Shown here piece by piece: positions 1 to 64,000 of a stretch of 64,000 nt of DNA. The DNA lies in the NCBI RefSeq assembly GCF_900142545.1, contig NZ_FRBF01000012.1:1-64000 (forward strand). The letters are read 5' to 3'. Positions within the stretch are counted from its first letter, which is position 1. Each line of letters opens with the position of its first letter. Under the pieces are notes generated by a model. The model did not search any database. It had not been told where the DNA came from and was given only the letters and a program-made list of their open reading frames with translations. The position numbers were made by a program, and so were the translations under genes. This stretch comes from Fibrobacter sp. UWT2. GTDB lineage: Bacteria; Fibrobacterota; Fibrobacteria; Fibrobacterales; Fibrobacteraceae.

Positions 1-13
1 AGTGTCAGGCCGT

Positions 14-107
14 CAACGCGTGCAACGCGTTGCTAGTATCCTAGGGCTATGCCCGTATATGAAGAACCGCCGGCTATGCCGGCGGGTCACTTTTTGTGCC
101 TACGCAC
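14..107. repeat. Cluster of four short perfect palindromes
   Basis: Four hairpins follow one another in DNA with no gene: arms at 14-20/26-32 (CAACGCG, 5-nt loop), 44-47/51-54 (GGGC, loop TAT), 67-74/78-85 (CCGCCGGC, loop TAT) and 96-99/104-107 (GTGC, 4-nt loop). The third has a perfect 8-bp stem and a T-run at 91-95, so it could terminate a plus-strand transcript entering from outside the window. The repeated use of a GC-rich stem with a tiny loop is also seen at 29870, 29950 and 39313, so these look like members of a dispersed palindrome class rather than one operator. Bases 147-245 hold no gene that I can support. Confidence 0.6.
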
Positions 108-117
108 TGTGCTTATG

Positions 118-146
118 AAAAAAGAGACACCCTAAAAGGACGCCTC
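118..146 (-). terminator. Terminator downstream of the DedA gene
   Basis: Read on the minus strand, an 8-bp stem with several G-U pairs (146-138 against 131-124) is followed by six T residues (123-118). It lies about 140 bp beyond the DedA stop codon, after the heptad repeat. Confidence 0.45.
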
Positions 147-245
147 TTATTCATTCTTATTAGAGTTCAGCCTCAGCTAACAGCTCTCAGTCTACTGTCT
201 GCGAACCCCATAGCTCATAGCCCAAACCCCAAACCTTTTACTGCC

Positions 246-287
246 TACTGTCTACTTCCTACTGTCTACTTCCTACTTCCTACTTCC
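246..287. repeat. Tandem heptad repeat TACTGTC/TACTTCC, six units
   Basis: Six consecutive 7-bp units run from 246 to 287 in the order TACTGTC, TACTTCC, TACTGTC, TACTTCC, TACTTCC, TACTTCC, ending two bases before the DedA stop codon. The same units appear at 26351-26378, in degraded form at 14300-14425, near 29895-29907, and possibly at 45318-45352. Confidence 0.8.
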
Positions 288-289
288 TC

Positions 290-1018
290 TTACTTCTTCT
301 TCACTGCGTTCCACACCATGTAGCCGATGAACAGGGCGCCGAAAGCGAGGAGTGCTATAGCAAGCTCGGAGTTGTATTTCTCGATGATATCCTTCTGGCC
401 GTGGGCGAGGTAGCCGAGGCCTGCCAAGACGCAGTTCCAGATGGTGGCGCCCAGGAAGGTGTAAAGCGTAAAGGGCAACAGCTTCATGTTGGCGATACCC
501 GCCGGAATCGAAATCAACTGGCGAATCACCGTAATCAGGCGGCCCACGAATGTCGAAATGGCACCGTGTTCGCGGAAGTAGTTTTCGGCCTTTTCGAGCT
601 TTTGCGTGTCAAGCAGCAAGAAATGTCCCAAACGGCTGTCGGCGAACTTGTAAATAATCGGGCGGCCCAGGAACTTGGCCAAGAAGTAGTTGATGTAGGC
701 GCCCACGAGTGCGCCTGCACTTGCAGCAATCACGATCAATACGATGCTCAGACCCGAATCCGGCTGCAACGCCTTGTAGGCCGCGGGCGGCACCACCAGT
801 TCCGACGGAAAGGGGATAAAGGAACTCTCGATGGCCATCAGGAGGGCGATGGACCAGTAGTTCAAATGGGCGTTGTACCAGTCGATAATTTGGTTGTAGA
901 TGTCGGTCGACTTGGTTGCCGGGGCTGCCTGTGCAACGGAATCTGCTGCGTCAGGGGCGGCGAACACTACGGTTGCGAATAAAGTAATAGCTGCGAGAAG
1001 CAATAGTTTTTTGTTCAT
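290..1018 (-). CDS. DedA/SNARE-associated family membrane protein
   Basis: This is a 242-residue inner-membrane protein of the DedA (VTT-domain) superfamily, whose members are linked to membrane lipid and undecaprenyl-phosphate flipping and envelope homeostasis. The family core is visible: an E-SSFIPFPSE segment near residues 64-74, and a GRLITVIRQL...AGIANM stretch near 160-180 that matches the conserved G-R-x3-P/V-x2-R...AG motif. Several hydrophobic helices follow. A signal-peptide-like N-terminus (MNKKLLLL...VFAA) and a polar stretch make it slightly longer than usual. No Shine-Dalgarno sequence precedes the ATG. Instead a TATATT box (minus strand, 1031-1026) ends seven bases before it, suggesting a leaderless message. 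It is transcribed alone, with terminators on either side. The exact substrate cannot be read from sequence. Confidence 0.88.
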   Translation of the reverse strand: MNKKLLLLAAITLFATVVFAAPDAADSVAQAAPATKSTDIYNQIIDWYNAHLNYWSIALLMAIESSFIPFPSELVVPPAAYKALQPDSGLSIVLIVIAASAGALVGAYINYFLAKFLGRPIIYKFADSRLGHFLLLDTQKLEKAENYFREHGAISTFVGRLITVIRQLISIPAGIANMKLLPFTLYTFLGATIWNCVLAGLGYLAHGQKDIIEKYNSELAIALLAFGALFIGYMVWNAVKKK

Positions 1019-1055
1019 AGGGGCAAATATAGAATTTATGGAATCGCGAAGCCAA

Positions 1056-1085
1056 TAAAAAAGACCTGGCGTCAGAGCCAGGTCT
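1056..1085 (-). terminator. Rho-independent terminator of the barrel/TPR-like gene
   Basis: A perfect 9-bp stem (1085-1077 against 1070-1062, AGACCTGGC) with a 6-nt loop is followed on the minus strand by a run of T residues. It lies 21 bp downstream of the stop at 1107. Confidence 0.9.
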
Positions 1086-1106
1086 AATTAAAAGTGTTAT
1101 CGAAGA

Positions 1107-2780
1107 TTATCTCTTTTTCTTCTTGGCGGCGCGGGCCTTCTTGGCTTCGAGCTGCTTCTGTCTAGCCTTCTTGGCGGCTTCGCGCTTTGCTGCGGCCTTC
1201 TTGCTTGCGGCGCTGTTCTGCTGAACGGCAGGCTGCTGTTCTTCAACAGCGTCTTCCTCTTCGACAGCCGGTTCTTCTTCTACAGCGGCCGGCTGTTCCG
1301 GTTCGCTGTAGCTTTCACCCGTCTGGTATTCGATGATAGACTGTTCTTCAGCCTGGGCACCGCCGTTCTTGGCCTGCTGCAAGGCTGCCTTGGCTTCTTC
1401 CACGTACTTGCCGTTGGGGAAGCGCTTCAGGTAGATTTCGTAGTCCTTGAGGCGGTTGCCGCTCTTGACCAATTCGAAGATGCCTGCTTCAGCTTCATCG
1501 CGGAATGCACCGTTCGGATTGTCGTTCAAGTAGGTGAGGTAAGCCTTGAAGGTGTTCTGTGCCTGGATGGCGCGGAACTTGTCATATTCGCTGAGAGAGC
1601 GGAGCTTTGCTTCGACTTCGGCTCTACGCGGAGAGTCGGGGTAGTACAGCAAGAACATTTCAAGCATTTCGGGGTCGTTGCTGGCCATGACCTGGTCAAA
1701 ACGAGAATCTTCCTGCTTGGCCTGGTATTCCTTGATCTGCACCTTGCCGCTGTCGAGCGTGGAGTAAAGCTTTTCCTTAGTAGCGAGGTCTGCCGGGTGG
1801 CAGAAGGCGAGGAAGCTTTCAAGAACGTCGGCGAACTGCGTACGGGTGTAGGCTTCGCTCATGTCGGGAAGTTCACCGTTTTCGTCGAGGTAGAAGCGGT
1901 AGTCACGTTCAATGGCCATGCAGTCCCAGTCGGAGAGCGTGTCCTTGACTTCGCTGTACTTGCGGAGCACGTCATCGCGGTCATGCAGGTTGTAGCGCAT
2001 GCGGCGGTCACGGCGGCTTTCGCGGCCGAAGTCAATGGAGAGTTCCAGGCCAACGCGAACGGGCCACTTGTATTCAATCTTGTCGAACTTGAGGTCGGAG
2101 TACGGCGAGGGGCTCGGACTGTTGTCCTTGCTGCGGGCTCTAACCTTTTCGTAGGGGAGGAATTCCTTGCGGACATTGATACCGATCTTGAAGTCAGCAT
2201 CCTGGAAAATTTCGCCGATGCGGTATTCCAATGCGCTGGACACGAAACCGGTGGGAAGCATTTCGGTGTGCTGCTTGGTGTTGCCGCCAAATTCATCGTA
2301 GAAGGTGAAGAACTGGAAGCCGTAGCCACCCAAGACGCGCAAGTCAAAGTCGCCACCCAGGTTGAAGGAGAAACCGGCAAGTGCGGACGGAGCGTAAGAG
2401 AGGAACCAAAGTTCTTCGTCGTCCTTCGGGCTCTTGGTGTTCTTTTCGTCGTTGTCGTCTACGAAGGTATACTTCGGCTTGTCTTCAATCGTTCCAAACT
2501 GAATGGAATTGACTTCGAGACCGAGCCAAAGGGTAAACGGAATATCTGCTTTCCAGAACGGGGTGATGAGGGGCGACCACAAGGCGCCGACCGAGACCGG
2601 TATCGTAAGAAGCTTTGTGTCGATACCATCGTTAAGCAAAGTCTTCTCTTTATCTGCCTTAAATTTCAGATAAGCGGGTTCACCCTGTAAGTACAGCTGG
2701 GTACGCCAGTTGATTCTCTCAAAATCGGCGGCCTGAGAAGCCGCTGCCAATAAAGTCAGTGCAAGTAACAGTTTACGCAT
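1107..2780 (-). CDS. Envelope protein: predicted beta-barrel with helical repeats and charged tail
   Basis: I do not recognise a named family for this 557-residue protein. A clear signal peptide (MRKLLLALTLLAAASQA) is followed by about 250 residues rich in alternating aromatic/hydrophobic and Gly residues, typical of an outer-membrane barrel or porin-like sheet. Next come about 200 helical residues with repeated (Y/F)L-x-(Y/F)-P-x-(S/G) units (LLYYPDSPRRAEVEAKL, YLKRFPNGKYVEEAKAAL) that resemble TPR repeats of BamD/CpoB type. The C-terminus is an acidic Glu/Pro/Ala segment and then a Lys/Arg/Ala-rich tail. The tail might bind peptidoglycan or another anionic polymer; that is inference. It forms a single-gene unit with terminators on both sides. 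Confidence 0.75.
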   Translation of the reverse strand: MRKLLLALTLLAAASQAADFERINWRTQLYLQGEPAYLKFKADKEKTLLNDGIDTKLLTIPVSVGALWSPLITPFWKADIPFTLWLGLEVNSIQFGTIEDKPKYTFVDDNDEKNTKSPKDDEELWFLSYAPSALAGFSFNLGGDFDLRVLGGYGFQFFTFYDEFGGNTKQHTEMLPTGFVSSALEYRIGEIFQDADFKIGINVRKEFLPYEKVRARSKDNSPSPSPYSDLKFDKIEYKWPVRVGLELSIDFGRESRRDRRMRYNLHDRDDVLRKYSEVKDTLSDWDCMAIERDYRFYLDENGELPDMSEAYTRTQFADVLESFLAFCHPADLATKEKLYSTLDSGKVQIKEYQAKQEDSRFDQVMASNDPEMLEMFLLYYPDSPRRAEVEAKLRSLSEYDKFRAIQAQNTFKAYLTYLNDNPNGAFRDEAEAGIFELVKSGNRLKDYEIYLKRFPNGKYVEEAKAALQQAKNGGAQAEEQSIIEYQTGESYSEPEQPAAVEEEPAVEEEDAVEEQQPAVQQNSAASKKAAAKREAAKKARQKQLEAKKARAAKKKKR

Positions 2781-2828
2781 CAGTCTAAATTTAAATTTTC
2801 TTTTGCAATGTGGTACAAAAAGTGAAAA

Positions 2829-2856
2829 CCAAAAACCCGTTTTTAGGGGCTTTTTT
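2829..2856 (-). terminator. Terminator of the PEGA/lipoprotein operon
   Basis: On the minus strand a short GC core (CCC/GGG) extended by A-T pairs, with an 8-nt loop, is followed by a T-run. The element is nearly symmetric and directly follows the last gene of the operon. Confidence 0.55.
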
Positions 2857-2862
2857 GTTGTT

Positions 2863-4413
2863 TTAGAAGGTCAAAACGAAACCGACGCCCAGTAAAAGGA
2901 TTCCGGTGCCAAACAAGGTGCCGCCAATGATCATTTTCTTGTCGCCTTTGTCTACCAGTTCCTTGTTCTCGGCGGCCTTGGACTGGAAGTAATCTCCACC
3001 TGCCGCGGGGCGGTCCAAGTCCATCTTGATCTTGTCGGCGTCATCGTAGTCCAGGCTAGCCAGGTACATAAAGAGGGTGCCCAAGAAGAGGGGTGCGATC
3101 GAAGATCCCATGAGGGTCTTGCCGATAAAATGCTTCTTGCGCTGCTGCAACCATTCCTGTTGTGCCAACAATTCGCGCTGGTCGGTAATGGGGGTGAGCG
3201 CCACGTTGATGTTGGTGATTTCGGTGGGGGCGGCAAACACGGTGAGCGTGGTGTCCCTGAAGCCTTCCATGCGGAGCTGGACGGTTGAAAATCCCGGGTC
3301 GTAGATGGGGAATTTCTTGGGGGTGGCACCGATGGGTTTAGAAGTCTTGGTCACCTTGGCCGAACCGCCAAAGATGTAGGCGCCTTCGGGCTTGGTGTGA
3401 ATCAAAAGTTCTGGCTTGACTCGCTTGAGTTTCAGGGAAACCTTGGCGGTGTCGCCGGGGAGCGGGTTGATGGTTGTCTTTGCACCCCACAGCTGGCGGT
3501 CTACGCCCCAGTAGGCGTAGACTTCGGTTTTGGCAGTGCTGGGAACTACGAAGGTGCAGGGGCTCTTGCAGATGTCTACGTTGCCCTTGGTGACAATGTT
3601 TGCACCTTCGGGATTGGTCTCCACGCGCACATAGCTCTTGTCGCTAGAGGTTTCGGCGGGAACGTGTTCCCCTTGAATGCGAAGGACGAAACGGTGGAGC
3701 TTGTCTTTAGAAAGTGCGTCTGTCAAAGCGTGGATTGCGGATAAATTAATTTGTGCCGTGTTGGTCTTGGCTTGGGTTGAATCGCCCAAGGTGTAACGCG
3801 ACATTTGAATGGCGACAGAATCGGGAGTTCTTGCCGAGGTGATGCGGCCAATGTAGGCGGTGGCGGCCCCGTGTGCCTTCAGGGAATCCTTGATGCAGGC
3901 GGCATCGCTACAGAAGTCAAAGTCTTGGCGATTCACAAAATGAAGAGGCGTGCCTGATTCCTTGATCAAGCGGACCATCAGGTTTTCAATTTGTTCTGCC
4001 AGGTTGGATTCGGAATTGCGTCGCTCGAAAGAGACAAAGACATGCTTGCCTTCAACTGAATTCAAGACGGTGAGGTCGTGAGGGGCCGTTTCTATTTCGG
4101 CTTGGGAGGAATCTTGAACGAGGGAATCCTGTTCTGCGGTGCTTTGCACGACGAAATCTTGCGGTGGGACGGTTCCATTCAGAAGGTCGTTACCCTTTTC
4201 GTCGATAATGCTCTTGAAACGATTCTTGGGAATGCGGATGACCGTGAACTTGCCCTGGATCGTTCCTCCCAGGCTAACGGTGTCGTTCTGGACGCCCAAA
4301 AATTGGGCGGCCTGCTTGGTGCCGTTCACCAGTTCTACTAGGCTTGGGATACCTTCGTCTGCCCAAATGGCGCTGGCCCACAAGATTGCCAATGTCAGTA
4401 TGAATTTTTTCAT
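2863..4413 (-). CDS. PEGA-domain envelope protein with C-terminal membrane hairpin (operon gene 5)
   Basis: This 516-residue protein starts with a signal peptide (MKKFILTLAILWASAIWA). An N-terminal domain follows that resembles a small nucleotide- or peptide-handling fold (FVSFERRNSESN...). Then come two PEGA-type beta modules, around residues 265-320 (VRVETNPEGANIV) and 335-395 (LLIHTKPEGAYIFGG...YDPGFSTVQL). PEGA domains are surface-layer-associated beta modules. The C-terminus has a charged QQ-rich helix (LLAQQEWLQQRKKHF) followed by two hydrophobic helices separated by a polar loop. This last module is clearly paralogous to the C-terminus of the gene just upstream. It is the last gene of a five-gene operon, 6 bp from its neighbour. 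The function is unknown; a structural or surface-attachment role is inference. Confidence 0.8.
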   Translation of the reverse strand: MKKFILTLAILWASAIWADEGIPSLVELVNGTKQAAQFLGVQNDTVSLGGTIQGKFTVIRIPKNRFKSIIDEKGNDLLNGTVPPQDFVVQSTAEQDSLVQDSSQAEIETAPHDLTVLNSVEGKHVFVSFERRNSESNLAEQIENLMVRLIKESGTPLHFVNRQDFDFCSDAACIKDSLKAHGAATAYIGRITSARTPDSVAIQMSRYTLGDSTQAKTNTAQINLSAIHALTDALSKDKLHRFVLRIQGEHVPAETSSDKSYVRVETNPEGANIVTKGNVDICKSPCTFVVPSTAKTEVYAYWGVDRQLWGAKTTINPLPGDTAKVSLKLKRVKPELLIHTKPEGAYIFGGSAKVTKTSKPIGATPKKFPIYDPGFSTVQLRMEGFRDTTLTVFAAPTEITNINVALTPITDQRELLAQQEWLQQRKKHFIGKTLMGSSIAPLFLGTLFMYLASLDYDDADKIKMDLDRPAAGGDYFQSKAAENKELVDKGDKKMIIGGTLFGTGILLLGVGFVLTF

Positions 4414-4419
4414 AAGGCC

Positions 4420-5040
4420 CTAGAATGATAAAATGAATCCGATAGAAAATAGTGCAGCGCCCGTTATGATTCCGGTGTAGGTAAAGCCCTTTGCCATCTT
4501 GGCGCTTTCGCGGTAATCAGAAAAATCGTCAAGTTTCTGCTGGAATCGGTCGGTGTCGATTGAAGAATTCTTGAGAGACTTTTTGCAATCCTTGGCCTTG
4601 TCAATTTCGTAGTAGGTGACGGCGCCTGCCACAAGGCCTGCGGCAAAGGGTATGAGTGAAATCTTCATGAGCCCTTTCCCGAAGTTCGCGCGTTTGCGCT
4701 TTGCAAGTTCGGACTGCTGCTTTTCCAGAAATTCTTCGTCGGGAATGGGCTTTTGAGAAATGATGATGAACGAGGTGTCCTTAGGCGACAGCGTCACGCG
4801 GAGGGTGGTGTCCATAAATCCCGGGTTGAAAAGGGATATCAGGACTTCGCTTGCCAGGGAGTCTTCGGAAAGTTCAATGATAGCGGGCGAAACGAAGTCC
4901 GGATTCTTGGCGTGGTTCGGACGGATTTCGTCGACGTAGATATCCGCGTTGCTCGGAATCGTGGATACATGCAACACCTTCGGGTCCGCAAAAACGCAGG
5001 CAATCATGCAAAGGATCAATGTGGTCAAAAGGCGCAACAT
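4420..5040 (-). CDS. Small PEGA-domain envelope protein (operon gene 4)
   Basis: This 206-residue protein has a signal peptide (MLRLLTTLILCMIACVFA) and one PEGA module (VSTIPSNADIYVDEIRPNHA...LFNPGFMDTTLRV). Its C-terminal module is a charged helix with two hydrophobic segments (FGKGLMKISLIPFAAGL and YTGIITGAALFSIGF). That module aligns by eye with the end of the downstream PEGA protein: the QQ..L..RKR..F.GK.LM pattern and a G....G..L...GF.L.F ending are shared. The pair probably arose by duplication. It sits one base from the upstream lipoprotein gene. The biochemical role is unknown. Confidence 0.8.
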   Translation of the reverse strand: MLRLLTTLILCMIACVFADPKVLHVSTIPSNADIYVDEIRPNHAKNPDFVSPAIIELSEDSLASEVLISLFNPGFMDTTLRVTLSPKDTSFIIISQKPIPDEEFLEKQQSELAKRKRANFGKGLMKISLIPFAAGLVAGAVTYYEIDKAKDCKKSLKNSSIDTDRFQQKLDDFSDYRESAKMAKGFTYTGIITGAALFSIGFILSF

Positions 5041-5041
5041 A

Positions 5042-6412
5042 TTAGAATCCCTCGTATGAATAGGGCCCCGAAATCAGTCGGTAACCGGGAGCGGCTTCGA
5101 TGGTCCAGTAAATGTTGGGCAAAGCATTGTGGGCGTTGTCTTCGCCGACAATGGAAAGCTTGCATTTACTAAAGCAATTCTTGAAGAATTTGACAGTGGG
5201 CACGCTGTAATTGAAACTCAAGGTGTCGAAGTCCATAATGACTTGCAGCCTGGAAGCATTGATGCCGGAACCGTCATCGTAAATGTAGAAGGCGATGGAG
5301 TCGGAATTGAGAACCTGGTCGCTGACGGGTGCCACCTGGGGAGGCGTGCTGTCTCTGAAAACCACTGTGTCGGTGGTCAGCACGGTGTAGGCGGGGATGT
5401 CTACTACAAGACTTTCCCTGGCGTATTCCCTGCGGTATTTTTCTTCCAAAACCACCTTGAGACCGAACTGGGGCTTGATCTTTGTGCTCAACGTACCGAC
5501 GGGCAAATCGTTAGTAAGAGTCTGCAGGGTATCGCCGTCTTTAGAAATCAGGTAGGCGGTGGTCTGCAGAATAGAATTGTCTCTGTAGCGATGGTAAAGG
5601 AAGGGTATTTTCAGGGTTGAAGTTTCTTCGAGAATCCTGGTGGAAAAGTGGAAAATGTCGGTGGAATCGCGGTATTCACGACCGCTCTCGCTTTTCACCA
5701 GTAGTTTTGCGCCCCAGTACAAGGTGAAGGAACTGTCGTAGGGACTGATTTCTTGTTGGGCGATAGAATCGTAGGTTTGAATGAGGGAACCCTTGAGGGT
5801 GGCGCTCTCATTGCAGTCTGTGATACCGAGGGGCTTGTTCCAAACGGAATCGCGCTTGTAAGACATGTAGATGATACAACGGGTCTTTTCCCACGGATCG
5901 ATTCCGGTGACCTTCCATCGCAGCTTCAATTCTTGGTCGTCTTCAGGACTTGCCTGGTTGTATCCGTTAATCGGGGATTCCAGGGAAATGGCGTTGGGCG
6001 TGTTGACGTAGATTTTGAAGGTGGTGCGCAGGGTGTCGCCGAAGAGGTCGGTGGTTTCCAGGGAACCTTCGAATTCTCCGGGGTTCAAGAAGGTGTGACG
6101 GAAATAATTCAAGTTGTAGGTGCTTCCGTCGATTTTCCAAAGGAGGCCGTTGTAGTACTGCTGCAGGGATTCGTCGGTGTAAATGGATCCGCCCGCGGAG
6201 TAGCCTGCAAAGAATTTGATGGTCTGGCCCTGTTCGGCGTAAAATGTTTCGATAGGATCGTAGTAGTTGGCGATGTCGCCGCTAAAGCCGTCGGGTCCCA
6301 CAAAAACGTATTGCTTGAGGGTGATCGGGTCCTTGTCAACAAGATGTTCGTCGCCGCAGGCAGCCAGCGCAAGGAGCATCGCTACAAGAGGGATGTACAA
6401 GAACTTAATCAC
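5042..6412 (-). CDS. Ig/PKD-like lipoprotein (operon gene 3)
   Basis: This 456-residue predicted lipoprotein begins with a hydrophobic signal and a lipobox (LLALAACGDE). The mature part is rich in beta strands. The first 130 residues read like a PKD/Ig fold (LLWKIDGSTYNLNYF...NPGEFEGSLETTDLFGDTLR). The middle holds a fibronectin/Ig-like unit (NGYNQASPEDDQELKLRWKV), and a DSTPPQVAPVSDQVLNSDSI segment introduces a last beta module that contains two Cys (KNCFSKCKL). Its start overlaps the end of the upstream gene by 8 bp, so translation is probably coupled. No enzymatic motif is visible. It shares its modular plan with the next two upstream genes. Confidence 0.78.
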   Translation of the reverse strand: MIKFLYIPLVAMLLALAACGDEHLVDKDPITLKQYVFVGPDGFSGDIANYYDPIETFYAEQGQTIKFFAGYSAGGSIYTDESLQQYYNGLLWKIDGSTYNLNYFRHTFLNPGEFEGSLETTDLFGDTLRTTFKIYVNTPNAISLESPINGYNQASPEDDQELKLRWKVTGIDPWEKTRCIIYMSYKRDSVWNKPLGITDCNESATLKGSLIQTYDSIAQQEISPYDSSFTLYWGAKLLVKSESGREYRDSTDIFHFSTRILEETSTLKIPFLYHRYRDNSILQTTAYLISKDGDTLQTLTNDLPVGTLSTKIKPQFGLKVVLEEKYRREYARESLVVDIPAYTVLTTDTVVFRDSTPPQVAPVSDQVLNSDSIAFYIYDDGSGINASRLQVIMDFDTLSFNYSVPTVKFFKNCFSKCKLSIVGEDNAHNALPNIYWTIEAAPGYRLISGPYSYEGF

Positions 6413-7694
6413 TGAACACCTCCGTTAATGTGGCGTTGGGGCGGAGGTAGAAAGTTTTCCAAACCTTATTGTTGCTTTGATCGACGGCACCGACGAAAAT
6501 CATCTTGCTGGCCCAGTTTTGGCTTGCGGATTCTTTGACGAAGGGAACATGCAGCGTGTCGTTTAAAAGAGTGAAATTCGGAACGTATTCGCCTTCGAAA
6601 TAGACATTGATTTTAGTGGTCGGAATAGGGCCGCCGTGATCGTAAACGATAAAGTGCAGGGTGTCGGCGTAGTCCAGAGTATCGCTGCCGTTTAGGGATT
6701 GAATGCGGGGTGGGATTCTGTCTTGAAGGATGATGGAGTCCAGTTCAAGAACTTGGTCGGCTTTCAAGTTGAAATGGAGCGTGTCCGGCAAGAAGTCATC
6801 TGCGCTATCCACCGAGACAATCAGGTTGTACGCGCCTTTGCCCAAGGGGTGGATGTTGAAGTCTGCACTGGGGTCGCCTGAAAGTTGGAAGGAGGCCAGC
6901 TCGGCTTGCGAAGAATCCTGGAGGGTGACCCTGAAGTTGTATTTATTCTGGTCCGAATGAATGCAGACTGTGCCGGCAACGGCGTTTTGCCCGCTTTTTC
7001 CGTCGGTAAAGAACGAGGAGGTGAGTGATTCCTTGGAACGCTGGCCGAATTCATTGTAGGCGCTGACGGACCAGGAGTATTTCATCAATGGAGAAAGTTC
7101 CTTACGGCAGGTGAAGTTGGCCTGGCTCAACAAGGTGTCTACCAGGGTGTCTTTCCCGGCGTCCTGCAAGATGAAACGGAAGGAAATATCCCACAGGGAA
7201 TCGGGATCGTCAAAGTTCCAGGCGAAACGGATGACGCTGTCGGGGTCGATGTTTTGCGTTCCTGCTGCAGGGATGAACGTTTCGGTGTCCATGATAGGCG
7301 GCGAGGCGACTGTGACGGTCAAGGTGTCGCTGAGGGTATCTCCGAAAAAGTCGATGAAGATGAAGGCGATTTTATGGACGCCGGGTTCGTTGATGTTCTT
7401 TTTAAAACTGTACTCGCTGGCAAAGTTGGCGCCGTCCATGGTCCAGAAGTATTGCCTGTTGCGAATGGACTTGGAGGGCGACACGCTCGTGAGGAAGATA
7501 AGGGAGTCCCCCGGCTGAATGGTGTCTGCCTTGGATTTTGCGGCATCGTTGTCGAAGGAGCGCGTGACGACGGCCGAAACCTCGATTTGTTGAGAGTTTT
7601 GGCTGTCGAACAGGTAGTCGTCGGAGCTAGTGCAGGCTAGGAGCGCCGCAAAGATTCCAAGGAAAACTGCCGATTTGAATAGATGCAAAATCAT
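6405..7694 (-). CDS. PKD-like lipoprotein (operon gene 2)
   Basis: This 429-residue lipoprotein has a signal and lipobox (AALLACTSSD). It has an N-terminal PKD-like module (YFWTMDGANFASEYSF then NEPGVHKIAFIFIDFFGDT), a second module that mirrors extracellular fibronectin-like folds (IRFAWNFDDPDSLWDISF), and a C-terminal beta module beginning near the RIPPRIQSLNGSD segment. The order of modules and the phrase structure ('FGDTLRTT' against 'FGDTLSDT') match operon gene 3, which suggests a common ancestor. Its ATG overlaps the stop of gene 1 by 4 bp. Probable location is the periplasmic or outer surface; the function is unknown. Confidence 0.78.
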   Translation of the reverse strand: MILHLFKSAVFLGIFAALLACTSSDDYLFDSQNSQQIEVSAVVTRSFDNDAAKSKADTIQPGDSLIFLTSVSPSKSIRNRQYFWTMDGANFASEYSFKKNINEPGVHKIAFIFIDFFGDTLSDTLTVTVASPPIMDTETFIPAAGTQNIDPDSVIRFAWNFDDPDSLWDISFRFILQDAGKDTLVDTLLSQANFTCRKELSPLMKYSWSVSAYNEFGQRSKESLTSSFFTDGKSGQNAVAGTVCIHSDQNKYNFRVTLQDSSQAELASFQLSGDPSADFNIHPLGKGAYNLIVSVDSADDFLPDTLHFNLKADQVLELDSIILQDRIPPRIQSLNGSDTLDYADTLHFIVYDHGGPIPTTKINVYFEGEYVPNFTLLNDTLHVPFVKESASQNWASKMIFVGAVDQSNNKVWKTFYLRPNATLTEVFSD

Positions 7695-8395
7695 TTGGCC
7701 CCCAAGGTGTCGATGACAAAGAATTCCTTTTCGGGAATGGAATCTTTGTCGCCAAGAGAGTCTTCGACCAGAATGCGGTAGGTGTGTTTGCCTTGTGCAA
7801 AACCGGACTGGGAAATTTGCTGCAGTTCGCCTACGTTATAGCGGGTGCCGTCGATTTCAAGAACGTGGGACAAATGCTTGTCTTCGTCGCGGTCAGAAGA
7901 TTGCCACGAGAAAAGAATGGGGGTATGAGTGTTGCCGTACAGGGTGTCGCCGTTTGCAGGTTTCGTTTTGGTCGAAATCAGGGGCGGGACGTTGATGGTA
8001 ATCTGGAACGTGGTCTTGAGCTGGTTCTTTTCGCTGTCTTCGATGACCAACTTGTCGGGAATGTTTTCCTTGATTTTTTCGCTGGAGGCCATGTCGTCGG
8101 TGTTAATGGGGTAGGTCATACCCTTGCCGAGGATGTCGTTCCCTTTGTACCAGAAATACTTGATGTCGTTTTTGAAGTTGTCCGGATTGACTTCGGCAAT
8201 CAGTTCGGCGTCTTCGTCAGAATTGATTTTGAGGGGTTCGCCCTTGGTCTCGTCGAATTGCTTTACCAGAACTTGGACGGATGTAATCTTGGGAGTGTCG
8301 CCAGGGGCCTCGGGGATGTCGAGACACGCCGAAAAGAGGCCCCCTGCCATAAGCGTAAGGCAAAGCTCCAAAACACTCCGCTTGTTCTTCTTCAT
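7691..8395 (-). CDS. Ig-like lipoprotein (operon gene 1)
   Basis: The reading frame is open further upstream to 8575, but I place the start at 8395. There a GGAG Shine-Dalgarno sequence precedes an ATG that begins a proper lipoprotein signal (MKKNKRSVLELCLTLMAGGLFSAC), while the longer frame would run through xseB on the other strand. The mature protein is about 210 residues and beta-rich, with two modules: ITSVQVLVKQFDETKGEPLK through KYFWYKGNDILGKG, and PPLISTKTKPANGDTLYG through ILFSWQSSDRDEDKHLSH. It is the promoter-proximal gene of the five-gene operon, divergent from xseB with only 37 bp between the two starts. Confidence 0.8.
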   Translation of the reverse strand: MKKNKRSVLELCLTLMAGGLFSACLDIPEAPGDTPKITSVQVLVKQFDETKGEPLKINSDEDAELIAEVNPDNFKNDIKYFWYKGNDILGKGMTYPINTDDMASSEKIKENIPDKLVIEDSEKNQLKTTFQITINVPPLISTKTKPANGDTLYGNTHTPILFSWQSSDRDEDKHLSHVLEIDGTRYNVGELQQISQSGFAQGKHTYRILVEDSLGDKDSIPEKEFFVIDTLGAK

Positions 8396-8432
8396 AAAAC
8401 TCACTCCGTCAAAGATAACTATATTCAATTGT

Positions 8433-8651
8433 ATGAGTACCGAAAATTTCGAATATAAAACCGCAATGGAGCGTTTAGAGAGCATCTTGGAGCGAATTGA
8501 CAATTCCGAGATGGAAATAGACGAATTGGCCGGTGCGGTACAGGAAGCTACCGAGCTTTTGCGCAAATGCCGCAAGATTCTGCTTGCTACTGAGAAGAAT
8601 GTGCAAGAAGCCCTTTCGGGCCTTGACGGCGAAACGGAAGCCGAGGCTTAG
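8433..8651 (+). CDS. xseB: Exodeoxyribonuclease VII small subunit
   Basis: This 72-residue protein matches the small subunit of exonuclease VII, which together with XseA degrades single-stranded DNA to oligonucleotides. The family signature is visible: (Y)ETAMERLESILERID...EIDELAGAVQEATELLRKCRKIL, a two-helix coiled hairpin, then a short acidic tail. I chose the ATG at 8433. A TATATT box at 8420-8425 ends seven bases before it and there is no clear Shine-Dalgarno sequence, so the message may be leaderless. xseA is not in the window. The next gene starts two bases after the stop. Confidence 0.85.
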   Translation: MSTENFEYKTAMERLESILERIDNSEMEIDELAGAVQEATELLRKCRKILLATEKNVQEALSGLDGETEAEA

Positions 8652-8653
8652 GA

Positions 8654-9484
8654 ATGGCTCAAGAATCCGTACCTGCAATGGAGGTTTCGGGACTTACGGT
8701 AAAGTTCCCGATTCGCGGCGGTGTCCTAGGCAAGGTCCAGAATTATTTTACGGCGGTCGAGAACGTCTCTTTTGTTCTTGAACCCGGAAAAATCCTTTCG
8801 ATTGTGGGGGAGTCGGGCTGCGGTAAGTCGACTCTCGTCAAGTCCTTGGTGGGGCTTGTTCCCATGGACTCCGGCGAATTCAAACTTTTTGGCGAGCCTG
8901 TTGTTAAGGGCCGCATTGCCGGGAAAAATTCCGGAGGCGAACGCCGGGTTTCTGACCTGGTGCAGATGATTTTCCAGGATCCCTTCAGTAGTTTGAATCC
9001 GCGGCAGACTATCGCCGAAATCTTGACGGCGCCGCTGCTTGCACGCGGCGTGAAGGTCGCAGATGCGGAAGCGCGTGCAAGAGAACTTTTGGAACGGGTA
9101 TCCTTGCCTGTCGAAGCTCTCCAAAAGTTCCCCCACGAGTTCTCGGGAGGCCAGCGGCAGCGACTCTGCATTGCCCGCAGTTTAATGGTGAAACCGAAAA
9201 TCCTCTTGTGCGATGAAGTCACCAGCGCCTTGGACGTTTCGGTGCAGGCGCAGATTCTGCATTTGCTCGATGACTTGCGCAACGAATTCGGACTGTCGAT
9301 TGTATTTATCAGCCATGACATGCAGGTGGTTCGCGCCTTGAGTGACGATGTGCTGGTGATGTATTTTGGCCATATTGTGGAACGGGGGGCTGCAGATGTT
9401 GTTCTAACTAACCCCCAGCACGAATACACCCAGAAACTTCTTGCTAGCGTGCCCACTATAAAGAGAAATGGGAAAAAAGATTAA
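8654..9484 (+). CDS. Oligopeptide-type ABC transporter ATP-binding protein (OppF/DppF-like)
   Basis: This 276-residue ATPase drives uptake of peptides or related solutes in the OppF/DppF family. Walker A is GESGCGKST (residues 52-60), the Q-loop is QDPFSSLNPRQT (near 108-119, the characteristic SSLNPR of this family), the ABC signature is SGGQRQR (164-170), Walker B is ILLCDE (183-188) and the switch His lies in FISHDMQV. No permease, binding protein or OppD partner lies nearby, so the rest of the transporter must be encoded elsewhere. It is probably cotranscribed with xseB (2-bp gap). Confidence 0.88.
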   Translation: MAQESVPAMEVSGLTVKFPIRGGVLGKVQNYFTAVENVSFVLEPGKILSIVGESGCGKSTLVKSLVGLVPMDSGEFKLFGEPVVKGRIAGKNSGGERRVSDLVQMIFQDPFSSLNPRQTIAEILTAPLLARGVKVADAEARARELLERVSLPVEALQKFPHEFSGGQRQRLCIARSLMVKPKILLCDEVTSALDVSVQAQILHLLDDLRNEFGLSIVFISHDMQVVRALSDDVLVMYFGHIVERGAADVVLTNPQHEYTQKLLASVPTIKRNGKKD

Positions 9485-9515
9485 TTGCTATATTAGCCCG
9501 TAATCGGAGAAAAAT

Positions 9516-10652
9516 ATGAAAAGATCCATCGTTATCACCGGCGGCGCAGGCTTTATCGGAAGCCACGTGGTTCGCCTCTTTGTGAATAAGTATCCTGAAT
9601 ACAAGATTATCAACCTCGACAAGCTGACTTATGCGGGCAACCTTGCAAACCTCAAGGATATCGAAGACAAGCCGAACTACAAGTTCGTGAAGATGGATAT
9701 CTGCGATTTTGATGCTTTCTATAAGCTCATGCAGGACGAAAAAGTCGACGGCATCATTCACCTGGCCGCCGAAAGCCACGTGGACCGCTCCATCAAGGAC
9801 CCGTTCACTTTCGCCAAGACGAACGTGATGGGTACTCTCGCCCTGCTCCAGGCCGCAAAGCTCTACTGGGAAAGCCTCCCCGAAAAGTACGAAGGCAAGC
9901 GCTTCTATCATATTTCGACTGATGAAGTTTATGGCGCCCTCAAGATGAATCACCCGGAAGGCATTACGCCTCCGTTCACCACGACGGCTTCCAGCTCCGA
10001 ACACCACTTGGCTTACGGCGACGACTTCTTCTACGAAACGACAAAGTACACGCCGCACAGCCCGTATTCCGCCAGTAAGGCTGGTTCCGACCACTTCGTT
10101 CGCGCGTTCCACGACACCTACGGCATGCCGACCATCGTGACGAACTGCAGCAACAACTACGGTCCGTACCAGTTCCCCGAAAAGCTGATTCCGCTCTTCA
10201 TCAATAACATTCGCCACAAGAAACCGCTCCCGGTTTACGGCAAGGGAGAAAACGTCCGCGACTGGCTCTTTGTGGAAGACCATGCCCGCGCTATCGACGT
10301 GATTTTCCATAACGGCAAGATCGCCGAAACCTACAATATCGGTGGCTTCAACGAATGGAAGAACATCGACATTATCAAGGTCGTCATCAAGACCGTCGAC
10401 AAGCTCCTCGGCCGCGCCGAAGGTGAAGACATGAACCTCATCACCTATGTCACAGACCGCCTGGGACACGATGCCCGCTACGCCATTGACTCCACCAAGC
10501 TCCAGAAGGAACTCGGCTGGGAACCGAGCCTGCAGTTCGAAGAAGGCATCGAGAAGACGGTGCGCTGGTACTTGGACAACCAGGAATGGCTCGACAACAT
10601 CACGAGCGGCGATTACGAAAAGTATTACGAAAAAATGTACGGAAATAGATAA
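9516..10652 (+). CDS. rfbB: dTDP-glucose 4,6-dehydratase
   Basis: This 378-residue short-chain dehydrogenase/reductase converts dTDP-glucose to dTDP-4-keto-6-deoxyglucose, the second step to dTDP-L-rhamnose and related deoxysugars. The NAD-binding motif GGAGFIGSH (residues 9-17), the STDEVYG active-site segment and the YSASKAGSDH catalytic Tyr-x3-Lys are all present, as is the NCSNNYGPYQFPEKLIP signature. The start follows a GGAG ribosome site. Its stop overlaps the next start by one base (TAATG), so translation is coupled to rfbC. The length is a little above the usual 340-360 residues because of an insertion near residues 145-170. Confidence 0.95.
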   Translation: MKRSIVITGGAGFIGSHVVRLFVNKYPEYKIINLDKLTYAGNLANLKDIEDKPNYKFVKMDICDFDAFYKLMQDEKVDGIIHLAAESHVDRSIKDPFTFAKTNVMGTLALLQAAKLYWESLPEKYEGKRFYHISTDEVYGALKMNHPEGITPPFTTTASSSEHHLAYGDDFFYETTKYTPHSPYSASKAGSDHFVRAFHDTYGMPTIVTNCSNNYGPYQFPEKLIPLFINNIRHKKPLPVYGKGENVRDWLFVEDHARAIDVIFHNGKIAETYNIGGFNEWKNIDIIKVVIKTVDKLLGRAEGEDMNLITYVTDRLGHDARYAIDSTKLQKELGWEPSLQFEEGIEKTVRWYLDNQEWLDNITSGDYEKYYEKMYGNR

Positions 10653-11215
10653 TGGGAAAATTCAATTTCATTAAAACATCTATTGAAGGTGTGACGATTG
10701 TTGAACCGACGGTCTATGGCGACCATCGCGGCTACTTTATGGAAACCTACAACAAGGCTGAATTCGACGCTGCCGGTTTGAATATGGTTTTCGTACAAGA
10801 TAACGAATCCAAAAGCAAAAAGGGCGTGCTTCGCGGTCTTCATTTTCAGAAGAAGAACCCGCAGGGCAAACTTGTTCGCGTCATCGAAGGTGAAGTTTTT
10901 GACGTGGCCGTAGACCTGCGCAAGGGTAGCCCCACGTTCGGCAAGTGGGAAGGCGTTACGCTTTCTGCCGAAAACAAGAAGCAGTTCTACATTCCCGAAG
11001 GTTTTGCCCACGGTTTCGTGGTGCTCAGCGAAACGGCGACTTTCGTGTACAAGTGCACCCGCCTCTATGATCCGAAGGATGAAGGCGGCCTGATGTGGAA
11101 TGACCCCGAAATCGGCATCGAATGGCCGGTGGGTAATGGCTTTGAACCGCTGCTTTCTGAAAAGGACACAAAGAACCCCGCTCTTAAGGATTTGGGCTTT
11201 GCGTTTGAATTGTAA
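10652..11215 (+). CDS. rfbC: dTDP-4-dehydrorhamnose 3,5-epimerase
   Basis: This 187-residue cupin epimerises dTDP-4-keto-6-deoxyglucose at C3 and C5. The family landmarks are present: EPTVYGDHRGYFMETYN, QDNESKSKKGVLRGLHFQ (containing the catalytic His), GEVFDVAVDLRKGSPTFGKW, the IPEGFAHGFVVLSE segment and YDPKDEGGLMWNDPEIGIEWP. It starts within the stop codon of rfbB. rfbA and rfbD, the other steps to dTDP-rhamnose, are not in this window. Confidence 0.95.
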   Translation: MGKFNFIKTSIEGVTIVEPTVYGDHRGYFMETYNKAEFDAAGLNMVFVQDNESKSKKGVLRGLHFQKKNPQGKLVRVIEGEVFDVAVDLRKGSPTFGKWEGVTLSAENKKQFYIPEGFAHGFVVLSETATFVYKCTRLYDPKDEGGLMWNDPEIGIEWPVGNGFEPLLSEKDTKNPALKDLGFAFEL

Positions 11216-11236
11216 GAATTTTCTAATTTAAAGCCG

Positions 11237-11683
11237 ATGAAACACATTCTTGTTGTATGTACCGGTAATATTTGCCGCAGCCCCACGGGTGAATATTGCC
11301 TTAAGAAGGAATTGGGGCCTGATTTTGAAGTCATGAGTGCTGGTCTTGGCGCCTTGGTGGATCACCCGGCGCACGAACTCAGCCAAAAAATTGCTCTTGA
11401 ACACGGTATCGATATGAGCGCACACCGCGCTCGTCAGATTAATCTGGATATCCTTAAGTGGGCTGACCTCATCCTGGTGATGGAAAATGGCCACAAGATG
11501 GAATTGTTGCACCGTTATCCGTGGCTCGAAGGCAAGGTTTTCCGTTATGGCGAACCGCAGCGGGTGGATGTTCCCGACCCGTATCGCCGTCCTGAAAACG
11601 CTTTCGTGTTGGCGTGGAATTTTATCTCTAAACTGACCCCGTACTGGGTGGAAAAAATCAAACAAAGCGAAGGCCAGGCTTAA
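11237..11683 (+). CDS. Low-molecular-weight protein tyrosine phosphatase (Wzb-like)
   Basis: This 148-residue phosphatase carries the P-loop CTGNICRS (Cys8, Arg14) and the catalytic-acid segment VPDPYRR (Asp near residue 114), the two features that define the family. In capsule and exopolysaccharide loci such enzymes dephosphorylate the BY-type tyrosine kinase that controls chain assembly. The neighbouring Wza-like exporter fits that role, but no Wzc-like kinase gene lies in this cluster. The gene follows rfbC by 21 bp and has no obvious Shine-Dalgarno sequence. Confidence 0.9.
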   Translation: MKHILVVCTGNICRSPTGEYCLKKELGPDFEVMSAGLGALVDHPAHELSQKIALEHGIDMSAHRARQINLDILKWADLILVMENGHKMELLHRYPWLEGKVFRYGEPQRVDVPDPYRRPENAFVLAWNFISKLTPYWVEKIKQSEGQA

Positions 11684-11704
11684 ACTGGCTAAAAGGGTTA
11701 ATTT

Positions 11705-12850
11705 ATGAAGAAAATGAGTTTGGGTCTTGGCCTTATTGCCGCTGCTCTCTTGAGCGGCTGCGCACTCGGACCGCAAATGCAGATGACTCTTCCGGGTGAT
11801 TCTGCTGAATACAATGGCATGAAGGTTCGTATTCATGACATTGGCGAAGGTGATCTGGGCAATGGCGTGGCAATCGCTGATAGCGGCAGTGCCGACAATT
11901 TTGGCGACTTGAAGGAACTCATGGTGGATTCCCTGCCTGAACTGGAATACCGTATTGGACCTCTGGACATGGTCCAGGTCGTGGTGTGGGAACATCCGGA
12001 ACTGACTTCTCCGATGGGTCAGTACCAGCCGGCTGGTCAGAAGGTGACCACCGACGGTAAGCTTTTCTACCCGTATGCCGGTGAACTCCAGGCGGCAGGT
12101 CTTACTGCCCAGGAACTCCGCGCCGAAATTACCAAGCGTCTGTCTGACAAGATCTTGAACGATCCGCAGGTTGATGTCCGCGTGACGGGTTACCATAGCC
12201 GCAAGATGTCCGTGTCTGGTGCCGTTACAAGACCGGGTTACGTTTCTTTCAATGAAAACCCGATGACGCTTCCCGACGTGATTGCCAGTGTGGGTGGCTT
12301 TGCCAAGGAAGCCGATCCGTCCTTGATGCAGCTCCGCCGTGGCGACAAGGTTTACACCATTAACTACCTCGATGCCTTCAAGGCAAACTTGCCGCTTGAA
12401 CGCATTATGGTCAGGCCGGATGACCAGGTCTTTGTTCCGTCGCTCTCTGAAACCCAGAAGGACCAGAAAGCCTACATTATGGGTGAAGTCGGAAGACCGG
12501 GCATTATCAACATCTATAACGGAAAGTTGACGCTTGCCGAAGCCTTGGCTTCTGCCGGTGGTCTGCAGGCCCTGAACGCTACGGCCCGCGGAATTTACGT
12601 TATCCGTAATACGTCTGACAAGCAGATTGACGTGTTCCAGCTGAACGCGAAGAACGCAATGGCCCTTGCCATGGCAGACCGCTTCCAGTTGAACGCTCGC
12701 GATGTCGTTTATGTTGACGCTTCCGAACTCGCTACTTGGAACCGCCTTGTCAGCTTGATCTTCCCGTCTGTTAACATGGTTTACTATGGCGCTTTGGCTG
12801 CTCATGAAGTTCATGTGGTCAAGGATGACTATACACCCGATGATAAATAA
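11705..12850 (+). CDS. Wza-like polysaccharide export lipoprotein
   Basis: This is a 381-residue outer-membrane lipoprotein (lipobox LLSGC, Cys19) of the polysaccharide export family. The export domain begins at YRIGPLDMVQVVVWEHPEL and has the expected DGKLFYPYAGEL segment. Two SLBB-type domains follow (MSVSGAVTRPGYVSFNENP and AYIMGEVGRPGIINIYNGK). Wza-type proteins form the octameric channel through which capsule or exopolysaccharide leaves the cell. The C-terminal region could supply the membrane-spanning helix. It lies between the phosphatase and manC in the same operon. Confidence 0.9.
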   Translation: MKKMSLGLGLIAAALLSGCALGPQMQMTLPGDSAEYNGMKVRIHDIGEGDLGNGVAIADSGSADNFGDLKELMVDSLPELEYRIGPLDMVQVVVWEHPELTSPMGQYQPAGQKVTTDGKLFYPYAGELQAAGLTAQELRAEITKRLSDKILNDPQVDVRVTGYHSRKMSVSGAVTRPGYVSFNENPMTLPDVIASVGGFAKEADPSLMQLRRGDKVYTINYLDAFKANLPLERIMVRPDDQVFVPSLSETQKDQKAYIMGEVGRPGIINIYNGKLTLAEALASAGGLQALNATARGIYVIRNTSDKQIDVFQLNAKNAMALAMADRFQLNARDVVYVDASELATWNRLVSLIFPSVNMVYYGALAAHEVHVVKDDYTPDDK

Positions 12851-12863
12851 GGTGCGCTAAATT

Positions 12864-14240
12864 ATGATTAACCTGATTCTTTGTGGTGGTTCGGGCACGC
12901 GCCTTTGGCCCGTGAGCCGTTCCCTGATGCCCAAGCAGTTCGCCCCGCTCTTTGACGGACAGTCCCTGTTCCGCAAGACCGTGGTCACGAACTCCGCTGT
13001 TTGCGAATCCCAGTTTATCGTTTCCAATGCCGACCAGTTCTTCTTGGCCAAGGATCAGCTGGAAATGGAAGGCATGACTGGCAGCAAGTTCCTTCTGGAA
13101 CCCGTGGGTCGTAACACCGCCCCCGCTATTGCCCTCGCATGCCTGACGATGGCTCCTGAAACCATCGTGCTGGTGTCTCCTTCGGATCACGTGATCCGCA
13201 AGAAGGAAGAATACAAGAAGGTCCTGCTCCGTGCCGAGGAACTGGCGAAGGCCGGCAACTTGGTGACGTTCGGCATTACGCCTACTAGCCCCGAGACGGG
13301 CTACGGCTACATCGAAGCCGATGGCGAAAACGTAAAGCGCTTCGTGGAAAAGCCTGACCGCGCTACCGCCGAAAAGTACCTGCTGGCGGGCAACTTCTAC
13401 TGGAACAGCGGTATCTTCTGCTTTACCGCAAAGACGTTCCTCGCCGAACTGGGCAAGTACTCCCCGGAAATGCTCGCCGCCGCGAAAAAGGCCCTTTCCA
13501 ATGCGGCCGTTGAAGAAGGCGAACCCATCCGTATCGACCGCGACGACATGATGGCTATTCCGTCGAATTCCATCGACTATGCCGTTATGGAAAAGTCGAA
13601 CAAGGTGAAGGTGGTCCCGAGCGATATCGGCTGGAGCGATCTCGGCAGTTTCGACAGTCTTTATGGTGAATACCAGCACGACGCTAACGGCAACAATGTG
13701 AACCCGCGTCACATTGCCGTGGATTCCAAGAATTCCCTTGTGATGGGCGGTCAGCGTACCATCGCGACGATCGACCTCGACAAGATGCTCATCGTCGATA
13801 CCCCGGATGCCCTCCTGGTCGCTCCGCTCAGCAGCAGCCAGAAGGTCAAGAAGGTGGTGGAAGAACTCAAGGAACGCGGCTCCGACCTCATTAACGTGCC
13901 GCAGACCGTGAGCCGCCCGTGGGGAACGTATTCCGTGCTGGAATCTACCGAACGCTACAAGATGAAGCGTATCGTGGTGAAGCCGGGCAAGCGCCTCAGC
14001 CTGCAGAAGCACCTGCACCGCTCGGAACACTGGGTGGTCGTAAGCGGTACCGCTACGGTGACTGTTGGCAAGAACGTTTTCTACGTTCGTCCGAACGAAT
14101 CGACCTATATCCCGGTGGGTGAAGTTCACCGCCTGCAGAACGAGGGCAAGCTCCCGCTGGTCATCGTTGAAGTCCAGGTGGGCGAATACACCGGCGAAGA
14201 CGACATCATCCGCGTCGAAGACGACTTCCACAGAAACTAG
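12864..14240 (+). CDS. manC: Mannose-1-phosphate guanylyltransferase / type II phosphomannose isomerase
   Basis: This 458-residue enzyme makes GDP-mannose from mannose-1-phosphate and GTP. The N-terminal nucleotidyltransferase shows GGSGTRLWPVSR (residues 8-19) and FVEKPDR. The C-terminal cupin, type II mannose-6-phosphate isomerase, shows RPWGTYSVL and KPGKRLSLQKHLHRSEHW. It is the last gene of the polysaccharide operon and is followed by a strong terminator. Together with rfbB/rfbC it supplies two activated sugars for a surface polymer. Confidence 0.93.
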   Translation: MINLILCGGSGTRLWPVSRSLMPKQFAPLFDGQSLFRKTVVTNSAVCESQFIVSNADQFFLAKDQLEMEGMTGSKFLLEPVGRNTAPAIALACLTMAPETIVLVSPSDHVIRKKEEYKKVLLRAEELAKAGNLVTFGITPTSPETGYGYIEADGENVKRFVEKPDRATAEKYLLAGNFYWNSGIFCFTAKTFLAELGKYSPEMLAAAKKALSNAAVEEGEPIRIDRDDMMAIPSNSIDYAVMEKSNKVKVVPSDIGWSDLGSFDSLYGEYQHDANGNNVNPRHIAVDSKNSLVMGGQRTIATIDLDKMLIVDTPDALLVAPLSSSQKVKKVVEELKERGSDLINVPQTVSRPWGTYSVLESTERYKMKRIVVKPGKRLSLQKHLHRSEHWVVVSGTATVTVGKNVFYVRPNESTYIPVGEVHRLQNEGKLPLVIVEVQVGEYTGEDDIIRVEDDFHRN

Positions 14241-14265
14241 TGAAATTAGTCAAAAAAAGAAAGTG

Positions 14266-14293
14266 ATGCCGGACTTGTTCCGGCATTTTTTTT
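14266..14293 (+). terminator. Terminator of the polysaccharide operon
   Basis: A perfect 8-bp stem (ATGCCGGA, 14266-14273, with 14279-14286) and a 5-nt loop are followed by eight T residues. Confidence 0.93.
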
Positions 14294-14399
14294 AACCGTC
14301 ACAGCCCACTGTCTACTTGTACTTTCGCTTCGCTCAAGTACCAAATGCTAGCCTCGGTCATGTCCAAGCAAGCTTGATCGCGACACTTGACTTACGCAT

Positions 14400-14428
14400 T
14401 TGTCTTACTTCCTACTACTTACTATATT
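14400..14428 (+). promoter_or_regulatory. Promoter of the alpha/beta-hydrolase gene
   Basis: TTGTCT (14400-14405) and TATATT (14423-14428) are separated by 17 bp. The spacer is made of heptad-like units (TACTTCC, TACTACT). The -10 box ends six bases before the ATG at 14435 and no Shine-Dalgarno sequence intervenes, so the transcript may be leaderless. The rest of the 14294-14399 gap holds heptad remnants and an inverted repeat with GTACTT/AAGTAC arms near 14320-14341. Confidence 0.6.
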
Positions 14429-14434
14429 TCTAGC

Positions 14435-15244
14435 ATGAGCGAAAATCTTGTACATACGGTTCGTGCGCGAACCATTGAAATGGAATACGCCCGTATCGGT
14501 TCGGGTCCTAAGCCCCTGATCGTGATTCCGGGGCTTTCGATCAAGAGTGTTATGAAGTCTGCGGCTTCATTAGAAGGCCCGTTCAAGATTTTCAAAGACA
14601 ATTATACTCTCTATTTTTTCGACCGTAAAAAAGAGGCGAAACCTGGATATTCCTTGCCCGAAATGGCTGATGACCAGGTGACGGTTTTGAAGGCCTTGGG
14701 CCTAGAAAAGGTTGATGTCTACGGCGTGTCCCAGGGCGGCATGATTGCGCAGTATATGGCAATCCGCCATCCTGAAATCGTGAACAAGTTGGTGCTCGGT
14801 TCTTCAACTTCGAAAGCGGAACCGTTGCAGATTACGACAATCCAGAATTGGGCGCGCCTTGCGCGGGCCCGCGAAGCGACAACGCTTGTAAATAGCTTTA
14901 TAGACGACTGCTTTAGTGAAAAGTTCGCTGCCCGTTACCGCAGGGCGTTGCTTGCGCTGTATAAGGAAATTTCTGACGAGGAACTAGATCGCTTTGCCAT
15001 TTTTGCCGATGCCTGCGATTACGTAGACACCTACAATGACCTCGGCAAAATTAAGTGCCCGGTGCTTGTGCTTGGGGCGGGTAAAGACCTTGTGACCACT
15101 CCCGAAGCGTCTGTCAAATTGGTGGAAAAACTCAAGGCAGAAGGCGTTCCTTGCGAATCCCATATGTACGAAGATTGCGGTCACGCCGTCTTTGATGAAT
15201 TGCCCGAATACAAGAATCGAATTTTTGAGTTCCTGGAACGTTAA
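14435..15244 (+). CDS. Alpha/beta hydrolase
   Basis: This 269-residue alpha/beta hydrolase acts on an unknown ester-like substrate. The nucleophile elbow is GVSQGGM (Ser near residue 91), the oxyanion region is VIPGLSI, and the late catalytic residues appear as GAGKDLVTTPE (Asp) and EDCGHAVFDE (His). The frame is open back to 14387, but the MSENLVHT start at 14435 fits the -10 spacing and removes an unlikely leader made of repeat DNA. There is no signal peptide, so it is cytoplasmic. It is followed after 15 bp by the acyltransferase gene. Confidence 0.85.
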   Translation: MSENLVHTVRARTIEMEYARIGSGPKPLIVIPGLSIKSVMKSAASLEGPFKIFKDNYTLYFFDRKKEAKPGYSLPEMADDQVTVLKALGLEKVDVYGVSQGGMIAQYMAIRHPEIVNKLVLGSSTSKAEPLQITTIQNWARLARAREATTLVNSFIDDCFSEKFAARYRRALLALYKEISDEELDRFAIFADACDYVDTYNDLGKIKCPVLVLGAGKDLVTTPEASVKLVEKLKAEGVPCESHMYEDCGHAVFDELPEYKNRIFEFLER

Positions 15245-15259
15245 ATTCTGAGAGTCTCT

Positions 15260-16312
15260 ATGGATCCGGTAACAGGTGCAGTTAAACCACGTTATGCCTT
15301 TGTCGATTTGGCTAAAGGCATTTGCATTATGCTGGTGGTGTGGCATCATGTGGTCAGTACCTGGGGCCTTGAAACATACCCCCTTAAAGAAACGGTTTCC
15401 ACTTTTAGAATGCCTTTGTACTTCTTTTTGTCGGGACTATTCTTCAAGGAGTATGCGGGATTCTTTGATTTTTGCCGCCGTAAGATCAACAAGCTTTTGA
15501 TTCCGTTTGCGTTCTTTTTTGTGACGCTTTCGTGTATTTTCCCGTTTGTGTTGCATTACCTGCATTTGCGGGCAAATCCCGGTGCGGCCGTATGGTATTC
15601 CTTTGTATGGAAACAGGCTTTCCCGAATATTCCGGTGTGGTTTTTGCTGAGTCTGTTCTGGACGAACCTGTTGTTTTACGGGCTGTACCTAGTTACGAAA
15701 AAATGGGCCGCCAAAAAGTTTCCGCGTCATACGACAAAGGCTTTGGTGGTGCTTTCGGTGGCAGTCGGTTTGATGGGCTTTTTCTTGGGCCGCTACAACA
15801 TTAAACTTCCGCTGTTCTGGGCGTCGTCTTTAGCGTCTATTCCTTACTTTTGTGCAGGGCATGTGGCTTACCGCTATACTAAACTTTTGGCACCGAATCG
15901 ATTTGACCGCTGGAATATTCCATTCGCCCTTTTGTGCTTTGGAGTGGCGTTCCTGTTTACCTTTAATGCGCCGCCGGATTCCGTCAGCTACGTGAGCAAC
16001 CGTTATTGGCTCCCGATATGGAGCGTATACTTGTGCGGACTTCTTGGAACTCTTGGAGTGCTGTTCCTGTCGAAAGCGATAGGGAAAATCCCGCTGGTGT
16101 CTTATTTTGGCCGGTATTCCATTATGGTTCTCGTGACCCATGGATGGGTGCAGTGGAGCATCATCAAGATTTTGCGAGATTTCCATGTGCATTGGCCAAG
16201 GCCCGTAGCGCTCGCCTTTGTTTTTGTGGTGACTATGTTGCTGTACCTCGGCATTATCCCGCTCATGAAGCGCTTCTTGCCTCACGTGACTGCACAGAAA
16301 GACGTGCTTTAG
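15260..16312 (+). CDS. Membrane acyltransferase, family 3
   Basis: This 350-residue polytopic membrane protein belongs to the acyltransferase-3 family, which transfers acetyl or other acyl groups to sugars of surface polysaccharides and glycolipids. The N-terminal helix carries the typical FVDLAKGICIMLVVWHHV segment with the catalytic His, followed by FRMPLYFFLSGLFF (the family F-x2-SG-F motif). About ten hydrophobic helices follow. It could decorate the polymer made by the preceding operon; that link is inference from proximity only. Confidence 0.88.
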   Translation: MDPVTGAVKPRYAFVDLAKGICIMLVVWHHVVSTWGLETYPLKETVSTFRMPLYFFLSGLFFKEYAGFFDFCRRKINKLLIPFAFFFVTLSCIFPFVLHYLHLRANPGAAVWYSFVWKQAFPNIPVWFLLSLFWTNLLFYGLYLVTKKWAAKKFPRHTTKALVVLSVAVGLMGFFLGRYNIKLPLFWASSLASIPYFCAGHVAYRYTKLLAPNRFDRWNIPFALLCFGVAFLFTFNAPPDSVSYVSNRYWLPIWSVYLCGLLGTLGVLFLSKAIGKIPLVSYFGRYSIMVLVTHGWVQWSIIKILRDFHVHWPRPVALAFVFVVTMLLYLGIIPLMKRFLPHVTAQKDVL

Positions 16313-16381
16313 CCTTTTTCGTTGCAATTTTGTATATTCTCCGTTGTAAAATTTGATTTTTTGCGTTTTTTCGGAGATTTT

Positions 16382-17485
16382 ATGGATATTGGCGCGTTAC
16401 ATTTTCAGAATCCCGAGGCCTTTTGGCTCTTACTTTTGATCCCTGTTTTAGTCGGATGGTACATCTATCGTGAACACCGTCGCAAGAGTACCATCAAGTT
16501 TCCGGCTCTTTCGATTGCCAAGCGCGCAGTCCCCAGCCGTCGCGTCAAATTCCGCCACATTGTGCCCCTTTTGCGTTTGGCTGCTCTCGCTTGCTTTGTG
16601 GTGGCGCTTGCCCGCCCGCAGAACGCCATGGAAGTGGAATACACTTCGACCGATGGCGTCGATATCATGCTTGCTCTTGACGTTTCGGGCTCCATGGGTA
16701 CGCTCGACATGCTTACTCGTATGGAACAGGCGAAACTTGGCGTGATGAATGCCGAACGCATTCTCAAATCCGGCGATTACTGGAAATATAGCCGCCTAGG
16801 TTATGCCCAGCAGGTGATTGCGGATTTTATCCAGAAACGCCATAGTGACCGAATCGGTCTTTCCGCCTTCGGTTCCCGCTCGGTGACCCAGTGCCCCTTG
16901 ACGCTGGATTACGGTTCCTTGCTTGAAATTTTAAGAGCTACCGATGACCTTGCCCGCGATTCCATTATGAATAGCCGCACGGCAATCGGTGATGGCCTGA
17001 TGAACGCTCTAGCTCGTTTGCAAAAGTCCGAAGCCAAGTCCAAGGTGGTGGTGCTCTTGACCGATGGTCGTGACAATGCCAGCGTAGTGCCGCCGATGCG
17101 TGCCGCCGATGTGGCGCAGTCCCTCGGTGTTAAAGTCTACACGGTGGGCGTGGGCAAAAAGAGCGGAAAGATTCTTGCGTTCCAGCAGAATCCCTGGACA
17201 GGCGATATCTCTTGGGGCGAACGCGACATTACGCCTGAAGAAGGCATCGACGAAGGGGTGCTCCGGTCTGTGGCTCAAAAGACGGGTGGCCGTTTCTACC
17301 GTGCCGAAAACAAGGAAGAACTCGAAAAGATTTATTCCGAAATCGATGAACTCGAAAAGACGGAAATTGAAACGGTGGCTTATGCCCGCTACGCTGAAAA
17401 GTTCTACCCCTGGCTTTTGGTGGGCGCCTTGTTGATTTTGCTTGAACTGTTGCTTGCGAATACGCGCTTTGTGCGCATCCCGTAA
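16382..17485 (+). CDS. batA: BatA-type von Willebrand factor A membrane protein
   Basis: This 367-residue inner-membrane protein has two N-terminal hydrophobic helices (WLLLLIPVLVGWYIY and IVPLLRLAALACFVVAL), a periplasmic VWA domain with the metal-ion site DVSGSMG (near residue 100), and a C-terminal helix (FYPWLLVGALLILLELLL). Bat proteins act with MoxR ATPases in envelope stress and aerotolerance. Here batB follows at 12 bp, but no moxR or DUF58 gene lies upstream. I start at 16382, after a GGAG ribosome site, rather than at the earlier in-frame codon at 16322. Confidence 0.87.
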   Translation: MDIGALHFQNPEAFWLLLLIPVLVGWYIYREHRRKSTIKFPALSIAKRAVPSRRVKFRHIVPLLRLAALACFVVALARPQNAMEVEYTSTDGVDIMLALDVSGSMGTLDMLTRMEQAKLGVMNAERILKSGDYWKYSRLGYAQQVIADFIQKRHSDRIGLSAFGSRSVTQCPLTLDYGSLLEILRATDDLARDSIMNSRTAIGDGLMNALARLQKSEAKSKVVVLLTDGRDNASVVPPMRAADVAQSLGVKVYTVGVGKKSGKILAFQQNPWTGDISWGERDITPEEGIDEGVLRSVAQKTGGRFYRAENKEELEKIYSEIDELEKTEIETVAYARYAEKFYPWLLVGALLILLELLLANTRFVRIP

Positions 17486-17497
17486 TGGAGGCTTTAG

Positions 17498-18526
17498 ATG
17501 CGATTTGCTGAACCGATGTTTTTGTGGGGACTGTTCACGCTCCCGTTGTTTGCGCTCCTTTTTGTGTATGCTTACCATCGTCGCAAAAAGCTGGCTGCAC
17601 GATTTGTTTCGCTTTCCATGTTGCCGAAGCTTTCGACGTCGGTGTCGCCCTGGCGCCGCTTAGCCAAGGTGACGATTCTACTGTTTGCGATTGCCTTCTT
17701 GTTTGTGGCCCTTGCCCGCCCGCAGTGGGGCCGTAAAATGGAACATATCGAACGCCGTGGCCTTGACTTGGTGCTGTTGCAGGATATTTCGCTTTCAATG
17801 CTTGCCGAAGACATCAAGCCGAACCGCTTGACCCGTAGCCGTCATGAAATTTCGGCGTTTTTGGAATCGCTTTCGGGCGACCGTGTGGGCCTTGTGGCGT
17901 TCTCGGGCGAAGCCCAGGTGATGGTGCCGCTGACTCTCGATTATGGTACCGTGCAGATGATGCTTAGGGAACTGACTCCGGGCTGGCTCATGCCGGGTAC
18001 GAACCTCGAAAAGGCAATCCGCAAGGGCATGGACCTTTACAAGAATTCAGGAAGTGCGGGGCAGTACTCCGTCATGATTCTGATGAGCGATGGTGAAGAA
18101 CTCGAAGCCGCTGCCGTGAACGCCGCCAAGGAAGCTGCCGAAATGGGAATCCGCATCTATACGATTGGTATCGGCTCTCGCGAAGGCGTGCCTATTCCTG
18201 TGCATTCTAAAAACGGTGAAGTCGCTTATAAGAAGGACATGCAGGGAAACATTGTGACGACCCGTTTGGAAGACGGAACGCTGCAAGAAATCGCTAGCGT
18301 GACCGGTGGACTTTATTTCTATGCGAGCCCGGGTGAATTCCAGCTGCAAAAGGTGCTGAGCGAAATTGCAAGCCTCGAGAAAAAGGAGCAGGCTTCTGAC
18401 CGTATGGAAAATTATCAGGACCGCTACCAGATATTCCTGGGTCTTGCGGCGCTCCTTTTCCTGATCGAAGCTTTGGTGTCCGAAAGGGGCCGAAAGCGTC
18501 GTGCTGGAGCGGGCCGATTCAGCTAA
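17498..18526 (+). CDS. batB: BatB-type von Willebrand factor A membrane protein
   Basis: This 342-residue paralogue of BatA has the same plan: N-terminal hydrophobic helices, a VWA domain with the site DISLSML (near residue 98) and a C-terminal membrane helix followed by an Arg-rich end. The ARPQWGRKMEHIERRGLDL segment is characteristic of BatB. TPR-containing BatC/D/E partners are not found downstream, so the Bat locus is short here. A ribosome site (GGAG) lies just before the ATG. Confidence 0.87.
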   Translation: MRFAEPMFLWGLFTLPLFALLFVYAYHRRKKLAARFVSLSMLPKLSTSVSPWRRLAKVTILLFAIAFLFVALARPQWGRKMEHIERRGLDLVLLQDISLSMLAEDIKPNRLTRSRHEISAFLESLSGDRVGLVAFSGEAQVMVPLTLDYGTVQMMLRELTPGWLMPGTNLEKAIRKGMDLYKNSGSAGQYSVMILMSDGEELEAAAVNAAKEAAEMGIRIYTIGIGSREGVPIPVHSKNGEVAYKKDMQGNIVTTRLEDGTLQEIASVTGGLYFYASPGEFQLQKVLSEIASLEKKEQASDRMENYQDRYQIFLGLAALLFLIEALVSERGRKRRAGAGRFS

Positions 18527-18599
18527 AAAAAAGTAAAATTTTTTTACTGTGATTTGCACACTATTTGCACGCTAGTTTTAAAATGCAAATTTCTTTTTA

Positions 18600-18621
18600 G
18601 GTGTATTTTTACACCTTTTTT
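18600..18621 (+). terminator. Terminator downstream of batB
   Basis: A GGTGTA/TACACC stem with a T-only loop is followed by six T residues. It lies 73 bp after the batB stop. The remainder of the 18527-18790 gap is AT-rich leader DNA with no gene that I can support. Confidence 0.7.
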
Positions 18622-18790
18622 GCTATTATTCTAGCAGGTGTGGTAAAATAGGGTGAATTCGTCCCGAATCGCCTCATTTTTTCAGGAACGTTTGGTTTTT
18701 GTTCATCCATTTTTACACAAAAATTCGCTATTTTGCGATTGATTAAAGTAAATTTTGGCTGAAAAATAAAAAGTAAACCACGGAGTCCCT

Positions 18791-19474
18791 ATGCTCGACC
18801 TATTAGCCGTCCAATCCGGCACCGCCAATGCCACTCTCATTACGTTGGCGTACACCTTGATCCTCACATTTATCCTTTCCTCGGTGATTGCCTGGACCTA
18901 CGAAAAGACCTTCCTTGGTTTGTCGTATTCTAGAAACTTTGTGCAGGCGATTGTGCTGAGTGCCGTGGTTGCTGCAACGGTGATGCAGGCTATCGGCGAT
19001 AACGTGGGTCGCGGTCTCGGTATGATGGGTGCTCTTTCCGTGGTTCGCTTTAGAACGAGCTTTAAGGATCCGCGCGACATTATGTTCGTGTTCGCGTCGC
19101 TGGGTGCCGGTATCGGTTGCGGTGTGTATGCCTGGGGCGCTGCCGTGGGTGGCACGATTGCCTTTAGCGCGGTTGCCTTCCTCCTTTCCCGTACGGGGCT
19201 TGGTACCAAGCATTTCTTTGACGGTATGCTCCGTTTTGCGCTCCCCAACGAAGCCAAGGTCCGTGGCCAAATTGAAGACATCATGAAGTCTAGCCTCAAG
19301 ACGTTCATCTTGATTACGATGCGCGAAGTCGACGGCGGTGCTCGCCTTGACGTCGCTTACCAGATTCGCCTGCGTGCCACTCATCCGGCTGCAGAAATCC
19401 TGAGCGAACTCTCTAAAATCGAAGGCATCTCGGACGTGCAGTTCATGATGCAGGACGCCACGACGGAAATGTAA
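18791..19474 (+). CDS. DUF4956-family membrane protein
   Basis: This 227-residue protein matches the DUF4956 family. The hallmark GALSVVRFRTSFKDPRD lies at residues 80-96, just after the second hydrophobic pair. Hydrophobic helices lie near residues 15-36, 50-68, 97-118 and 120-138, then a soluble C-terminal domain of about 85 residues has an alternating pattern like a small ferredoxin-type fold. From family knowledge, DUF4956 genes often neighbour VTC-domain and CotH-type genes, as a VTC gene does here. It opens a five-gene operon (gaps of 10, 8, 1 and 31 bp). It could be the inner-membrane partner of the membrane-fusion protein that follows; that is inference. Confidence 0.85.
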   Translation: MLDLLAVQSGTANATLITLAYTLILTFILSSVIAWTYEKTFLGLSYSRNFVQAIVLSAVVAATVMQAIGDNVGRGLGMMGALSVVRFRTSFKDPRDIMFVFASLGAGIGCGVYAWGAAVGGTIAFSAVAFLLSRTGLGTKHFFDGMLRFALPNEAKVRGQIEDIMKSSLKTFILITMREVDGGARLDVAYQIRLRATHPAAEILSELSKIEGISDVQFMMQDATTEM

Positions 19475-19484
19475 GGGAGACGGT

Positions 19485-20549
19485 ATGAACAAGCTTAGCG
19501 ATATGCTCGAAAATTTTTGGAACACGCATAAGAGTAACGCCGGCGTTGCTTACGTTTACGGTCACAAGCTTTCCCTTGCCTGGATTCTTTGCGTCATCAT
19601 TGCCATTATTCTTGGCTACATGTATCAGGGCAAGATTGCAACTTTCCAGGGTATTGCAGAAGCCGCCGAAACAACCATTAGCGTGCCGAGTCCCACCGAA
19701 GTGGTCAAGGTGCATGTGATGCCGGGTCAGGCAATCAATGCGGGCGATACCATCGTGGAACTCAACCGCCCGGACCTCACGCTCCGTATTGCCGAAGTGA
19801 CTCGCGAATTGGACGCTAGCGAAGGTCGTAGCAACCTGTCTGCCGCAGACATCGACCAGAAGGTCGCCGCAGTCAAGGCCGACCTTGCCACGAAGACGCT
19901 TACGCTCAAGTCCGAAATCAACAGACTCGAAAGCGAATACAAGAAGAACAAGGAAATCGCTTCCAAGCTCAAGAGCCTCAAGAATTCGAATTCTGAAGCC
20001 GACGGCAACGACGCCATGGCCATGCAGATTAAGGGCCTCAAGAATGAACTTGCCGTTGCCAACGCCAACGCCAACGAACAGATCAAGCTTCTGCGCAGCA
20101 GCAACCGCTTGCAGAAGGATGCTGGCAAGAGCGAAGTCGAAAACCTGAAGAAGGAACTCGAAGAACTCCAGAAGCAGCAGGAAGAACTCATCCAGATTGC
20201 CAAGGAAAGCTGGGTCGTGGGTTCCGTGAACGTTCATGACGGCGAAAAAGTGTCTAGCTTTGCTCCGATCGTTACCCTCACTCACAAGTCTCCGACGCTG
20301 GTTCGCGGTTACATCCACGAAAGAATGTACCAGCGCATGGATATTGGCGAAACCGTTAAGGTGATGCCGCTGGGCGCTACGGGTAAGCCGGTGAAGGGTA
20401 AGGTGGTCGGCCTTTCCAGCCGCATCGTGGAATTCCCCATGCGTATGTGGAAGATGCCCGAAATGCCGATTCACGGTCGCGAAGTCATTATCACGATTCC
20501 CGCCGAAAATTCGTTCCTTCTTGGCGAAATGGTGACCATCTCCGAATAG
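19485..20549 (+). CDS. HlyD-type membrane-fusion protein
   Basis: This 354-residue periplasmic adaptor is anchored by one N-terminal helix (LAWILCVIIAIILGYMY, near residues 29-45). A barrel/lipoyl-like part (ISVPSPTEVVKVHVMPGQAI) and a long coiled coil rich in Lys/Glu/Leu (about 95-240) follow. The C-terminal part returns to a beta domain (WVVGSVNVHDGEKV and LVRGYIHERMYQRMDIGETV). Such adaptors bridge an inner-membrane pump to a TolC-like channel. The TolC-like gene is next, but no ABC, RND or MFS pump is present, and DUF4956 occupies the usual pump position. Confidence 0.83.
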   Translation: MNKLSDMLENFWNTHKSNAGVAYVYGHKLSLAWILCVIIAIILGYMYQGKIATFQGIAEAAETTISVPSPTEVVKVHVMPGQAINAGDTIVELNRPDLTLRIAEVTRELDASEGRSNLSAADIDQKVAAVKADLATKTLTLKSEINRLESEYKKNKEIASKLKSLKNSNSEADGNDAMAMQIKGLKNELAVANANANEQIKLLRSSNRLQKDAGKSEVENLKKELEELQKQQEELIQIAKESWVVGSVNVHDGEKVSSFAPIVTLTHKSPTLVRGYIHERMYQRMDIGETVKVMPLGATGKPVKGKVVGLSSRIVEFPMRMWKMPEMPIHGREVIITIPAENSFLLGEMVTISE

Positions 20550-20557
20550 TTTGATTT

Positions 20558-21949
20558 ATGAAAAAATCCGCTCTTGTATCTTTGCTTGCCGTCGCTCCTT
20601 TGATGGCCGCCCCTTTGACTTGGGAAACGCTTATCCAGTCTGCGGACCAGGATGTGCGTTATCAGGCTTCTCAGAAGCGCGCAAACATTGCGACCTCCCG
20701 CAGCACCAAGTTGTGGGACAAGCTTGAACTCCGTTACAAACTCGATGGCTTTAGCTTTGCTCAGCATGATTTTGAACTTCGCATGACGCCGAAGGCTTTT
20801 GGCGAAGGCTCTGCCGACCGCGCCCACTACGAAGCCCAGATGGCGTACGCAAACGCCCAGCTGGCCGAAGACCGTGGCATTCTCCTGTACGACCGTTACG
20901 AACGCGGCATCCATTACCTGATGCGCAAGCGTATCAATGCGTTGAACCAGGAACTTTACCAGATTAATGCCGACCGTATCGAAGTGCTGCACCTCAAGTC
21001 GGGTTCCCCTAACTTCAATCCGCAAGACTTGATGTCTGCTCTTGAAAAGGAAGCCTCGATTCGTGCAGCCCTTATTAGCGATTCCATTTCGCTCCAGAAT
21101 TCCGAACGGAAACTGCGCGTCTGGATTCCGGATTTTGATAGCGTTGAACTGGATACTTCTTGGCTTCCGAAAATGGAAGATATTCAAGCCTGGTTGAATG
21201 ACGGCGTCGAAGTGAACGAAAAGTTCCCGCAGGTTGCAATGGCGAAGGGCAAGATGGATTCCGAAAAGGCCAGAGCCAAGCAGGATTTGGCTAGCCGCCA
21301 CGATTACATTTCGCACATCGGTATCGGTTACTCCATGAAGATTGAATCCTTGATGAAAAAGTACAAGGACATGGGTTATTCTGATTTGTGTACGAAAAAC
21401 GGCGAATACTACGACGAGGCCGCCTGTCAGGACTGGCTGACAAACGCCGTAGACGAAGAAACCGCACGTATTGACAACACATATTCGATTCAAAGGGAAG
21501 TGGCAGACAAGGATAATCGCCTTACCCGTGACAAGTTCTATGCAACGCTTGCCATTAAGCTCCCGTTCTTCGATAGCAACAAGGATAACAGCCTGCGTAA
21601 CCAAGTGGCCGACCTCGATGCCGAAGGCGACTATATGCAGAAATCTCGCGACGTGAGCGTGAAGGTGAATCGCCTTGCTGAACAAATTAACGGTTTCCTT
21701 GCCCAATGGAAGGTTCAGAAGGATTTTGCAGACAAGGTAAAAGCAGGCAACATCTTTGAGCAGTTTGCCAAAGACGCCGGTTCTGATCCGCTGCTTTTGC
21801 TGCGTGCCCGCGAATCCGCTGTCGAAAGTGAACTGAATGCGGCTAAGCTCGAAACCGACATTTACGACCTTTATCTTGAACTGTTGCAGTATGCAGGCCA
21901 GCTTTCTAAGGAAGGCGTGCAGAACCATTTAGTCGGGGGACTTAAGTAG
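20558..21949 (+). CDS. TolC-like outer-membrane channel protein
   Basis: This 463-residue protein has a signal peptide (MKKSALVSLLAVAPLMA) and long amphipathic helices with the two-fold repeat expected of the TolC/OEP family. The first half starts LTWETLIQSADQDVRYQASQKR and the second half repeats a helix-strand-helix with KLPFFDSNKDNSLRNQVADL. A short insertion with three Cys (residues around 275-290) is unusual. It ends one base before the VTC gene and probably forms the outer-membrane exit of the system encoded by this operon. Confidence 0.82.
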   Translation: MKKSALVSLLAVAPLMAAPLTWETLIQSADQDVRYQASQKRANIATSRSTKLWDKLELRYKLDGFSFAQHDFELRMTPKAFGEGSADRAHYEAQMAYANAQLAEDRGILLYDRYERGIHYLMRKRINALNQELYQINADRIEVLHLKSGSPNFNPQDLMSALEKEASIRAALISDSISLQNSERKLRVWIPDFDSVELDTSWLPKMEDIQAWLNDGVEVNEKFPQVAMAKGKMDSEKARAKQDLASRHDYISHIGIGYSMKIESLMKKYKDMGYSDLCTKNGEYYDEAACQDWLTNAVDEETARIDNTYSIQREVADKDNRLTRDKFYATLAIKLPFFDSNKDNSLRNQVADLDAEGDYMQKSRDVSVKVNRLAEQINGFLAQWKVQKDFADKVKAGNIFEQFAKDAGSDPLLLLRARESAVESELNAAKLETDIYDLYLELLQYAGQLSKEGVQNHLVGGLK

Positions 21950-21950
21950 T

Positions 21951-22781
21951 ATGGCCGAAGCCCGCGGATTTAGCCTTCTCGAAAGGTTCGAACTCAAGTA
22001 CCACATTCCTGTGGAATGGGCGGACCGTATCGGCGCATTCCTTGCTCCGTACTGCGAAGAAGACTATTACTCAAAAATTACCCCGGGCGGATTCTACTGG
22101 ATTACGAACCTCTATTTGGATTCGCCTTCTTGGACGTTCCTCGGCTGGAAAAAGAAACAGCTGTTGGACCGCTTCAACATGCGCATTCGCACCTATGGCG
22201 AACACCCGGCACAAGACGGGACGTTCCATTTCGAATGCAAGCGCAAGATCAAGAACATTTGTTACAAGAGCCGCGGAACCATCAAGGGCATTAACCCGGG
22301 CGAAGTCTGGCACATGAAACCCGAAGACTGGCCGTGCAAGGGTGAAAAAGACCGCATGTACGTCAAAGATTTCTTGTACAAGACGGAACTCTATAATGCG
22401 CACCCGCGCCTTTTGACGCAGTACAAGCGTCGCGCCTGGTTCGGACTCCGCGAAGAATATTCCCGCGTGACGATTGATACCGGCATGCGTTTCCGCGAAG
22501 AAAACGGTTTTGATTATACGGTGGATCCGCACTACATGCATTCGACTGGCATTCCTAGGTTTTTCCAACCGGGTTGCGATGCTGTGCTTGAACTCAAGTG
22601 CCCGTGTTCGCAGGTGCCGTACTGGATGTTTGACTTAATCAAGTTCTTGAACTTGAAACATGGTGCATTCTCTAAATTCGGCAATGCCGCTGCCGAATGG
22701 AAGCGAGTTTACGAAAATCCGCGTCGATTCAAGACTCCGTACTGGACGAAGCTTGCCGTTGGCGCTGGCGAAAATTATTAA
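21951..22781 (+). CDS. VTC-domain protein (polyphosphate-polymerase-like)
   Basis: This 276-residue enzyme carries the VTC tunnel fold used by yeast Vtc4 to make polyphosphate from ATP. The tunnel residues are in place: ERFELKY (residues 11-17), YLDSP (55-59), RIRTY (78-82), ECKRK (95-99), YKRRAW with R-V-T-I-D (158-163 and 172-176) and LELKC (213-217). There is no membrane segment, so it should act in the cytoplasm, probably at the membrane together with DUF4956. Polyphosphate is the best guess for its product, but some VTC-type tunnel enzymes use other triphosphates. Translation is coupled to the TolC-like gene (one-base gap). Confidence 0.87.
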   Translation: MAEARGFSLLERFELKYHIPVEWADRIGAFLAPYCEEDYYSKITPGGFYWITNLYLDSPSWTFLGWKKKQLLDRFNMRIRTYGEHPAQDGTFHFECKRKIKNICYKSRGTIKGINPGEVWHMKPEDWPCKGEKDRMYVKDFLYKTELYNAHPRLLTQYKRRAWFGLREEYSRVTIDTGMRFREENGFDYTVDPHYMHSTGIPRFFQPGCDAVLELKCPCSQVPYWMFDLIKFLNLKHGAFSKFGNAAAEWKRVYENPRRFKTPYWTKLAVGAGENY

Positions 22782-22812
22782 AATAGAAGAAAGTTTTTGC
22801 GAGGATACCTCT

Positions 22813-24528
22813 ATGGATATCAAAAAAATTCTTATGGCAGGCTCTGCAGTAACCGCAATGGTCCTTGCCACCTCTTGCTCCAGTGACAAATCTACGGAAC
22901 CGGATCCTGTCGATCCGACCGTTTCTTCGTCTTCAGAAGGTGGTGCGAATCCTGACCCGACTTCGTCTGCTGAAGGTTCAGTGACGGTTTCTTCTAGCAG
23001 CGTTAGCGGTGATAATCCTCAGCCGGAACTCTCCTCTGCTGCTGAAGTCGTTGATTCTTCTGTCACCCAGATGGCTATTACCGAAATCATGTATAATGCG
23101 GCCGATGGTTCTGCTTTGGAATGGATCGAAGTGACTATCCAGAGCGGTCCGGATATTGCTAGCATGCTTGCTTCGCAAATGCGTTTGGATGGTGCTCTTT
23201 CCTTTACGTTCCCGAATGAACCCCTTAAGATGGGCGAATACATTGTCGTGACGAACGACAAGGAATTGTTCATGCAGACTTATCCCGATTTCCAGGGCCG
23301 TCTCTATGGTCCGTGGGATAATGATCCGAAGACTGGTACCGTGGCAAAGCTTTCGAATGAAGGCGACGTGATTGACGTGAAATTGCTGGGCGAAGGTGAC
23401 GTGAGCTGCTCTTACAGCATGGAACCGCCTTGGCCGTCTCTTGCCAACGGCAAGGGCCGTACGCTCGTGTACAAGGGCGGAAACGCTGCCCAGGCAACCT
23501 CTTGGGGTGCAAGCAAGGCGATGAACGGTAATCCGGGTGTGGGCAACGATGAATGGCTCACGACTTCGAATATTCGTTTGAACGAAATCATGCCGACGGC
23601 CACAGGTACTGATGCCTGGGTGGAACTCTACAATGCGGGCAGCGCCGATGTCGATGTGACCGGTTGGGTTTTTGAATCCAAGATCCGTAAGGAAAAGCTC
23701 ACGATCAAGGCCGGTACGGTTCCTGCAAAGGGTTACCTTGTCTTGAATGCAACAACTGACTTTGTCGATAGCGAAGGTGCTGCAAAGGAACTGATCGTTG
23801 GCGATGTCGGTGGTTCTTACTACCTGTATGGCGCCACTGAAGGTGATGAATCCAGCTTGCTCTTGCCGTCTAGTAAACTTTCGAGCGGTGTCATTGACTT
23901 GAGCGATGGCTCTACGGCTCAGGGCGCACTCGTGCAAGCTACGCCGGGTGCTGCCAACGCAGCTCTCTATATCGGTTCTCTGGTCATTAGTGAAATTCAC
24001 TACCACCCGAACGAAGACGACTTGAACGATGTCGAATTCTTGGAACTCAAGAATTTGTCTGAAACGCCCATTACACCCTTCGAAACTCTCTCTAACGGAA
24101 ACAGAGGTTGGAAGGTTGAAGGTATTAACTTCGAATTCGCCAAAACGGACGTGATTCCGGCAAATGGCATTGTGGTGCTGTTCCCGGATTCCTTGCAGAC
24201 TGCATTGGGTGCAGATAAACTGCGTACGCGTTATTCGATGGACGCTAGCGTGGTAATCGGCTTCTATAGCGGTAAGCTTTCTAACCGCGGTGAAACCATT
24301 GCTGTCAAGAAGCCTTATTTCTACCAGGAAGACCATAGCAATCCGCTCAATAGCCAGTGGTACTACGATTGGTCCGATGCTACGCTCTATAGCGATAAGT
24401 GGAGCGGCAATGGCGTTGACTACAAGCGCGCGGACGGTTTCGGCTACAGCTTGCAGCGTAAGGACTTTACCACGATGGGTTATGAAGCTGCTGCATGGAC
24501 GGCGGCTGAACCCACTCCCGGAAAGTAA
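22813..24528 (+). CDS. Lipoprotein with three lamin-tail domains
   Basis: I start this 571-residue lipoprotein at 22813, where a GCGAGGA-type ribosome site precedes MDIKKILMAGSAVTAMVLATSC; the longer frame overlaps the VTC gene. After a Ser/Pro linker (residues 25-80) there are three lamin-tail domains (LTD). They open with MAITEIMYNAADGSALEWIEV, NIRLNEIMPTATGTDAWVEL and LVISEIHYHPNEDDLNDVEF. LTDs are Ig-like beta sandwiches that often accompany CotH kinases; no CotH kinase motif is present here. As the last gene of the operon it could be the surface anchor or cargo of the exporter. A terminator follows. Confidence 0.83.
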   Translation: MDIKKILMAGSAVTAMVLATSCSSDKSTEPDPVDPTVSSSSEGGANPDPTSSAEGSVTVSSSSVSGDNPQPELSSAAEVVDSSVTQMAITEIMYNAADGSALEWIEVTIQSGPDIASMLASQMRLDGALSFTFPNEPLKMGEYIVVTNDKELFMQTYPDFQGRLYGPWDNDPKTGTVAKLSNEGDVIDVKLLGEGDVSCSYSMEPPWPSLANGKGRTLVYKGGNAAQATSWGASKAMNGNPGVGNDEWLTTSNIRLNEIMPTATGTDAWVELYNAGSADVDVTGWVFESKIRKEKLTIKAGTVPAKGYLVLNATTDFVDSEGAAKELIVGDVGGSYYLYGATEGDESSLLLPSSKLSSGVIDLSDGSTAQGALVQATPGAANAALYIGSLVISEIHYHPNEDDLNDVEFLELKNLSETPITPFETLSNGNRGWKVEGINFEFAKTDVIPANGIVVLFPDSLQTALGADKLRTRYSMDASVVIGFYSGKLSNRGETIAVKKPYFYQEDHSNPLNSQWYYDWSDATLYSDKWSGNGVDYKRADGFGYSLQRKDFTTMGYEAAAWTAAEPTPGK

Positions 24529-24556
24529 AATTATTTAATTGCTTTTATAGCATAAT

Positions 24557-24583
24557 AGTCACCTTTATAGGGTGGCTTTTTTT
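24557..24583 (+). terminator. Terminator of the DUF4956-VTC-LTD operon
   Basis: A 7-bp stem (24557-24563 with 24571-24577, one G-U pair) with a 7-nt loop runs into a T-run. Confidence 0.85.
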
Positions 24584-24609
24584 GTTTTAATTATTTATTT
24601 TTACAATGT

Positions 24610-26349
24610 ATGAAAAAGAGTTTGTTATTGGGTATTGCAGCGAGTGCTGCCGTTTTTGCCGCGCCCATTTCGCTGTCGGATGCGATTGCGATGGCAAAGG
24701 CGAACAATTCGCAGATCAGGGCCGAAAAGGCTAAGGTCGATATGGCTGAAAGCGGTCAGACGGAGGCACGCTCCCGTTTTATGCCCCAGTTGTCTTTGAC
24801 TGCCAGCGTTACAAAAATCAACGATCCCATTTACATTGACTTGGGTGAAATACAACAGGCTATGAGTGGGCTTGCCGGCGGAATTGCTACGGTTGGCCCG
24901 GCGGCGGTGTATTCCAAGGCCTATATCGATGCCTACAACAAGGCTCAGGCCGGTTACGAACAGGCTTATGCCGGGGCCATGGCGCAGGGATTGACCGAAG
25001 CCCAGGCGAATGCGTTTGCTCAAGAAAAGGTTGGTGGTACTGCGCAGGAGATTGCCCAGCAGACGGCAGACAAGTATGCGGCCGAAACGCAACAAAAGCT
25101 AGATGCGGCCCAGACAAAGATCGACGATGCCGATTTCCGCATGAAGGTGCAAGACGATGTTTTCTTCAACGCGCGCCTGACGGCTATTTGGCCGATTTTT
25201 ACGGGCTTCAAAATCTATTCTGCTTACGATGCCGCTAAAGAAAACGTGAATGCCAAGAAGGCTGCGTTTGATATGGCGCAGAATACCATCTTGATGGATG
25301 TGGCGACCAAGTACTTTACGCTCCGCCTGGCCGAAGAACTGACGGTGTTGCGCGAAAGCACCAAAAAGAACTTGGAAGAACATTTGGCGCGTTCCAAGAA
25401 ACTGGAAGAAGGTGGCCAGATCAGCAAGGCGGAACGCCTGCGTGCCGAAGTGGCTTTAGCTGAAGCTGAAAACGCTTTGGAAGATTCTTACCGTGACCAG
25501 ACTCTTGCACGCCTTGCGCTTGCAAGCCTTTTGCATACCGATACGAACATTACCGCGATCACGCCGGTGATGGCTCCGGAGCAGACTTTTGGTATGGAAG
25601 AATTCAAGCAACTTGCTTTGGACAGACATCCGGGACTTCGCCAGTTGCGTACCGAACGTAAGCGTAGCCAGGATGCGGTGAGTGCCGCTCGCGCTGATTA
25701 TTACCCGACGGTTGCGCTCTTTGCTTACAAGGAACTTTATACTCGCGACTTGACGCTCCTTGAACCCGATTGGGCGGTAGGAGCCAAGATGCAGTGGGAC
25801 TTGTTCAAAGGTGGCGAAACGCGTTCCAAGGTGAGCAACGCCAGGGCTCTTGACCGTTCGCTTTCGAGCATGGAAGAGCAGACCATGGATAACATCGGCT
25901 TGCTGGTGGAAAAACGCTGGCGTGAAATGGAACATGCCAAGAGCCGTTTGGAAAGCTTGAAGAAAACCCGCGAATTGGCCGAAGAAGCGCACCGCAGTCA
26001 GACCTTGGCTTACGAAGCGGGCCTTGCGACTGGCCTCGATGTCGTGGATGCTGAACTTGCGCTTTCGCGCTTGCAGGTGGCTGATTTGAAGGCGCATTAC
26101 GATGCAGTAGTCGCCTGGCTTGGACTTTTGGAAGCTAGTGGTGAAGTGGTGAATGCGGGCGAGATGCTCAAGAACGTGAAGCCTGTCGAAGAAAAACCGG
26201 CTGAAGAACCGAAGCTTGCCGAGCCTGTTGTTGCTCCCGCTGCCGCGTCGGTTGCTGATTCGGCGAAGGTTGCAGAGCCGGCACCTGCTGATTCTGCAAA
26301 TGCGGCTGCACCGGCTGATACAACTGTTGTCCCGGCCACAAACCCCTAA
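24610..26349 (+). CDS. TolC-family outer-membrane channel with Ala/Pro-rich tail
   Basis: This 579-residue TolC/OEP protein has a signal peptide (MKKSLLLGIAASAAVFA) followed by ISLSDAIAMAKANNSQIRAEK, the normal start of the family. The two OEP repeats cover about residues 20-510, with an extra helix-rich insertion near 75-165 that contains many Ala, Gln and Tyr. The last 60 residues are a Pro/Ala/Glu-rich tail (EEKPAEEPKLAEPVV...) expected to be unfolded in the periplasm. No clear Shine-Dalgarno sequence precedes the ATG. It is the first gene of an export operon with HlyD and two ABC-2 permeases. Confidence 0.88.
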   Translation: MKKSLLLGIAASAAVFAAPISLSDAIAMAKANNSQIRAEKAKVDMAESGQTEARSRFMPQLSLTASVTKINDPIYIDLGEIQQAMSGLAGGIATVGPAAVYSKAYIDAYNKAQAGYEQAYAGAMAQGLTEAQANAFAQEKVGGTAQEIAQQTADKYAAETQQKLDAAQTKIDDADFRMKVQDDVFFNARLTAIWPIFTGFKIYSAYDAAKENVNAKKAAFDMAQNTILMDVATKYFTLRLAEELTVLRESTKKNLEEHLARSKKLEEGGQISKAERLRAEVALAEAENALEDSYRDQTLARLALASLLHTDTNITAITPVMAPEQTFGMEEFKQLALDRHPGLRQLRTERKRSQDAVSAARADYYPTVALFAYKELYTRDLTLLEPDWAVGAKMQWDLFKGGETRSKVSNARALDRSLSSMEEQTMDNIGLLVEKRWREMEHAKSRLESLKKTRELAEEAHRSQTLAYEAGLATGLDVVDAELALSRLQVADLKAHYDAVVAWLGLLEASGEVVNAGEMLKNVKPVEEKPAEEPKLAEPVVAPAAASVADSAKVAEPAPADSANAAAPADTTVVPATNP

Positions 26350-26350
26350 C

Positions 26351-26378
26351 CACTGTCTACTTCCTACTGTCTACTTTT
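26351..26378. repeat. Heptad repeat inside the export operon
   Basis: Four units (CACTGTC, TACTTCC, TACTGTC, TACTTTT) occupy most of the 44-bp spacer between the TolC and HlyD genes. The unit order copies the start of the array at 246-287. Confidence 0.75.
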
Positions 26379-26393
26379 AAACTGGAGTCAACT

Positions 26394-27392
26394 ATGAACG
26401 TCTTGAAAGTTATCGGAAAGGTCTTGGTCGTCTTGGCGTTGATTGCCTTGATTGGCCTTGGAATCATTACCTTGCAAAAATTCGCGACTGAACCGCGCGA
26501 CGCCTATTTGCAAGGCCAGATGGAAGCTCGCCGAGTACTTGTGGCGGGTAAGGTTCCCGGTCGCGTAGAACAGCTGTTCTTCCGCGAAGGTGACATGGTT
26601 GAAAAGAATGCCATTGTGGCAATCATCAGCAGCCCCGAAATCGAAGCCAAGAAGATTCAGGCGCAGGGTGCTTTAGGTGCCGCTCGCGCCCAGGCGAACA
26701 AGGCGAAGAATGGTGCCCGCTCCGAAGACATTACGGCTCTCAAGGCGATGGCCTCGCGCGCCCAGGATGCGGCAAACCTCGCGAAGAATACTTACGACCG
26801 TGTGCAAAAGCTTTATAACGAAGGTGTGTTGCCGCTCCAGAAGCGCGATGAAGCTGAAACCCAGATGAAGGCGTCCCAGTCTGCCGCCGACGCCGCCAAG
26901 GCCCAGTATGAACAGGCCCTCGCCGGCGCCCGCAGCGAAGACAAGGCTGCTGCAAACGCCCTCGTGCTGCAAGCGAAGGGCGCCAACGCCGAGGTTGACG
27001 CCTACCTCGAAGAAACGAAAATCCGCGCCCCCATCGCAGGCGAAGTCTCCGTGAAGCTGGTCGAAGAGGGCGAAGTCGTAGGCTCTGGCATGCCGGTTGT
27101 CGCTATTACCGACCTCGACGATTCTTGGGCGGTATTCCACCTGCGCGAAGACTTGCTCAAGAATGTGTCCAAGGGCAAAACCTTCAGCATGTTCATTCCG
27201 GCTCTTGACAAGAATGTGGAAATGGAAGTCAGCTACATTGCCTCGGTGGGCGATTACGCTACCTGGCGTAGCTCTAAGGAAAGCGGCGGCTTTGATCTCA
27301 AGAGTTTTGAAGTGCGCCTACGCCCGAAGGCAAAAATCGAAAACCTGCGCCCTGGCATGAGCGTGCTTTTCCCGGTGGACCAGATTCAGTAA
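26394..27392 (+). CDS. HlyD/EmrA-type membrane-fusion protein
   Basis: This 332-residue adaptor has one N-terminal helix (VLVVLALIALIGLGIITL), a lipoyl half-motif (VAGKVPGRVEQLFFREGDMV), an alpha-helical hairpin of about 110 residues rich in Ala/Lys, the second lipoyl half (IRAPIAGEVSVKLVEEGEVV) and a beta-barrel end (FEVRLRPKAKIENLRPGMSV). It is the usual layout of adaptors that work with ABC-2 exporters of the YbhG/YhiI type. It connects the TolC-like protein upstream with the two permeases downstream. Confidence 0.9.
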   Translation: MNVLKVIGKVLVVLALIALIGLGIITLQKFATEPRDAYLQGQMEARRVLVAGKVPGRVEQLFFREGDMVEKNAIVAIISSPEIEAKKIQAQGALGAARAQANKAKNGARSEDITALKAMASRAQDAANLAKNTYDRVQKLYNEGVLPLQKRDEAETQMKASQSAADAAKAQYEQALAGARSEDKAAANALVLQAKGANAEVDAYLEETKIRAPIAGEVSVKLVEEGEVVGSGMPVVAITDLDDSWAVFHLREDLLKNVSKGKTFSMFIPALDKNVEMEVSYIASVGDYATWRSSKESGGFDLKSFEVRLRPKAKIENLRPGMSVLFPVDQIQ

Positions 27393-27402
27393 GGTCGTAA
27401 TC

Positions 27403-28668
27403 GTGTTCCTTGATGTTTTAAGGGCGATTCGCAAAATCTATATCAGTCACAATATCGTGTTGTGGCTGGTGCTCCTGATTTTGCCGGTGGTGACATCGGT
27501 CTTTATGGTGAATTTCTTTTCGGCCGAAATCATTCAGCATGTGCCGATTGGACTTTTAAAGCAAGACCGCTCGCAGTTGGCCGATAAAGTTGAAATGGCC
27601 TTGCGCGCAGACCCTGTGCTCGAAGTTGCCATGGAATGCGACGATCGAAGCGAATGCGAACATGCGGTGATTCGCGGTGATTTGCAGGCGTTTATCGTGC
27701 TCCCGTACGACATGGAACGCCGGGCGCTCCGGCTTGAAACGCCTGTGATTCCGGTGTATTCGAGCGGCCAGAATTACCTCACGAATACCTTTGCGGTCAA
27801 GGAAATCCGCTCGGTGATTTCGGCGATTGGCGCCGACCTGTTTACCAAGCAAATGGACGACCCGATTCATGTAGAACTCAAGTCCGTGAGCAACAATAGC
27901 GGTAACTACCAGGGCTTTTTGGGGCTCGGGCTTGTGACGGCGATTTTTCATTTGGCAGGAATTTTGGCGGCGGTGTACCTGTTCAGTTTTCCGTTCCGCG
28001 ATCACCGCGTCCGCGAATTCTTGAAGGCGGCGGGCGGCTCGCGCGTGGTGCTTGGCGCTGCGACGGTTTTGCCGCTGGTCGTGATTCAGTGGCTGTCGAT
28101 GATGGCGGTGTATGCGTATGCTAGGCGTGCGCTTACTCCGATGACGTTCGATGAATTTGTGGTGGTGTCAGCAGGGCAGTTGGCGATGATTCTCGCTTGT
28201 TCCGGAGCGGGGGCCGCCTTTGTGGGCATTACGGGCAACATGCGTATGTCTTCGAGCGTGGCGGGCGTTATCGCCGGCCCCGCGTTTGCGTTTGCGGGCC
28301 AGACGTTCCCGGTGATGGCGATGCCCTTGGTGGTTCGCGGCTTTGCATTCCTGCTTCCGCTCACGCACATTTTGAAAGTGCAGTCTACCATGCTCTTGGG
28401 CTCGGTCGGCAAGGCCCATGCCTGGGAATCCATCGTGGTGCTTTTGTGCATGGCTCTGTTCTGGCATTTGCTGGCATCCAAGCTTTTGATGCTTCGCTGG
28501 AAGGTTGCCGAAGAAAAAGAGGCGGACTGGGAAGCCCGCGAAAAATTGCACCTGAAGGACAAGCTGAAAAATATTGCCGGCGCCGTATATTCGGATTTAA
28601 GTATCCGAAAGGCGGTCGCAACTGATGTGGCGGCAAGAGATGTTCGAAAAGGAGGCCGCAATGATTGA
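27403..28668 (+). CDS. ABC-2-type transporter permease, first copy
   Basis: This 421-residue membrane protein starts at a GTG codon. Its layout is that of YhgE/YbhS-like ABC-2 permeases: one N-terminal helix (IVLWLVLLILPVVTSVFMV), a periplasmic domain of about 130 residues (VPIGLLKQDRSQLADKVEMAL...VPV), then five or so C-terminal helices. A cytoplasmic charged end of about 60 residues follows the last helix. It overlaps the second permease gene by 8 bp. No ATP-binding subunit is encoded in this operon. Confidence 0.85.
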   Translation: MFLDVLRAIRKIYISHNIVLWLVLLILPVVTSVFMVNFFSAEIIQHVPIGLLKQDRSQLADKVEMALRADPVLEVAMECDDRSECEHAVIRGDLQAFIVLPYDMERRALRLETPVIPVYSSGQNYLTNTFAVKEIRSVISAIGADLFTKQMDDPIHVELKSVSNNSGNYQGFLGLGLVTAIFHLAGILAAVYLFSFPFRDHRVREFLKAAGGSRVVLGAATVLPLVVIQWLSMMAVYAYARRALTPMTFDEFVVVSAGQLAMILACSGAGAAFVGITGNMRMSSSVAGVIAGPAFAFAGQTFPVMAMPLVVRGFAFLLPLTHILKVQSTMLLGSVGKAHAWESIVVLLCMALFWHLLASKLLMLRWKVAEEKEADWEAREKLHLKDKLKNIAGAVYSDLSIRKAVATDVAARDVRKGGRND

Positions 28669-29851
28669 CCTCTTTAAGCGACTTTTCAAGGTGGCGTTTG
28701 CCGAATGGAAACTTTTTTACACCGACCCCGCAGCCGTGCTGTTGCTGGTGGTGGCGGGCGTGCTTTACGCCTTCTATTACCCGACGCCTTACATGAAACA
28801 GACGGCTACAGATGTGCCTGTGGCTGTGGTGGATCTTGACCATACGGTCATGTCGCGCGAACTCACGCAGATGTCTGCCGCAGCCCAGCAAATCGATGTG
28901 CGCTACGTGTTTTCGGATATCCGCGAAGCGGAGCAGGCCATGGCCGAAGAGAAAATCTACGGTTTCATGGTGATTCCCAAAGACATGGAGAAAACGCTCC
29001 GTAACGGTGGCAAGACGAACGTGAACGTGTTTACGCACGGTGCCTACGTGATGCTCCACGGCAATATTGGAACCGCATTTACTACATGTGCATTGACTGT
29101 TGGGGCTACCACCAAAGTCAAACGGATTGCTTTAGGCAAAAAGGTGCCGGCCGCAAAGGCTATTGCCATGCGCGACCCGATTCCCATCAGCGTGCAGACC
29201 ATGTACAACAACACGGGTAGCTATTCGAATTATGTGGTGCCGAGCGTACTGGTGCTGATATTGCAGCAGACGCTTGTGATTGGCATTTGCATTTTGGGTG
29301 GAGCCCGCGCTCACCGCAAGTTCCGCAAATTGCAGCGCGATAGTTCAGTGGAAAATGAACTCATGCCTTACCGCTATTTTGGTCGCTCGCTGGCGTACTT
29401 CTTGCATTATTGCAGCTTTATCCTGTTCTACCATTTTGTGGTGTACAATGTGTTCGAATTCCCGCGTCGCGGCGAAATTCTCCCGATGGTGGCGTTTGCG
29501 ATCGTTTTCCTGTTCTCGGTCATCAATTTCGGGATGGTGCTTTCGCAGGTATTCCTGCGTCGTGAAACGAGCATGCAGTTGTTCCTATACATGAGCATCC
29601 CGATTCTGTTCCTTTCGAACTTCAGCTGGCCTACCGAATTGATTCCGGCCTGGATGAAGGGCTTTTCTTGCCTGCTGCCCTCGACGTTTGCCATTCCGGC
29701 ATGGCTTGCGATTGAACAGCGTGGAGCCGACATTTACGATGCTGCATCGCTGTTGCTGCCGCTCGCTTTGCAGGCGGTGTTCTACCTGTTGCTCGGGCTT
29801 GTACTTACAAACCTCCGCGACGGTAGCAAACTCAAAACCGGCGACATGTAG
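28661..29851 (+). CDS. ABC-2-type transporter permease, second copy
   Basis: This 396-residue permease is related to the preceding one (N-terminal helix, periplasmic domain with VPVAVVDLDHTVMSREL, C-terminal helical bundle). The frame is open from 28625, but I choose the ATG at 28661. It follows a perfect AGGAGG site and overlaps the upstream stop (ATGATTGA), which gives coupled translation. ABC-2 permeases of this type usually function as a heterodimer with an ATPase such as YbhF or RbbA, which is missing here. Confidence 0.87.
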   Translation: MIDLFKRLFKVAFAEWKLFYTDPAAVLLLVVAGVLYAFYYPTPYMKQTATDVPVAVVDLDHTVMSRELTQMSAAAQQIDVRYVFSDIREAEQAMAEEKIYGFMVIPKDMEKTLRNGGKTNVNVFTHGAYVMLHGNIGTAFTTCALTVGATTKVKRIALGKKVPAAKAIAMRDPIPISVQTMYNNTGSYSNYVVPSVLVLILQQTLVIGICILGGARAHRKFRKLQRDSSVENELMPYRYFGRSLAYFLHYCSFILFYHFVVYNVFEFPRRGEILPMVAFAIVFLFSVINFGMVLSQVFLRRETSMQLFLYMSIPILFLSNFSWPTELIPAWMKGFSCLLPSTFAIPAWLAIEQRGADIYDAASLLLPLALQAVFYLLLGLVLTNLRDGSKLKTGDM

Positions 29852-29852
29852 G

Positions 29853-29892
29853 TATGAGGTTTTGAGCTCGGTGCTACGCACCTTTGAGGTTT
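29853..29892 (+). repeat. Intergenic palindrome flanked by TGAGGTTT motifs
   Basis: The perfect palindrome GGTGC-TAC-GCACC (29870-29882) is flanked by TATGAGGTTTTGAG on the left and TTTGAGGTTT on the right. A related arrangement occurs on the opposite strand at 39277-39308. A heptad remnant (CCGTCTACTTTT) and a TATATT box (29910-29915) follow. Confidence 0.6.
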
Positions 29893-29949
29893 ATTACCGT
29901 CTACTTTTGTATATTATAACAGGAAAATAAACCCTGTTTACTAAACACT

Positions 29950-29962
29950 GCGCCGGAGGCGC
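29950..29962 (+). promoter_or_regulatory. Shine-Dalgarno site inside a GC hairpin
   Basis: The ribosome site GGAGG (29955-29959) lies in the loop and right arm of the palindrome GCGCC-GGA-GGCGC, five bases before the ATG at 29965. In RNA this hairpin would compete with ribosome binding. Confidence 0.5.
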
Positions 29963-29964
29963 CT

Positions 29965-30678
29965 ATGATGTTTGATCCTTTATACATGATGATTCTCCTG
30001 GTCACGCTCGCTCTTTCGGGTAGTGTTTCTTGGATGGTCAAGTCCCGTTTTAACGCTGGCCAGAAGGTCGGCATTTCCAGCGGCCTTACCGGCGCCGATG
30101 TCGCGAAGGCAATCCTGATGGATGCGGGCATTACCGACGTGAAGGTACTGCAGCATCATGGATTCTTGTCGGACCATTACAATCCACTGAACAAAACTCT
30201 GAACTTGTCGCCTGAAGTTTATAACGGCCGCAATGCATCTGCCGCGGGCGTTGCCGCTCACGAAGTGGGCCACGCCATTCAGCATGCGCAGGGATACTTC
30301 CCGCTGTGGCTGCGTTCGTTCATTGTGCCTGCCGCAAACCTTGGCTCGAATCTTGGTCCGTGGCTTGTGATTCTCGGCATCGTGCTCATGAGTGCGGGCC
30401 GTGCGCTCGGTTATTCCCTCGCCGTTGCAGGCGTGGTGCTGTTCGGTATCGCAACGCTCTTTACGCTGGTGACCGTGCCGGTGGAATTCGACGCGTCTTC
30501 CCGCGCCAAGAAGGTGCTTGCTCGCCTCGACATCGTAGCGCAGGGTCGCGAATACAATACGGTTTCGGGAGTGTTGTTTGCCGCAGGGCTTACCTATGTG
30601 GCTGCCGCCATTGGCTCTATTATGCAGTTGCTTTATTGGGCGTACCGTGCCGGACTTATCGGCGGTAGGCGAGATTGA
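29965..30678 (+). CDS. YugP-type membrane zinc metallopeptidase
   Basis: This 237-residue protein belongs to the neutral zinc metallopeptidase family (YugP). The N-terminal helix anchors it. The segment DHYNPLNKTLNLSPEVY is the typical lead-in to the zinc motif HEVGH (in AAHEVGHAIQHAQ, near residues 93-105), and three C-terminal helices follow. The substrate is unknown. It is transcribed alone, convergent with scpA, whose stop codon abuts its own without a gap. Confidence 0.88.
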   Translation: MMFDPLYMMILLVTLALSGSVSWMVKSRFNAGQKVGISSGLTGADVAKAILMDAGITDVKVLQHHGFLSDHYNPLNKTLNLSPEVYNGRNASAAGVAAHEVGHAIQHAQGYFPLWLRSFIVPAANLGSNLGPWLVILGIVLMSAGRALGYSLAVAGVVLFGIATLFTLVTVPVEFDASSRAKKVLARLDIVAQGREYNTVSGVLFAAGLTYVAAAIGSIMQLLYWAYRAGLIGGRRD

Positions 30679-32073
30679 TTAGTTATCGCCGGAGTGGACT
30701 TCGATAGACGGGAAGTCGTCATCATCGGAGTCGTCAGAATTGTCTGAATTTTCAGAAGCCTGGGAGTCATAGAACGCCTGGGCTTTTTTCATGAACGCTT
30801 CGAATTCTTCGTCCGTCATGTTAGGCTCGTTATTCGAGCCGTCCGACGGCTGCGGCTCTTCAGCCGGAGCCTCATTGACAGACGCGATCGAGGAGTCGAC
30901 AGGTTCTTCCACCGGAATGTCTTCGGCGGGAGCGCTTGTTTCGGGTGCAGATTCAACAACCGGCGCAGGCTCTTCTGTCGGCGCGGCATTTTCTGCTGGG
31001 GCCTGAGAACCTTCCGTCGGGGCCTGGGCATTCTCTGCCGGAGTCTGAGTGCCTTCGGCAGCCTCGTCTTCCTTCATCATTTCGGCGAACGGGTTTTCCT
31101 GCACTTCGCTCAAGTCTTCGCGACCTTCGAGCATGGCGGTCAAATCTTCTTCGCTCACGTTCCTGCCGCGGCTGGTCCACAGCACGGCTTCGCGCATCAC
31201 TGCGGCCAAGTCGCCCACGGTCTGTTCCTTGGAACGAGCAATCGCCTGGTTGCGAATCGCTTCTACAAGGCCCGGCTTCACGTCCGGATCCTTGCTGAAG
31301 AATACGGTCTCGTGCGCCATTTCTTCGGCGTAGTCGGCGTTATTCTTCTTGCGGTAAATCCAAATCGGTCCGAACAGTTCGCTCTGGCGGAATACGATTT
31401 CGTCCGTCTTGATCATCTCGAGCATGGCCATGAAGGTCACTGCCGCGACAATCGGGTGAGAATCGTTGTCAAGCAAATCTTCGAACAGGGCACGGCCATT
31501 CACCGACAGGTAATTGTTGATTGCCTGCTGGCGGTCCTGAATGGTCACGTAGTCAAGTTCAATATGGTGAATCGTTTCCGAAATCTTGGTCTTCAGACTC
31601 TTCTGGTAAGCGCGGAAAAGCTGCCAGATATTTGCGTCGGCCAAAGTCTCTTCGTCGGTCTGTGTTTTCTCAAGGCGACCGCGGGAATACGTACCGAAGT
31701 TTTCGCTTTCCATTTCCTGGAGTCCGCTCGCGACTTGCTTAAAGCGCTGGTATTCCAGCATTTCCTTCATGAGCTGTTCGCGGTCTTCGTTGTATTCCGC
31801 TTCCATCTCGGGGTCGCGCTGCTCGGCCGGCAAAAGTTCCTGCACCTTGAGGGCCATCAAGCGGCTCGCCATGTACAAGAAGTCGCCCGCCTTCGACAGG
31901 TCGGTGCCCTCGTACTCGTTCACCCACTTTAAAAACTGGTCCGCAATTTCGGCAATCGAAATCTGTTCAAGCGGAACTTCCTTCTTCTGAACAAGATACA
32001 CCAGCAAGTCCATCGGGCCGTTAAACGCCCCGATGCGTACTTCGTATTCTTCCTGTTCTTCGACTTCGGTCAT
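30679..32073 (-). CDS. scpA: Segregation and condensation protein A, with acidic C-terminal extension
   Basis: This 464-residue protein is the kleisin subunit that links the SMC heads and, with ScpB, forms the bacterial condensin complex for chromosome segregation. The N-terminal signature is clear: FNGPMDLLVYLVQKKEVPLE and LYMASRLMALKVQELLP. Usual ScpA proteins are about 250-280 residues. Here the domain ends near residue 260-280, a middle helical part runs to about 340, and the last 130 residues are a Pro/Ala/Glu/Ser-rich acidic tail ending in runs of Asp. It lies 25 bp downstream of glmS; scpB is not in the window. Confidence 0.9.
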   Translation of the reverse strand: MTEVEEQEEYEVRIGAFNGPMDLLVYLVQKKEVPLEQISIAEIADQFLKWVNEYEGTDLSKAGDFLYMASRLMALKVQELLPAEQRDPEMEAEYNEDREQLMKEMLEYQRFKQVASGLQEMESENFGTYSRGRLEKTQTDEETLADANIWQLFRAYQKSLKTKISETIHHIELDYVTIQDRQQAINNYLSVNGRALFEDLLDNDSHPIVAAVTFMAMLEMIKTDEIVFRQSELFGPIWIYRKKNNADYAEEMAHETVFFSKDPDVKPGLVEAIRNQAIARSKEQTVGDLAAVMREAVLWTSRGRNVSEEDLTAMLEGREDLSEVQENPFAEMMKEDEAAEGTQTPAENAQAPTEGSQAPAENAAPTEEPAPVVESAPETSAPAEDIPVEEPVDSSIASVNEAPAEEPQPSDGSNNEPNMTDEEFEAFMKKAQAFYDSQASENSDNSDDSDDDDFPSIEVHSGDN

Positions 32074-32098
32074 GCTTATCGATTCTTAGTTAGATAGC

Positions 32099-33925
32099 TT
32101 ATTCCACGGTCACGCTCTTGGCGAGGTTGCGTGGCTGGTCCACGTCGTTTCCGCGAAGCACGGCGATGTGGTAAGCAAGCAGCTGGAGCGGCACGCATGT
32201 CACGATCGGCATGAGCATCGGGATAGTCTTCGGAACCTTGATCAGGTGATCCGCAATTTCGTCGAGGGGGTGGCAATCTTCGGTAGAGATGGCGATGACC
32301 TTGCCGCCGCGGGCCTTGATTTCGCGAACGTTGCTGATGACCTTGTCAAACAGAGCGTCCTTCGGGGCAATCACCACGACCGGCATGTTTTCGTCGATCA
32401 AGGCAATCGGGCCGTGCTTCATTTCGGCGGCAGGGTAGCCTTCGGCGTGAATGTAGCTGATTTCCTTGAGCTTCAGGGCGCCTTCCATGGCGACCGGGTA
32501 ATTGAAGTGGCGTCCCAGGTACAAGAAGTTGTTTGCCTTTACGTACTTGTTGGCAATACCTGCGATCTGGTCGGAAAGCTTGAGAGTTTGTTCCACAAGT
32601 TCCGGGAGTTCCTGCATGGCCTTCACGATGTCGGAGCCTGCTTCAAAAGAAAGTCTGCGCTGGCGGCCAAGCAAAAGGGCGATCATGGCAAGCACAGTCA
32701 CCTGGCTGGTGAACGCCTTGGTGCTGGCTACACCGATTTCGGGGCCTGCGTGCAGGTAAACGCCGCCGTCACTGGTGCGGGCGATGGTGGAACCTACGCC
32801 GTTACAAATGGCAAGAGCGGTGGCACCCTTCTGCTGGGCTTCCTTAAGGGCGGCGAGTGTATCGGCGGTTTCGCCGGACTGGCTAATTGCAAGAACGAGC
32901 GTACCCGGCTTGATAATCGGGTTACGGTAACGGAATTCCGAGGCGTATTCGACTTCAACCGGGACGCCGGCCAAGTCTTCGATCATGTATTCGCCGACCA
33001 TACCGGCATAGTAGCTGGTACCGCAGGCGGTAATAATGATACGGTTAATGTTGCGAAGTTCCTTGATGTTTGTGTCGAGGCCTGCAAGCTTGGCGTTGCC
33101 TTCGGCGTACAGCAGGCGACCGCGCATGGTGTTGCGGAGCACTTCGGGCTGTTCGAAAATTTCCTTGAGCATGAAGTGGGCAAAGCCGCCCTTTGCGATG
33201 GCGTCGGCGTCGAATTCCACGTCTTGCACTTCGTGCTGCACCGGCTGACTGTGCGTATTCAACAGGTTGTAGCCGTCTTCCTTGATTTCGACGATGTCGT
33301 TATCGTCCAGGTACACTACCTTCTGCGTGTGCATGATGATTGCAGAAACGTCAGAGGCCAGGTAGAATTCATTCTGGCCGATACCCAAAATGAGCGGGGA
33401 GCCGCGACGGGCACCGATCATGGTGCCGGGTTCGTCCTTGCAAATCACGGCGAGGCCAAAAGTACCTTCAATCTTGGAAATGGCCTTGAGAACGGCTTCC
33501 TTGAGGTTGCCGTTGTAGTAGCGGGCAATCAGGTGGGCGACGACTTCGGTATCGGTTTCAGACTTGAATTCGACGCCTTCAGACTGGAGTTTCTTCTTCA
33601 AAATGGCGTAGTTTTCGATAATGCCGTTATGGACAATCGAAATCTTGCCGTCAAAGCTCTGGTGGGGGTGTGCGTTCTGTTCGGTCGGGGCACCGTGGGT
33701 GGCCCAACGGGTGTGGGCAATGCCGACATGACCGTGGAGAGGCTTTGTCTTGAGTTTGTTTTCAAGAGCTGCAATCTTGCCGGAGGCACGGACGGTTTCA
33801 ATTTTTCCGTCTTCAATCAGGGCAACGCCTGAGCTGTCATAGCCGCGGTATTCCAACTTTTTAAGACCGCCGACCAAGATTGGCAAAGCTTCGTTTTGTC
33901 CGATGTATCCGACAATTCCGCACAT
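32099..33925 (-). CDS. glmS: Glutamine--fructose-6-phosphate aminotransferase
   Basis: This 608-residue enzyme makes glucosamine-6-phosphate from fructose-6-phosphate and glutamine, the entry step to UDP-GlcNAc, peptidoglycan and lipopolysaccharide. The N-terminal glutaminase domain starts MCGIVGYIGQ (Cys2 is the nucleophile after Met removal) and has HTRWATHGAPTEQNAHPH. Two SIS domains follow (AISQSGETADTLAAL and YPAAEMKHGPIAL), and the C-terminus ends PRNLAKSVTVE as in the family. A TATATT box lies on the minus strand near 33959-33954. The leader is too short for a glmS ribozyme. Confidence 0.97.
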   Translation of the reverse strand: MCGIVGYIGQNEALPILVGGLKKLEYRGYDSSGVALIEDGKIETVRASGKIAALENKLKTKPLHGHVGIAHTRWATHGAPTEQNAHPHQSFDGKISIVHNGIIENYAILKKKLQSEGVEFKSETDTEVVAHLIARYYNGNLKEAVLKAISKIEGTFGLAVICKDEPGTMIGARRGSPLILGIGQNEFYLASDVSAIIMHTQKVVYLDDNDIVEIKEDGYNLLNTHSQPVQHEVQDVEFDADAIAKGGFAHFMLKEIFEQPEVLRNTMRGRLLYAEGNAKLAGLDTNIKELRNINRIIITACGTSYYAGMVGEYMIEDLAGVPVEVEYASEFRYRNPIIKPGTLVLAISQSGETADTLAALKEAQQKGATALAICNGVGSTIARTSDGGVYLHAGPEIGVASTKAFTSQVTVLAMIALLLGRQRRLSFEAGSDIVKAMQELPELVEQTLKLSDQIAGIANKYVKANNFLYLGRHFNYPVAMEGALKLKEISYIHAEGYPAAEMKHGPIALIDENMPVVVIAPKDALFDKVISNVREIKARGGKVIAISTEDCHPLDEIADHLIKVPKTIPMLMPIVTCVPLQLLAYHIAVLRGNDVDQPRNLAKSVTVE

Positions 33926-34053
33926 ATACTAGTATTCCTTCTTTTGTTAACGAAACGCAATATACCAATTTCTTTTGGTAAAAATGGGTTACATATGGTC
34001 TTTTGGCGTAAGATTTTGTTATTTTTCGTTTGTCAAACATAAAAGAGGATAAA

Positions 34054-35073
34054 ATGAACAAAAAACTCATTATTGCTGCGGGTGCTCTCGCATTTGCTCT
34101 GACTGGCTGTGACCAGCTGTGCCAGGGTCCCAAGACCAAGACTGCTTTGGTGACCGATAAGGATAAGTACAGCTATGCTCTCGGTGCTCATTTCGGTAAC
34201 CAGGCTCGTTTCCAGTTGGTAACCCGCGACTCTATCGACCTCGACCTCGATCTCTTTATCCAGGCTTTCAAGGAACGTTATAACGAAGATTCCGCTCATT
34301 TCTTGATGAACGATTCCGTCATCTTCCAGACCTTGACCGACCTTTCTCAGGCCCGTCAGGCTGAAAAGAACAAGAAGGACAGCCTCGCTGCCGAAGCCAA
34401 CAAGGCTGCTGGCGAAGCATTCCTCGCTACGAACAAGACTGCCGAAGGCGTCGTGACCACCGAATCTGGCCTCCAGTACAAGGTGATTACCGAAGGTACG
34501 GGTGCAACTCCGGCCGATGGCGACATTGTGAAGGTTCACTACACCGGTACGCTCCTCGACGGCACCAAGTTCGACAGTTCTGTCGACCGTGGCGAACCGC
34601 TTGAATTCCCGATCGGCGCTGTGATTCCGGGCTGGACCGAAATGCTCAAGCTCATGAAGGTGGGCGGCAAGGTCACCGCTTGGATTCCGAGCGACCTCGC
34701 TTACGGTCCGCGTGGCCGTGGCCCGCAGATTCCGGGTAACAGCCTCCTCGTGTTCGAAATGGAATTGATCGATACTCATTCTGCCGACGCCCCGGCTGCT
34801 GAAGCCCCGAAGGCCGAAGCTCCGAAGGCTGAAAAGAAGGCTGCCGCTAAGCCGGCTGCTCCGAAGGCCGAAGCCAAGCCCGCCGCCGCAAAGCCGGCTG
34901 CTGAAGCAAAGCCTGCCGAAGCTGCTAAGCCCGCTGCCGAAGCCAAGCCGGCCGCTGAAGCAAAGCCTGCTGAAGCTGCTAAGCCCGCTGCTGAAGCCCC
35001 GAAGGCCGAAGCTAAGCCGGCTGCTGCCGCCGCTGCCGCTCCCGCTGCAGCTGCACCGGCCGCTGCCAAGTAA
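34054..35073 (+). CDS. FKBP-type peptidyl-prolyl isomerase lipoprotein with Ala/Pro/Lys tail
   Basis: This 339-residue folding factor has a lipobox (ALTGC, Cys19), an FKBP N-terminal dimerisation part (DKYSYALGAHFGNQARF) and a complete FKBP domain (about residues 140-240: VKVHYTGTLLDGTKFDSS, VIPGWTEMLKLMKVGGK, IPSDLAYGPRGRG). The last 95 residues are a low-complexity tail of AKPAAEAKPAEAAK type units. I start at the ATG after AAAGAGGAT (34054), not at the earlier frame opening. It should assist folding of exported proteins in the periplasm or at the outer membrane. A terminator follows. Confidence 0.9.
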   Translation: MNKKLIIAAGALAFALTGCDQLCQGPKTKTALVTDKDKYSYALGAHFGNQARFQLVTRDSIDLDLDLFIQAFKERYNEDSAHFLMNDSVIFQTLTDLSQARQAEKNKKDSLAAEANKAAGEAFLATNKTAEGVVTTESGLQYKVITEGTGATPADGDIVKVHYTGTLLDGTKFDSSVDRGEPLEFPIGAVIPGWTEMLKLMKVGGKVTAWIPSDLAYGPRGRGPQIPGNSLLVFEMELIDTHSADAPAAEAPKAEAPKAEKKAAAKPAAPKAEAKPAAAKPAAEAKPAEAAKPAAEAKPAAEAKPAEAAKPAAEAPKAEAKPAAAAAAAPAAAAPAAAK

Positions 35074-35099
35074 TCGGTTCAAATAAGAACTTTGAGAAA

Positions 35100-35128
35100 C
35101 CCCTTGCTTAAACGCGAGGGGATTTTTT
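35100..35128 (+). terminator. Terminator of the FKBP gene
   Basis: An 8-bp stem (CCCCTTGC, 35100-35107, with 35114-35121) and a 6-nt loop are followed by six T residues. It shows that the frame opening at 35092 is not the start of the next gene. Confidence 0.92.
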
Positions 35129-35157
35129 CTATTTTGTACCATCATTTTGAGGTGCAT

Positions 35158-36471
35158 GTGAATCGTCTGGTGTTTTTTGCATTATTTGCGTTTCTTTCGC
35201 TTTCGTTGATTGGCTGTAACGACGAGAAAAAGATTCAAAATCTTAAAGATGAAGGCGAGCGGCTTCGTGCACAGATAGATTCCCTGACCAACGAAATTGA
35301 ACAGCTGCAAATGCAGCCTGGCAACTGGATTGTGCATAACGATACCGTTCGTGCGGGCGATGGCCTTTTCCAGGTGCTTGTCCGCATGCAAATCAACGAA
35401 CGCGAACGCGGCAAGATTGTGCTTGCTCTTCAGGATAGTGCCGAACTTTCCAAACTCCGTGTGGGCCAGGTCTTTTACGCTGCTATCGACTCTTCGGGTA
35501 GCGTCCAGCGATTCCGTTACGCCCCCAATCCGGCGAATATCCATATGCTCAGCCGCACCGAAAACGGTTACGTTTACAGCCTGATTCAAAAGCCGGTGAC
35601 CCGCCGCCAATCCATTTTCGAGGGCGCTCTCACCGAAGGCAGCACCTTGAATGGAATGCTTCTTAAGGTAGGTATTCCCAGACGTATGGTGGGTATCGTG
35701 AGTGGTGTGCTCCAGTGCAAGGTGGCTTTCCCCTTGGCCCGCGCCGGAGACAAGTTCCGCATTTTGCTCGAAGAAACCTTCTACCAGGATTCCATCTGGA
35801 TTTCGGGCCGAGTCGTTTATGCCGAATTCAACGGCCGTATCGTGGGACACCACGAAGCCTTCCGTTACGAAGATCCGGATCCGAAAAGTTCCTTTAATGC
35901 CCACTATACCGAAAAGGGCGAAGCTTTGGTTTTCGATGGCCTGCGTTATCCGCTGGACCGTTTGCATATTACAAGCCCCTTCGGTAGCCGCATTCACCCG
36001 ATCACGGGCCAGCGCAAGACTCACTATGGCATTGACTACGGTAGTCCCACGGGTACGCCGGTTTACGCCGTTGCCGAAGGTGTTGTGACGGTTTCGGGCT
36101 TTGATCCCTTCAGCGGCAACAAGATTGCCATTCGCCACCGCGACCGTTCCGAAAGTTGGTACATGCACCTGTCTGTTCGCGGTGTAAAGGTGGGCTCCAA
36201 GGTGGCTGCGCGCCAGTGCATTGGCCGCGTGGGCTCCACGGGCCGTAGCACCGGCCCGCACCTGCATCTGGGTTTCAAGAACGAAAAGGGTAATTGGATC
36301 AATCCGGCGTCCAAGACCATGATTGCCGCCCCCAAGCTTGAAGGGCAGAGGCTTGCTCGCCTCAAGGATCAAGTGGCAGAAATCCGCAAACAAATAGAGG
36401 CGACTCTCGCCGCCCCTGCCGTAAAAGCAAACGATACCACCGATGTACTGGTGCGTATGCGTAGCTTATAA
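35158..36471 (+). CDS. M23-family peptidoglycan peptidase lipoprotein
   Basis: I use the GTG at 35158, after a GAGG site, because the earlier start lies in the terminator stem. The resulting 437-residue protein has a lipobox (SLIGC, Cys20), a coiled segment (LKDEGERLRAQIDSLTNEIEQL) and an OapA/LysM-like region (VRAGDGLFQVLVRMQ). The M23 domain follows, with zinc-binding HYGIDYG (His and Asp of HxxxD), the MHLSV segment and the HLHLGF motif. It cleaves or remodels peptidoglycan cross-links, or activates amidases if inactive; the metal ligands look intact. It is convergent with the S41 pair, separated by seven bases. Confidence 0.9.
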   Translation: MNRLVFFALFAFLSLSLIGCNDEKKIQNLKDEGERLRAQIDSLTNEIEQLQMQPGNWIVHNDTVRAGDGLFQVLVRMQINERERGKIVLALQDSAELSKLRVGQVFYAAIDSSGSVQRFRYAPNPANIHMLSRTENGYVYSLIQKPVTRRQSIFEGALTEGSTLNGMLLKVGIPRRMVGIVSGVLQCKVAFPLARAGDKFRILLEETFYQDSIWISGRVVYAEFNGRIVGHHEAFRYEDPDPKSSFNAHYTEKGEALVFDGLRYPLDRLHITSPFGSRIHPITGQRKTHYGIDYGSPTGTPVYAVAEGVVTVSGFDPFSGNKIAIRHRDRSESWYMHLSVRGVKVGSKVAARQCIGRVGSTGRSTGPHLHLGFKNEKGNWINPASKTMIAAPKLEGQRLARLKDQVAEIRKQIEATLAAPAVKANDTTDVLVRMRSL

Positions 36472-36478
36472 AAGAATC

Positions 36479-37933
36479 CTACTTGATGATTTTATATCTC
36501 GTTTTCAAGTCTCGGATGTCCGGGACTTTTTTGTTTGAATTTGTCGATTCGCGAGCCTTCGAGAAATGGTAGAGTCTTTCGGTCCCGTATCCGGCGGTGC
36601 GCAGTTCTGTTGCGCCCTTGGCGAGTTCTACGGCCTTTGCCATTTGTTCGTCGGGATCCGTTATTTCGTAGTCGGGGACAATGCCGACGTCGTGATAGCT
36701 ATCTCCATTCTTGTCAAAGCCCTGCATGGCGGTAATGAGGGCGAGACCGCGAATGCCGTACTCCTTTCCGGTGAAGACGCCCTGGCCAATGCCCTTTCCG
36801 TAAGAGGTTACGCCCACGATGGGAGTCTTCTTGTTTACGGATACGGCTGACAATACGACTTCTGCGCAACTGGCGGAAGAATCGCTGGACATCAGAACGT
36901 AATAGCGGTTCCTGCCGATGCCATCTTTTGTGGCGGTGGTGACGACGGTGTCAATTCTTTGGACGAGTTTCAGCTTGCCGTTCACCGTAGCGGTATCGAT
37001 TTCCACCATTTGGTCCATAATGACCGTGTCCCCGGCAGAGAGGAATTCCATCGAAACATTGTTGCAATGGTCGACGTTGCCACCGGGATTTTGACGCAAG
37101 TCAATAATGGTCGAGGTGGCGCCTGCGGTTTTTTCCAGGGCTTCGAGGAATTCTCCGTAGGTTCCCTTGGGGTGAATCGTCGTTTCCGAAAATTCCAGAA
37201 TTTCAATGACCGGAATCGAATCTTCGTAGTGGACTATTACTGATGGGGCGTGGTATTCGTCCAAGGTTACGTTTACGACGACAGCTTCGTCATTGCGGAG
37301 AACCGTAATCTGTATAATGCTGCCTTTTTCTCCGGAACACATTCTTTCGAAGTTTTCGGCTGTCGAAATGGAAAGACCGTCGATAGATACGATGATGTCG
37401 CCTTCTTTGAGTCCGGCCTTCTCACCGGGAGAATCGGGATAAACCTTGGTAACGGTTAAATGGCTCGATATTCCGTCTGAAACAGACTGAACTTCAGCTC
37501 CGATGCCGACGACTTCTTGGGTCTCCATCACGCTCTTGTAGACTTGTTCGGCGACGTTGGGGTCGAAGTATTGGGTAAAGGGATCCGCCATTTGGTTGAA
37601 CATGTAGCATACGTCGTAATAGTCGGCCGTACAATAGCCCTTGACCTTGTTGACGTCTGCGGTCCCCTTGCCTAGATAAACTTTGTAGTTGTCGGCAATT
37701 TCGTTGCGGGTGTGGCCGTAAATGTAGGCGAGATCAAGCCAGGCATAGTTGATGTAAAGCTCCGCTTCGTATTCGTCCTGCACTTGATCCGAGGGGTATG
37801 TTGCAAGAAAGAGCTGGTTCTCATCAAGCTCGCTCGGAATTTCGTCTTCTAACGAGTCGCTACTGACGGTGGATTCGCAGGCTGCCAGCAACAGCGCTGC
37901 TTCCAGTGATACAAGTAACTTGCTGAATTTCAT
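36479..37933 (-). CDS. S41-family peptidase lipoprotein, second of a tandem pair
   Basis: This 484-residue C-terminal-processing-type protease has a signal and lipobox (LEAALLLAACES), a helical N-terminal part, a PDZ domain (GLKEGDIIVSIDGLSIS) and the S41 catalytic core. The nucleophile lies in SSDSSASCAEVVLSA and the catalytic Lys in SYGKGIGQG. I start at 37933: AAGGAG lies upstream and the ATG overlaps the upstream stop by one base. Such proteases trim or degrade periplasmic and surface proteins. The C-terminal 60 residues are basic. Confidence 0.9.
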   Translation of the reverse strand: MKFSKLLVSLEAALLLAACESTVSSDSLEDEIPSELDENQLFLATYPSDQVQDEYEAELYINYAWLDLAYIYGHTRNEIADNYKVYLGKGTADVNKVKGYCTADYYDVCYMFNQMADPFTQYFDPNVAEQVYKSVMETQEVVGIGAEVQSVSDGISSHLTVTKVYPDSPGEKAGLKEGDIIVSIDGLSISTAENFERMCSGEKGSIIQITVLRNDEAVVVNVTLDEYHAPSVIVHYEDSIPVIEILEFSETTIHPKGTYGEFLEALEKTAGATSTIIDLRQNPGGNVDHCNNVSMEFLSAGDTVIMDQMVEIDTATVNGKLKLVQRIDTVVTTATKDGIGRNRYYVLMSSDSSASCAEVVLSAVSVNKKTPIVGVTSYGKGIGQGVFTGKEYGIRGLALITAMQGFDKNGDSYHDVGIVPDYEITDPDEQMAKAVELAKGATELRTAGYGTERLYHFSKARESTNSNKKVPDIRDLKTRYKIIK

Positions 37934-39231
37934 TATAGCTCCTTTTCCCAAGTGTTACGGGCGTCTTCTCCCTCAAGAATTGCGCCCCCGTCAAATATAT
38001 TCTGCGGGCGTAGTGCTGTGATGTCCGTAAAGTAGTCGGGGAACGCCGTCTTTGTCGCACTTTTCCCGTAATATTTTTGAATGGCTTCCAGTCCGCAGGG
38101 GAGTGTGGCCGGCTCGCAAACGTAGTCGGGGACAATACCCTTTTTGTGATAGGAATTTCCCTTGGGTGTTAAAAATTCAAGATTGGTAATAATTGCCAGT
38201 CCGCCGTTCATGGTTTTCCAGGTGCTTTGGCCAATGCCCTTGCCGTAGGTGGTGTCGCCTGCGACTTTTATGTCGGCGCCTTCGCTAATGGCGGCTGCAA
38301 AGATTTCGGCGCAACTTGCGCTATTCTTGTTCACGAGAACGACAAAGTTTTTTTTCTCGCCGGCATCGCCTGACTTGGCGATAATTGTCTGGGTGGTGTA
38401 AGTGGGGGTCCCGTCTCCAGCGGCCCCTCGGGAGGTGCGTATAGAAACCGAGCCTTTTTCAATGAACAGGTCTGCCATGGCGGTGCAGTGAACGACATGT
38501 CCGCCGGGGTTATTGCGCAGGTCAATGAGTCTGGGCTTGTCGGTGTTCCTTGTGGATTCCAGGTAGGTCTTCAACTCGCCGAATGTCCCTTCTTTTTGGT
38601 CGACGGTGTTGAGCTTGAAACCGGTAATGGTGATAATTTCGACTCCGCTTAAGGTGTCTATGAAAACGGTGGGAGCGTAGACATCTTCTTTAGTGAGCTT
38701 GTAGTCGGTGGTGTCACCTTGGTAGGCGACCTTGATGGTGATGTCCTTGCTGTAGGCGAGAACGGAATCGTAGATGGCCCTTGCCCGGTTGCCGGCGATA
38801 TCGACTCCGTTTGCGGTCAGGATGTTTCCGTAGCGGGGAACCCCTGCGCGTCCTGCCGGACTTTTGTCGTAGACGCGGTAAATGACAAGCGGGTGTTCCA
38901 TTGCAAATTCGCTGTATTCCATTCCCACGTCACCAGCCACAATGCTAGTGTTCATGCTACTAATAGTAGATGCGCTTTTTGCGGGCGGAATGTAACGGGT
39001 GTACGGATCGGACAGCTTCTTATAAAGCTCGGTGACGGAATCTCCCTGCTCATCCAGCAGGGGCAGTTCGTCTTCGTATAGGTACAGTCTTTGTAAAAGC
39101 CAGTAGTTGTAAGTGTATTCCGTTGGAGTCGGCGTGCTGTCTACCGGCTCGAAGAAATCACTACAGGCGGTGAGGAAAAAGGCGATGAGCACGCTCGCGG
39201 TACTCGCTTTGAGCCATGAGCATGTGTGCAT
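37933..39231 (-). CDS. S41-family peptidase lipoprotein, first of a tandem pair
   Basis: This 432-residue paralogue of the next gene shares its plan. It has a lipobox (FFLTAC), a helical region with YNYWLLQRLYLYEDELP, a PDZ domain (GRAGVPRYGNILTANGVDI) and an S41 core with Ser in NKNSASCAEIFAAA and Lys in TYGKGIGQS. Both active-site residues are kept, so both copies are probably active. The start at 39231 gives a proper lipoprotein signal; the frame reaches back to 39288 through non-coding palindromic DNA. The pair is translationally coupled. Confidence 0.87.
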   Translation of the reverse strand: MHTCSWLKASTASVLIAFFLTACSDFFEPVDSTPTPTEYTYNYWLLQRLYLYEDELPLLDEQGDSVTELYKKLSDPYTRYIPPAKSASTISSMNTSIVAGDVGMEYSEFAMEHPLVIYRVYDKSPAGRAGVPRYGNILTANGVDIAGNRARAIYDSVLAYSKDITIKVAYQGDTTDYKLTKEDVYAPTVFIDTLSGVEIITITGFKLNTVDQKEGTFGELKTYLESTRNTDKPRLIDLRNNPGGHVVHCTAMADLFIEKGSVSIRTSRGAAGDGTPTYTTQTIIAKSGDAGEKKNFVVLVNKNSASCAEIFAAAISEGADIKVAGDTTYGKGIGQSTWKTMNGGLAIITNLEFLTPKGNSYHKKGIVPDYVCEPATLPCGLEAIQKYYGKSATKTAFPDYFTDITALRPQNIFDGGAILEGEDARNTWEKEL

Positions 39232-39276
39232 TCGCCCTTTTTGCTTTTTTATTTCAAATATCAAAGCGAAACTCCT

Positions 39277-39325
39277 CTCAAACCTCAAAGCGCAGCGACC
39301 TCATCGCTCAGCGGCGCTCTGCGCC
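39277..39325 (-). repeat. Palindromic intergenic element with TTTGAGGTTTGAG motif
   Basis: Read on the minus strand it contains GGCGC-AGA-GCGCC (39325-39313), an AGCGA/TCGCT repeat and ATGAGGT-CGCTGCGC-TTTGAGGTTTGAG (39303-39277). It resembles the element at 29853-29892. It fills the spacer between the LRR gene and the S41 pair. Confidence 0.55.
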
Positions 39326-39328
39326 GGC

Positions 39329-40081
39329 CTACTGGTCTATGCTCAGTCCCTTCTTGTCCAGGAGCACGCGGGGGATTCCGCCTTCCATGGGGTTTTCGAC
39401 GACGGAAATCGTCTCGAGGCTGTCGCATTCGGCAAGAGTTTCGGGGAGCGTTTCGAGCTGGTTTGCGTCAAGCACCAGTTCCTTGAGTTTCTTGAGGGCT
39501 CCGAATTCCGAGGGGATTGCACCCAGGTTGTTGCCCGACACCATCAGGACTTCCAGAGATTCCAGGTGGCTGAGCGCTGCCGGAATAGAGGTCAAGTCGT
39601 TGTTGTCGAGGTAGAGCTTGCGGAGCTTTTTCAGTTTGCCGAGCGTGGCCGGCACTTCAGAAAGCATGTTGTCGTGGAGACTGATCTTGGTCACGTTCAC
39701 CCACTTGCCCACTTCGAGGGTCAAGTCCAAAAGCTGGTTCTTGGCGATATTCACCGTTTCGAGCTTTTTGAGGTTACCTACGGAATCCGGAAGTTCGGAC
39801 AGGCTGTTGTAACCCAGGTACAGGTGTTCGAGATTTGTAAGTTCACCGATGGTTTCGGGGAGTTCCATCAGGTCGTTTTCACTTATGGAAAGCTTTTTCA
39901 ACTTTTTCAGTCTAGAAATGTCGTCGGGGAGTTCCACGAGCATATTACGGTCGAGGATGAGCTCTTCGAGGTCTTCCAGTTCGAAAAGTTCCTGAGGAAG
40001 GATTCTCAGTTCTTTTTGGGAAAGGTCTAACGAGGTGGCTTTTTCGGCCTTGGCCTTCTTTATAATATCTAGCAAATTCAT
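39329..40081 (-). CDS. Leucine-rich-repeat protein
   Basis: This 250-residue protein consists almost entirely of about nine 23-residue leucine-rich repeats of the form L-x2-LP-x2-(I/L)-x2-L-x2-L-x2-L-x-(I/L)-x2-N-x-L. Examples are LEELILDRNMLVELP and LRKLYLDNNDLTSIP. One repeat (QLLDLTLEVGKWVNVTKISL) is degenerate. I start at 40081 after AGGAGAT; the longer frame is AT-rich leader DNA. There is no signal peptide, so it is probably cytoplasmic. Such Shoc2/PIRL-like repeats bind other proteins; the partner is unknown. Confidence 0.88.
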   Translation of the reverse strand: MNLLDIIKKAKAEKATSLDLSQKELRILPQELFELEDLEELILDRNMLVELPDDISRLKKLKKLSISENDLMELPETIGELTNLEHLYLGYNSLSELPDSVGNLKKLETVNIAKNQLLDLTLEVGKWVNVTKISLHDNMLSEVPATLGKLKKLRKLYLDNNDLTSIPAALSHLESLEVLMVSGNNLGAIPSEFGALKKLKELVLDANQLETLPETLAECDSLETISVVENPMEGGIPRVLLDKKGLSIDQ

Positions 40082-40290
40082 GGGAACATCTCCTATAGTG
40101 TAAATCATAGCATTTTTGCCCCGAAAAGATGAAACTTTATTCAAAAAAAGTAAAAAAGTATGATTTTTATACAAATGTTCACTATAAATGGGGGTGCTTT
40201 TGAAAAAAAATGAAAAAAATGTATGTTTTTTATCCACAAAGGGTCATTTTGAAACTATTTTTAAGGTGCAAAATACGATAATAAGGGTAA

Positions 40291-40307
40291 GGTGCCGCAT
40301 TTGCACC
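40291..40307. promoter_or_regulatory. Inverted repeat upstream of the AIPR gene
   Basis: GGTGC-N7-GCACC lies 40 bp before the ATG. A further AAGGTGC copy occurs at 40263-40269 as a direct repeat. It could be an operator. The 40082-40346 gap is otherwise AT-rich without a gene. Confidence 0.35.
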
Positions 40308-40346
40308 CGACTTTTGCTATTGTAAAATAACAGAACTGAGGAAAAA

Positions 40347-42239
40347 ATGGAACTAACCAAATCGCAGGAACGCCGTCTAGCATTTGTGGCTAGCCTCTTG
40401 AGTCTCAATCCGAACGATCCTACTGACAGAATTAAGGCACTCCGGCATCTAAACCTTGATGAGAACGGCTGCTTCCATGGTTTCCAATATTCCCAAGGCT
40501 TTATGGAATTCTTCATCTTCCTCGATGAAGACACTCCGCTCGAAAAGGTCGTTTCTCACCTGAATTCCGACCTGAAACAGCTCCAGATTGCCGTTTTCCG
40601 CACCAGCGACCCTCCTAATCCGTTCTTTATGTCGCTCCGCGAAGAAGCTGATCCTTGGGCTGTTAATAAGATTTCCGACGACGAAGAAGAGGAAGATTCC
40701 GATTCCCCGGCAAGTCGCCCCTACATGGAAACGCTCGAAATTACGGTTCTCCGTACCCGTGCGACCCGCGACATTACCGACTCCGAACTGGAACGTACCC
40801 TCAAGGATATGCGTCGCAAGCTCGGCATTTGGAAGAACGAAGTCAAGGCTAAGCTCGAAATTATCGCTGAACACGATGACTTGACCCGCGACTTCCGCAG
40901 CGCCGACGACAAGCTTGAAATCGTGATGGATTCCGATCCGCTCCACCTGACCTCCGATCACGGTGAACTTTTCCTCGGTTTCTGCCCGATTCGTACGATT
41001 TTTGACTACCACGTGAACCTGGGTAAGCGCCTCAAGACGAAGCACAACATGGCTATCGTTTCCAGTAACATCCGTACTTACCTCGGTAACCTCACTCACA
41101 CGAACGCTGCTTTGATCGATGCCTTCCAGACCATGGAACGCAACGACGACCAGAACGTGAACGTGGATGACTTCCCGTTCCTGCACAACGGTATGACCCT
41201 TACCGGTGATGACCTGCGCCTCAAGGAACGCGATGGCAAGAAGGTGCTCTATATTGAACGCCCGAAGATTATTAACGGTGCCCAGTCTCTGTTCACCTAT
41301 GAACAGTACGCCAAGAAGAGCAAGAAGCCGGTGAACCCGCAGGTGCTCGTGAAGGTGGTGGTGCCGTATCCTGGTGCCGACAACTTCCTGAACCAGGTGA
41401 CCATGGCCAACAACCGCCAGAACCCGGTGTTCAGCTACCACCTGCGTGCCGCTGACGACCTGCAGTTCTTCATTTGGCAGCGTTACCAGGAAGAAGGCTT
41501 TACCTACGTTTATAAGGATGGCGTGCGCCTGAAGGCACGTACCCGTAAGCTCGAAGTGCGTATGCGCCCCGAACTTGCCAAGACCCTCTTCATGATGGAT
41601 GGCAAGCTCAGCGAATGCCGCTCTAGCGACTGCATTTTCGATAAGGAAACTCTGTACCAGCGTTGCTTCGGCGCGTTCGTGCGTGTTTCTCCGGACAAAG
41701 AAAAGGATTTCGTCCGCAAGACCATCGCTTTCACCAAGGCTTGGCAGCTCCTTAGTCGTTTGCCGATCAAGATTCGCCGCGTTACCCCGGGTAAGGGCGT
41801 GTCTATCGAAGCGAACGACGATAACCCGCTGACCCGTATCACTTGGAACGGCCGCCTTGAAGACAAGTTTATCTTCCGCAGCGCCGTGAAGGACCTGGTG
41901 GTGGCCCTTGCCCTTAAGCATTGGCTCATTTACGGCGATCCGATTCAGGACTTCGAATGGCTCGTGGAAAACGAACTCAACTTCAACGATTCTATCCTCA
42001 AGTATGCTTCCAAGATTTACACCGAAGACTTGAAGGGTATCTTGATTTCTGAATTCAAGGACAATCCGGCCTACTACGACACCATTACCACCATCGACAA
42101 GGATTCCGGTGAATCTGTGGAACGTCGCTTGTGGAAGGGCTTCAGCAACACCGCTACTTACGACAAGATGATGGATCTTCTGTGCAAGAAGAACTCCTCT
42201 TGGGAAAAGTGCCGCGGCGGTATCGAAGTATTCCTTTAA
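40347..42239 (+). CDS. AIPR-family (abortive infection) protein
   Basis: This 630-residue protein matches the AIPR family (abortive infection, phage resistance). The signature blocks appear in order: SSNIRTYLG (239-247), FLHNGMTL (278-285, usually FWNNGIT), IINGAQSL (308-315, usually IVNGxQT) and VTMANNRQNPV (351-361, usually ITxATNxQNxV). Residues 1-135 form a separate N-terminal domain with an acidic linker (DDEEEEDSDS, 111-120). Residues 380-630 are a poorly characterised C-terminal part. AIPR proteins are linked to phage defence and resemble nuclease-associated factors; the mechanism here is unknown. No other defence gene sits next to it, and its codon choice resembles the host's well-expressed genes. 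A GAGG site precedes the ATG. Confidence 0.72.
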   Translation: MELTKSQERRLAFVASLLSLNPNDPTDRIKALRHLNLDENGCFHGFQYSQGFMEFFIFLDEDTPLEKVVSHLNSDLKQLQIAVFRTSDPPNPFFMSLREEADPWAVNKISDDEEEEDSDSPASRPYMETLEITVLRTRATRDITDSELERTLKDMRRKLGIWKNEVKAKLEIIAEHDDLTRDFRSADDKLEIVMDSDPLHLTSDHGELFLGFCPIRTIFDYHVNLGKRLKTKHNMAIVSSNIRTYLGNLTHTNAALIDAFQTMERNDDQNVNVDDFPFLHNGMTLTGDDLRLKERDGKKVLYIERPKIINGAQSLFTYEQYAKKSKKPVNPQVLVKVVVPYPGADNFLNQVTMANNRQNPVFSYHLRAADDLQFFIWQRYQEEGFTYVYKDGVRLKARTRKLEVRMRPELAKTLFMMDGKLSECRSSDCIFDKETLYQRCFGAFVRVSPDKEKDFVRKTIAFTKAWQLLSRLPIKIRRVTPGKGVSIEANDDNPLTRITWNGRLEDKFIFRSAVKDLVVALALKHWLIYGDPIQDFEWLVENELNFNDSILKYASKIYTEDLKGILISEFKDNPAYYDTITTIDKDSGESVERRLWKGFSNTATYDKMMDLLCKKNSSWEKCRGGIEVFL

Positions 42240-42270
42240 TATTTCGATATTACGTGATTTAATTTATAGA

Positions 42271-42297
42271 AAGTCCCCCATTGGGGACTTTTTTTTA
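42271..42297 (+). terminator. Terminator of the AIPR gene
   Basis: A perfect 8-bp stem (AAGTCCCC, 42271-42278, with 42283-42290), a 4-nt loop and eight T residues. Confidence 0.95.
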
Positions 42298-42370
42298 TTT
42301 ACGTAATTTTTTTGTACGCAAGTTTATCCTTTTGTGTATATTCAAAGAGAATAAATCCGGAGGTATTACA

Positions 42371-43390
42371 ATGAATATGAAATGTAGTCGCGTTTTCAAA
42401 AAAGCGTTGCCTTTGGCGTTGCTTTCTGCAACGTTTGCCATGGTGGCTTGCGATTTTGGTTCCGATTCTAAGGATTCAAGTGACGAACAGACCGTTGAAC
42501 AGAAAAATACGGTTGAGGATGGTTCCGATCAGCCTACAAAGACCGAACCGGTTGATGGGAAAAACGTTTCTGAACAGGGATCTTCTTCAAGCGAACGACC
42601 AACAGATGAAAGTTCATCGAGTGTTCCGTCCGTCACTGAAAGTTCGTCAAGTACTCCGTCGAGCGTAGTGCAGTTGTCAAGCAGTAGTGTAGTGCCGCCG
42701 TCTAGCGACAGTGTTGAACCCAAATCCAGCAGCAGTTTAGCGCCTTGCGATTTTGAAAATTGGCTTGGAGCCGAAGGCATTGCTCGAATCAACACGGGTT
42801 ACGATGCCGGTTTTAACAATTCCGGCTACTGGTATCTCGAAAACGATAGCATTGATGGGGGTAAGTCTGTCATCACATGGGCAGCTGAACCGGATCCGGA
42901 GGGAGGCTTAGAGCCGGTCCTTGAGGAATGTGGTTCTGGCGTTTGTGGAAAGTATACGCTGGATAAAGGCGTCTTGGACTATGAACCGTTTGTGGTGATC
43001 GCTTTCGACCTTGCGGGTAGAGATGCCGATGGCCGAGCCATACCGGTCGATATTTCTGGTATGAGGGGTATTGACATTCAATATAGTTCCTCGCATGCCG
43101 CTACACTTGAGTTGAGCCTGGGCGAAGAAATGGATAAGAAAATCGGTTATGCACTCCCGGCTTATGACCTGGGCAAGTCTTCTACCGGTAAGTATGCTAG
43201 CATTCCTTGGTCCAAGTTTGCTCAGCCGGTCTGGGCTAAGGGTGATCAGATTATTTCCATAGACGAAGCGATCACTTCTGTTGCTTCCATCCGAGTCAAA
43301 ATTCAGTTTAAGACCGGAAGTGAGGGAGAATTCAATATTATGGGTATAGGAAGGCGTGGTACTCTTCTAGCTTGTTGCACCGTTTTTTAA
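42371..43390 (+). CDS. Lipoprotein with one CBM11-like beta-sandwich domain
   Basis: This 339-residue lipoprotein starts at 42371 after CCGGAGG. The signal ends at FAMVAC, then comes a Ser/Pro/Glu linker of about 90 residues with repeated SSSS runs. One beta-sandwich domain follows (WLGAEGIARINTGYDAG... to GSEGEFNIMGIGRRG). It has the look of carbohydrate-binding module 11: DGGKSVITW near the first strand, an AFDLAGRDADGR loop, and a final IRVKIQFKTGSEGEFNIMGI strand pair. Two Cys-rich spots (ECGSGVCGKY and ACC at the end) are present. It is paralogous to the next gene. A TTGTAC/TATATT promoter-like pair lies at 42312-42342. Confidence 0.8.
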   Translation: MNMKCSRVFKKALPLALLSATFAMVACDFGSDSKDSSDEQTVEQKNTVEDGSDQPTKTEPVDGKNVSEQGSSSSERPTDESSSSVPSVTESSSSTPSSVVQLSSSSVVPPSSDSVEPKSSSSLAPCDFENWLGAEGIARINTGYDAGFNNSGYWYLENDSIDGGKSVITWAAEPDPEGGLEPVLEECGSGVCGKYTLDKGVLDYEPFVVIAFDLAGRDADGRAIPVDISGMRGIDIQYSSSHAATLELSLGEEMDKKIGYALPAYDLGKSSTGKYASIPWSKFAQPVWAKGDQIISIDEAITSVASIRVKIQFKTGSEGEFNIMGIGRRGTLLACCTVF

Positions 43391-43427
43391 TACGATTCTA
43401 AAAAGTATTCCGAGTTAGAATAGAAAC

Positions 43428-43461
43428 GCTCGCTCAAATTTGGTTTGAGCGGGCTTTTTTT
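43428..43461 (+). terminator. Terminator after the first CBM11-like gene
   Basis: An 11-bp stem (43428-43438 with 43444-43454) with a 5-nt loop is followed by seven T residues. Confidence 0.93.
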
Positions 43462-43502
43462 GTGCGATTGGGGTCACCGGATTTTGACGTCATTAATATA
43501 TT

Positions 43503-43531
43503 TTGTACGTTTTGAAGGCTTATCATATATA
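43503..43531 (+). promoter_or_regulatory. Promoter of the second CBM11-like gene
   Basis: TTGTAC (43503-43508) and TATATA (43526-43531) are separated by 17 bp. They lie 35 bp upstream of the GTG start, with a GGAGG site between. Confidence 0.6.
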
Positions 43532-43565
43532 TTTATGATGGAGTAAAGTTGTTGGAGGATTAAAA

Positions 43566-45308
43566 GTGTCTATCACGAGAAAGTTTTCGGTAGCGGCAGT
43601 TCCACTTATGGCCATGTCTATGGCTTTAGTGGGGTGTGATTTCGGAGCGAATGATGATTCGACCACTCAAAAAGTAATATCCGAAACTCCGCAGGATTCA
43701 GCGACGGAGGCTGTGGACGATTCTGCAGTCAGGGACTCTTCGAACGTTGCTCCGGCGGTAAAGGATTCTGTGGAAAAAAGTGCCGAGAATAACGATCCAG
43801 CAGAAACGCCTCCGGTTGTTCCGGATTCGGATGTGAAAGATCCCGTGATGACGGACCCCGTGGCAACTGATACTGCGGTAGAAGACACCATGATTGTTCC
43901 GGCTACTTTGCCTACGGTAATTTTGGCTAAATCCGCATCGGGTTGTTTCCAGACTTGGAACGGTATTGACGGAAAAGAAAGAGTCCTGACCGAACTTGAC
44001 AATGGTTCCGAAACATCGGGCTATTGGTTCTTCTATAAAGACGATATTGATGGGGGCATGTCCATTATCGAGATTCCTGAAGAATCCGTGGAGGATGTTC
44101 TTCAGACGTGTGGTGGACTTTGTGTATCATTTGCTCTTGATAAGGGTACTTTGGATTATAACCCGTATGTGGGCGTGGGATTCAATCTTGCCGGGATGAT
44201 TGATAATGAGGTCCAGCCGGTGGATGCCTCTAAAATGGGTGGCATTGTGGTCGCTTACACATCGGATCTTTCGATGAATGTCGAAATGGGCTTTACCGAT
44301 GATGTAGAAAAGGAACTTAAATATGATGTTCCTTATACGACGCTCCCGAAAGCGACGGCGATGAAAACTATAGAAATCCCCTGGAGCGAATTTAGGCAGG
44401 CGGGTTGGGGAACTGGCAAAATAATTTCTGGCGAAGAAGGCGCTAGGAAGCTAGCTTCGTTAAAATTCAAGATTCAGGATAAGAGCGGTCAAAAAGGCAA
44501 ATTCAATATCATTGGGGTGGCTCCCTATGATCCGACTTGTTCCTATGAGTCCCCGGCCCCAGCTCCTGAATCTTCGTCGAGTGTGGTTGGGTCTAGTAGC
44601 AGCGTGATTCCGGAATCTAGCAGCGGTGATGTGCCAAAATCCAGCAGCAGTTTGGTTCCTAGCAATTTTGAAACCTGGAACGGAGCGAAAGGCGTTGCTC
44701 GAATCAATACGGGGTATGATGCGGGAATGGAGACTTCTGGCGACTGGTATGCCTACACTGACGAAATGGATGGTGGCTTGTCAACGATTACCTGGCCTGT
44801 TCCGTTAGGCAACGGATTCTCTGCTAATGCCTTTGATCCGGTTGTTGATGCTTGCGGCGGTTTGTGTGGAACTTTCACGCTGGACCAGGGGACGCTGGAT
44901 TACTATCCGTTTGTGGGGGTGGGCTTCTACTTGGCTGGTGAAGATGAGAATGGTAATATAGCCACTGTAGATGCAACGGCTATGGGTGGCGTTTGCGTTG
45001 TCTATACCTCAGATATGTCGGCAACGATTGAAATGAGCCTCGGCGATGATGGGGATAGGGAGATTGGTTATAATGTTCCGTACGTAACGCTTCCGAAATC
45101 CTCGGTTGTTAGAAAAGAGGAGTTCACTTGGGCTCAATTTAGACAGGCGAGCTGGGGGCGTATTTATATTTCGGGTGAAGATGCTGCCACCCGTTTAGCT
45201 GCGCTGAACTTCAAAATTCAAGGAAAGAACGGTTCAAAAGGAACGTTTAACATCATGACTATTGGACCTTACGGTGGTTGTGACGATAAGATAGACGTTC
45301 TTCCGTAA
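43566..45308 (+). CDS. Secreted or lipoprotein with two CBM11-like domains
   Basis: This 580-residue protein starts at a GTG after TTGGAGG. It has a lipoprotein-type signal (MAMSMALVGC), an acidic Asp/Thr/Pro linker, a first domain (about 118-330: CFQTWNGIDGKERVL... GKFNIIGVAP), a Ser-rich linker (SSSSVV) and a second domain (about 370-575: NFETWNGAKGVARI...). Both domains share DGG-S-I, LCVSFALDKGTLDY/LCGTFTLDQGTLDY and (F)R-Q-A-(G/S)-W-G. The second domain is closest to that of the preceding gene, which suggests domain duplication. The carbohydrate ligand is unknown; CBM11 assignment rests on pattern only. Confidence 0.8.
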   Translation: MSITRKFSVAAVPLMAMSMALVGCDFGANDDSTTQKVISETPQDSATEAVDDSAVRDSSNVAPAVKDSVEKSAENNDPAETPPVVPDSDVKDPVMTDPVATDTAVEDTMIVPATLPTVILAKSASGCFQTWNGIDGKERVLTELDNGSETSGYWFFYKDDIDGGMSIIEIPEESVEDVLQTCGGLCVSFALDKGTLDYNPYVGVGFNLAGMIDNEVQPVDASKMGGIVVAYTSDLSMNVEMGFTDDVEKELKYDVPYTTLPKATAMKTIEIPWSEFRQAGWGTGKIISGEEGARKLASLKFKIQDKSGQKGKFNIIGVAPYDPTCSYESPAPAPESSSSVVGSSSSVIPESSSGDVPKSSSSLVPSNFETWNGAKGVARINTGYDAGMETSGDWYAYTDEMDGGLSTITWPVPLGNGFSANAFDPVVDACGGLCGTFTLDQGTLDYYPFVGVGFYLAGEDENGNIATVDATAMGGVCVVYTSDMSATIEMSLGDDGDREIGYNVPYVTLPKSSVVRKEEFTWAQFRQASWGRIYISGEDAATRLAALNFKIQGKNGSKGTFNIMTIGPYGGCDDKIDVLP

Positions 45309-45443
45309 TTAATCCGCTGGCTTCCTACAAACTACTTGCATCTTACTTATTTAAACAAAAATATACAAAAGTCGTTGACTAGCTCAACGGCTTTTTCTAA
45401 TTTTGGCTACGAAAATCTTACAAGTACAGGAGTTCTTTACAAA

Positions 45444-47063
45444 ATGTGGAACGAAAAGTATATCGCCAAGTTGGATAGCTACCTGGCCCAGGCCCAGGCA
45501 GCAGGTGGGGCTGCTCGTGTCGATAAGCAGCACCAGTCCGGAAAGTGCACTGCCCGCGAACGCATGGAAATGCTGTTCGACGAAGGTACGTTTGTAGAAG
45601 TCGGTGCGCTTCGCAAGTCGAGCAACCGCGTGCTCAAGGAAAGCAAGGTCGTCTTGGGTGACGGCGTCGTGACCGGTTACGGCAAGGTGAATGGCCGTCT
45701 GGTGTTTGCATCCTCCCAGGACTTTACGGTGGGTGGCGGCTCCTTGGGCCAGTGCCACGCTGAAAAGATTTGCCGCGTGATGGATATGGCTGTCGAAGCC
45801 GGTGCTCCGTTTGTCGCCATGAACGATAGCGGTGGAGCCCGTATCGACGAAGGCGTGTTCTCGCTCGCTGGCTATAGCGCCATCATGGCCCGTAACGTTT
45901 GGGCTTCTGGCGTGATTCCGCAGATTGCCGTGATCATGGGCCCCTGCGCTGGTGGCGCCTGCTATTCTCCGGCTCTCAGCGACTTCATTTTCATGACTCA
46001 GAACACGAGCCAGATGTTCCTCACCGGCCCGGCAGTCGTGAAGCAGGTGATGGGCGAAAACATCACCGCCGCTGAACTCGGTGGCGCTCCGGTGCATACC
46101 TCCAAGTCCGGTGTGGCTCACTTCATGTACGAAGACGACAAGAAGTGCCTCGAAGGTGTCCGCAAGCTCCTCAGCTACTTGCCGCAGAGCAACCGCAAGG
46201 AATCTGCCGAATGCAACTGCAAGATTGCCGAAGCTGCCAAGAACGACGAAGGCTTCTTCAAGAAGCTGTTCTCCAAGTCCGAATCGACCGAAGTTGCCGC
46301 TTCCTTCGACAACAGCGCCTCTATCCAGGACATCGTTCCGGATAACTACAAGCAGGCTTACGACGTGAAGTCCGTGATTGCCGCCTTTGCCGATGCCGAC
46401 AGCTTCTTTGAAGTGCAGAGCGACTGGGGCAAGAACGTGGTGATTGGCTTTGCTCGCCTGAACGGTGAAGCCATCGGTATCGTGGCTAACCAGCCGAAGG
46501 TGCTCGCCGGTTCCTTGGACGTGGACGGTTCCGACAAGGCTGGCCGCTTTGTTCGCTTCTGCGACGCGTTCAACATTCCGCTGCTCGCCCTCGCTGACGT
46601 TCCGGGTTACATGCCGGGTTCCAAGCAGGAATACTCGGGCATCATCCGCCACGGTGCAAAGCTCCTTTACGCCTTTGCCGAAGCGACCGTGCCGAAGGTG
46701 ACGCTCATTCTGCGCAAGGCTTTCGGTGGCGCCTACATCGCCATGAACAGCAAGGACGTGGGTGCCGACTACGTGTTCGCCCTCCCGATTGCCCAGGTGG
46801 CCGTGATGGGTGCCGAAGGTGCCGTGGAAATTATCAACAAGAAGGAAATCGCTGCAGCTCCGGATCCGGTGGCCGCTCGCGCCCAGTGCATCGCCAAGTA
46901 CGAAGAAGAACTGATGAACCCCTACGTTGCCGCCTCCATGGGCGTGGTCGACGAAGTGATTCACCCGGCCGATGTTCGTAAGCGCCTGATTGCCGCTTTT
47001 GACGCCTTGAAGACCAAGGAACAGAAGCGTCACTGGAAGAAGCACGCAAATATACCGCTGTAA
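45444..47063 (+). CDS. Acyl-CoA carboxylase carboxyltransferase subunit (PccB/MmdA-like)
   Basis: This 539-residue protein is the carboxyltransferase subunit of a biotin-dependent acyl-CoA carboxylase or methylmalonyl-CoA decarboxylase. Typical blocks are TARERMEMLFDEGTFVE, FASSQDFTVGGGSLGQ, AMNDSGGARIDEGV, IMGPCAGGACYSPALSDF and ADVPGYMPGSKQE. Enzymes of this type interconvert propionyl-CoA and methylmalonyl-CoA, which fits a succinate- or propionate-forming metabolism. No biotin carrier or biotin carboxylase gene lies nearby. I start at 45444 after an AGGAG site; the longer frame begins in AT-rich spacer DNA. Short tandem insertions near residues 255-310 are unusual. Confidence 0.92.
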   Translation: MWNEKYIAKLDSYLAQAQAAGGAARVDKQHQSGKCTARERMEMLFDEGTFVEVGALRKSSNRVLKESKVVLGDGVVTGYGKVNGRLVFASSQDFTVGGGSLGQCHAEKICRVMDMAVEAGAPFVAMNDSGGARIDEGVFSLAGYSAIMARNVWASGVIPQIAVIMGPCAGGACYSPALSDFIFMTQNTSQMFLTGPAVVKQVMGENITAAELGGAPVHTSKSGVAHFMYEDDKKCLEGVRKLLSYLPQSNRKESAECNCKIAEAAKNDEGFFKKLFSKSESTEVAASFDNSASIQDIVPDNYKQAYDVKSVIAAFADADSFFEVQSDWGKNVVIGFARLNGEAIGIVANQPKVLAGSLDVDGSDKAGRFVRFCDAFNIPLLALADVPGYMPGSKQEYSGIIRHGAKLLYAFAEATVPKVTLILRKAFGGAYIAMNSKDVGADYVFALPIAQVAVMGAEGAVEIINKKEIAAAPDPVAARAQCIAKYEEELMNPYVAASMGVVDEVIHPADVRKRLIAAFDALKTKEQKRHWKKHANIPL

Positions 47064-47084
47064 TAGATTCTATATCTAGGAATT

Positions 47085-47122
47085 GTCCGCCATTGATGAT
47101 TGTCATTGGCGGGCTTTTTTTT
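47085..47122 (+). terminator. Terminator of the carboxyltransferase gene
   Basis: An 8-bp stem (GTCCGCCA, 47085-47092, with 47107-47114) carries a small inner hairpin and is followed by eight T residues. Confidence 0.9.
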
Positions 47123-47124
47123 AC

Positions 47125-47153
47125 TTGCAAAAAAAACGTAATGAAAGTATATT
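47125..47153 (+). promoter_or_regulatory. Promoter of the orphan lipoprotein gene
   Basis: TTGCAA (47125-47130) and TATATT (47148-47153) are separated by exactly 17 bp, with an AAGGAGAAGG ribosome site downstream. Confidence 0.65.
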
Positions 47154-47175
47154 GATAAATATAAGGAGAAGGAAT

Positions 47176-47919
47176 ATGAAAAAAATAATTGTTTTACTTT
47201 TTTGCATGCCTTTGATGTGGCTGGCATGCTCTTCTGATTCTTCCGGCAATTCGGCTAATGCAGAAGGTAATGCGGCTTTGACTGAAACATCTTCTAGTTC
47301 AACAGAAAACGAAGGAGTTTTGTCTTCTTCGTTTGTTGAGCGAAATACTCCTGCTTCTTATGGGGTTGTTCCTATTGATACGGCCTTTGTCGCTAGAAAC
47401 CCTCAAAGTATAAATGGTGATAACGGTAATATAACGTCGTCTTCAAAGACTGTATTCCGTTTCAATACGGAAAGAACTGTTTTGTATGAAAATTGGGGAG
47501 ATCGAGTCAGTGAATTTGTTGCTGCGTACTATGATGAATTAGGAGTACAGTTTTCAGGAAGTGATTATAATGCAGGTTATATGGTGACATACCGGACTCT
47601 GTCTGATGAATCTCGTAATTATGCGGCGTGGCTTTGGAGTAATTCCTATTCTCAAAAAACTTGTGAAAGTGACTATGAACTATTTGAAAGTGTATGCTCT
47701 AGCCACAATGGAGAATTTGTCAATTATCGCGAAGGAGATGTATGCGCAACAAATCAACTTTGGCTGTCTTGTGTGTATCCGTTAGATGTAGAAGTAAATA
47801 AGGCTTTTATTGATTCTGTGGCAACAGAAATCCATTCTTTTGTTAGTGAGCATTGGTCCACTCCGTATCCAAAAATTGAACCGTCGTCTTCGATGAGCGC
47901 TAGTTCCACTTCTCCGTAA
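47176..47919 (+). CDS. Orphan lipoprotein of unknown function
   Basis: I do not recognise this 247-residue protein. The start at 47176 follows AAGGAGAAGG and gives a proper lipoprotein signal (MPLMWLAC, Cys18). After a Ser/Asn/Glu-rich linker with SSSS runs comes a domain of about 170 residues (YENWGDRVSEFVAAYYDE through VSEHWSTPYP), with four Cys in two close groups (SQKTCESDYELFESVCSS and GDVCATNQLWLSC) that could form two disulphides. The gene is clearly more AT-rich in codon use than its neighbours and begins an AT-rich stretch that includes the subtilase gene. It could be a recent acquisition or a fast-evolving surface antigen. Confidence 0.7.
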   Translation: MKKIIVLLFCMPLMWLACSSDSSGNSANAEGNAALTETSSSSTENEGVLSSSFVERNTPASYGVVPIDTAFVARNPQSINGDNGNITSSSKTVFRFNTERTVLYENWGDRVSEFVAAYYDELGVQFSGSDYNAGYMVTYRTLSDESRNYAAWLWSNSYSQKTCESDYELFESVCSSHNGEFVNYREGDVCATNQLWLSCVYPLDVEVNKAFIDSVATEIHSFVSEHWSTPYPKIEPSSSMSASSTSP

Positions 47920-47946
47920 AAATGAACTTGCAACCATATTTTTTTT

Positions 47947-47976
47947 AGCTCTGCAATTACTGCGGGGCTTTTTTTT
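47947..47976 (+). terminator. Terminator of the orphan lipoprotein gene
   Basis: A 9-bp stem with three G-U pairs (47947-47955 with 47961-47969) and a 5-nt loop is followed by a run of T residues. Confidence 0.8.
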
Positions 47977-48076
47977 GTGATGGTTGGAATATTTAGGTTT
48001 TTTGTTCGAAAATACAATGTTTTACGTTGTATATAATGTTGTATGTAGATGAATTACTAGTGCGATGTTGATTTTC

Positions 48077-48098
48077 TTACATAAAAAATATTATGTAA
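48077..48098. promoter_or_regulatory. Palindrome upstream of the subtilase gene
   Basis: TTACATAA-N6-TTATGTAA is a perfect 8-bp inverted repeat, extended outward by GATTT and AAATC. It lies about 100 bp before the ATG in AT-rich DNA that holds no gene (47977-48200). A binding site for a regulator is one reading. Confidence 0.4.
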
Positions 48099-48200
48099 AA
48101 ATCATAACTTTTGTTGTTATCTTTTGTCCGGTTTATTGATGATAAACTAAAAATATTGTCAATAAATTAACGGAAAATAAATAACATTCATGGAGAGAAA

Positions 48201-50027
48201 ATGAACTCTACGAAGATTATTGCTGCTGCTGTAATGGCATGCAGCATTGCGTCTCAAGCTCAATTGCTTGAAAAGTATGAAATGCCTGCAAAGAAATCGC
48301 AATCTTTGGCGGCTTCTGAAACGATTGATCGTATGGATCCGGAAGTTCGTAAGTTTGTGAATAATCGTAAAACGAAAAAAGTTTTACGCCAAAAGGTTGT
48401 TAAATCTGACCTTTTGGGCCGTAAGGGCGCTAGCAAGAGTGCATCCGTAAAGGATTCTGTCGTTTATGTGACGAATAGTGCTGATACGGAAAAAATGCGA
48501 GTTATTGTTAGTCGTATTAGCAAAGATCCGTTTGTTGACATAGATGGCTACACTGATGAAGTCTATTATGATGAAAATAGAAAACAGCTCGTTTATTCCT
48601 TTAACGGAAAGCAAATGAGTGCGTCTGAATATAAGGCTGCTAAGGATAAGTGGCAGAAGAAATATGACAGAGCTGCTAAAAAGATTTCTGCTCCTGTCAT
48701 AAAGAATCTTACAGCGGCAGAAATTGAACAGGAATATAATTCTTCGGATGAAGTTTATGTTTCATCGATGCCTAATTTTGTTCAGGATGAAATTGTTGGA
48801 TTGACTGATGGACATTATGCTGCAACTGCCGATGTCATGTGGGGAATAAACGGCTTGAAAACATCTGGTTTTGATGCCGGCTATAAGGGTCAAAATATTG
48901 GTGTGTATTTCTCAGAGCCGGGTTGTGCTGATCGTGGAACCTTGGGGTCGTATTATCAAGAACTCTATTGCTCTGGAAGAGGAAATGGGCATGCGGCCAA
49001 GGTGGGCAAACTGTTGAACTCTACAGCACCTTCTGCAAAATTGTATGGGCAAGATGCTAACAGCAATGTGTATCTTTCCAATCCTAGTTCCAAAAATATT
49101 ATGATTGGATCGCATTCATGGCATTATGCTCGCGTATACGATAGATTCTATACGGTTGATGATGCAGACATGGACCAAGATGCTTATTCTAATCGTATTA
49201 CTCATTTTGTAGCTGCTGGCAATAAGGTGAGTGAACCTGATTACTATATCTTGACTCCGGGCAGAAGTATTAATGCTATTACTGTTGGTGCTGTTTATCC
49301 TACAAAGGAAGCTTATGGTGTCAATAATGGGTATTTGATGACGGAATATACCTTCCATATCAATCCTGACATTAACCACCATGGAGATGGCAATGCAAAG
49401 CCGGAAGTTTTGAATTTTACGAATTTTAAGCTCTCTGATGGAATTCTTTTTGGTGGAACGAGTGCTTCGACACCCTTTACGGCGGGTATGGCTGCAGTGC
49501 TGATGTCTCAGCGTGCCGAATTCCAAAAAAGCCCTGAAAAAGTGAAGGCTGTGATGCTTGCTGCAGAAGGTATCCAAACTCTGAATGCGGAAGATATTGA
49601 CTATGATGATGCCAAGTTTACAGCGCAGATTCCGTCGTATAAACTTATGAATAAAGCTTATATAAAGGGGTGGCCTGGTAAAACTGAACAGCAAATTTTC
49701 GGTTCGAATAATCATGGAAATGATGCCTATACGACTGTGACGAGAACTGTTCAAAAGGGAAAACGCTATAGAGCTGCAATTGCTTGGATGGAACCTGCTT
49801 ACTATATAACAACAAACAAGCAACTTGCCTATGACTTTGATTTGGCTGTCTTTGGTACGCCGGTTGGTACTAGAGGATATCAGTCTCAGAGTCTGTTCAA
49901 TAACTTTGAAGTATTGGACTTTGTTCCTAAGCAGTCTGGAGATGTTCAGTTTAGAATTGTCAACTACAGAAATGAGGTCCCGAGCAAGCCTATTTATTTG
50001 GCCTTTAGCTTTGTTCAGGTTGACTAA
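48201..50027 (+). CDS. Atypical subtilase-like (S8) secreted peptidase
   Basis: This 608-residue secreted protein has a signal peptide (VMACSIASQA) and a subtilase fold from about residue 205. The catalytic Ser421 lies in FGGTSASTPFTAGM, the oxyanion Asn341 in THFVAAGN and the His264 in GNGHAAKV, the position of the usual HGTHVAG. The usual catalytic Asp motif (DTG) reads SEPG here (Glu239 in place of Asp), so activity is uncertain. A propeptide-like region (residues 20-190) and a C-terminal beta domain (about 500-608) flank the core. The codons are AT-rich like those of the preceding lipoprotein. A GGAGAG site precedes the ATG. Confidence 0.8.
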   Translation: MNSTKIIAAAVMACSIASQAQLLEKYEMPAKKSQSLAASETIDRMDPEVRKFVNNRKTKKVLRQKVVKSDLLGRKGASKSASVKDSVVYVTNSADTEKMRVIVSRISKDPFVDIDGYTDEVYYDENRKQLVYSFNGKQMSASEYKAAKDKWQKKYDRAAKKISAPVIKNLTAAEIEQEYNSSDEVYVSSMPNFVQDEIVGLTDGHYAATADVMWGINGLKTSGFDAGYKGQNIGVYFSEPGCADRGTLGSYYQELYCSGRGNGHAAKVGKLLNSTAPSAKLYGQDANSNVYLSNPSSKNIMIGSHSWHYARVYDRFYTVDDADMDQDAYSNRITHFVAAGNKVSEPDYYILTPGRSINAITVGAVYPTKEAYGVNNGYLMTEYTFHINPDINHHGDGNAKPEVLNFTNFKLSDGILFGGTSASTPFTAGMAAVLMSQRAEFQKSPEKVKAVMLAAEGIQTLNAEDIDYDDAKFTAQIPSYKLMNKAYIKGWPGKTEQQIFGSNNHGNDAYTTVTRTVQKGKRYRAAIAWMEPAYYITTNKQLAYDFDLAVFGTPVGTRGYQSQSLFNNFEVLDFVPKQSGDVQFRIVNYRNEVPSKPIYLAFSFVQVD

Positions 50028-50055
50028 CGCTTAGCGCGAAGTCATTCTGATGTTG

Positions 50056-50092
50056 AGGTGCTCTCGGCTGTTTTGTCGAGGGCATCTTTCTT
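50056..50092 (+). terminator. Probable terminator of the subtilase gene
   Basis: An 11-bp stem with two G-U pairs (50056-50066 with 50077-50087) and a 10-nt loop is followed by a short T/C-rich tract. The rest of the gap to 50252 holds a small inverted repeat, ACGGC/GCCGT at 50121-50136, and no gene. Confidence 0.55.
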
Positions 50093-50252
50093 AAGTAGAA
50101 AGGGAAATTTTCATGTTATGACGGCATAAAAGCCGTACAAATTACCGAAAAATTGCTAATTTCGCACAAATTGCGGGAAAAATCCCATATTGTAGGTGGT
50201 TTTGCTGTGTGCAAATTCAGTATTTTATGGGGCACCTGTATAGAAGAATATT

Positions 50253-53200
50253 GTGTTTTTTGAAGGTCTAAAACGCTTGTGGCCGGTGGCGACTGTCGCC
50301 CTTGCCGTAGGAATCGCCTGGTCCCAGAGCGATTCTGTTTCGGTTGTGTCTGCAAGTGAGGCCGAAGCGGCTGAGCCCGACCCGGCAGAGACCGAGTGGC
50401 AGCCCACTTACCAGTACATTTCTCTCCCTCCTTCGGTAACTCCGCTTAATGGGCTTTTGCCTTTTGGCGGCATTGGCGCTTCGCCGACGCTCATGAGTAC
50501 CAACAAGGGGCAGGTCTTTAGTCACGATATCGATGTCTCGACTCGTGAGATGGACGTGAGCGAAAAGCGTGTGAACTCCGTTTCTCGCGATACCACCACC
50601 TTGTGGACGGCGCATTACCCCGAATTGGCGGATTATGTGTCTGACATGTACAGCATTGGCCAGAAGAGCTTGTGGCTGAACGATTTGGTGGGTAAGGCCA
50701 ACGACGGCTATGAAACGCCCGAAACCGGTTCGGTGTTCGACATTACCATTCCGGTGACCATGCCTGCATGGATGCGCGACTTTGGCTTGGACAAGCCGAA
50801 GCTGATGCTCCAGGGTACCATGGATATCCGCTTGAAGGGTTACGGCGAAAAGGATGATGCCGAAGGTAGTACCAATACGAGCCTGTGGCCCAGCCCGACT
50901 CTGAACTACACGCCGAACTTCATGGTGAAGGGCAAAATCGGTCCTTACATCACGGTTGAAATCAACAACGTGGAAGAAGGCTTGGGCGCGCGTAACCAGG
51001 TGCGCGTGGTTTACGAAGAATCTTACAAGGACGAATTCGAAGATTACATTCTGCAGCGCGTCGAAGCCGGTACCACAAACCTTGCCTTGACCGGTACGGA
51101 ACTCACGGGTTACTCCGAGAACCACCAGGGCCTGTTCGGTATCAAGGCCGACTGGAAACTGGGCGACTGGCGCCTTACGACCATTGCCTCGCAGGATGGT
51201 GGCGATCAGGAAGAATACAGCCTGAAGGCTAGTGAAACGGTTTCGGAATTCCAGATTTTGGATAAACAGTTCGTCGCTTACCGTTATTACTTCTTGAATT
51301 ACGACGCCAGGGATAAGTATGTCCGCGAAGTGACGAACTCGGGTAGAAAGGCTTCGACCTATAATGCGACGAGCTTGAAACTTTACAAGCGCGGCGCTAC
51401 CAATGCCAAGACCGGCGTGATTGACAATGTGTATGTCAAGTATGTGACTCCCAACGGAAAAACGGTCACCAAGCTGGTGGAACGCTTGACTGAAATTCCT
51501 GGTACCGACTTTAGCTATGACCAGAAGATGGGCGTGATAAAGGTGAATGGCATTAGCCGCAACACCTTGCTTGCCGCAAGCTGGGCTGAAGATCGCGGTG
51601 GTAAGTCTTCGGTGAAAGATGGCGATACCATTACGCTTATCCAATGGGATGCAACCCTTTCGGAACTCGTTGATATCGACAAGTTGATGTTGCGTAACGT
51701 GTACTCCATCGGTATTTCGGATGCCAGTTCTTCGAGCTTCGTGTTGCGCATGAAGAACAAGTCTGGCATTTCGGGCGACTTCCTCAAGAAACTGGGCTTG
51801 GTGGATACCACTACGGGAACTCCGCTGGTGAACGACGCTACCATCTTCAAGAAGGATGGTACCGGCAATTACACGGGCGAAATGTGGCTCCCTTGTAAAA
51901 AGTCTTCGGACGCGGTTTACTCGGACAAGAGCAATGCCGAAGAACTCGCCAAGCAGAACTGCTTGGAACCGTTGCGTAACCTGGATTCTTCTGCTGCCAT
52001 GGCTCAGCTTTATACGCTGCCGGTCTATAACCTTTCTCGCTACACGAACCGTTTCTACTTCGAATCGGTGGGCAAGCGCCGCAGCTCTACGATTAGCGTA
52101 CGTGACCCGAGCTCGAGCTATTCTGTGAGTGGTAGTTCCTGTATGGATATTTCGCCGGGTACTGAAAAGGTGACTGCTGGCTCTACGACCCTTATTCGCG
52201 GCACCGACTATGAAGTGAACTACGAACTGGGCCAGATTGAACTTTTGAGTGAACGCGCCCTTGACCCGAACAAGGATATCAAGGTGAGCTACGAATGCGA
52301 ACCCCTGTTCGAAATCGACAACAAACTCTTGTTGGGTGCCCGTGCGGAACTGCCTCTTGATCTGTATGGCATGGGCGCCGGTTCTGTGTTCGGCATTACC
52401 GCTTTGTACAAGAGCCAGAGCACTACGGCTAAGACCCCGACTCTGGGTAACGAACCTTATTCCAGCGTGCTGTGGGGCATGAACCTCCGCCTGCAGGATA
52501 CCGTGCCCGCCCTCACCGAACTGGTGAACCTGATTCCGGGCATTAACACGACGGCGCAGTCGAGCTGGCGTTACGAAGCGGAATTTGCTGCTAGCCGCCA
52601 CAATGCGAACACGAGCGATGATCAGTCTGCCTTTGTGGAAGATTTTGAAGCGACAACGTCTGGCTTGACTTATCCTCTTTCTCGTCTTTCCTGGTACCAG
52701 GCGTCGCCTCCGGGCGGTGTTGAATCGGATCGTTCTACTTTTATTGAAAAGCTTGACTATAAGCACCAGGGTGAATTCATTTGGCACAGCAACAATACGG
52801 AACTGTACAAGAATATCTACACGCCGGTGGGTAACTCCGATGTGGATAACCAGCACTTGACCGTTTTGAAGATGACTCTCCGCGCAAATGACAACCTGGC
52901 CGGAAATTCCTGGGGCGGTATCATGCGCCCGAACAGTAGCTACTACCAGGATTTGAGCGACATGAAGTACATCGAGGTGGTGGCCCGTGGTAACGTGGGT
53001 TCCCTTTACCTCGATCTCGGTTTGGTGAGCGAAGACCTTTCGATTAACGGTTGGTCGCCGAACGGTGAATACAACGGCGAAAATGATATCGGTACGACGA
53101 CCGCCTTGCATGACAAGGGTCTTGACGGCTTGAGCGGAACCGACGAATTCGATACGGTGTGGGACTGCCGCACGACTCCTTGTAAGGGCACGGAACATAG

Positions 53201-56200
53201 TATCCGAATGGGGAACGTGGATGCTTCCACGAACGATATTTCTCGCGATAACTACGACGATGACCTGGAAGACGAAAGCGATCCGCCTAAGCAGATGAAC
53301 GGTACCGAAAATAACTCCGGTGAACGCACCTACGATACCGAAGATATTAACAGGAACGGATCTCTAGATAAGGACATCAGCTTTGTCCGTTACCGCATTG
53401 ATTTGTCCGACACCAACAAGGTGAATTTCGAAGAACTGAGAAACGGCTGGCGCAAGTGGCGTATTCCCTTGAACCAGTACGACACCATTGTTTCTTCGAC
53501 GGGTAGCGACTACCTGACGATTCTTGCGGAAGCCCAGTTCAGTAGGCTTTGGCTCGGTAAGTTGAACAACGGCGTTTCTGAAGCCAAGGTGCAAATCGTG
53601 AACCTTGCCGTGGTCGGTAACGCTTGGGAAGAAACGACTGTGGCGGATTTCTACCAGACTTCTTCTACTGAACATTCTCAAATCGTTGAAGTGAACGGCG
53701 TGGAAATGAAGGTGTCCGAGAACGTGATGTCCCGTGATACCAGCTACATTAGCGTGAAAACGATTAACAACCGCGAAGATGCAAACAAGTATCACAAGTC
53801 GCCCAATACCCGCACTGAAAGAGATTCGGATTCCAATGCGCCCCTTAAGGAAACCGCATTGGTGCTGGATTACCACAATATCAGTCCGGGCCAGGAAGTG
53901 GGCGTTACCCGTATTTTTGAAACCGATGTGAAGGACTTCTCGAACTATCGCTCCCTGAAAATGGAAATCCATTATAAGGCGAAGGACGGCGTGACCGATG
54001 TTCCGGTGCGCTTCGCCATTCAGTTCGGTGAAGGATCTCTTGAAGGCTCCAACGATTACTACGAATGGAGCTTCCGCCCGGTAAATTACTCCTGCAACAA
54101 GGGCAACGGTGAACGCGAATCGGATTGCCATGAACGCAACTGGCTCGACAACGCCTTCGCCATGGATGTTGCTGACTTTACGGATTTGAAGCGTGGCCGT
54201 CGTCCGCCTTACCTGAATGCAGTCGTCAAGGATCTTGGCGGTGACCGTGATGAAAAGATTCGCTTGGTGGGTAACCCTTCGATTACCAGCGTCGACTGGA
54301 TGCGCTTTGTGATTATCGCTGACTCCAGCGCTTCTGAAGCTGACTTGGATTCCGGTACCTTCTGGCTCGATGACCTGCGTCTTTCGGACATGGATACCGA
54401 ATGGGGCTATGCAGCTCGTACGGGCGGCCAGGTGAACTTTGCCGACTTTATTTCGCTTTCCGGTACGATCCGCTACCAGGACGGAAACTTCGCTACGCTT
54501 TCGACTTCTAACGGTTCGCCGAAGCCCAAGACTTCTGCAGCTGCCTCCCAGCTCGATGTGGCGGGTGACTTCACCATGAACCTGAACAAGTTCCTGAATG
54601 ACAGCTCCGGATTCCATATCCCGCTTTCTTTGGGTTACCACAGCTCGACCAAGCGCCCCTACATGAAGCCTACTGACGACATGATGCTCAAGAAGAGCAG
54701 CTTCGTAGACCTTACGGGCGACATGTTCCAGAACAAGCTTGCGGTAAATTCCAATAGGGAAGAGCAGGATCTTCGCGATAATGCCGAATCGAAGGGTTAC
54801 CAGTCCTATACTCGCGATAAGTCCTTTGGCATTAGCTACCGCAAGGATTACCACGCTCACGATTCCAAGCTGGGCGAAGTGATGTCGCAGATCTTCTTGG
54901 ATCGTCCGGCAGTGAGCTATTCTTATAACGAGTCTGAAGGTCGTGCAACTACGTCTGCCGACTCCTCTTATTCGTACCACACGGTGATTGAATATAAATT
55001 GGGAACCTTCAGCAACTTCAAGTTTAGACCGCTTGATGGCCTTTCGAAGTACGAATGGTTGAAGCCCATTTCGAAGTCTGAATTTGAACCCTGGCCGCAG
55101 ACCTTCGACCTTACCGTTTTCGACTTGAACTACATCCGTTACGTGAACCAGAACCGCGATCCGGATTATGTGGAGCCTCAGGTCGACAAGATCGTGACAT
55201 ACACGACGGAATTGAACCACAAGCTGAATATGCGCTGGAATATCTTCTCGTTCCTGACGACGAACTATTCCTTGAACATCAAGCGTGATATGTACGGCGG
55301 TGGCGACCGTGAAGCCTTTGTGAAGAAGAACTTCTTTACCTCTCGTGATGGCGGCCTGTTTGCTAGCGACTACATCTTTGATTACGACCATACGGACCAC
55401 CGCGTCTATGTTTCGGGCGACAGTATTGTGGCTGTTCCCTACGATACGATTCCGAAGGTTTCTGAATCCGGTGATACTTTTGCCATTGACATGCAGAACC
55501 CGAATTCCTACGAGATTCGCTACGATACCACGGTGTTCTACAAGGTGGATAGCGTAGGCTCTAAGTCTTATGGTAAGTCTTACGGTATTTTACGCAACGA
55601 ACGTGCCCGTTCTCAGCAGTTCAAGATCGGCTTTAACCCTCGCTTGATTCCGTTCTTGCCCTTTAGCGCAAACTTCAGTTCTGACTTTAACCAGCAAAAG
55701 ACCATTCCCGATGACTTCGACTTTATGGACGAAACGTCTATCGAGAAAAACTACTGGACGATTTCTCAAACCAACCGTTTCGAGTTCTCGCCGTCTTTGA
55801 AGGTGCTGGATTTGGCCCGCAGCTTTGGCAAGGAAAACCCGGTGGCTAGTGCCTTCGATAAGGTCAAGTGGCGTGAAGTCCGCTTTAATTGGACCGCCAG
55901 CACTAACACCGTGGGTGAAAACTTTACCTTGGCTCAGTTGTACGAAGACCAGGGTGTGACTCCGCTGCAGTATTATCTGTATGGCCTTGGCTTGGGTAAC
56001 GGTTATCGTAACCGAGGCTTCTATAACATTGTCACGGGCGACATGGGACTGGATCATCGCGACGATTTCACTCGTTTTGCCCAGTATAGAAACCGCCATG
56101 TCGATACGTTGGTGTACCAGGGTAACTTTAGGCATTCCGTGTCCCGTCAGTTCCAGGTCGGATCTGGCATTACGCTCCCGATTTGGGATATCGGCGTGAC

Positions 56201-57125
56201 AGGCGATTTGCAGTGGAAGGAAGACTTCTCGCAGTCTAGAGAATACCCGATGTATATCGATACCACGACGGTGTGGCCGAAGATTGGCGTTGGTGTGACG
56301 GTGCCGAACTTTGCCCAACGTATTTCGTTCTTGAATCGTTTCCGTAGCGTGTCTACCTACCATCGCTTTGACTACGCTTACACCACCACGGTTCACCCGT
56401 TCCAGAGTGCTGAAGATTCCTGGTCCCAGAGCATCAACTTCAATCCGCTCATCCGCATTACCTTCTTGCTGCAGAACAGCATGCGTATCGAAAACAGCGT
56501 GCGCATGAAGATCGAAGATACGGATAGGCGCCCCAAGGAAGAAGTGATCGGCATTACCACCTGGCCGGATTCTTCGGGTACGGGCAAGGATACGTCGGAT
56601 TACTTCTGGGAAACGCCGTGGATTCACACGTCGCTCTATAACGACTTCATGTTCAACATTGGCGATGACTTTACCATTACTTACCCGCTCAAGCTCGATA
56701 AGGCCGTGAAGTTCTTCAAATGGTTCTTCAAGTTCAAGAATTCGATTGACTTGAAGCTTACTGCTGGTTACGACTACAAGAAGACCATTCGTAAGGAATA
56801 CGATCCTGACGAAGGTTACAACAAGTGGAACAAGGAAAGCGGAACGGATGGCGTGTTCAAGCAGTGGACGTTTGATGACGGCTTGTATGGCAACGTGAGG
56901 GATACGGTGGCCTACAACCCGAAACTTTCTCTGACAGATCGCACGGTGCCGTCTCGTACTCATGAATGGTTTATTCGCCCCAGCGCTGGTTACCAGTTCA
57001 ACAAGATTGCCTCGATGAGCAGCTACATTGAATATCGCCAGATTCATGAAAAGCTGGATGATGAAACTCCGCACTTGCGTCAGATTCTGCAATTTGAAAT
57101 TGCACTGATGTTGAGGTTCGACTAA
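50253..57125 (+). CDS. sprA: SprA/Sov-type T9SS outer-membrane translocon
   Basis: At 2290 residues this is the right size for SprA, the giant outer-membrane beta barrel through which type IX secretion (T9SS) moves folded cargo. It starts at a GTG with only a weak ribosome site. After a signal peptide (KRLWPVATVALAVGIAWSQS) come long stretches of alternating polar and hydrophobic residues, with repeated barrel-strand pairs to the C-terminal FEIALMLRFD, a classical outer-membrane ending with a terminal aromatic pattern. The segment KQFVAYRYYFLNYDARDKY resembles the SprA block FFLSxxFRDxYD, and YEVNYELGQIELLSERAL and SRLSWYQASPPGG resemble other conserved blocks. The assignment is strong but was made without a database search. 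mnmA follows at 4 bp and a likely T9SS cargo is two genes down. Confidence 0.85.
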   Translation: MFFEGLKRLWPVATVALAVGIAWSQSDSVSVVSASEAEAAEPDPAETEWQPTYQYISLPPSVTPLNGLLPFGGIGASPTLMSTNKGQVFSHDIDVSTREMDVSEKRVNSVSRDTTTLWTAHYPELADYVSDMYSIGQKSLWLNDLVGKANDGYETPETGSVFDITIPVTMPAWMRDFGLDKPKLMLQGTMDIRLKGYGEKDDAEGSTNTSLWPSPTLNYTPNFMVKGKIGPYITVEINNVEEGLGARNQVRVVYEESYKDEFEDYILQRVEAGTTNLALTGTELTGYSENHQGLFGIKADWKLGDWRLTTIASQDGGDQEEYSLKASETVSEFQILDKQFVAYRYYFLNYDARDKYVREVTNSGRKASTYNATSLKLYKRGATNAKTGVIDNVYVKYVTPNGKTVTKLVERLTEIPGTDFSYDQKMGVIKVNGISRNTLLAASWAEDRGGKSSVKDGDTITLIQWDATLSELVDIDKLMLRNVYSIGISDASSSSFVLRMKNKSGISGDFLKKLGLVDTTTGTPLVNDATIFKKDGTGNYTGEMWLPCKKSSDAVYSDKSNAEELAKQNCLEPLRNLDSSAAMAQLYTLPVYNLSRYTNRFYFESVGKRRSSTISVRDPSSSYSVSGSSCMDISPGTEKVTAGSTTLIRGTDYEVNYELGQIELLSERALDPNKDIKVSYECEPLFEIDNKLLLGARAELPLDLYGMGAGSVFGITALYKSQSTTAKTPTLGNEPYSSVLWGMNLRLQDTVPALTELVNLIPGINTTAQSSWRYEAEFAASRHNANTSDDQSAFVEDFEATTSGLTYPLSRLSWYQASPPGGVESDRSTFIEKLDYKHQGEFIWHSNNTELYKNIYTPVGNSDVDNQHLTVLKMTLRANDNLAGNSWGGIMRPNSSYYQDLSDMKYIEVVARGNVGSLYLDLGLVSEDLSINGWSPNGEYNGENDIGTTTALHDKGLDGLSGTDEFDTVWDCRTTPCKGTEHSIRMGNVDASTNDISRDNYDDDLEDESDPPKQMNGTENNSGERTYDTEDINRNGSLDKDISFVRYRIDLSDTNKVNFEELRNGWRKWRIPLNQYDTIVSSTGSDYLTILAEAQFSRLWLGKLNNGVSEAKVQIVNLAVVGNAWEETTVADFYQTSSTEHSQIVEVNGVEMKVSENVMSRDTSYISVKTINNREDANKYHKSPNTRTERDSDSNAPLKETALVLDYHNISPGQEVGVTRIFETDVKDFSNYRSLKMEIHYKAKDGVTDVPVRFAIQFGEGSLEGSNDYYEWSFRPVNYSCNKGNGERESDCHERNWLDNAFAMDVADFTDLKRGRRPPYLNAVVKDLGGDRDEKIRLVGNPSITSVDWMRFVIIADSSASEADLDSGTFWLDDLRLSDMDTEWGYAARTGGQVNFADFISLSGTIRYQDGNFATLSTSNGSPKPKTSAAASQLDVAGDFTMNLNKFLNDSSGFHIPLSLGYHSSTKRPYMKPTDDMMLKKSSFVDLTGDMFQNKLAVNSNREEQDLRDNAESKGYQSYTRDKSFGISYRKDYHAHDSKLGEVMSQIFLDRPAVSYSYNESEGRATTSADSSYSYHTVIEYKLGTFSNFKFRPLDGLSKYEWLKPISKSEFEPWPQTFDLTVFDLNYIRYVNQNRDPDYVEPQVDKIVTYTTELNHKLNMRWNIFSFLTTNYSLNIKRDMYGGGDREAFVKKNFFTSRDGGLFASDYIFDYDHTDHRVYVSGDSIVAVPYDTIPKVSESGDTFAIDMQNPNSYEIRYDTTVFYKVDSVGSKSYGKSYGILRNERARSQQFKIGFNPRLIPFLPFSANFSSDFNQQKTIPDDFDFMDETSIEKNYWTISQTNRFEFSPSLKVLDLARSFGKENPVASAFDKVKWREVRFNWTASTNTVGENFTLAQLYEDQGVTPLQYYLYGLGLGNGYRNRGFYNIVTGDMGLDHRDDFTRFAQYRNRHVDTLVYQGNFRHSVSRQFQVGSGITLPIWDIGVTGDLQWKEDFSQSREYPMYIDTTTVWPKIGVGVTVPNFAQRISFLNRFRSVSTYHRFDYAYTTTVHPFQSAEDSWSQSINFNPLIRITFLLQNSMRIENSVRMKIEDTDRRPKEEVIGITTWPDSSGTGKDTSDYFWETPWIHTSLYNDFMFNIGDDFTITYPLKLDKAVKFFKWFFKFKNSIDLKLTAGYDYKKTIRKEYDPDEGYNKWNKESGTDGVFKQWTFDDGLYGNVRDTVAYNPKLSLTDRTVPSRTHEWFIRPSAGYQFNKIASMSSYIEYRQIHEKLDDETPHLRQILQFEIALMLRFD

Positions 57126-57129
57126 GCCC

Positions 57130-58218
57130 ATGTCTAAGGCAAGAGTTGCTGTAGGAATGAGTGGCGGCGTCGATTCTTCGGTGGCGGCACTCCTTTTGCT
57201 TGAACAGGGCTACGATGTTTTTGGCGTGACGCTGCGTGTGCTGCCGCCGTTGTCGAGTCCTTACGATCCCGAAAAAGATGAAAGCGTTTTGAGGGCCCGG
57301 GCGGTCGCGAAAAAGCTGGGCATAGAGCATTATGTGGCGGTGTGCGATGACGCCTTTACGGAACGGGTGCTTAAACGCTGTCACGATGATTTTGCCGGGG
57401 CCCGCACGCCGAATCCTTGCTGCTATTGCAATCGCTATATCAAGTTCGGCTGGATGCTTGACTTTGCATTGGAGCACGGCGCAGACTTCCTTTCTACTGG
57501 GCATTACGTGAATGTGAAGGAGGTCGGTGGCGTGCGCAGGCTTTTCAAAGGTCGCGATGCCGCGAAAGACCAGAGCTACTTTTTGTTCGGCGTGCCCGAT
57601 TCCGCCATGGCGCGAGTGATGACTCCGCTGGGCGATATGGAAAAGCCTGAGGTTCGCGCGATGGCGGCGAAGCATGGCTTTGAAAACGCAAGTGCGAGCG
57701 ATAGCCAGGACATTTGCTTTGATATTTACGGCGACGATTACACGAACTTTTTACAGGAGCGTTTCGGTGCGATGACACGCCCGGGAAACTTCGTGACCGC
57801 CGACGGCAAGATTTGGAATCGTCACGAAGGTTACCACCGTTACACGGTGGGGCAACGCAAGGGACTTGGCGTTGCGCTGGGCGTCCCCGCATTCGTGCAA
57901 AGCGTGAATCCAGAAACGGGCGATATCCTGGTGACCGCCGACAAGTCGGCCGTCTCGGCAAGCGATGTGCGTATTCAGAATTGCGAATGGCACGGCGTGA
58001 ACCCTGCAACAGGCCGCGACTACGCCGTTGGCGATACTTTTGAATGCGAGGGCATGGTGCGTTATCGCCAGCGCCCGACCCGTTGCATGGTCAAGATTTT
58101 GGAAGACGGCTGCGCACTCGCCAGTTTTGAACAGTCCCAATTTGCAGTCACCCCTGGCCAGTGCGCCGTGTTTTACGATGGCGATATGGTGCTTGGTGGC
58201 GGCTGGATAATACGCTAG
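57130..58218 (+). CDS. mnmA: tRNA-specific 2-thiouridylase
   Basis: This 362-residue enzyme adds sulphur to the wobble uridine (U34) of Glu, Gln and Lys tRNAs. The PP-loop GMSGGVDSSVAA (residues 9-20) binds ATP. The catalytic cysteines are in TPNPCCYC (Cys97 or Cys98) and QDICF (Cys196), and DQSYFLFG and HYTVGQRKG-like blocks are present (RYTVGQRKGLGVALG). The gene lies four bases after sprA with no clear ribosome site of its own, so it is probably coupled to it. Confidence 0.95.
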   Translation: MSKARVAVGMSGGVDSSVAALLLLEQGYDVFGVTLRVLPPLSSPYDPEKDESVLRARAVAKKLGIEHYVAVCDDAFTERVLKRCHDDFAGARTPNPCCYCNRYIKFGWMLDFALEHGADFLSTGHYVNVKEVGGVRRLFKGRDAAKDQSYFLFGVPDSAMARVMTPLGDMEKPEVRAMAAKHGFENASASDSQDICFDIYGDDYTNFLQERFGAMTRPGNFVTADGKIWNRHEGYHRYTVGQRKGLGVALGVPAFVQSVNPETGDILVTADKSAVSASDVRIQNCEWHGVNPATGRDYAVGDTFECEGMVRYRQRPTRCMVKILEDGCALASFEQSQFAVTPGQCAVFYDGDMVLGGGWIIR

Positions 58219-58231
58219 GGATTTTTTTTGC

Positions 58232-58267
58232 AGGTGTGGACATTCTTTGTGATGAATGTCAACACCT
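58232..58267. promoter_or_regulatory. Large inverted repeat upstream of the GH5 gene
   Basis: Arms AGGTGT-G-GACATTC and GAATGTC-A-ACACCT (58232-58245 and 58254-58267) pair at 13 of 14 positions. It is preceded, not followed, by a T-run, so it does not read as a plus-strand terminator. A TATATC box follows at 58302-58307, placing the repeat upstream of the promoter region. Confidence 0.5.
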
Positions 58268-58348
58268 TGAAATTAAAAATATCCATTTAAGGTCTTATTT
58301 GTATATCTTTAGGAAGAGCGCCCGAAAAAAGGGTGTTTGAGGAGTATT

Positions 58349-60220
58349 ATGAAAAAATTTGGTTTTGTGGCTCTAAGTGGAGCTCTTTTGTTAGGTGGAG
58401 AGGCTTTCGCTGCACCGGGACTTACCGTGAGTGGCACGGATCTTATGTACAACGGCAAGAAGATTTTCTTCTCGGGTACGAACCTCGCCTGGAGTGACTA
58501 CAACTCCGATGTGGGTGATTCCCCGCTGAACGAAAATGCCTGGCGCAAGGCTGTCGAAGGCACGCGCGCTGCAGGCGGTAACGCCATTCGCTGGTGGCTT
58601 TTCAACAACATGAGCCAGAGCCCGACCATCGACCAGAGCACGCATCTGGTTTCTGGTCCTAAGGAAAACACCATCGCCAACATGAAGAAGGCTTTGGACA
58701 TTGCCGAAGAATACGGTGTGATGGTTTCCATGTGCCTTTTCAGCCATAACCTGATGGAACCGAACCAGTGGGGCCTTTACAGCGAAAAGCTCGATATCAC
58801 GGCAAACGAAAAATTGTTCGAAGACGAAGGTACGTCGGCCTTTATTACGAATGTACTCGTTCCGGTCGTGAAGGCTATCGGTAACCACAACGCGCTCATG
58901 ACCTGGGAAGTCTTTAACGAACCCGAAGGCATGACAAGCGTGGGCTGGACCACCAAGAAACTCGACAAGGCCGTACTGCAGAAGTTCACGAACAAGATTG
59001 CAGCTGCCATCCACACCACAAACCCGGAACTGCTCGTTTCTACGGGTAGCGTGAATATCCAGTATCAGAGCTGGTGGAACGATTCCGAACTTATCGCCGC
59101 CGGTGGCGAAGCGAATGGTACGCTCGACTTTTTCCAGACGCATTACTATCCGTACTACCAGAACGATGCCGTGTCTCCGTTCGTGAATACGGCAGCCCAG
59201 ATGGCGACCAAGTATGGCTACGATTCCAAGCCCATGATTATCGGTGAATTCCCGGCAAGCGGCTGGAAGGGCGATACTTATACTACAAGCATGGCGGCCA
59301 AGACCCAGATTTCGACCGAAGAATGCTACCGTAAGGCCTTTGACGGCGGTTATGCCGGCGCACTTGCCTGGCAGTATATTGGCGACAAGACCGAATCGAA
59401 CTTCGGCGGTTACTCCTATACCATTGACCCCGCTCTCGATGCCATGAAGGCGCTCGCTGCAACGGAAGAAGCGAGCATCAAGATCAAGGATGTCGCCATC
59501 AGTCAAGAAAGTGGCGATGGCAAGATGTCGGTCACTTACGGTGGCGACAACGCCCAGATTGAATACCAGAAAACCTGGGATTTGAGCAAGGCCAGCACGT
59601 TCACGTTCGAGGCCACCAACAAGGGCGAAAGCGATGCCCAGTTGCACTTGATTTTCAAACTGACGGATGCTTGGACCTGGACCCCGGTGAATGATGACGA
59701 TGGCGCATGCGTCGTGCCCGCTGGAGAATCCGTAACCTGCTCCTACGACATTTCTAGCTTTACCGATCGCAACAAGACCTTGAGCGTCGTTGTCGCAAAC
59801 TATGCCGCAGGCTACACCGGCACCATCCTTTACGACAACTTCAAAGCGGGCGACCAGGTTCTTTGGGACTTTAACGAAGACAAGTACGACGCATTCAGTC
59901 GCGGCTTCGAAAACACCGAAGAGATGATTCCCGAAATCAAGATTGTCTTCGGAGATCCTTCGGGAATTTGCATGCGCCCGCAAGTTGCAGGTGCCAAGGC
60001 TCTGCGAGTAAGTGGTAACATGCTTAGCCTTTCGATGGGCCGCACACAAGGCGTGACAGCGGAACTCTTCGATGTCACGGGCCACAAGGTTGTAACGCTT
60101 CACAAGGGTACACTTTCTGCAGGCACGCACCAGTTCAAGATGAATGCGGCAAAGGGCATGTACCTTGTTAAAGTCAAGGGCCAGGGAATCAACCTGACCC
60201 AGAAAGTGATGGTGAAGTAG
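58349..60220 (+). CDS. GH5-family glycoside hydrolase with beta-sandwich and T9SS-type sorting domain
   Basis: This 623-residue secreted enzyme has a signal peptide (ALLLGGEAFA) and a GH5 barrel (about residues 25-375). The acid/base is Glu191 in WEVFNEPEG and the nucleophile Glu300 in MIIGEFP. An early AGGNAIRWWLF segment is typical of mannanase-like GH5 enzymes, so a mannan or related beta-glycan is the best guess. A carbohydrate-binding-like beta sandwich follows (about 380-520). The last 80 residues (VAGAKALRVSGNML..., AELFDVTGHKVVTL, MYLVKVKGQ..., TQKVMVK) match the type A sorting domain of T9SS cargo. The start at 58349 follows TTGAGGAG. The gene lies just beyond sprA and mnmA. Confidence 0.88.
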   Translation: MKKFGFVALSGALLLGGEAFAAPGLTVSGTDLMYNGKKIFFSGTNLAWSDYNSDVGDSPLNENAWRKAVEGTRAAGGNAIRWWLFNNMSQSPTIDQSTHLVSGPKENTIANMKKALDIAEEYGVMVSMCLFSHNLMEPNQWGLYSEKLDITANEKLFEDEGTSAFITNVLVPVVKAIGNHNALMTWEVFNEPEGMTSVGWTTKKLDKAVLQKFTNKIAAAIHTTNPELLVSTGSVNIQYQSWWNDSELIAAGGEANGTLDFFQTHYYPYYQNDAVSPFVNTAAQMATKYGYDSKPMIIGEFPASGWKGDTYTTSMAAKTQISTEECYRKAFDGGYAGALAWQYIGDKTESNFGGYSYTIDPALDAMKALAATEEASIKIKDVAISQESGDGKMSVTYGGDNAQIEYQKTWDLSKASTFTFEATNKGESDAQLHLIFKLTDAWTWTPVNDDDGACVVPAGESVTCSYDISSFTDRNKTLSVVVANYAAGYTGTILYDNFKAGDQVLWDFNEDKYDAFSRGFENTEEMIPEIKIVFGDPSGICMRPQVAGAKALRVSGNMLSLSMGRTQGVTAELFDVTGHKVVTLHKGTLSAGTHQFKMNAAKGMYLVKVKGQGINLTQKVMVK

Positions 60221-60223
60221 TAT

Positions 60224-61276
60224 TTACTGCGTCACTCGGATGTAGTCGACGAACATTTCGTTCGGGAATTGAGCGTCGTCTACTTCGAATCCGGGCCAGT
60301 TGCCTGCAACGGCGACATTCAAGATAAAGAAGAATGGCTTGTGAAAAGCATCGGTTCCGCCGGTGCTTTCTTTTATGGATATCTCGTGATACTTGAAGTC
60401 GTCAACATACATGACGATAACGTTTTCGTCCCAGACCATTTTGTAGGTATGGAACTGCGTGATATCTAGTTCCTTGCTTGTGCCGTAATAATCCTTGGTA
60501 TTGTTGCCGTATTCGGCGTGGTTGCCTTCGTATGCCCAGTGGTTGGTTCCGTAGACGATGTTTTCGCTGTTCACTGTTTCGATGATGTCGATTTCACCGC
60601 AGGCAGGCCAGCTTACGGCATCGATGTTTTCTCCGAGCATCCAGAATGCCGGCCAGATTCCCTTGCCTACGGGGAGCGCGATTCTCGCTTCAACGGTGCC
60701 GTAGGTAAAGCTGAACTTGCCCTTGGTAATCATGCGGGCCGAGGTGTACTTGGAACCTTTGTAATCTTCCTTGTTGGCACGAATGTGCAAGATGCCGTCT
60801 TTAATGTAGGCGTTTTCTTTGCGGTCGGTGTAGTATTCCCATTCGTTGTTGCCCCAGCCGCTGGCACCGGTGCCGATTTCAAAAGTCCATTTTTCGGAGT
60901 CTATGTTGTCGCCGTCGAATTCGTCGTGCCAGAGATACGGGGATTCGCCGGGGTTGCTTTCACTCGAAATGTTTCCGCTTGAAGTGATTCCGCTCGAGCT
61001 GCTGGCAATGTCATTTGCGCTGCTCTCGGCATCGCGAGAACCGCTCATGTCGGTAGCGGAAGAATTTGCTGTGGATGGATTTTCAGCCTCGCTGGAGATT
61101 GCCGGGACATCTGCGGAAGATGAGGTCGGTTCAGTAACCGGGGACTCTCCGGAGGGGGTGGTCTGCTCGCTTATTTCGGCGTTTTCGGCATTGGAAGAGG
61201 AATCCGAGGAGCAGGCTGCCGCGAAAAAGGCGACTCCCGCGCAGAGGGAAAAAAGGCTGAAAAAAGGGAATTTCAT
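60224..61276 (-). CDS. GH16 beta-glucanase lipoprotein
   Basis: This 350-residue lipoprotein (lipobox FFAAAC, Cys22) has a long Ser/Glu/Asn-rich linker (residues 25-110) and a GH16 jelly-roll domain. The catalytic motif is GEIDIIET, with Glu228, Asp230 and Glu233; substrate-side blocks WHDEFDG, EYYTDRKENAYIKDG and GKGIWPAFWMLG are conserved. This pattern is that of laminarinase/lichenase-type beta-1,3(-1,4)-glucanases. A TATAAT box on the minus strand (61288-61283) ends six bases before the ATG, suggesting a leaderless or near-leaderless message. The gene converges on the GH5 gene, with three bases between their stops. Confidence 0.9.
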   Translation of the reverse strand: MKFPFFSLFSLCAGVAFFAAACSSDSSSNAENAEISEQTTPSGESPVTEPTSSSADVPAISSEAENPSTANSSATDMSGSRDAESSANDIASSSSGITSSGNISSESNPGESPYLWHDEFDGDNIDSEKWTFEIGTGASGWGNNEWEYYTDRKENAYIKDGILHIRANKEDYKGSKYTSARMITKGKFSFTYGTVEARIALPVGKGIWPAFWMLGENIDAVSWPACGEIDIIETVNSENIVYGTNHWAYEGNHAEYGNNTKDYYGTSKELDITQFHTYKMVWDENVIVMYVDDFKYHEISIKESTGGTDAFHKPFFFILNVAVAGNWPGFEVDDAQFPNEMFVDYIRVTQ

Positions 61277-61356
61277 GCCTTAATTATATAAAAAATCGCC
61301 ATTTTGCGCCAAAACGTGAGTATTTCGTCATATTTGCGGAATATTTTTTTAAGAAA

Positions 61357-61385
61357 TTGTCAAAAAGGCTGTATTCTAATATATA
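61357..61385 (+). promoter_or_regulatory. Promoter of the HD-GYP gene
   Basis: TTGTCA (61357-61362) and TATATA (61380-61385) are separated by exactly 17 bp. The ATG lies 26 bp further on, with a GAGG site between. Confidence 0.65.
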
Positions 61386-61411
61386 TTTACAAAGTGTAAA
61401 GAGGATTTAAC

Positions 61412-62458
61412 ATGTTGGTTTCGCAAAACAAGACGGTCTTGATCGTAGACGATGACCGAATGAATTTAAAGTTCGCCGAGCACATGCTCAGTTCGACGTA
61501 TAATGTCGTAATGGCGAATTCCTATAAAGAGGCACTTGACTATCTATCGAGGGAACAGCCCGCTCTAGCGCTTTTGGACGTTCATATGCCAGAAATGAAC
61601 GGCTTCGAATTGCTGGCTGAAATCCGTAAGATAAAGAGTTGCAACGACTTACCGGTGGTGTTCCTGACGGCGGACAGCGACCGGGAGACCGAGGTCCGGG
61701 TGTTTAGGGAAGGGGGGCTAGACTATATACAGAAGCCCTTGGTCCCCGAAGTGGTGTTGGAGCGAATCAAGCGCATTCTTTCGCTGCGAAAGCTACAAGA
61801 GAATCTTGAAAGCGAGGTGGAACGTCGTACGGCCGAACTGGAAGAAAGCCGTCGCAAACTGCAAGTTCTTTCGTTGCAGGTGGTCAAGACGCTTGCATCG
61901 ACGATTGATGCCAAGGACCGTTACACGAACGGCCATTCGAGCCGCGTGGCTAAATACAGCAGGGAAATCGCGCTCCGTGCGGGGAAGCCGGTCGAGTTCC
62001 AAGACGAAATTTACATCGTGGCGCTTTTGCACGATATCGGTAAAATCGGTATTCCGGACAACATTCTGAATAAGAGTTCCAAGTTGACCGATGAGGAATA
62101 CGAGACGATTAAGCAACACCCGAGTATCGGGGTTGAAATTTTGAAGAATATTTCAGAAATGCCGAATATTGAAATTGGTGCCCATTATCACCATGAACGT
62201 TTTGACGGGAAGGGCTACCCCGAAGGGCTTGCCGGTTACGACATTCCTGAAATTGCTCGTATTATTGCCGTGGCCGATGCATACGATGCTATGACGAGTC
62301 GCCGCAGTTATCGTTCTGCACTCCCGCAAGAGGCGGTGCGTAGCGAAATTGTGAAGGGTCGTGGGCTCCAGTTCGATCCGGACTTCGCTGATGTCATGCT
62401 CCAAATGATCGATGACGACGTGAATTACGAAATGCGCGATGATGGACAGGGCCTGTAG
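61412..62458 (+). CDS. Response regulator with HD-GYP phosphodiesterase domain
   Basis: This 348-residue protein joins a receiver domain (acidic DDD at 13-15, phospho-acceptor Asp56 in [11 protein letters not shown], Lys108) to an HD-GYP domain, by way of a short coiled linker (130-158). HD-GYP proteins hydrolyse cyclic di-GMP. The HD pair is at 207-208 (LLHDIGKIG) and the GYP motif at 268-270 ([11 protein letters not shown]); other metal ligands (HSSRVA, HHER) are present, so it should be active. It could control attachment or motility in response to the kinase encoded next. The kinase gene starts 22 bp downstream. Confidence 0.93.
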
Positions 62459-62480
62459 CGGAAACCGACGGGAGTCAACT

Positions 62481-64000
62481 ATGGAATCAAACGACATCTT
62501 TGATGAAAATGACCGCCGAGTCTTGCGAACCTTGACTCGTGTTATGCGTTGGTTGTGGGCGATGTTTCCGTTGATTTATTTCGGAAACTTTATTCATTTG
62601 TTCAAAATTGACTATTGCGAATTGAACGTCCTAACGGTTGTCGCGTTTGTCATTTTGTGGCTGCCGACCTTTATTGAACGTATGGGTGCCTCGCTGATTG
62701 TACGCAGGTATTTTTGCGTGTTGGGCATGGGCTGCATTATTGCAATGCTTGCGACGAATGAAAATATCGGCGTTTATATGACCTATACACTTGCCATGGT
62801 CACTAGCCTGTTGTTTTTTAATGCGGCGTTTACCCTTAAAATTTCGATATTCAGTTATGTGCTGATTGTGGTGTCCCTTTACTTTAGGGCGCCCGGCGCA
62901 AACCATGGTGAATTTTCTTCGGATACCTTCTGGTGGATATCCCGTTCTGCGGGCTTTTTGATTGAAGCCATTGCCATGACTCTTTTGTGCATTACTATAG
63001 CCAAGTTGACTCACCGCTTGCTTGAAAATTTGGACAACGCCCGCAAAGAAGCTCAACATTCCGACGAATTGCGGCGTGCTTGGGCCGAAGCCGAAGAAGC
63101 CCGCAAAAATGCGGAATCGGCGAATATGGCCAAGAGCTTTTTCCTTGCCAACATGAGCCATGAAATCCGTACTCCGATTAACGGCATTTTGGGAATGAAC
63201 GCCATGCTCCTGAAGGAATGCAAGGATTCATCGCTGCTGGAATATGCCCAGAACATCCAGAATGCGGGGCATACGCTCTTGTCGCTTGTGAACGATGTCT
63301 TGGATATTACGAAGATCGAATCGGGCAAGATGGAGCTTTTTGTTGGTGAATATGATTTGTTTGCGGTCTTGAACGATTGCTATTGTGTCGCTGAACCTCG
63401 CGCTCAAAGTAAGGGGTTGGAATTCAATATCAATGTGAATCCCAAAACGCCTTCGTTGCTTATGGGTGATGAAGTGCGTCTTCGCCAAATTGTGAATAAT
63501 CTGCTTTCGAACGCCATTAAGTACACACCGTCGGGAACGGTGGACTTGTTGGTGGATTTCAAGAACTTGCCTGCGGAAAATACCGACAAGCGTATTGAAC
63601 TGGTGATCATCGTGGCCGATACGGGCATTGGCATTCGTTCCGATGACCGCGATAAATTGTTCCAAAGTTTTGAACGAATCGATTTGGATCACAACAGGAA
63701 TATTGAAGGTACGGGCCTGGGCCTGAATCTCACCAAGAAGCTTGTAGAAATGATGAATGGCCGTGTGCTGGTGAAGAGTGTCTACGGCTCTGGTTCCGTA
63801 TTTGAAGTCCATATCCCGCAACCTATTATGGGTGATGCTCCTATCGGCAACTTTATGGAACGCCATAAGGAATTTATTTCCTTTAATTCCGGCGTGAAAA
63901 AATTCAAGGCGAAAAAGGCCCGTTTGCTGGTGGTAGACGATGTGGCCATGAACTTGAAGGTGGTTTGTGGACTTCTCAAAGAAACGGAAATCAAAATTGA
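62481..64000 (+). CDS. Hybrid sensor histidine kinase, cut by the window edge
   Basis: The frame opens at an ATG after GGGAG and runs off the window, so at least 506 residues are present. About five hydrophobic helices lie in residues 20-165 ([18 protein letters not shown] onward), then a coiled segment ([21 protein letters not shown]). The dimerisation/phosphoacceptor domain follows (His227 in [17 protein letters not shown]), then an ATPase domain with [20 protein letters not shown] and GTGLGLNL. A receiver domain begins near residue 482 ([14 protein letters not shown]) and is incomplete. It is probably cotranscribed with, and may signal to, the HD-GYP regulator upstream. Confidence 0.92.

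Follow-up and report, generated by a model that had tools for sequence, protein, structure and literature searches.

The window analyzed here, a 64,000-nucleotide stretch of Fibrobacter sp. UWT2 DNA (contig NZ_FRBF01000012.1, positions 1 to 64,000), carries on its minus strand five coupled genes, which encode three lipoproteins (A, B, and C) and two PEGA-type proteins (D and E). Gene A (7691-8395) is an ORF for a 234-aa Ig-like lipoprotein, gene B (6405-7694) an ORF for a 429-aa lipoprotein, and gene C (5042-6412), which starts with GTG, encodes a lipoprotein of 456 aa. They are followed by gene D (4420-5040), encoding a 206-aa exported protein with a PEGA-like domain and a two-helix membrane module, and by gene E (2863-4413), encoding a 516-aa exported protein recognized by Pfam PEGA as well as by model and fold matches. 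An earlier, sequence-only reading of this DNA had described the genes as coupled, with two pairs overlapping by 4 and 8 bp and two separated by 1 and 6 bp, and these values are exact in the sequence. Across the genus loci, the median junctions were -4 bp for A/B, -8 bp for B/C, and -1 bp for C/D (37 loci each) and +7 bp for D/E (36 loci), and 146 of 147 A-E junctions lay within 30 bp, with starts set by the signal peptide and L033-L035 (named MAGs) left out as possible duplicate genomes. Because these distances are kept across the genus, the coupling is not due to chance. Scans for sigma-70 promoters (8 found versus 4.1 expected) and for terminators (11 versus 10.1) gave no clear operon ends, while, given a weak terminator-like stem after E (2854-2831), co-transcription is uncertain for gene F (1107-2780, minus strand), which lies 82 bp after E and encodes a protein of 557 aa whose N-terminal region resembles an outer-membrane barrel (OMP_b-brl E-value of 4.7e-4, under the cut-off). 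Gene F is a frequent downstream neighbor but not an obligate one, being absent at 6/36 genus loci.

The lipid-anchor cysteine behind the signal peptide is invariant in the alignments of A (Cys24, 35/35 rows), B (37/37), and C (37/37). These alignments omit A of L049 and L054, whose starts were misplaced, and use a shortened A with a closer start for L041 and L042. By the sequence criterion of a signal peptide with an invariant cysteine, all three count as bacterial lipoproteins, and their lipidation is predicted. Profile comparison matched B with C at 99.8% over 407 columns, and A with B at 98.5% and with C at 95.5%; judging from these alignments, A, B, and C are mutual paralogues, and A corresponds to the N-terminal portion of the other two. 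Searches of Pfam and NCBIfam left A, C, and D unnamed, also across all members of each, and placed the A/B/C paralogue set in no named family, and the C protein of the window matched no Pfam family at 0.1. Weak matches divide B, whose length ranges from ~430 to 650 aa across the genus, into PKD-like, Ig/fn3-like, carboxypeptidase-regulatory-like, and Ig-like regions, and a search of the B profile against PDB sequences returned nothing convincing (best E-value of 0.11). The model of C (AF2, pLDDT 87.9) is a series of Ig-like domains, of which residues 29-138 form a PKD-type beta-sandwich like the ColG PKD domain 4aqo (Z 9.5, 2.6 Å, 84 aligned); Cys 179 and 200 are conserved in the C alignment. 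The description of these proteins as Ig/PKD-like lipoproteins is thus borne out by the invariant cysteine and the fold of the C model, whereas the PKD_4 match in B (20.8 bits) stays under the Pfam cut-off of 27.

Protein E consists of an Sm-like domain (residues 22-71), a TolB-N/PelC/FlgT-like domain (122-250), two PEGA domains (~260-332 and ~336-408), and C-terminal helices (412-515). Its fold matches, with a single-domain Z of 9-10, are only moderately above the stated background of the tool, and the pTM of 0.44 leaves the arrangement of its domains uncertain; both E and C were modelled as monomers. The E profile likewise found no convincing match among PDB sequences (best E-value of 0.066). 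PEGA (PF08308) scores 40.1 bits in E against a Pfam cut-off of 20.8, and 35 of the 36 E members match it at an E-value of 0.1 or below; the alignments left out E of L073, which is cut by the contig end, and the E-like proteins L074, L075, and L077 from outside the family. D alone falls below the cut-off (2/37 members match, best E-value of 0.016), but its alignment with E spans 183 columns (99.5% probability), and the earlier claim of two paralogous PEGA proteins therefore holds by homology. By this alignment, D is a paralogue of the C-terminal part of E, and the five genes go back to only two ancestries, A/B/C and D/E.

Hydropathy and the E model confirm the C-terminal module that had been ascribed to D and E, namely a charged helix followed by two hydrophobic segments around a polar loop of ~44 residues. 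The motif G-x-x-Phi-x-F closes every D (37/37; SIGFILSF in the window), every E (36/36), and every family E2 (21/21). The outer-membrane beta-signal of BAM substrates has the consensus zeta-x-G-x-x-Phi-x-Phi, as described in PMC10945584; its polar first position is S or T in most D rows but rarely in E, where it is G, and the full consensus is not uniform. The C-terminal segment of E is modelled as helices rather than as amphipathic barrel strands, and helical periodicity is present in D and E2, whereas E alone gave no helical entropy peak. In D, E, and E2, an ending with the core pattern of the beta-signal stands on a helical-looking segment. E2 itself is a lone paralogue of E within the family, encoded by a single gene far from the operon, with a N-terminal region that looks Sm-like by eye, a PEGA region, a C-terminal hairpin, and the same terminal motif; its match to E begins no earlier than about residue 260 and does not reach the TolB-N-like part. 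As well, the main text of a proteome study of F. succinogenes S85 names one PEGA protein, Fisuc_1316/FSU_1783, of 20.24 kDa (PMC4619616; PMC6851124 is another proteome paper on this strain), which by size only fits a separate 190-aa tandem-PEGA ORF (G000:C21) or, less well, D. The paralogy of A, B, and C, the Sm-like and TolB-N-like domains of E, and the invariant C-terminal residues go beyond the sequence-only reading.

All 37 Fibrobacter genomes that were studied closely carry the order A-B-C-D-E, with E truncated by the end of a contig in one of them. Of 20 loci in other genera of the family, 15 have this order too, and the remaining five have a reduced three-gene form of two lipoproteins plus E that also occurs at further loci of genus g16. 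The search for joint gain or loss in other genomes, which the sequence-only reading had suggested, thus yielded the A-E order or its reduced form throughout the family and joint absence outside it. A strong E was present in 106/111 family genomes and a C-type match (E-value of 0.01 or below) in 107/111. Frequent single genes, which would speak against a common unit, were not found within the family: in 105 of the 106 family genomes where E is strong, a C-type match reaches this threshold, and in the last one a match at 0.0138 lies beside E; solitary members are, however, represented by E2 within the family and by lone E-like proteins, the only ones seen outside it, in 5/56 genomes. C-profile matches in 3/56 outside-family genomes are none better than 2.1e-6 and all lie within ORFs of 974-3002 aa. 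Moreover, the A-E order is kept at L092-L096, where XseB, the ABC gene, and gene G were not found adjacent, and at L101 and L102, where no tested neighbor was found. Median pairwise identity is 0.33-0.45 for A-E versus 0.72-0.77 for the neighbors F, G, and P (L033-L035, the named MAGs and possible duplicates, and L073 were left out). Rate covariation among A-E is uneven (B-C 0.82, B-E 0.62, D-E 0.14, C-D 0.15) and not strong support. Order, coupling, joint absence outside the family, common fast divergence, and survival past the loss of neighbors make it well supported that A-E are parts of one unit.

On the observed gene order, co-inheritance, paralogy, domain make-up, and export and lipid signals, we tentatively propose, at a probability of about 0.4, that the operon encodes one envelope scaffold specific to the Fibrobacter family, with E as platform, D as partner, and A-C as stalks. 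E would be exported and held by its C-terminal helical hairpin, with its TolB-N/PelC/FlgT-like domain in the periplasm, where this domain probably oligomerizes or docks other envelope proteins. D, which may have arisen by duplication of the C-terminal part of E, would be a short partner limited to the PEGA-like domain and the hairpin. A, B, and C would form a lipid-anchored Ig-like series derived by duplication of one lipoprotein and might bind the platform at one end and, at the other, a partner in the outer membrane or on the surface. We infer from this arrangement mutual contact of A-E, an oligomer, an outer-membrane location, and a scaffold or tether role. The uneven rate covariation counts against the scaffold, and so does E2, whose existence points to an E-type protein that functions independently of the lipoproteins. 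It is doubtful, yet conceivable, that the hairpin of D, E, and E2 sits in the outer membrane, sent there by the G-x-x-Phi-x-F tag read like a BAM beta-signal, and forms with the three Ig lipoproteins an outer-membrane scaffold of the Fibrobacter family; such a hairpin would represent a rare, helical kind of outer-membrane protein and put to the test whether helices can respond to BAM-type signals.

The rapid divergence of A-E could also come from exposure if A-C were Ig lipoproteins exposed on the surface and binding to fibre, phage, or host, with D and E only anchoring or transporting them. B has at least two acidic residues at +2 to +7 after the lipid cysteine in 34/37 rows, and in 18/37 rows a polar residue precedes two acidic ones, a pattern resembling the lipoprotein export signals of Bacteroidetes. 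This signal is described as position-sensitive (PMC5080379), whereas the acidic stretch of B usually comes slightly later, and the polar-plus-two-acidic pattern occurs in 0/35 A and 0/37 C. A, B, and C matched no carbohydrate-binding family, and D and E, for which a surface position is not obvious, diverge at almost the same rate; we regard this role as unlikely.

Slightly less credible is a sensor, in which the lipoproteins and the PEGA and TolB-N domains would survey the outer membrane or the surface, and the hairpin and polar loop of D and E would relay its state to gene regulation. In genus g16, a small ECF sigma factor (Sigma70_r2 E-values of 5e-14 to 2e-13 in three tested) is divergent from the reduced operon at 7/12 loci, and 5/37 D proteins match the sensory helix family 4HB_MCP_1 (best 4.6e-6), although such helical matches easily arise from coiled coils. 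Among the other five g16 loci, three end within ~520 bp, but L146 and L104 lack the sigma factor despite 2.4 kb and 652 bp of upstream sequence, respectively. The paired sigma factor was not found at the genus Fibrobacter loci nor at L088-L102, the weak match in the own genome (25% identity) is located elsewhere, and no anti-sigma family was found.

Export is less probable still, that is, a PelC/CsgG-like ring of E guiding a polymer or protein across the outer membrane, in which A-C would serve as subunits that are accessory or themselves exported. PelC is the best fold match of the E middle domain, and the operon adjoins genes at 9516-14240 that we take, from names given on reading their translations, to be of polysaccharide type. 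However, the E model has no pore-forming strands, and no Pfam enzyme or transporter was found among A-E. An rfbB-type R lies near the operon at only 6/39 other genus loci (tblastn); the link is therefore local, and a tie to the polysaccharide cluster was rejected. Finally, it is very unlikely that A-E are adjacent just through slow rearrangement with no joint job, since, although XseB, ABC, and DedA around the operon are likewise deeply syntenic within the genus, the A-E order outlives such neighbors and the overlapping coupling is kept genus-wide.

Fibrobacter are major fibre degraders of herbivore guts, and their envelope, central to fibre degradation, is poorly understood. With its five genes kept together across the family, the operon is a promising candidate for a cell-envelope complex not described so far, and a fast-evolving, tightly linked, family-wide operon outside curated families is a clean genetic target.

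The whole A-E set was matched by no fold or family search, and a search of one literature collection returned no paper joining Fibrobacter with the PEGA domain or with the PKD domain, which agrees with the earlier statement that no described system of this make-up is known, although it is not proof of absence. Compared with a CsgG-type pore, the E monomer model has no transmembrane strands, and CsgG is not among the matches listed, which by itself does not count against it. PelC, the ring protein of the Pel exopolysaccharide system, is the top fold match of the E middle domain (Z 10.0, 115 aligned, 3.5 Å), and titles of its structure entries name dodecamers and a PelBC outer-membrane transporter; its chains among the matches listed (131-158 residues) equal that domain alone, whereas E has further domains and no lipid anchor motif. 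FlgT of the flagellar H/T-ring shares the same fold (Z 9.2, 118 aligned) but has different companions, and Pfam found no Pel or flagellar gene among A-G. Residues 122-252 of E have the fold of the N-terminal domain of TolB from Tol-Pal (Z 8.8, 109 aligned, 3.4 Å; a fold match only, with no Pfam Tol match), and both proteins are exported by a signal peptide. The C-terminal beta-propeller of TolB is, however, absent from E, whose model after ~250 consists of two small beta domains and helices; in place of the propeller, E carries its Sm-like, PEGA, and membrane-hairpin parts. C resembles PKD/Ig-type lipoproteins by fold and by its Ig-like series, while the sequence matches of the window proteins stay under Pfam cut-offs. 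With the PEGA family, E shares the TTR-like fold of PEGA1 (Z 9.2), to which the A-E operon adds the two-helix module common to D and E, plus the lipoproteins.

The genes for three lipoproteins, A (7691-8395), B (6405-7694) and C (5042-6412), and for two PEGA-type proteins, D (4420-5040) and E (2863-4413), all lie on the minus strand where the sequence-only reading had placed them, and the intergenic spacing it gave is exact (overlaps, 4 and 8 bp; gaps, 1 and 6 bp). The export signals it assigned to all five were also found, as a signal peptide with an invariant lipid-anchor Cys in A, B and C and a signal peptide in D and E. Its description of two PEGA proteins held for E, which is above the Pfam PEGA cut-off (40.1 bits vs 20.8), whereas D is PEGA-like only via its match to E. 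This match (99.5% probability, 183 columns) spans the second PEGA domain and the entire C-terminal module, which had been described as common to both proteins.

The own genome was taken as Fibrobacter, its closest named records being F. succinogenes and Fibrobacter MAGs. The order A-B-C-D-E on one strand is present in the window and in 36 other genomes of the genus, with median junctions of -4, -8, -1 and +7 bp (A/B, B/C, C/D and D/E); in locus L073, E is truncated by the contig end. In some clades among L049-L073, gene B (window 6405-7694) is longer, from ~430 to 520-650 aa via a C-terminal extension, and is still coupled to C. A search of other Fibrobacterota, the check proposed earlier, found the full five-gene order in 15 of 20 other-genus loci (L088-L102) and a reduced form in the other five (L103-L107), consisting of two short B/C-type lipoproteins and then E without its Sm-like domain, and no D. 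Eight more loci of the sister genus g16 carry the reduced form, with both lipoproteins and E in L142, L143, L146, L147 and L148, and one recognised lipoprotein and E in L144, L145 and L149.

Next to the operon, the search did not detect XseB, the ABC gene or gene G in L092-L096, or any of the five tested neighbours in L101-L107. As A-E nevertheless remain adjacent in L092-L096 and in L101 and L102, the conserved unit appears to be the operon rather than the surrounding region. Gene F (1107-2780, minus strand) follows E in most Fibrobacter loci, and its lack in 6/36 makes it an optional neighbour. Beyond the ABC gene, on the plus strand (9516-14240), is a run of what we take, from reading the translations, to be sugar-nucleotide and polysaccharide-export-like genes; this run adjoins the operon in close relatives only.

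Across the phylum set (167 genomes, 111 in the same family and 56 outside), a strong E (E-value < 1e-50) was detected in 106/111 family genomes and a C-type protein (E-value ≤ 0.01) in 107/111. Neither was found in G109, G110 and G155, whose completeness is 65-83%; in G160, A-D are present and a contig end cuts E, and G162 has fragments only. Outside the family, five of 56 genomes have an E-like protein and three match the C profile, within ORFs 974-3002 aa long, and none of the 56 has both. The C gene contains one in-frame TGA in G123:C1:78887-80266 and G122:C44:75285-76673, from assembly error or decay.

According to profile-profile comparison, B matches C (99.8%, 407 columns), while A matches the N-terminal 173 columns of B (98.5%) as well as C (95.5%). 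Together with the D-E match, these make the operon look like a module of lipoproteins and E expanded via tandem duplication; the reduced form would be either older or a secondary loss. In the own genome, the B-type profile matches B and C only, and the D/E module has three copies, namely D, E and a lone paralogue, E2, on another contig (L036:6722-8266, G000:C4; 514 aa, Sm-like domain, PEGA region and hairpin, ending TAGIILAF). E2 is found across the family and is perhaps the older form, because a similar single protein occurs in order-level relatives. A separate tandem-PEGA ORF (G000:C21:36495-36908; 190 aa, two PEGA matches) fits in size the S85 PEGA protein Fisuc_1316/FSU_1783, which PMC4619616 reports from glucose-grown cells.

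D, E and E2 share an odd C-terminus. The terminal pattern G-x-x-Phi-x-F occurs in 37/37 D, 36/36 E and 21/21 family E2, as well as in 2/4 E-like proteins outside the family. The terminal Phe and the Gly at -6 are invariant in D, in E and in the E2 proteins of the family; for D and E these residues lie at the C-terminal ends of 4423-5040 and 2866-4413 in the window. The rate expected from the segments' own composition is 2.5-5.5%, with F, Y, W or L allowed at the end and with family members not independent. The same pattern forms the core of the BAM beta-signal (motif from PMC10945584). Among 13 barrel-type proteins found in the same genome with two Pfam families (each locus counted once, gene F excluded), nine end in F and two have the full spacing. 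Against a strand, however, the end segment of D, E and E2 is uniformly hydrophobic, it is a helix in the E model, and conservation in D and E2 is periodic at ~100 degrees; the beta-signal core pattern sits on an apparent membrane helix. Gly recurs at -6 and -13 in all three. Mean net charge before the first segment (E +2.1, D +3.4) and after it (E -2.9, D -0.4) speaks against a simple hairpin in the inner membrane whose N-domain is exported.

Median pairwise identity across the genus is 0.40, 0.36, 0.33, 0.43 and 0.45 for A to E, and 0.72, 0.77 and 0.77 for the neighbours F, G and P. That the genes diverge fast and yet are strictly retained suggests a role in the envelope or at the surface, under changing pressure. 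The residual-rate correlations vary from pair to pair, from 0.82 (B-C) down to 0.14 (D-E), and so are no proof of contact. The most likely mode of action, with a probability of roughly 0.4, is an envelope scaffold, in which E would be a membrane-anchored periplasmic platform, D its short partner, and A-C lipid-anchored Ig stalks pointing to the outer membrane or surface. A surface-sensing device would fit the small ECF sigma factor gene divergent from the reduced operon in 7/12 g16 loci (L103, 6309-6770; L105, 6390-6857; L106, 6117-6575; L143, L145, L147 and L149), but this gene is absent from L146 and L104 despite room, the other three loci end within ~520 bp, and it does not lie beside the operon in Fibrobacter; a similar sigma gene is encoded elsewhere in G101 (the genome of L146) and in the g14 genome. 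An export ring also ranks below the scaffold. Surface adhesins, another less likely reading, would gain from the acidic residues after the lipid Cys of B, which are reminiscent of the Bacteroidetes export signal (PMC5080379) but differ from it in position.

The A-E set has no name in the family libraries searched, and none of the papers searched combines Fibrobacter with the terms 'PEGA domain' or 'PKD domain'. In the E model (pLDDT 81.5 and pTM 0.44, from 36 sequences), a small beta domain (22-71) and an alpha/beta domain (124-246) are followed by two further beta domains and, at the C-terminus, by long helices. Residues 122-250 are similar in fold to PelC (Z 10.0), FlgT (Z 9.2) and TolB (Z 8.8), although the TolB propeller is absent, and residues 260-332 resemble transthyretin-like domains (Z 9.2; all VIA-align), these being single-domain similarities of moderate Z. 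Hfq, among the Foldseek matches of E (TM 0.64 of target, 52 columns), was assigned to the N-terminal domain. C is predicted as a chain of Ig-like domains, of which we count four (pLDDT 87.9), the first being PKD-like as in ColG (Z 9.5). The folds are already known, and the operon would be an envelope assembly built of them.
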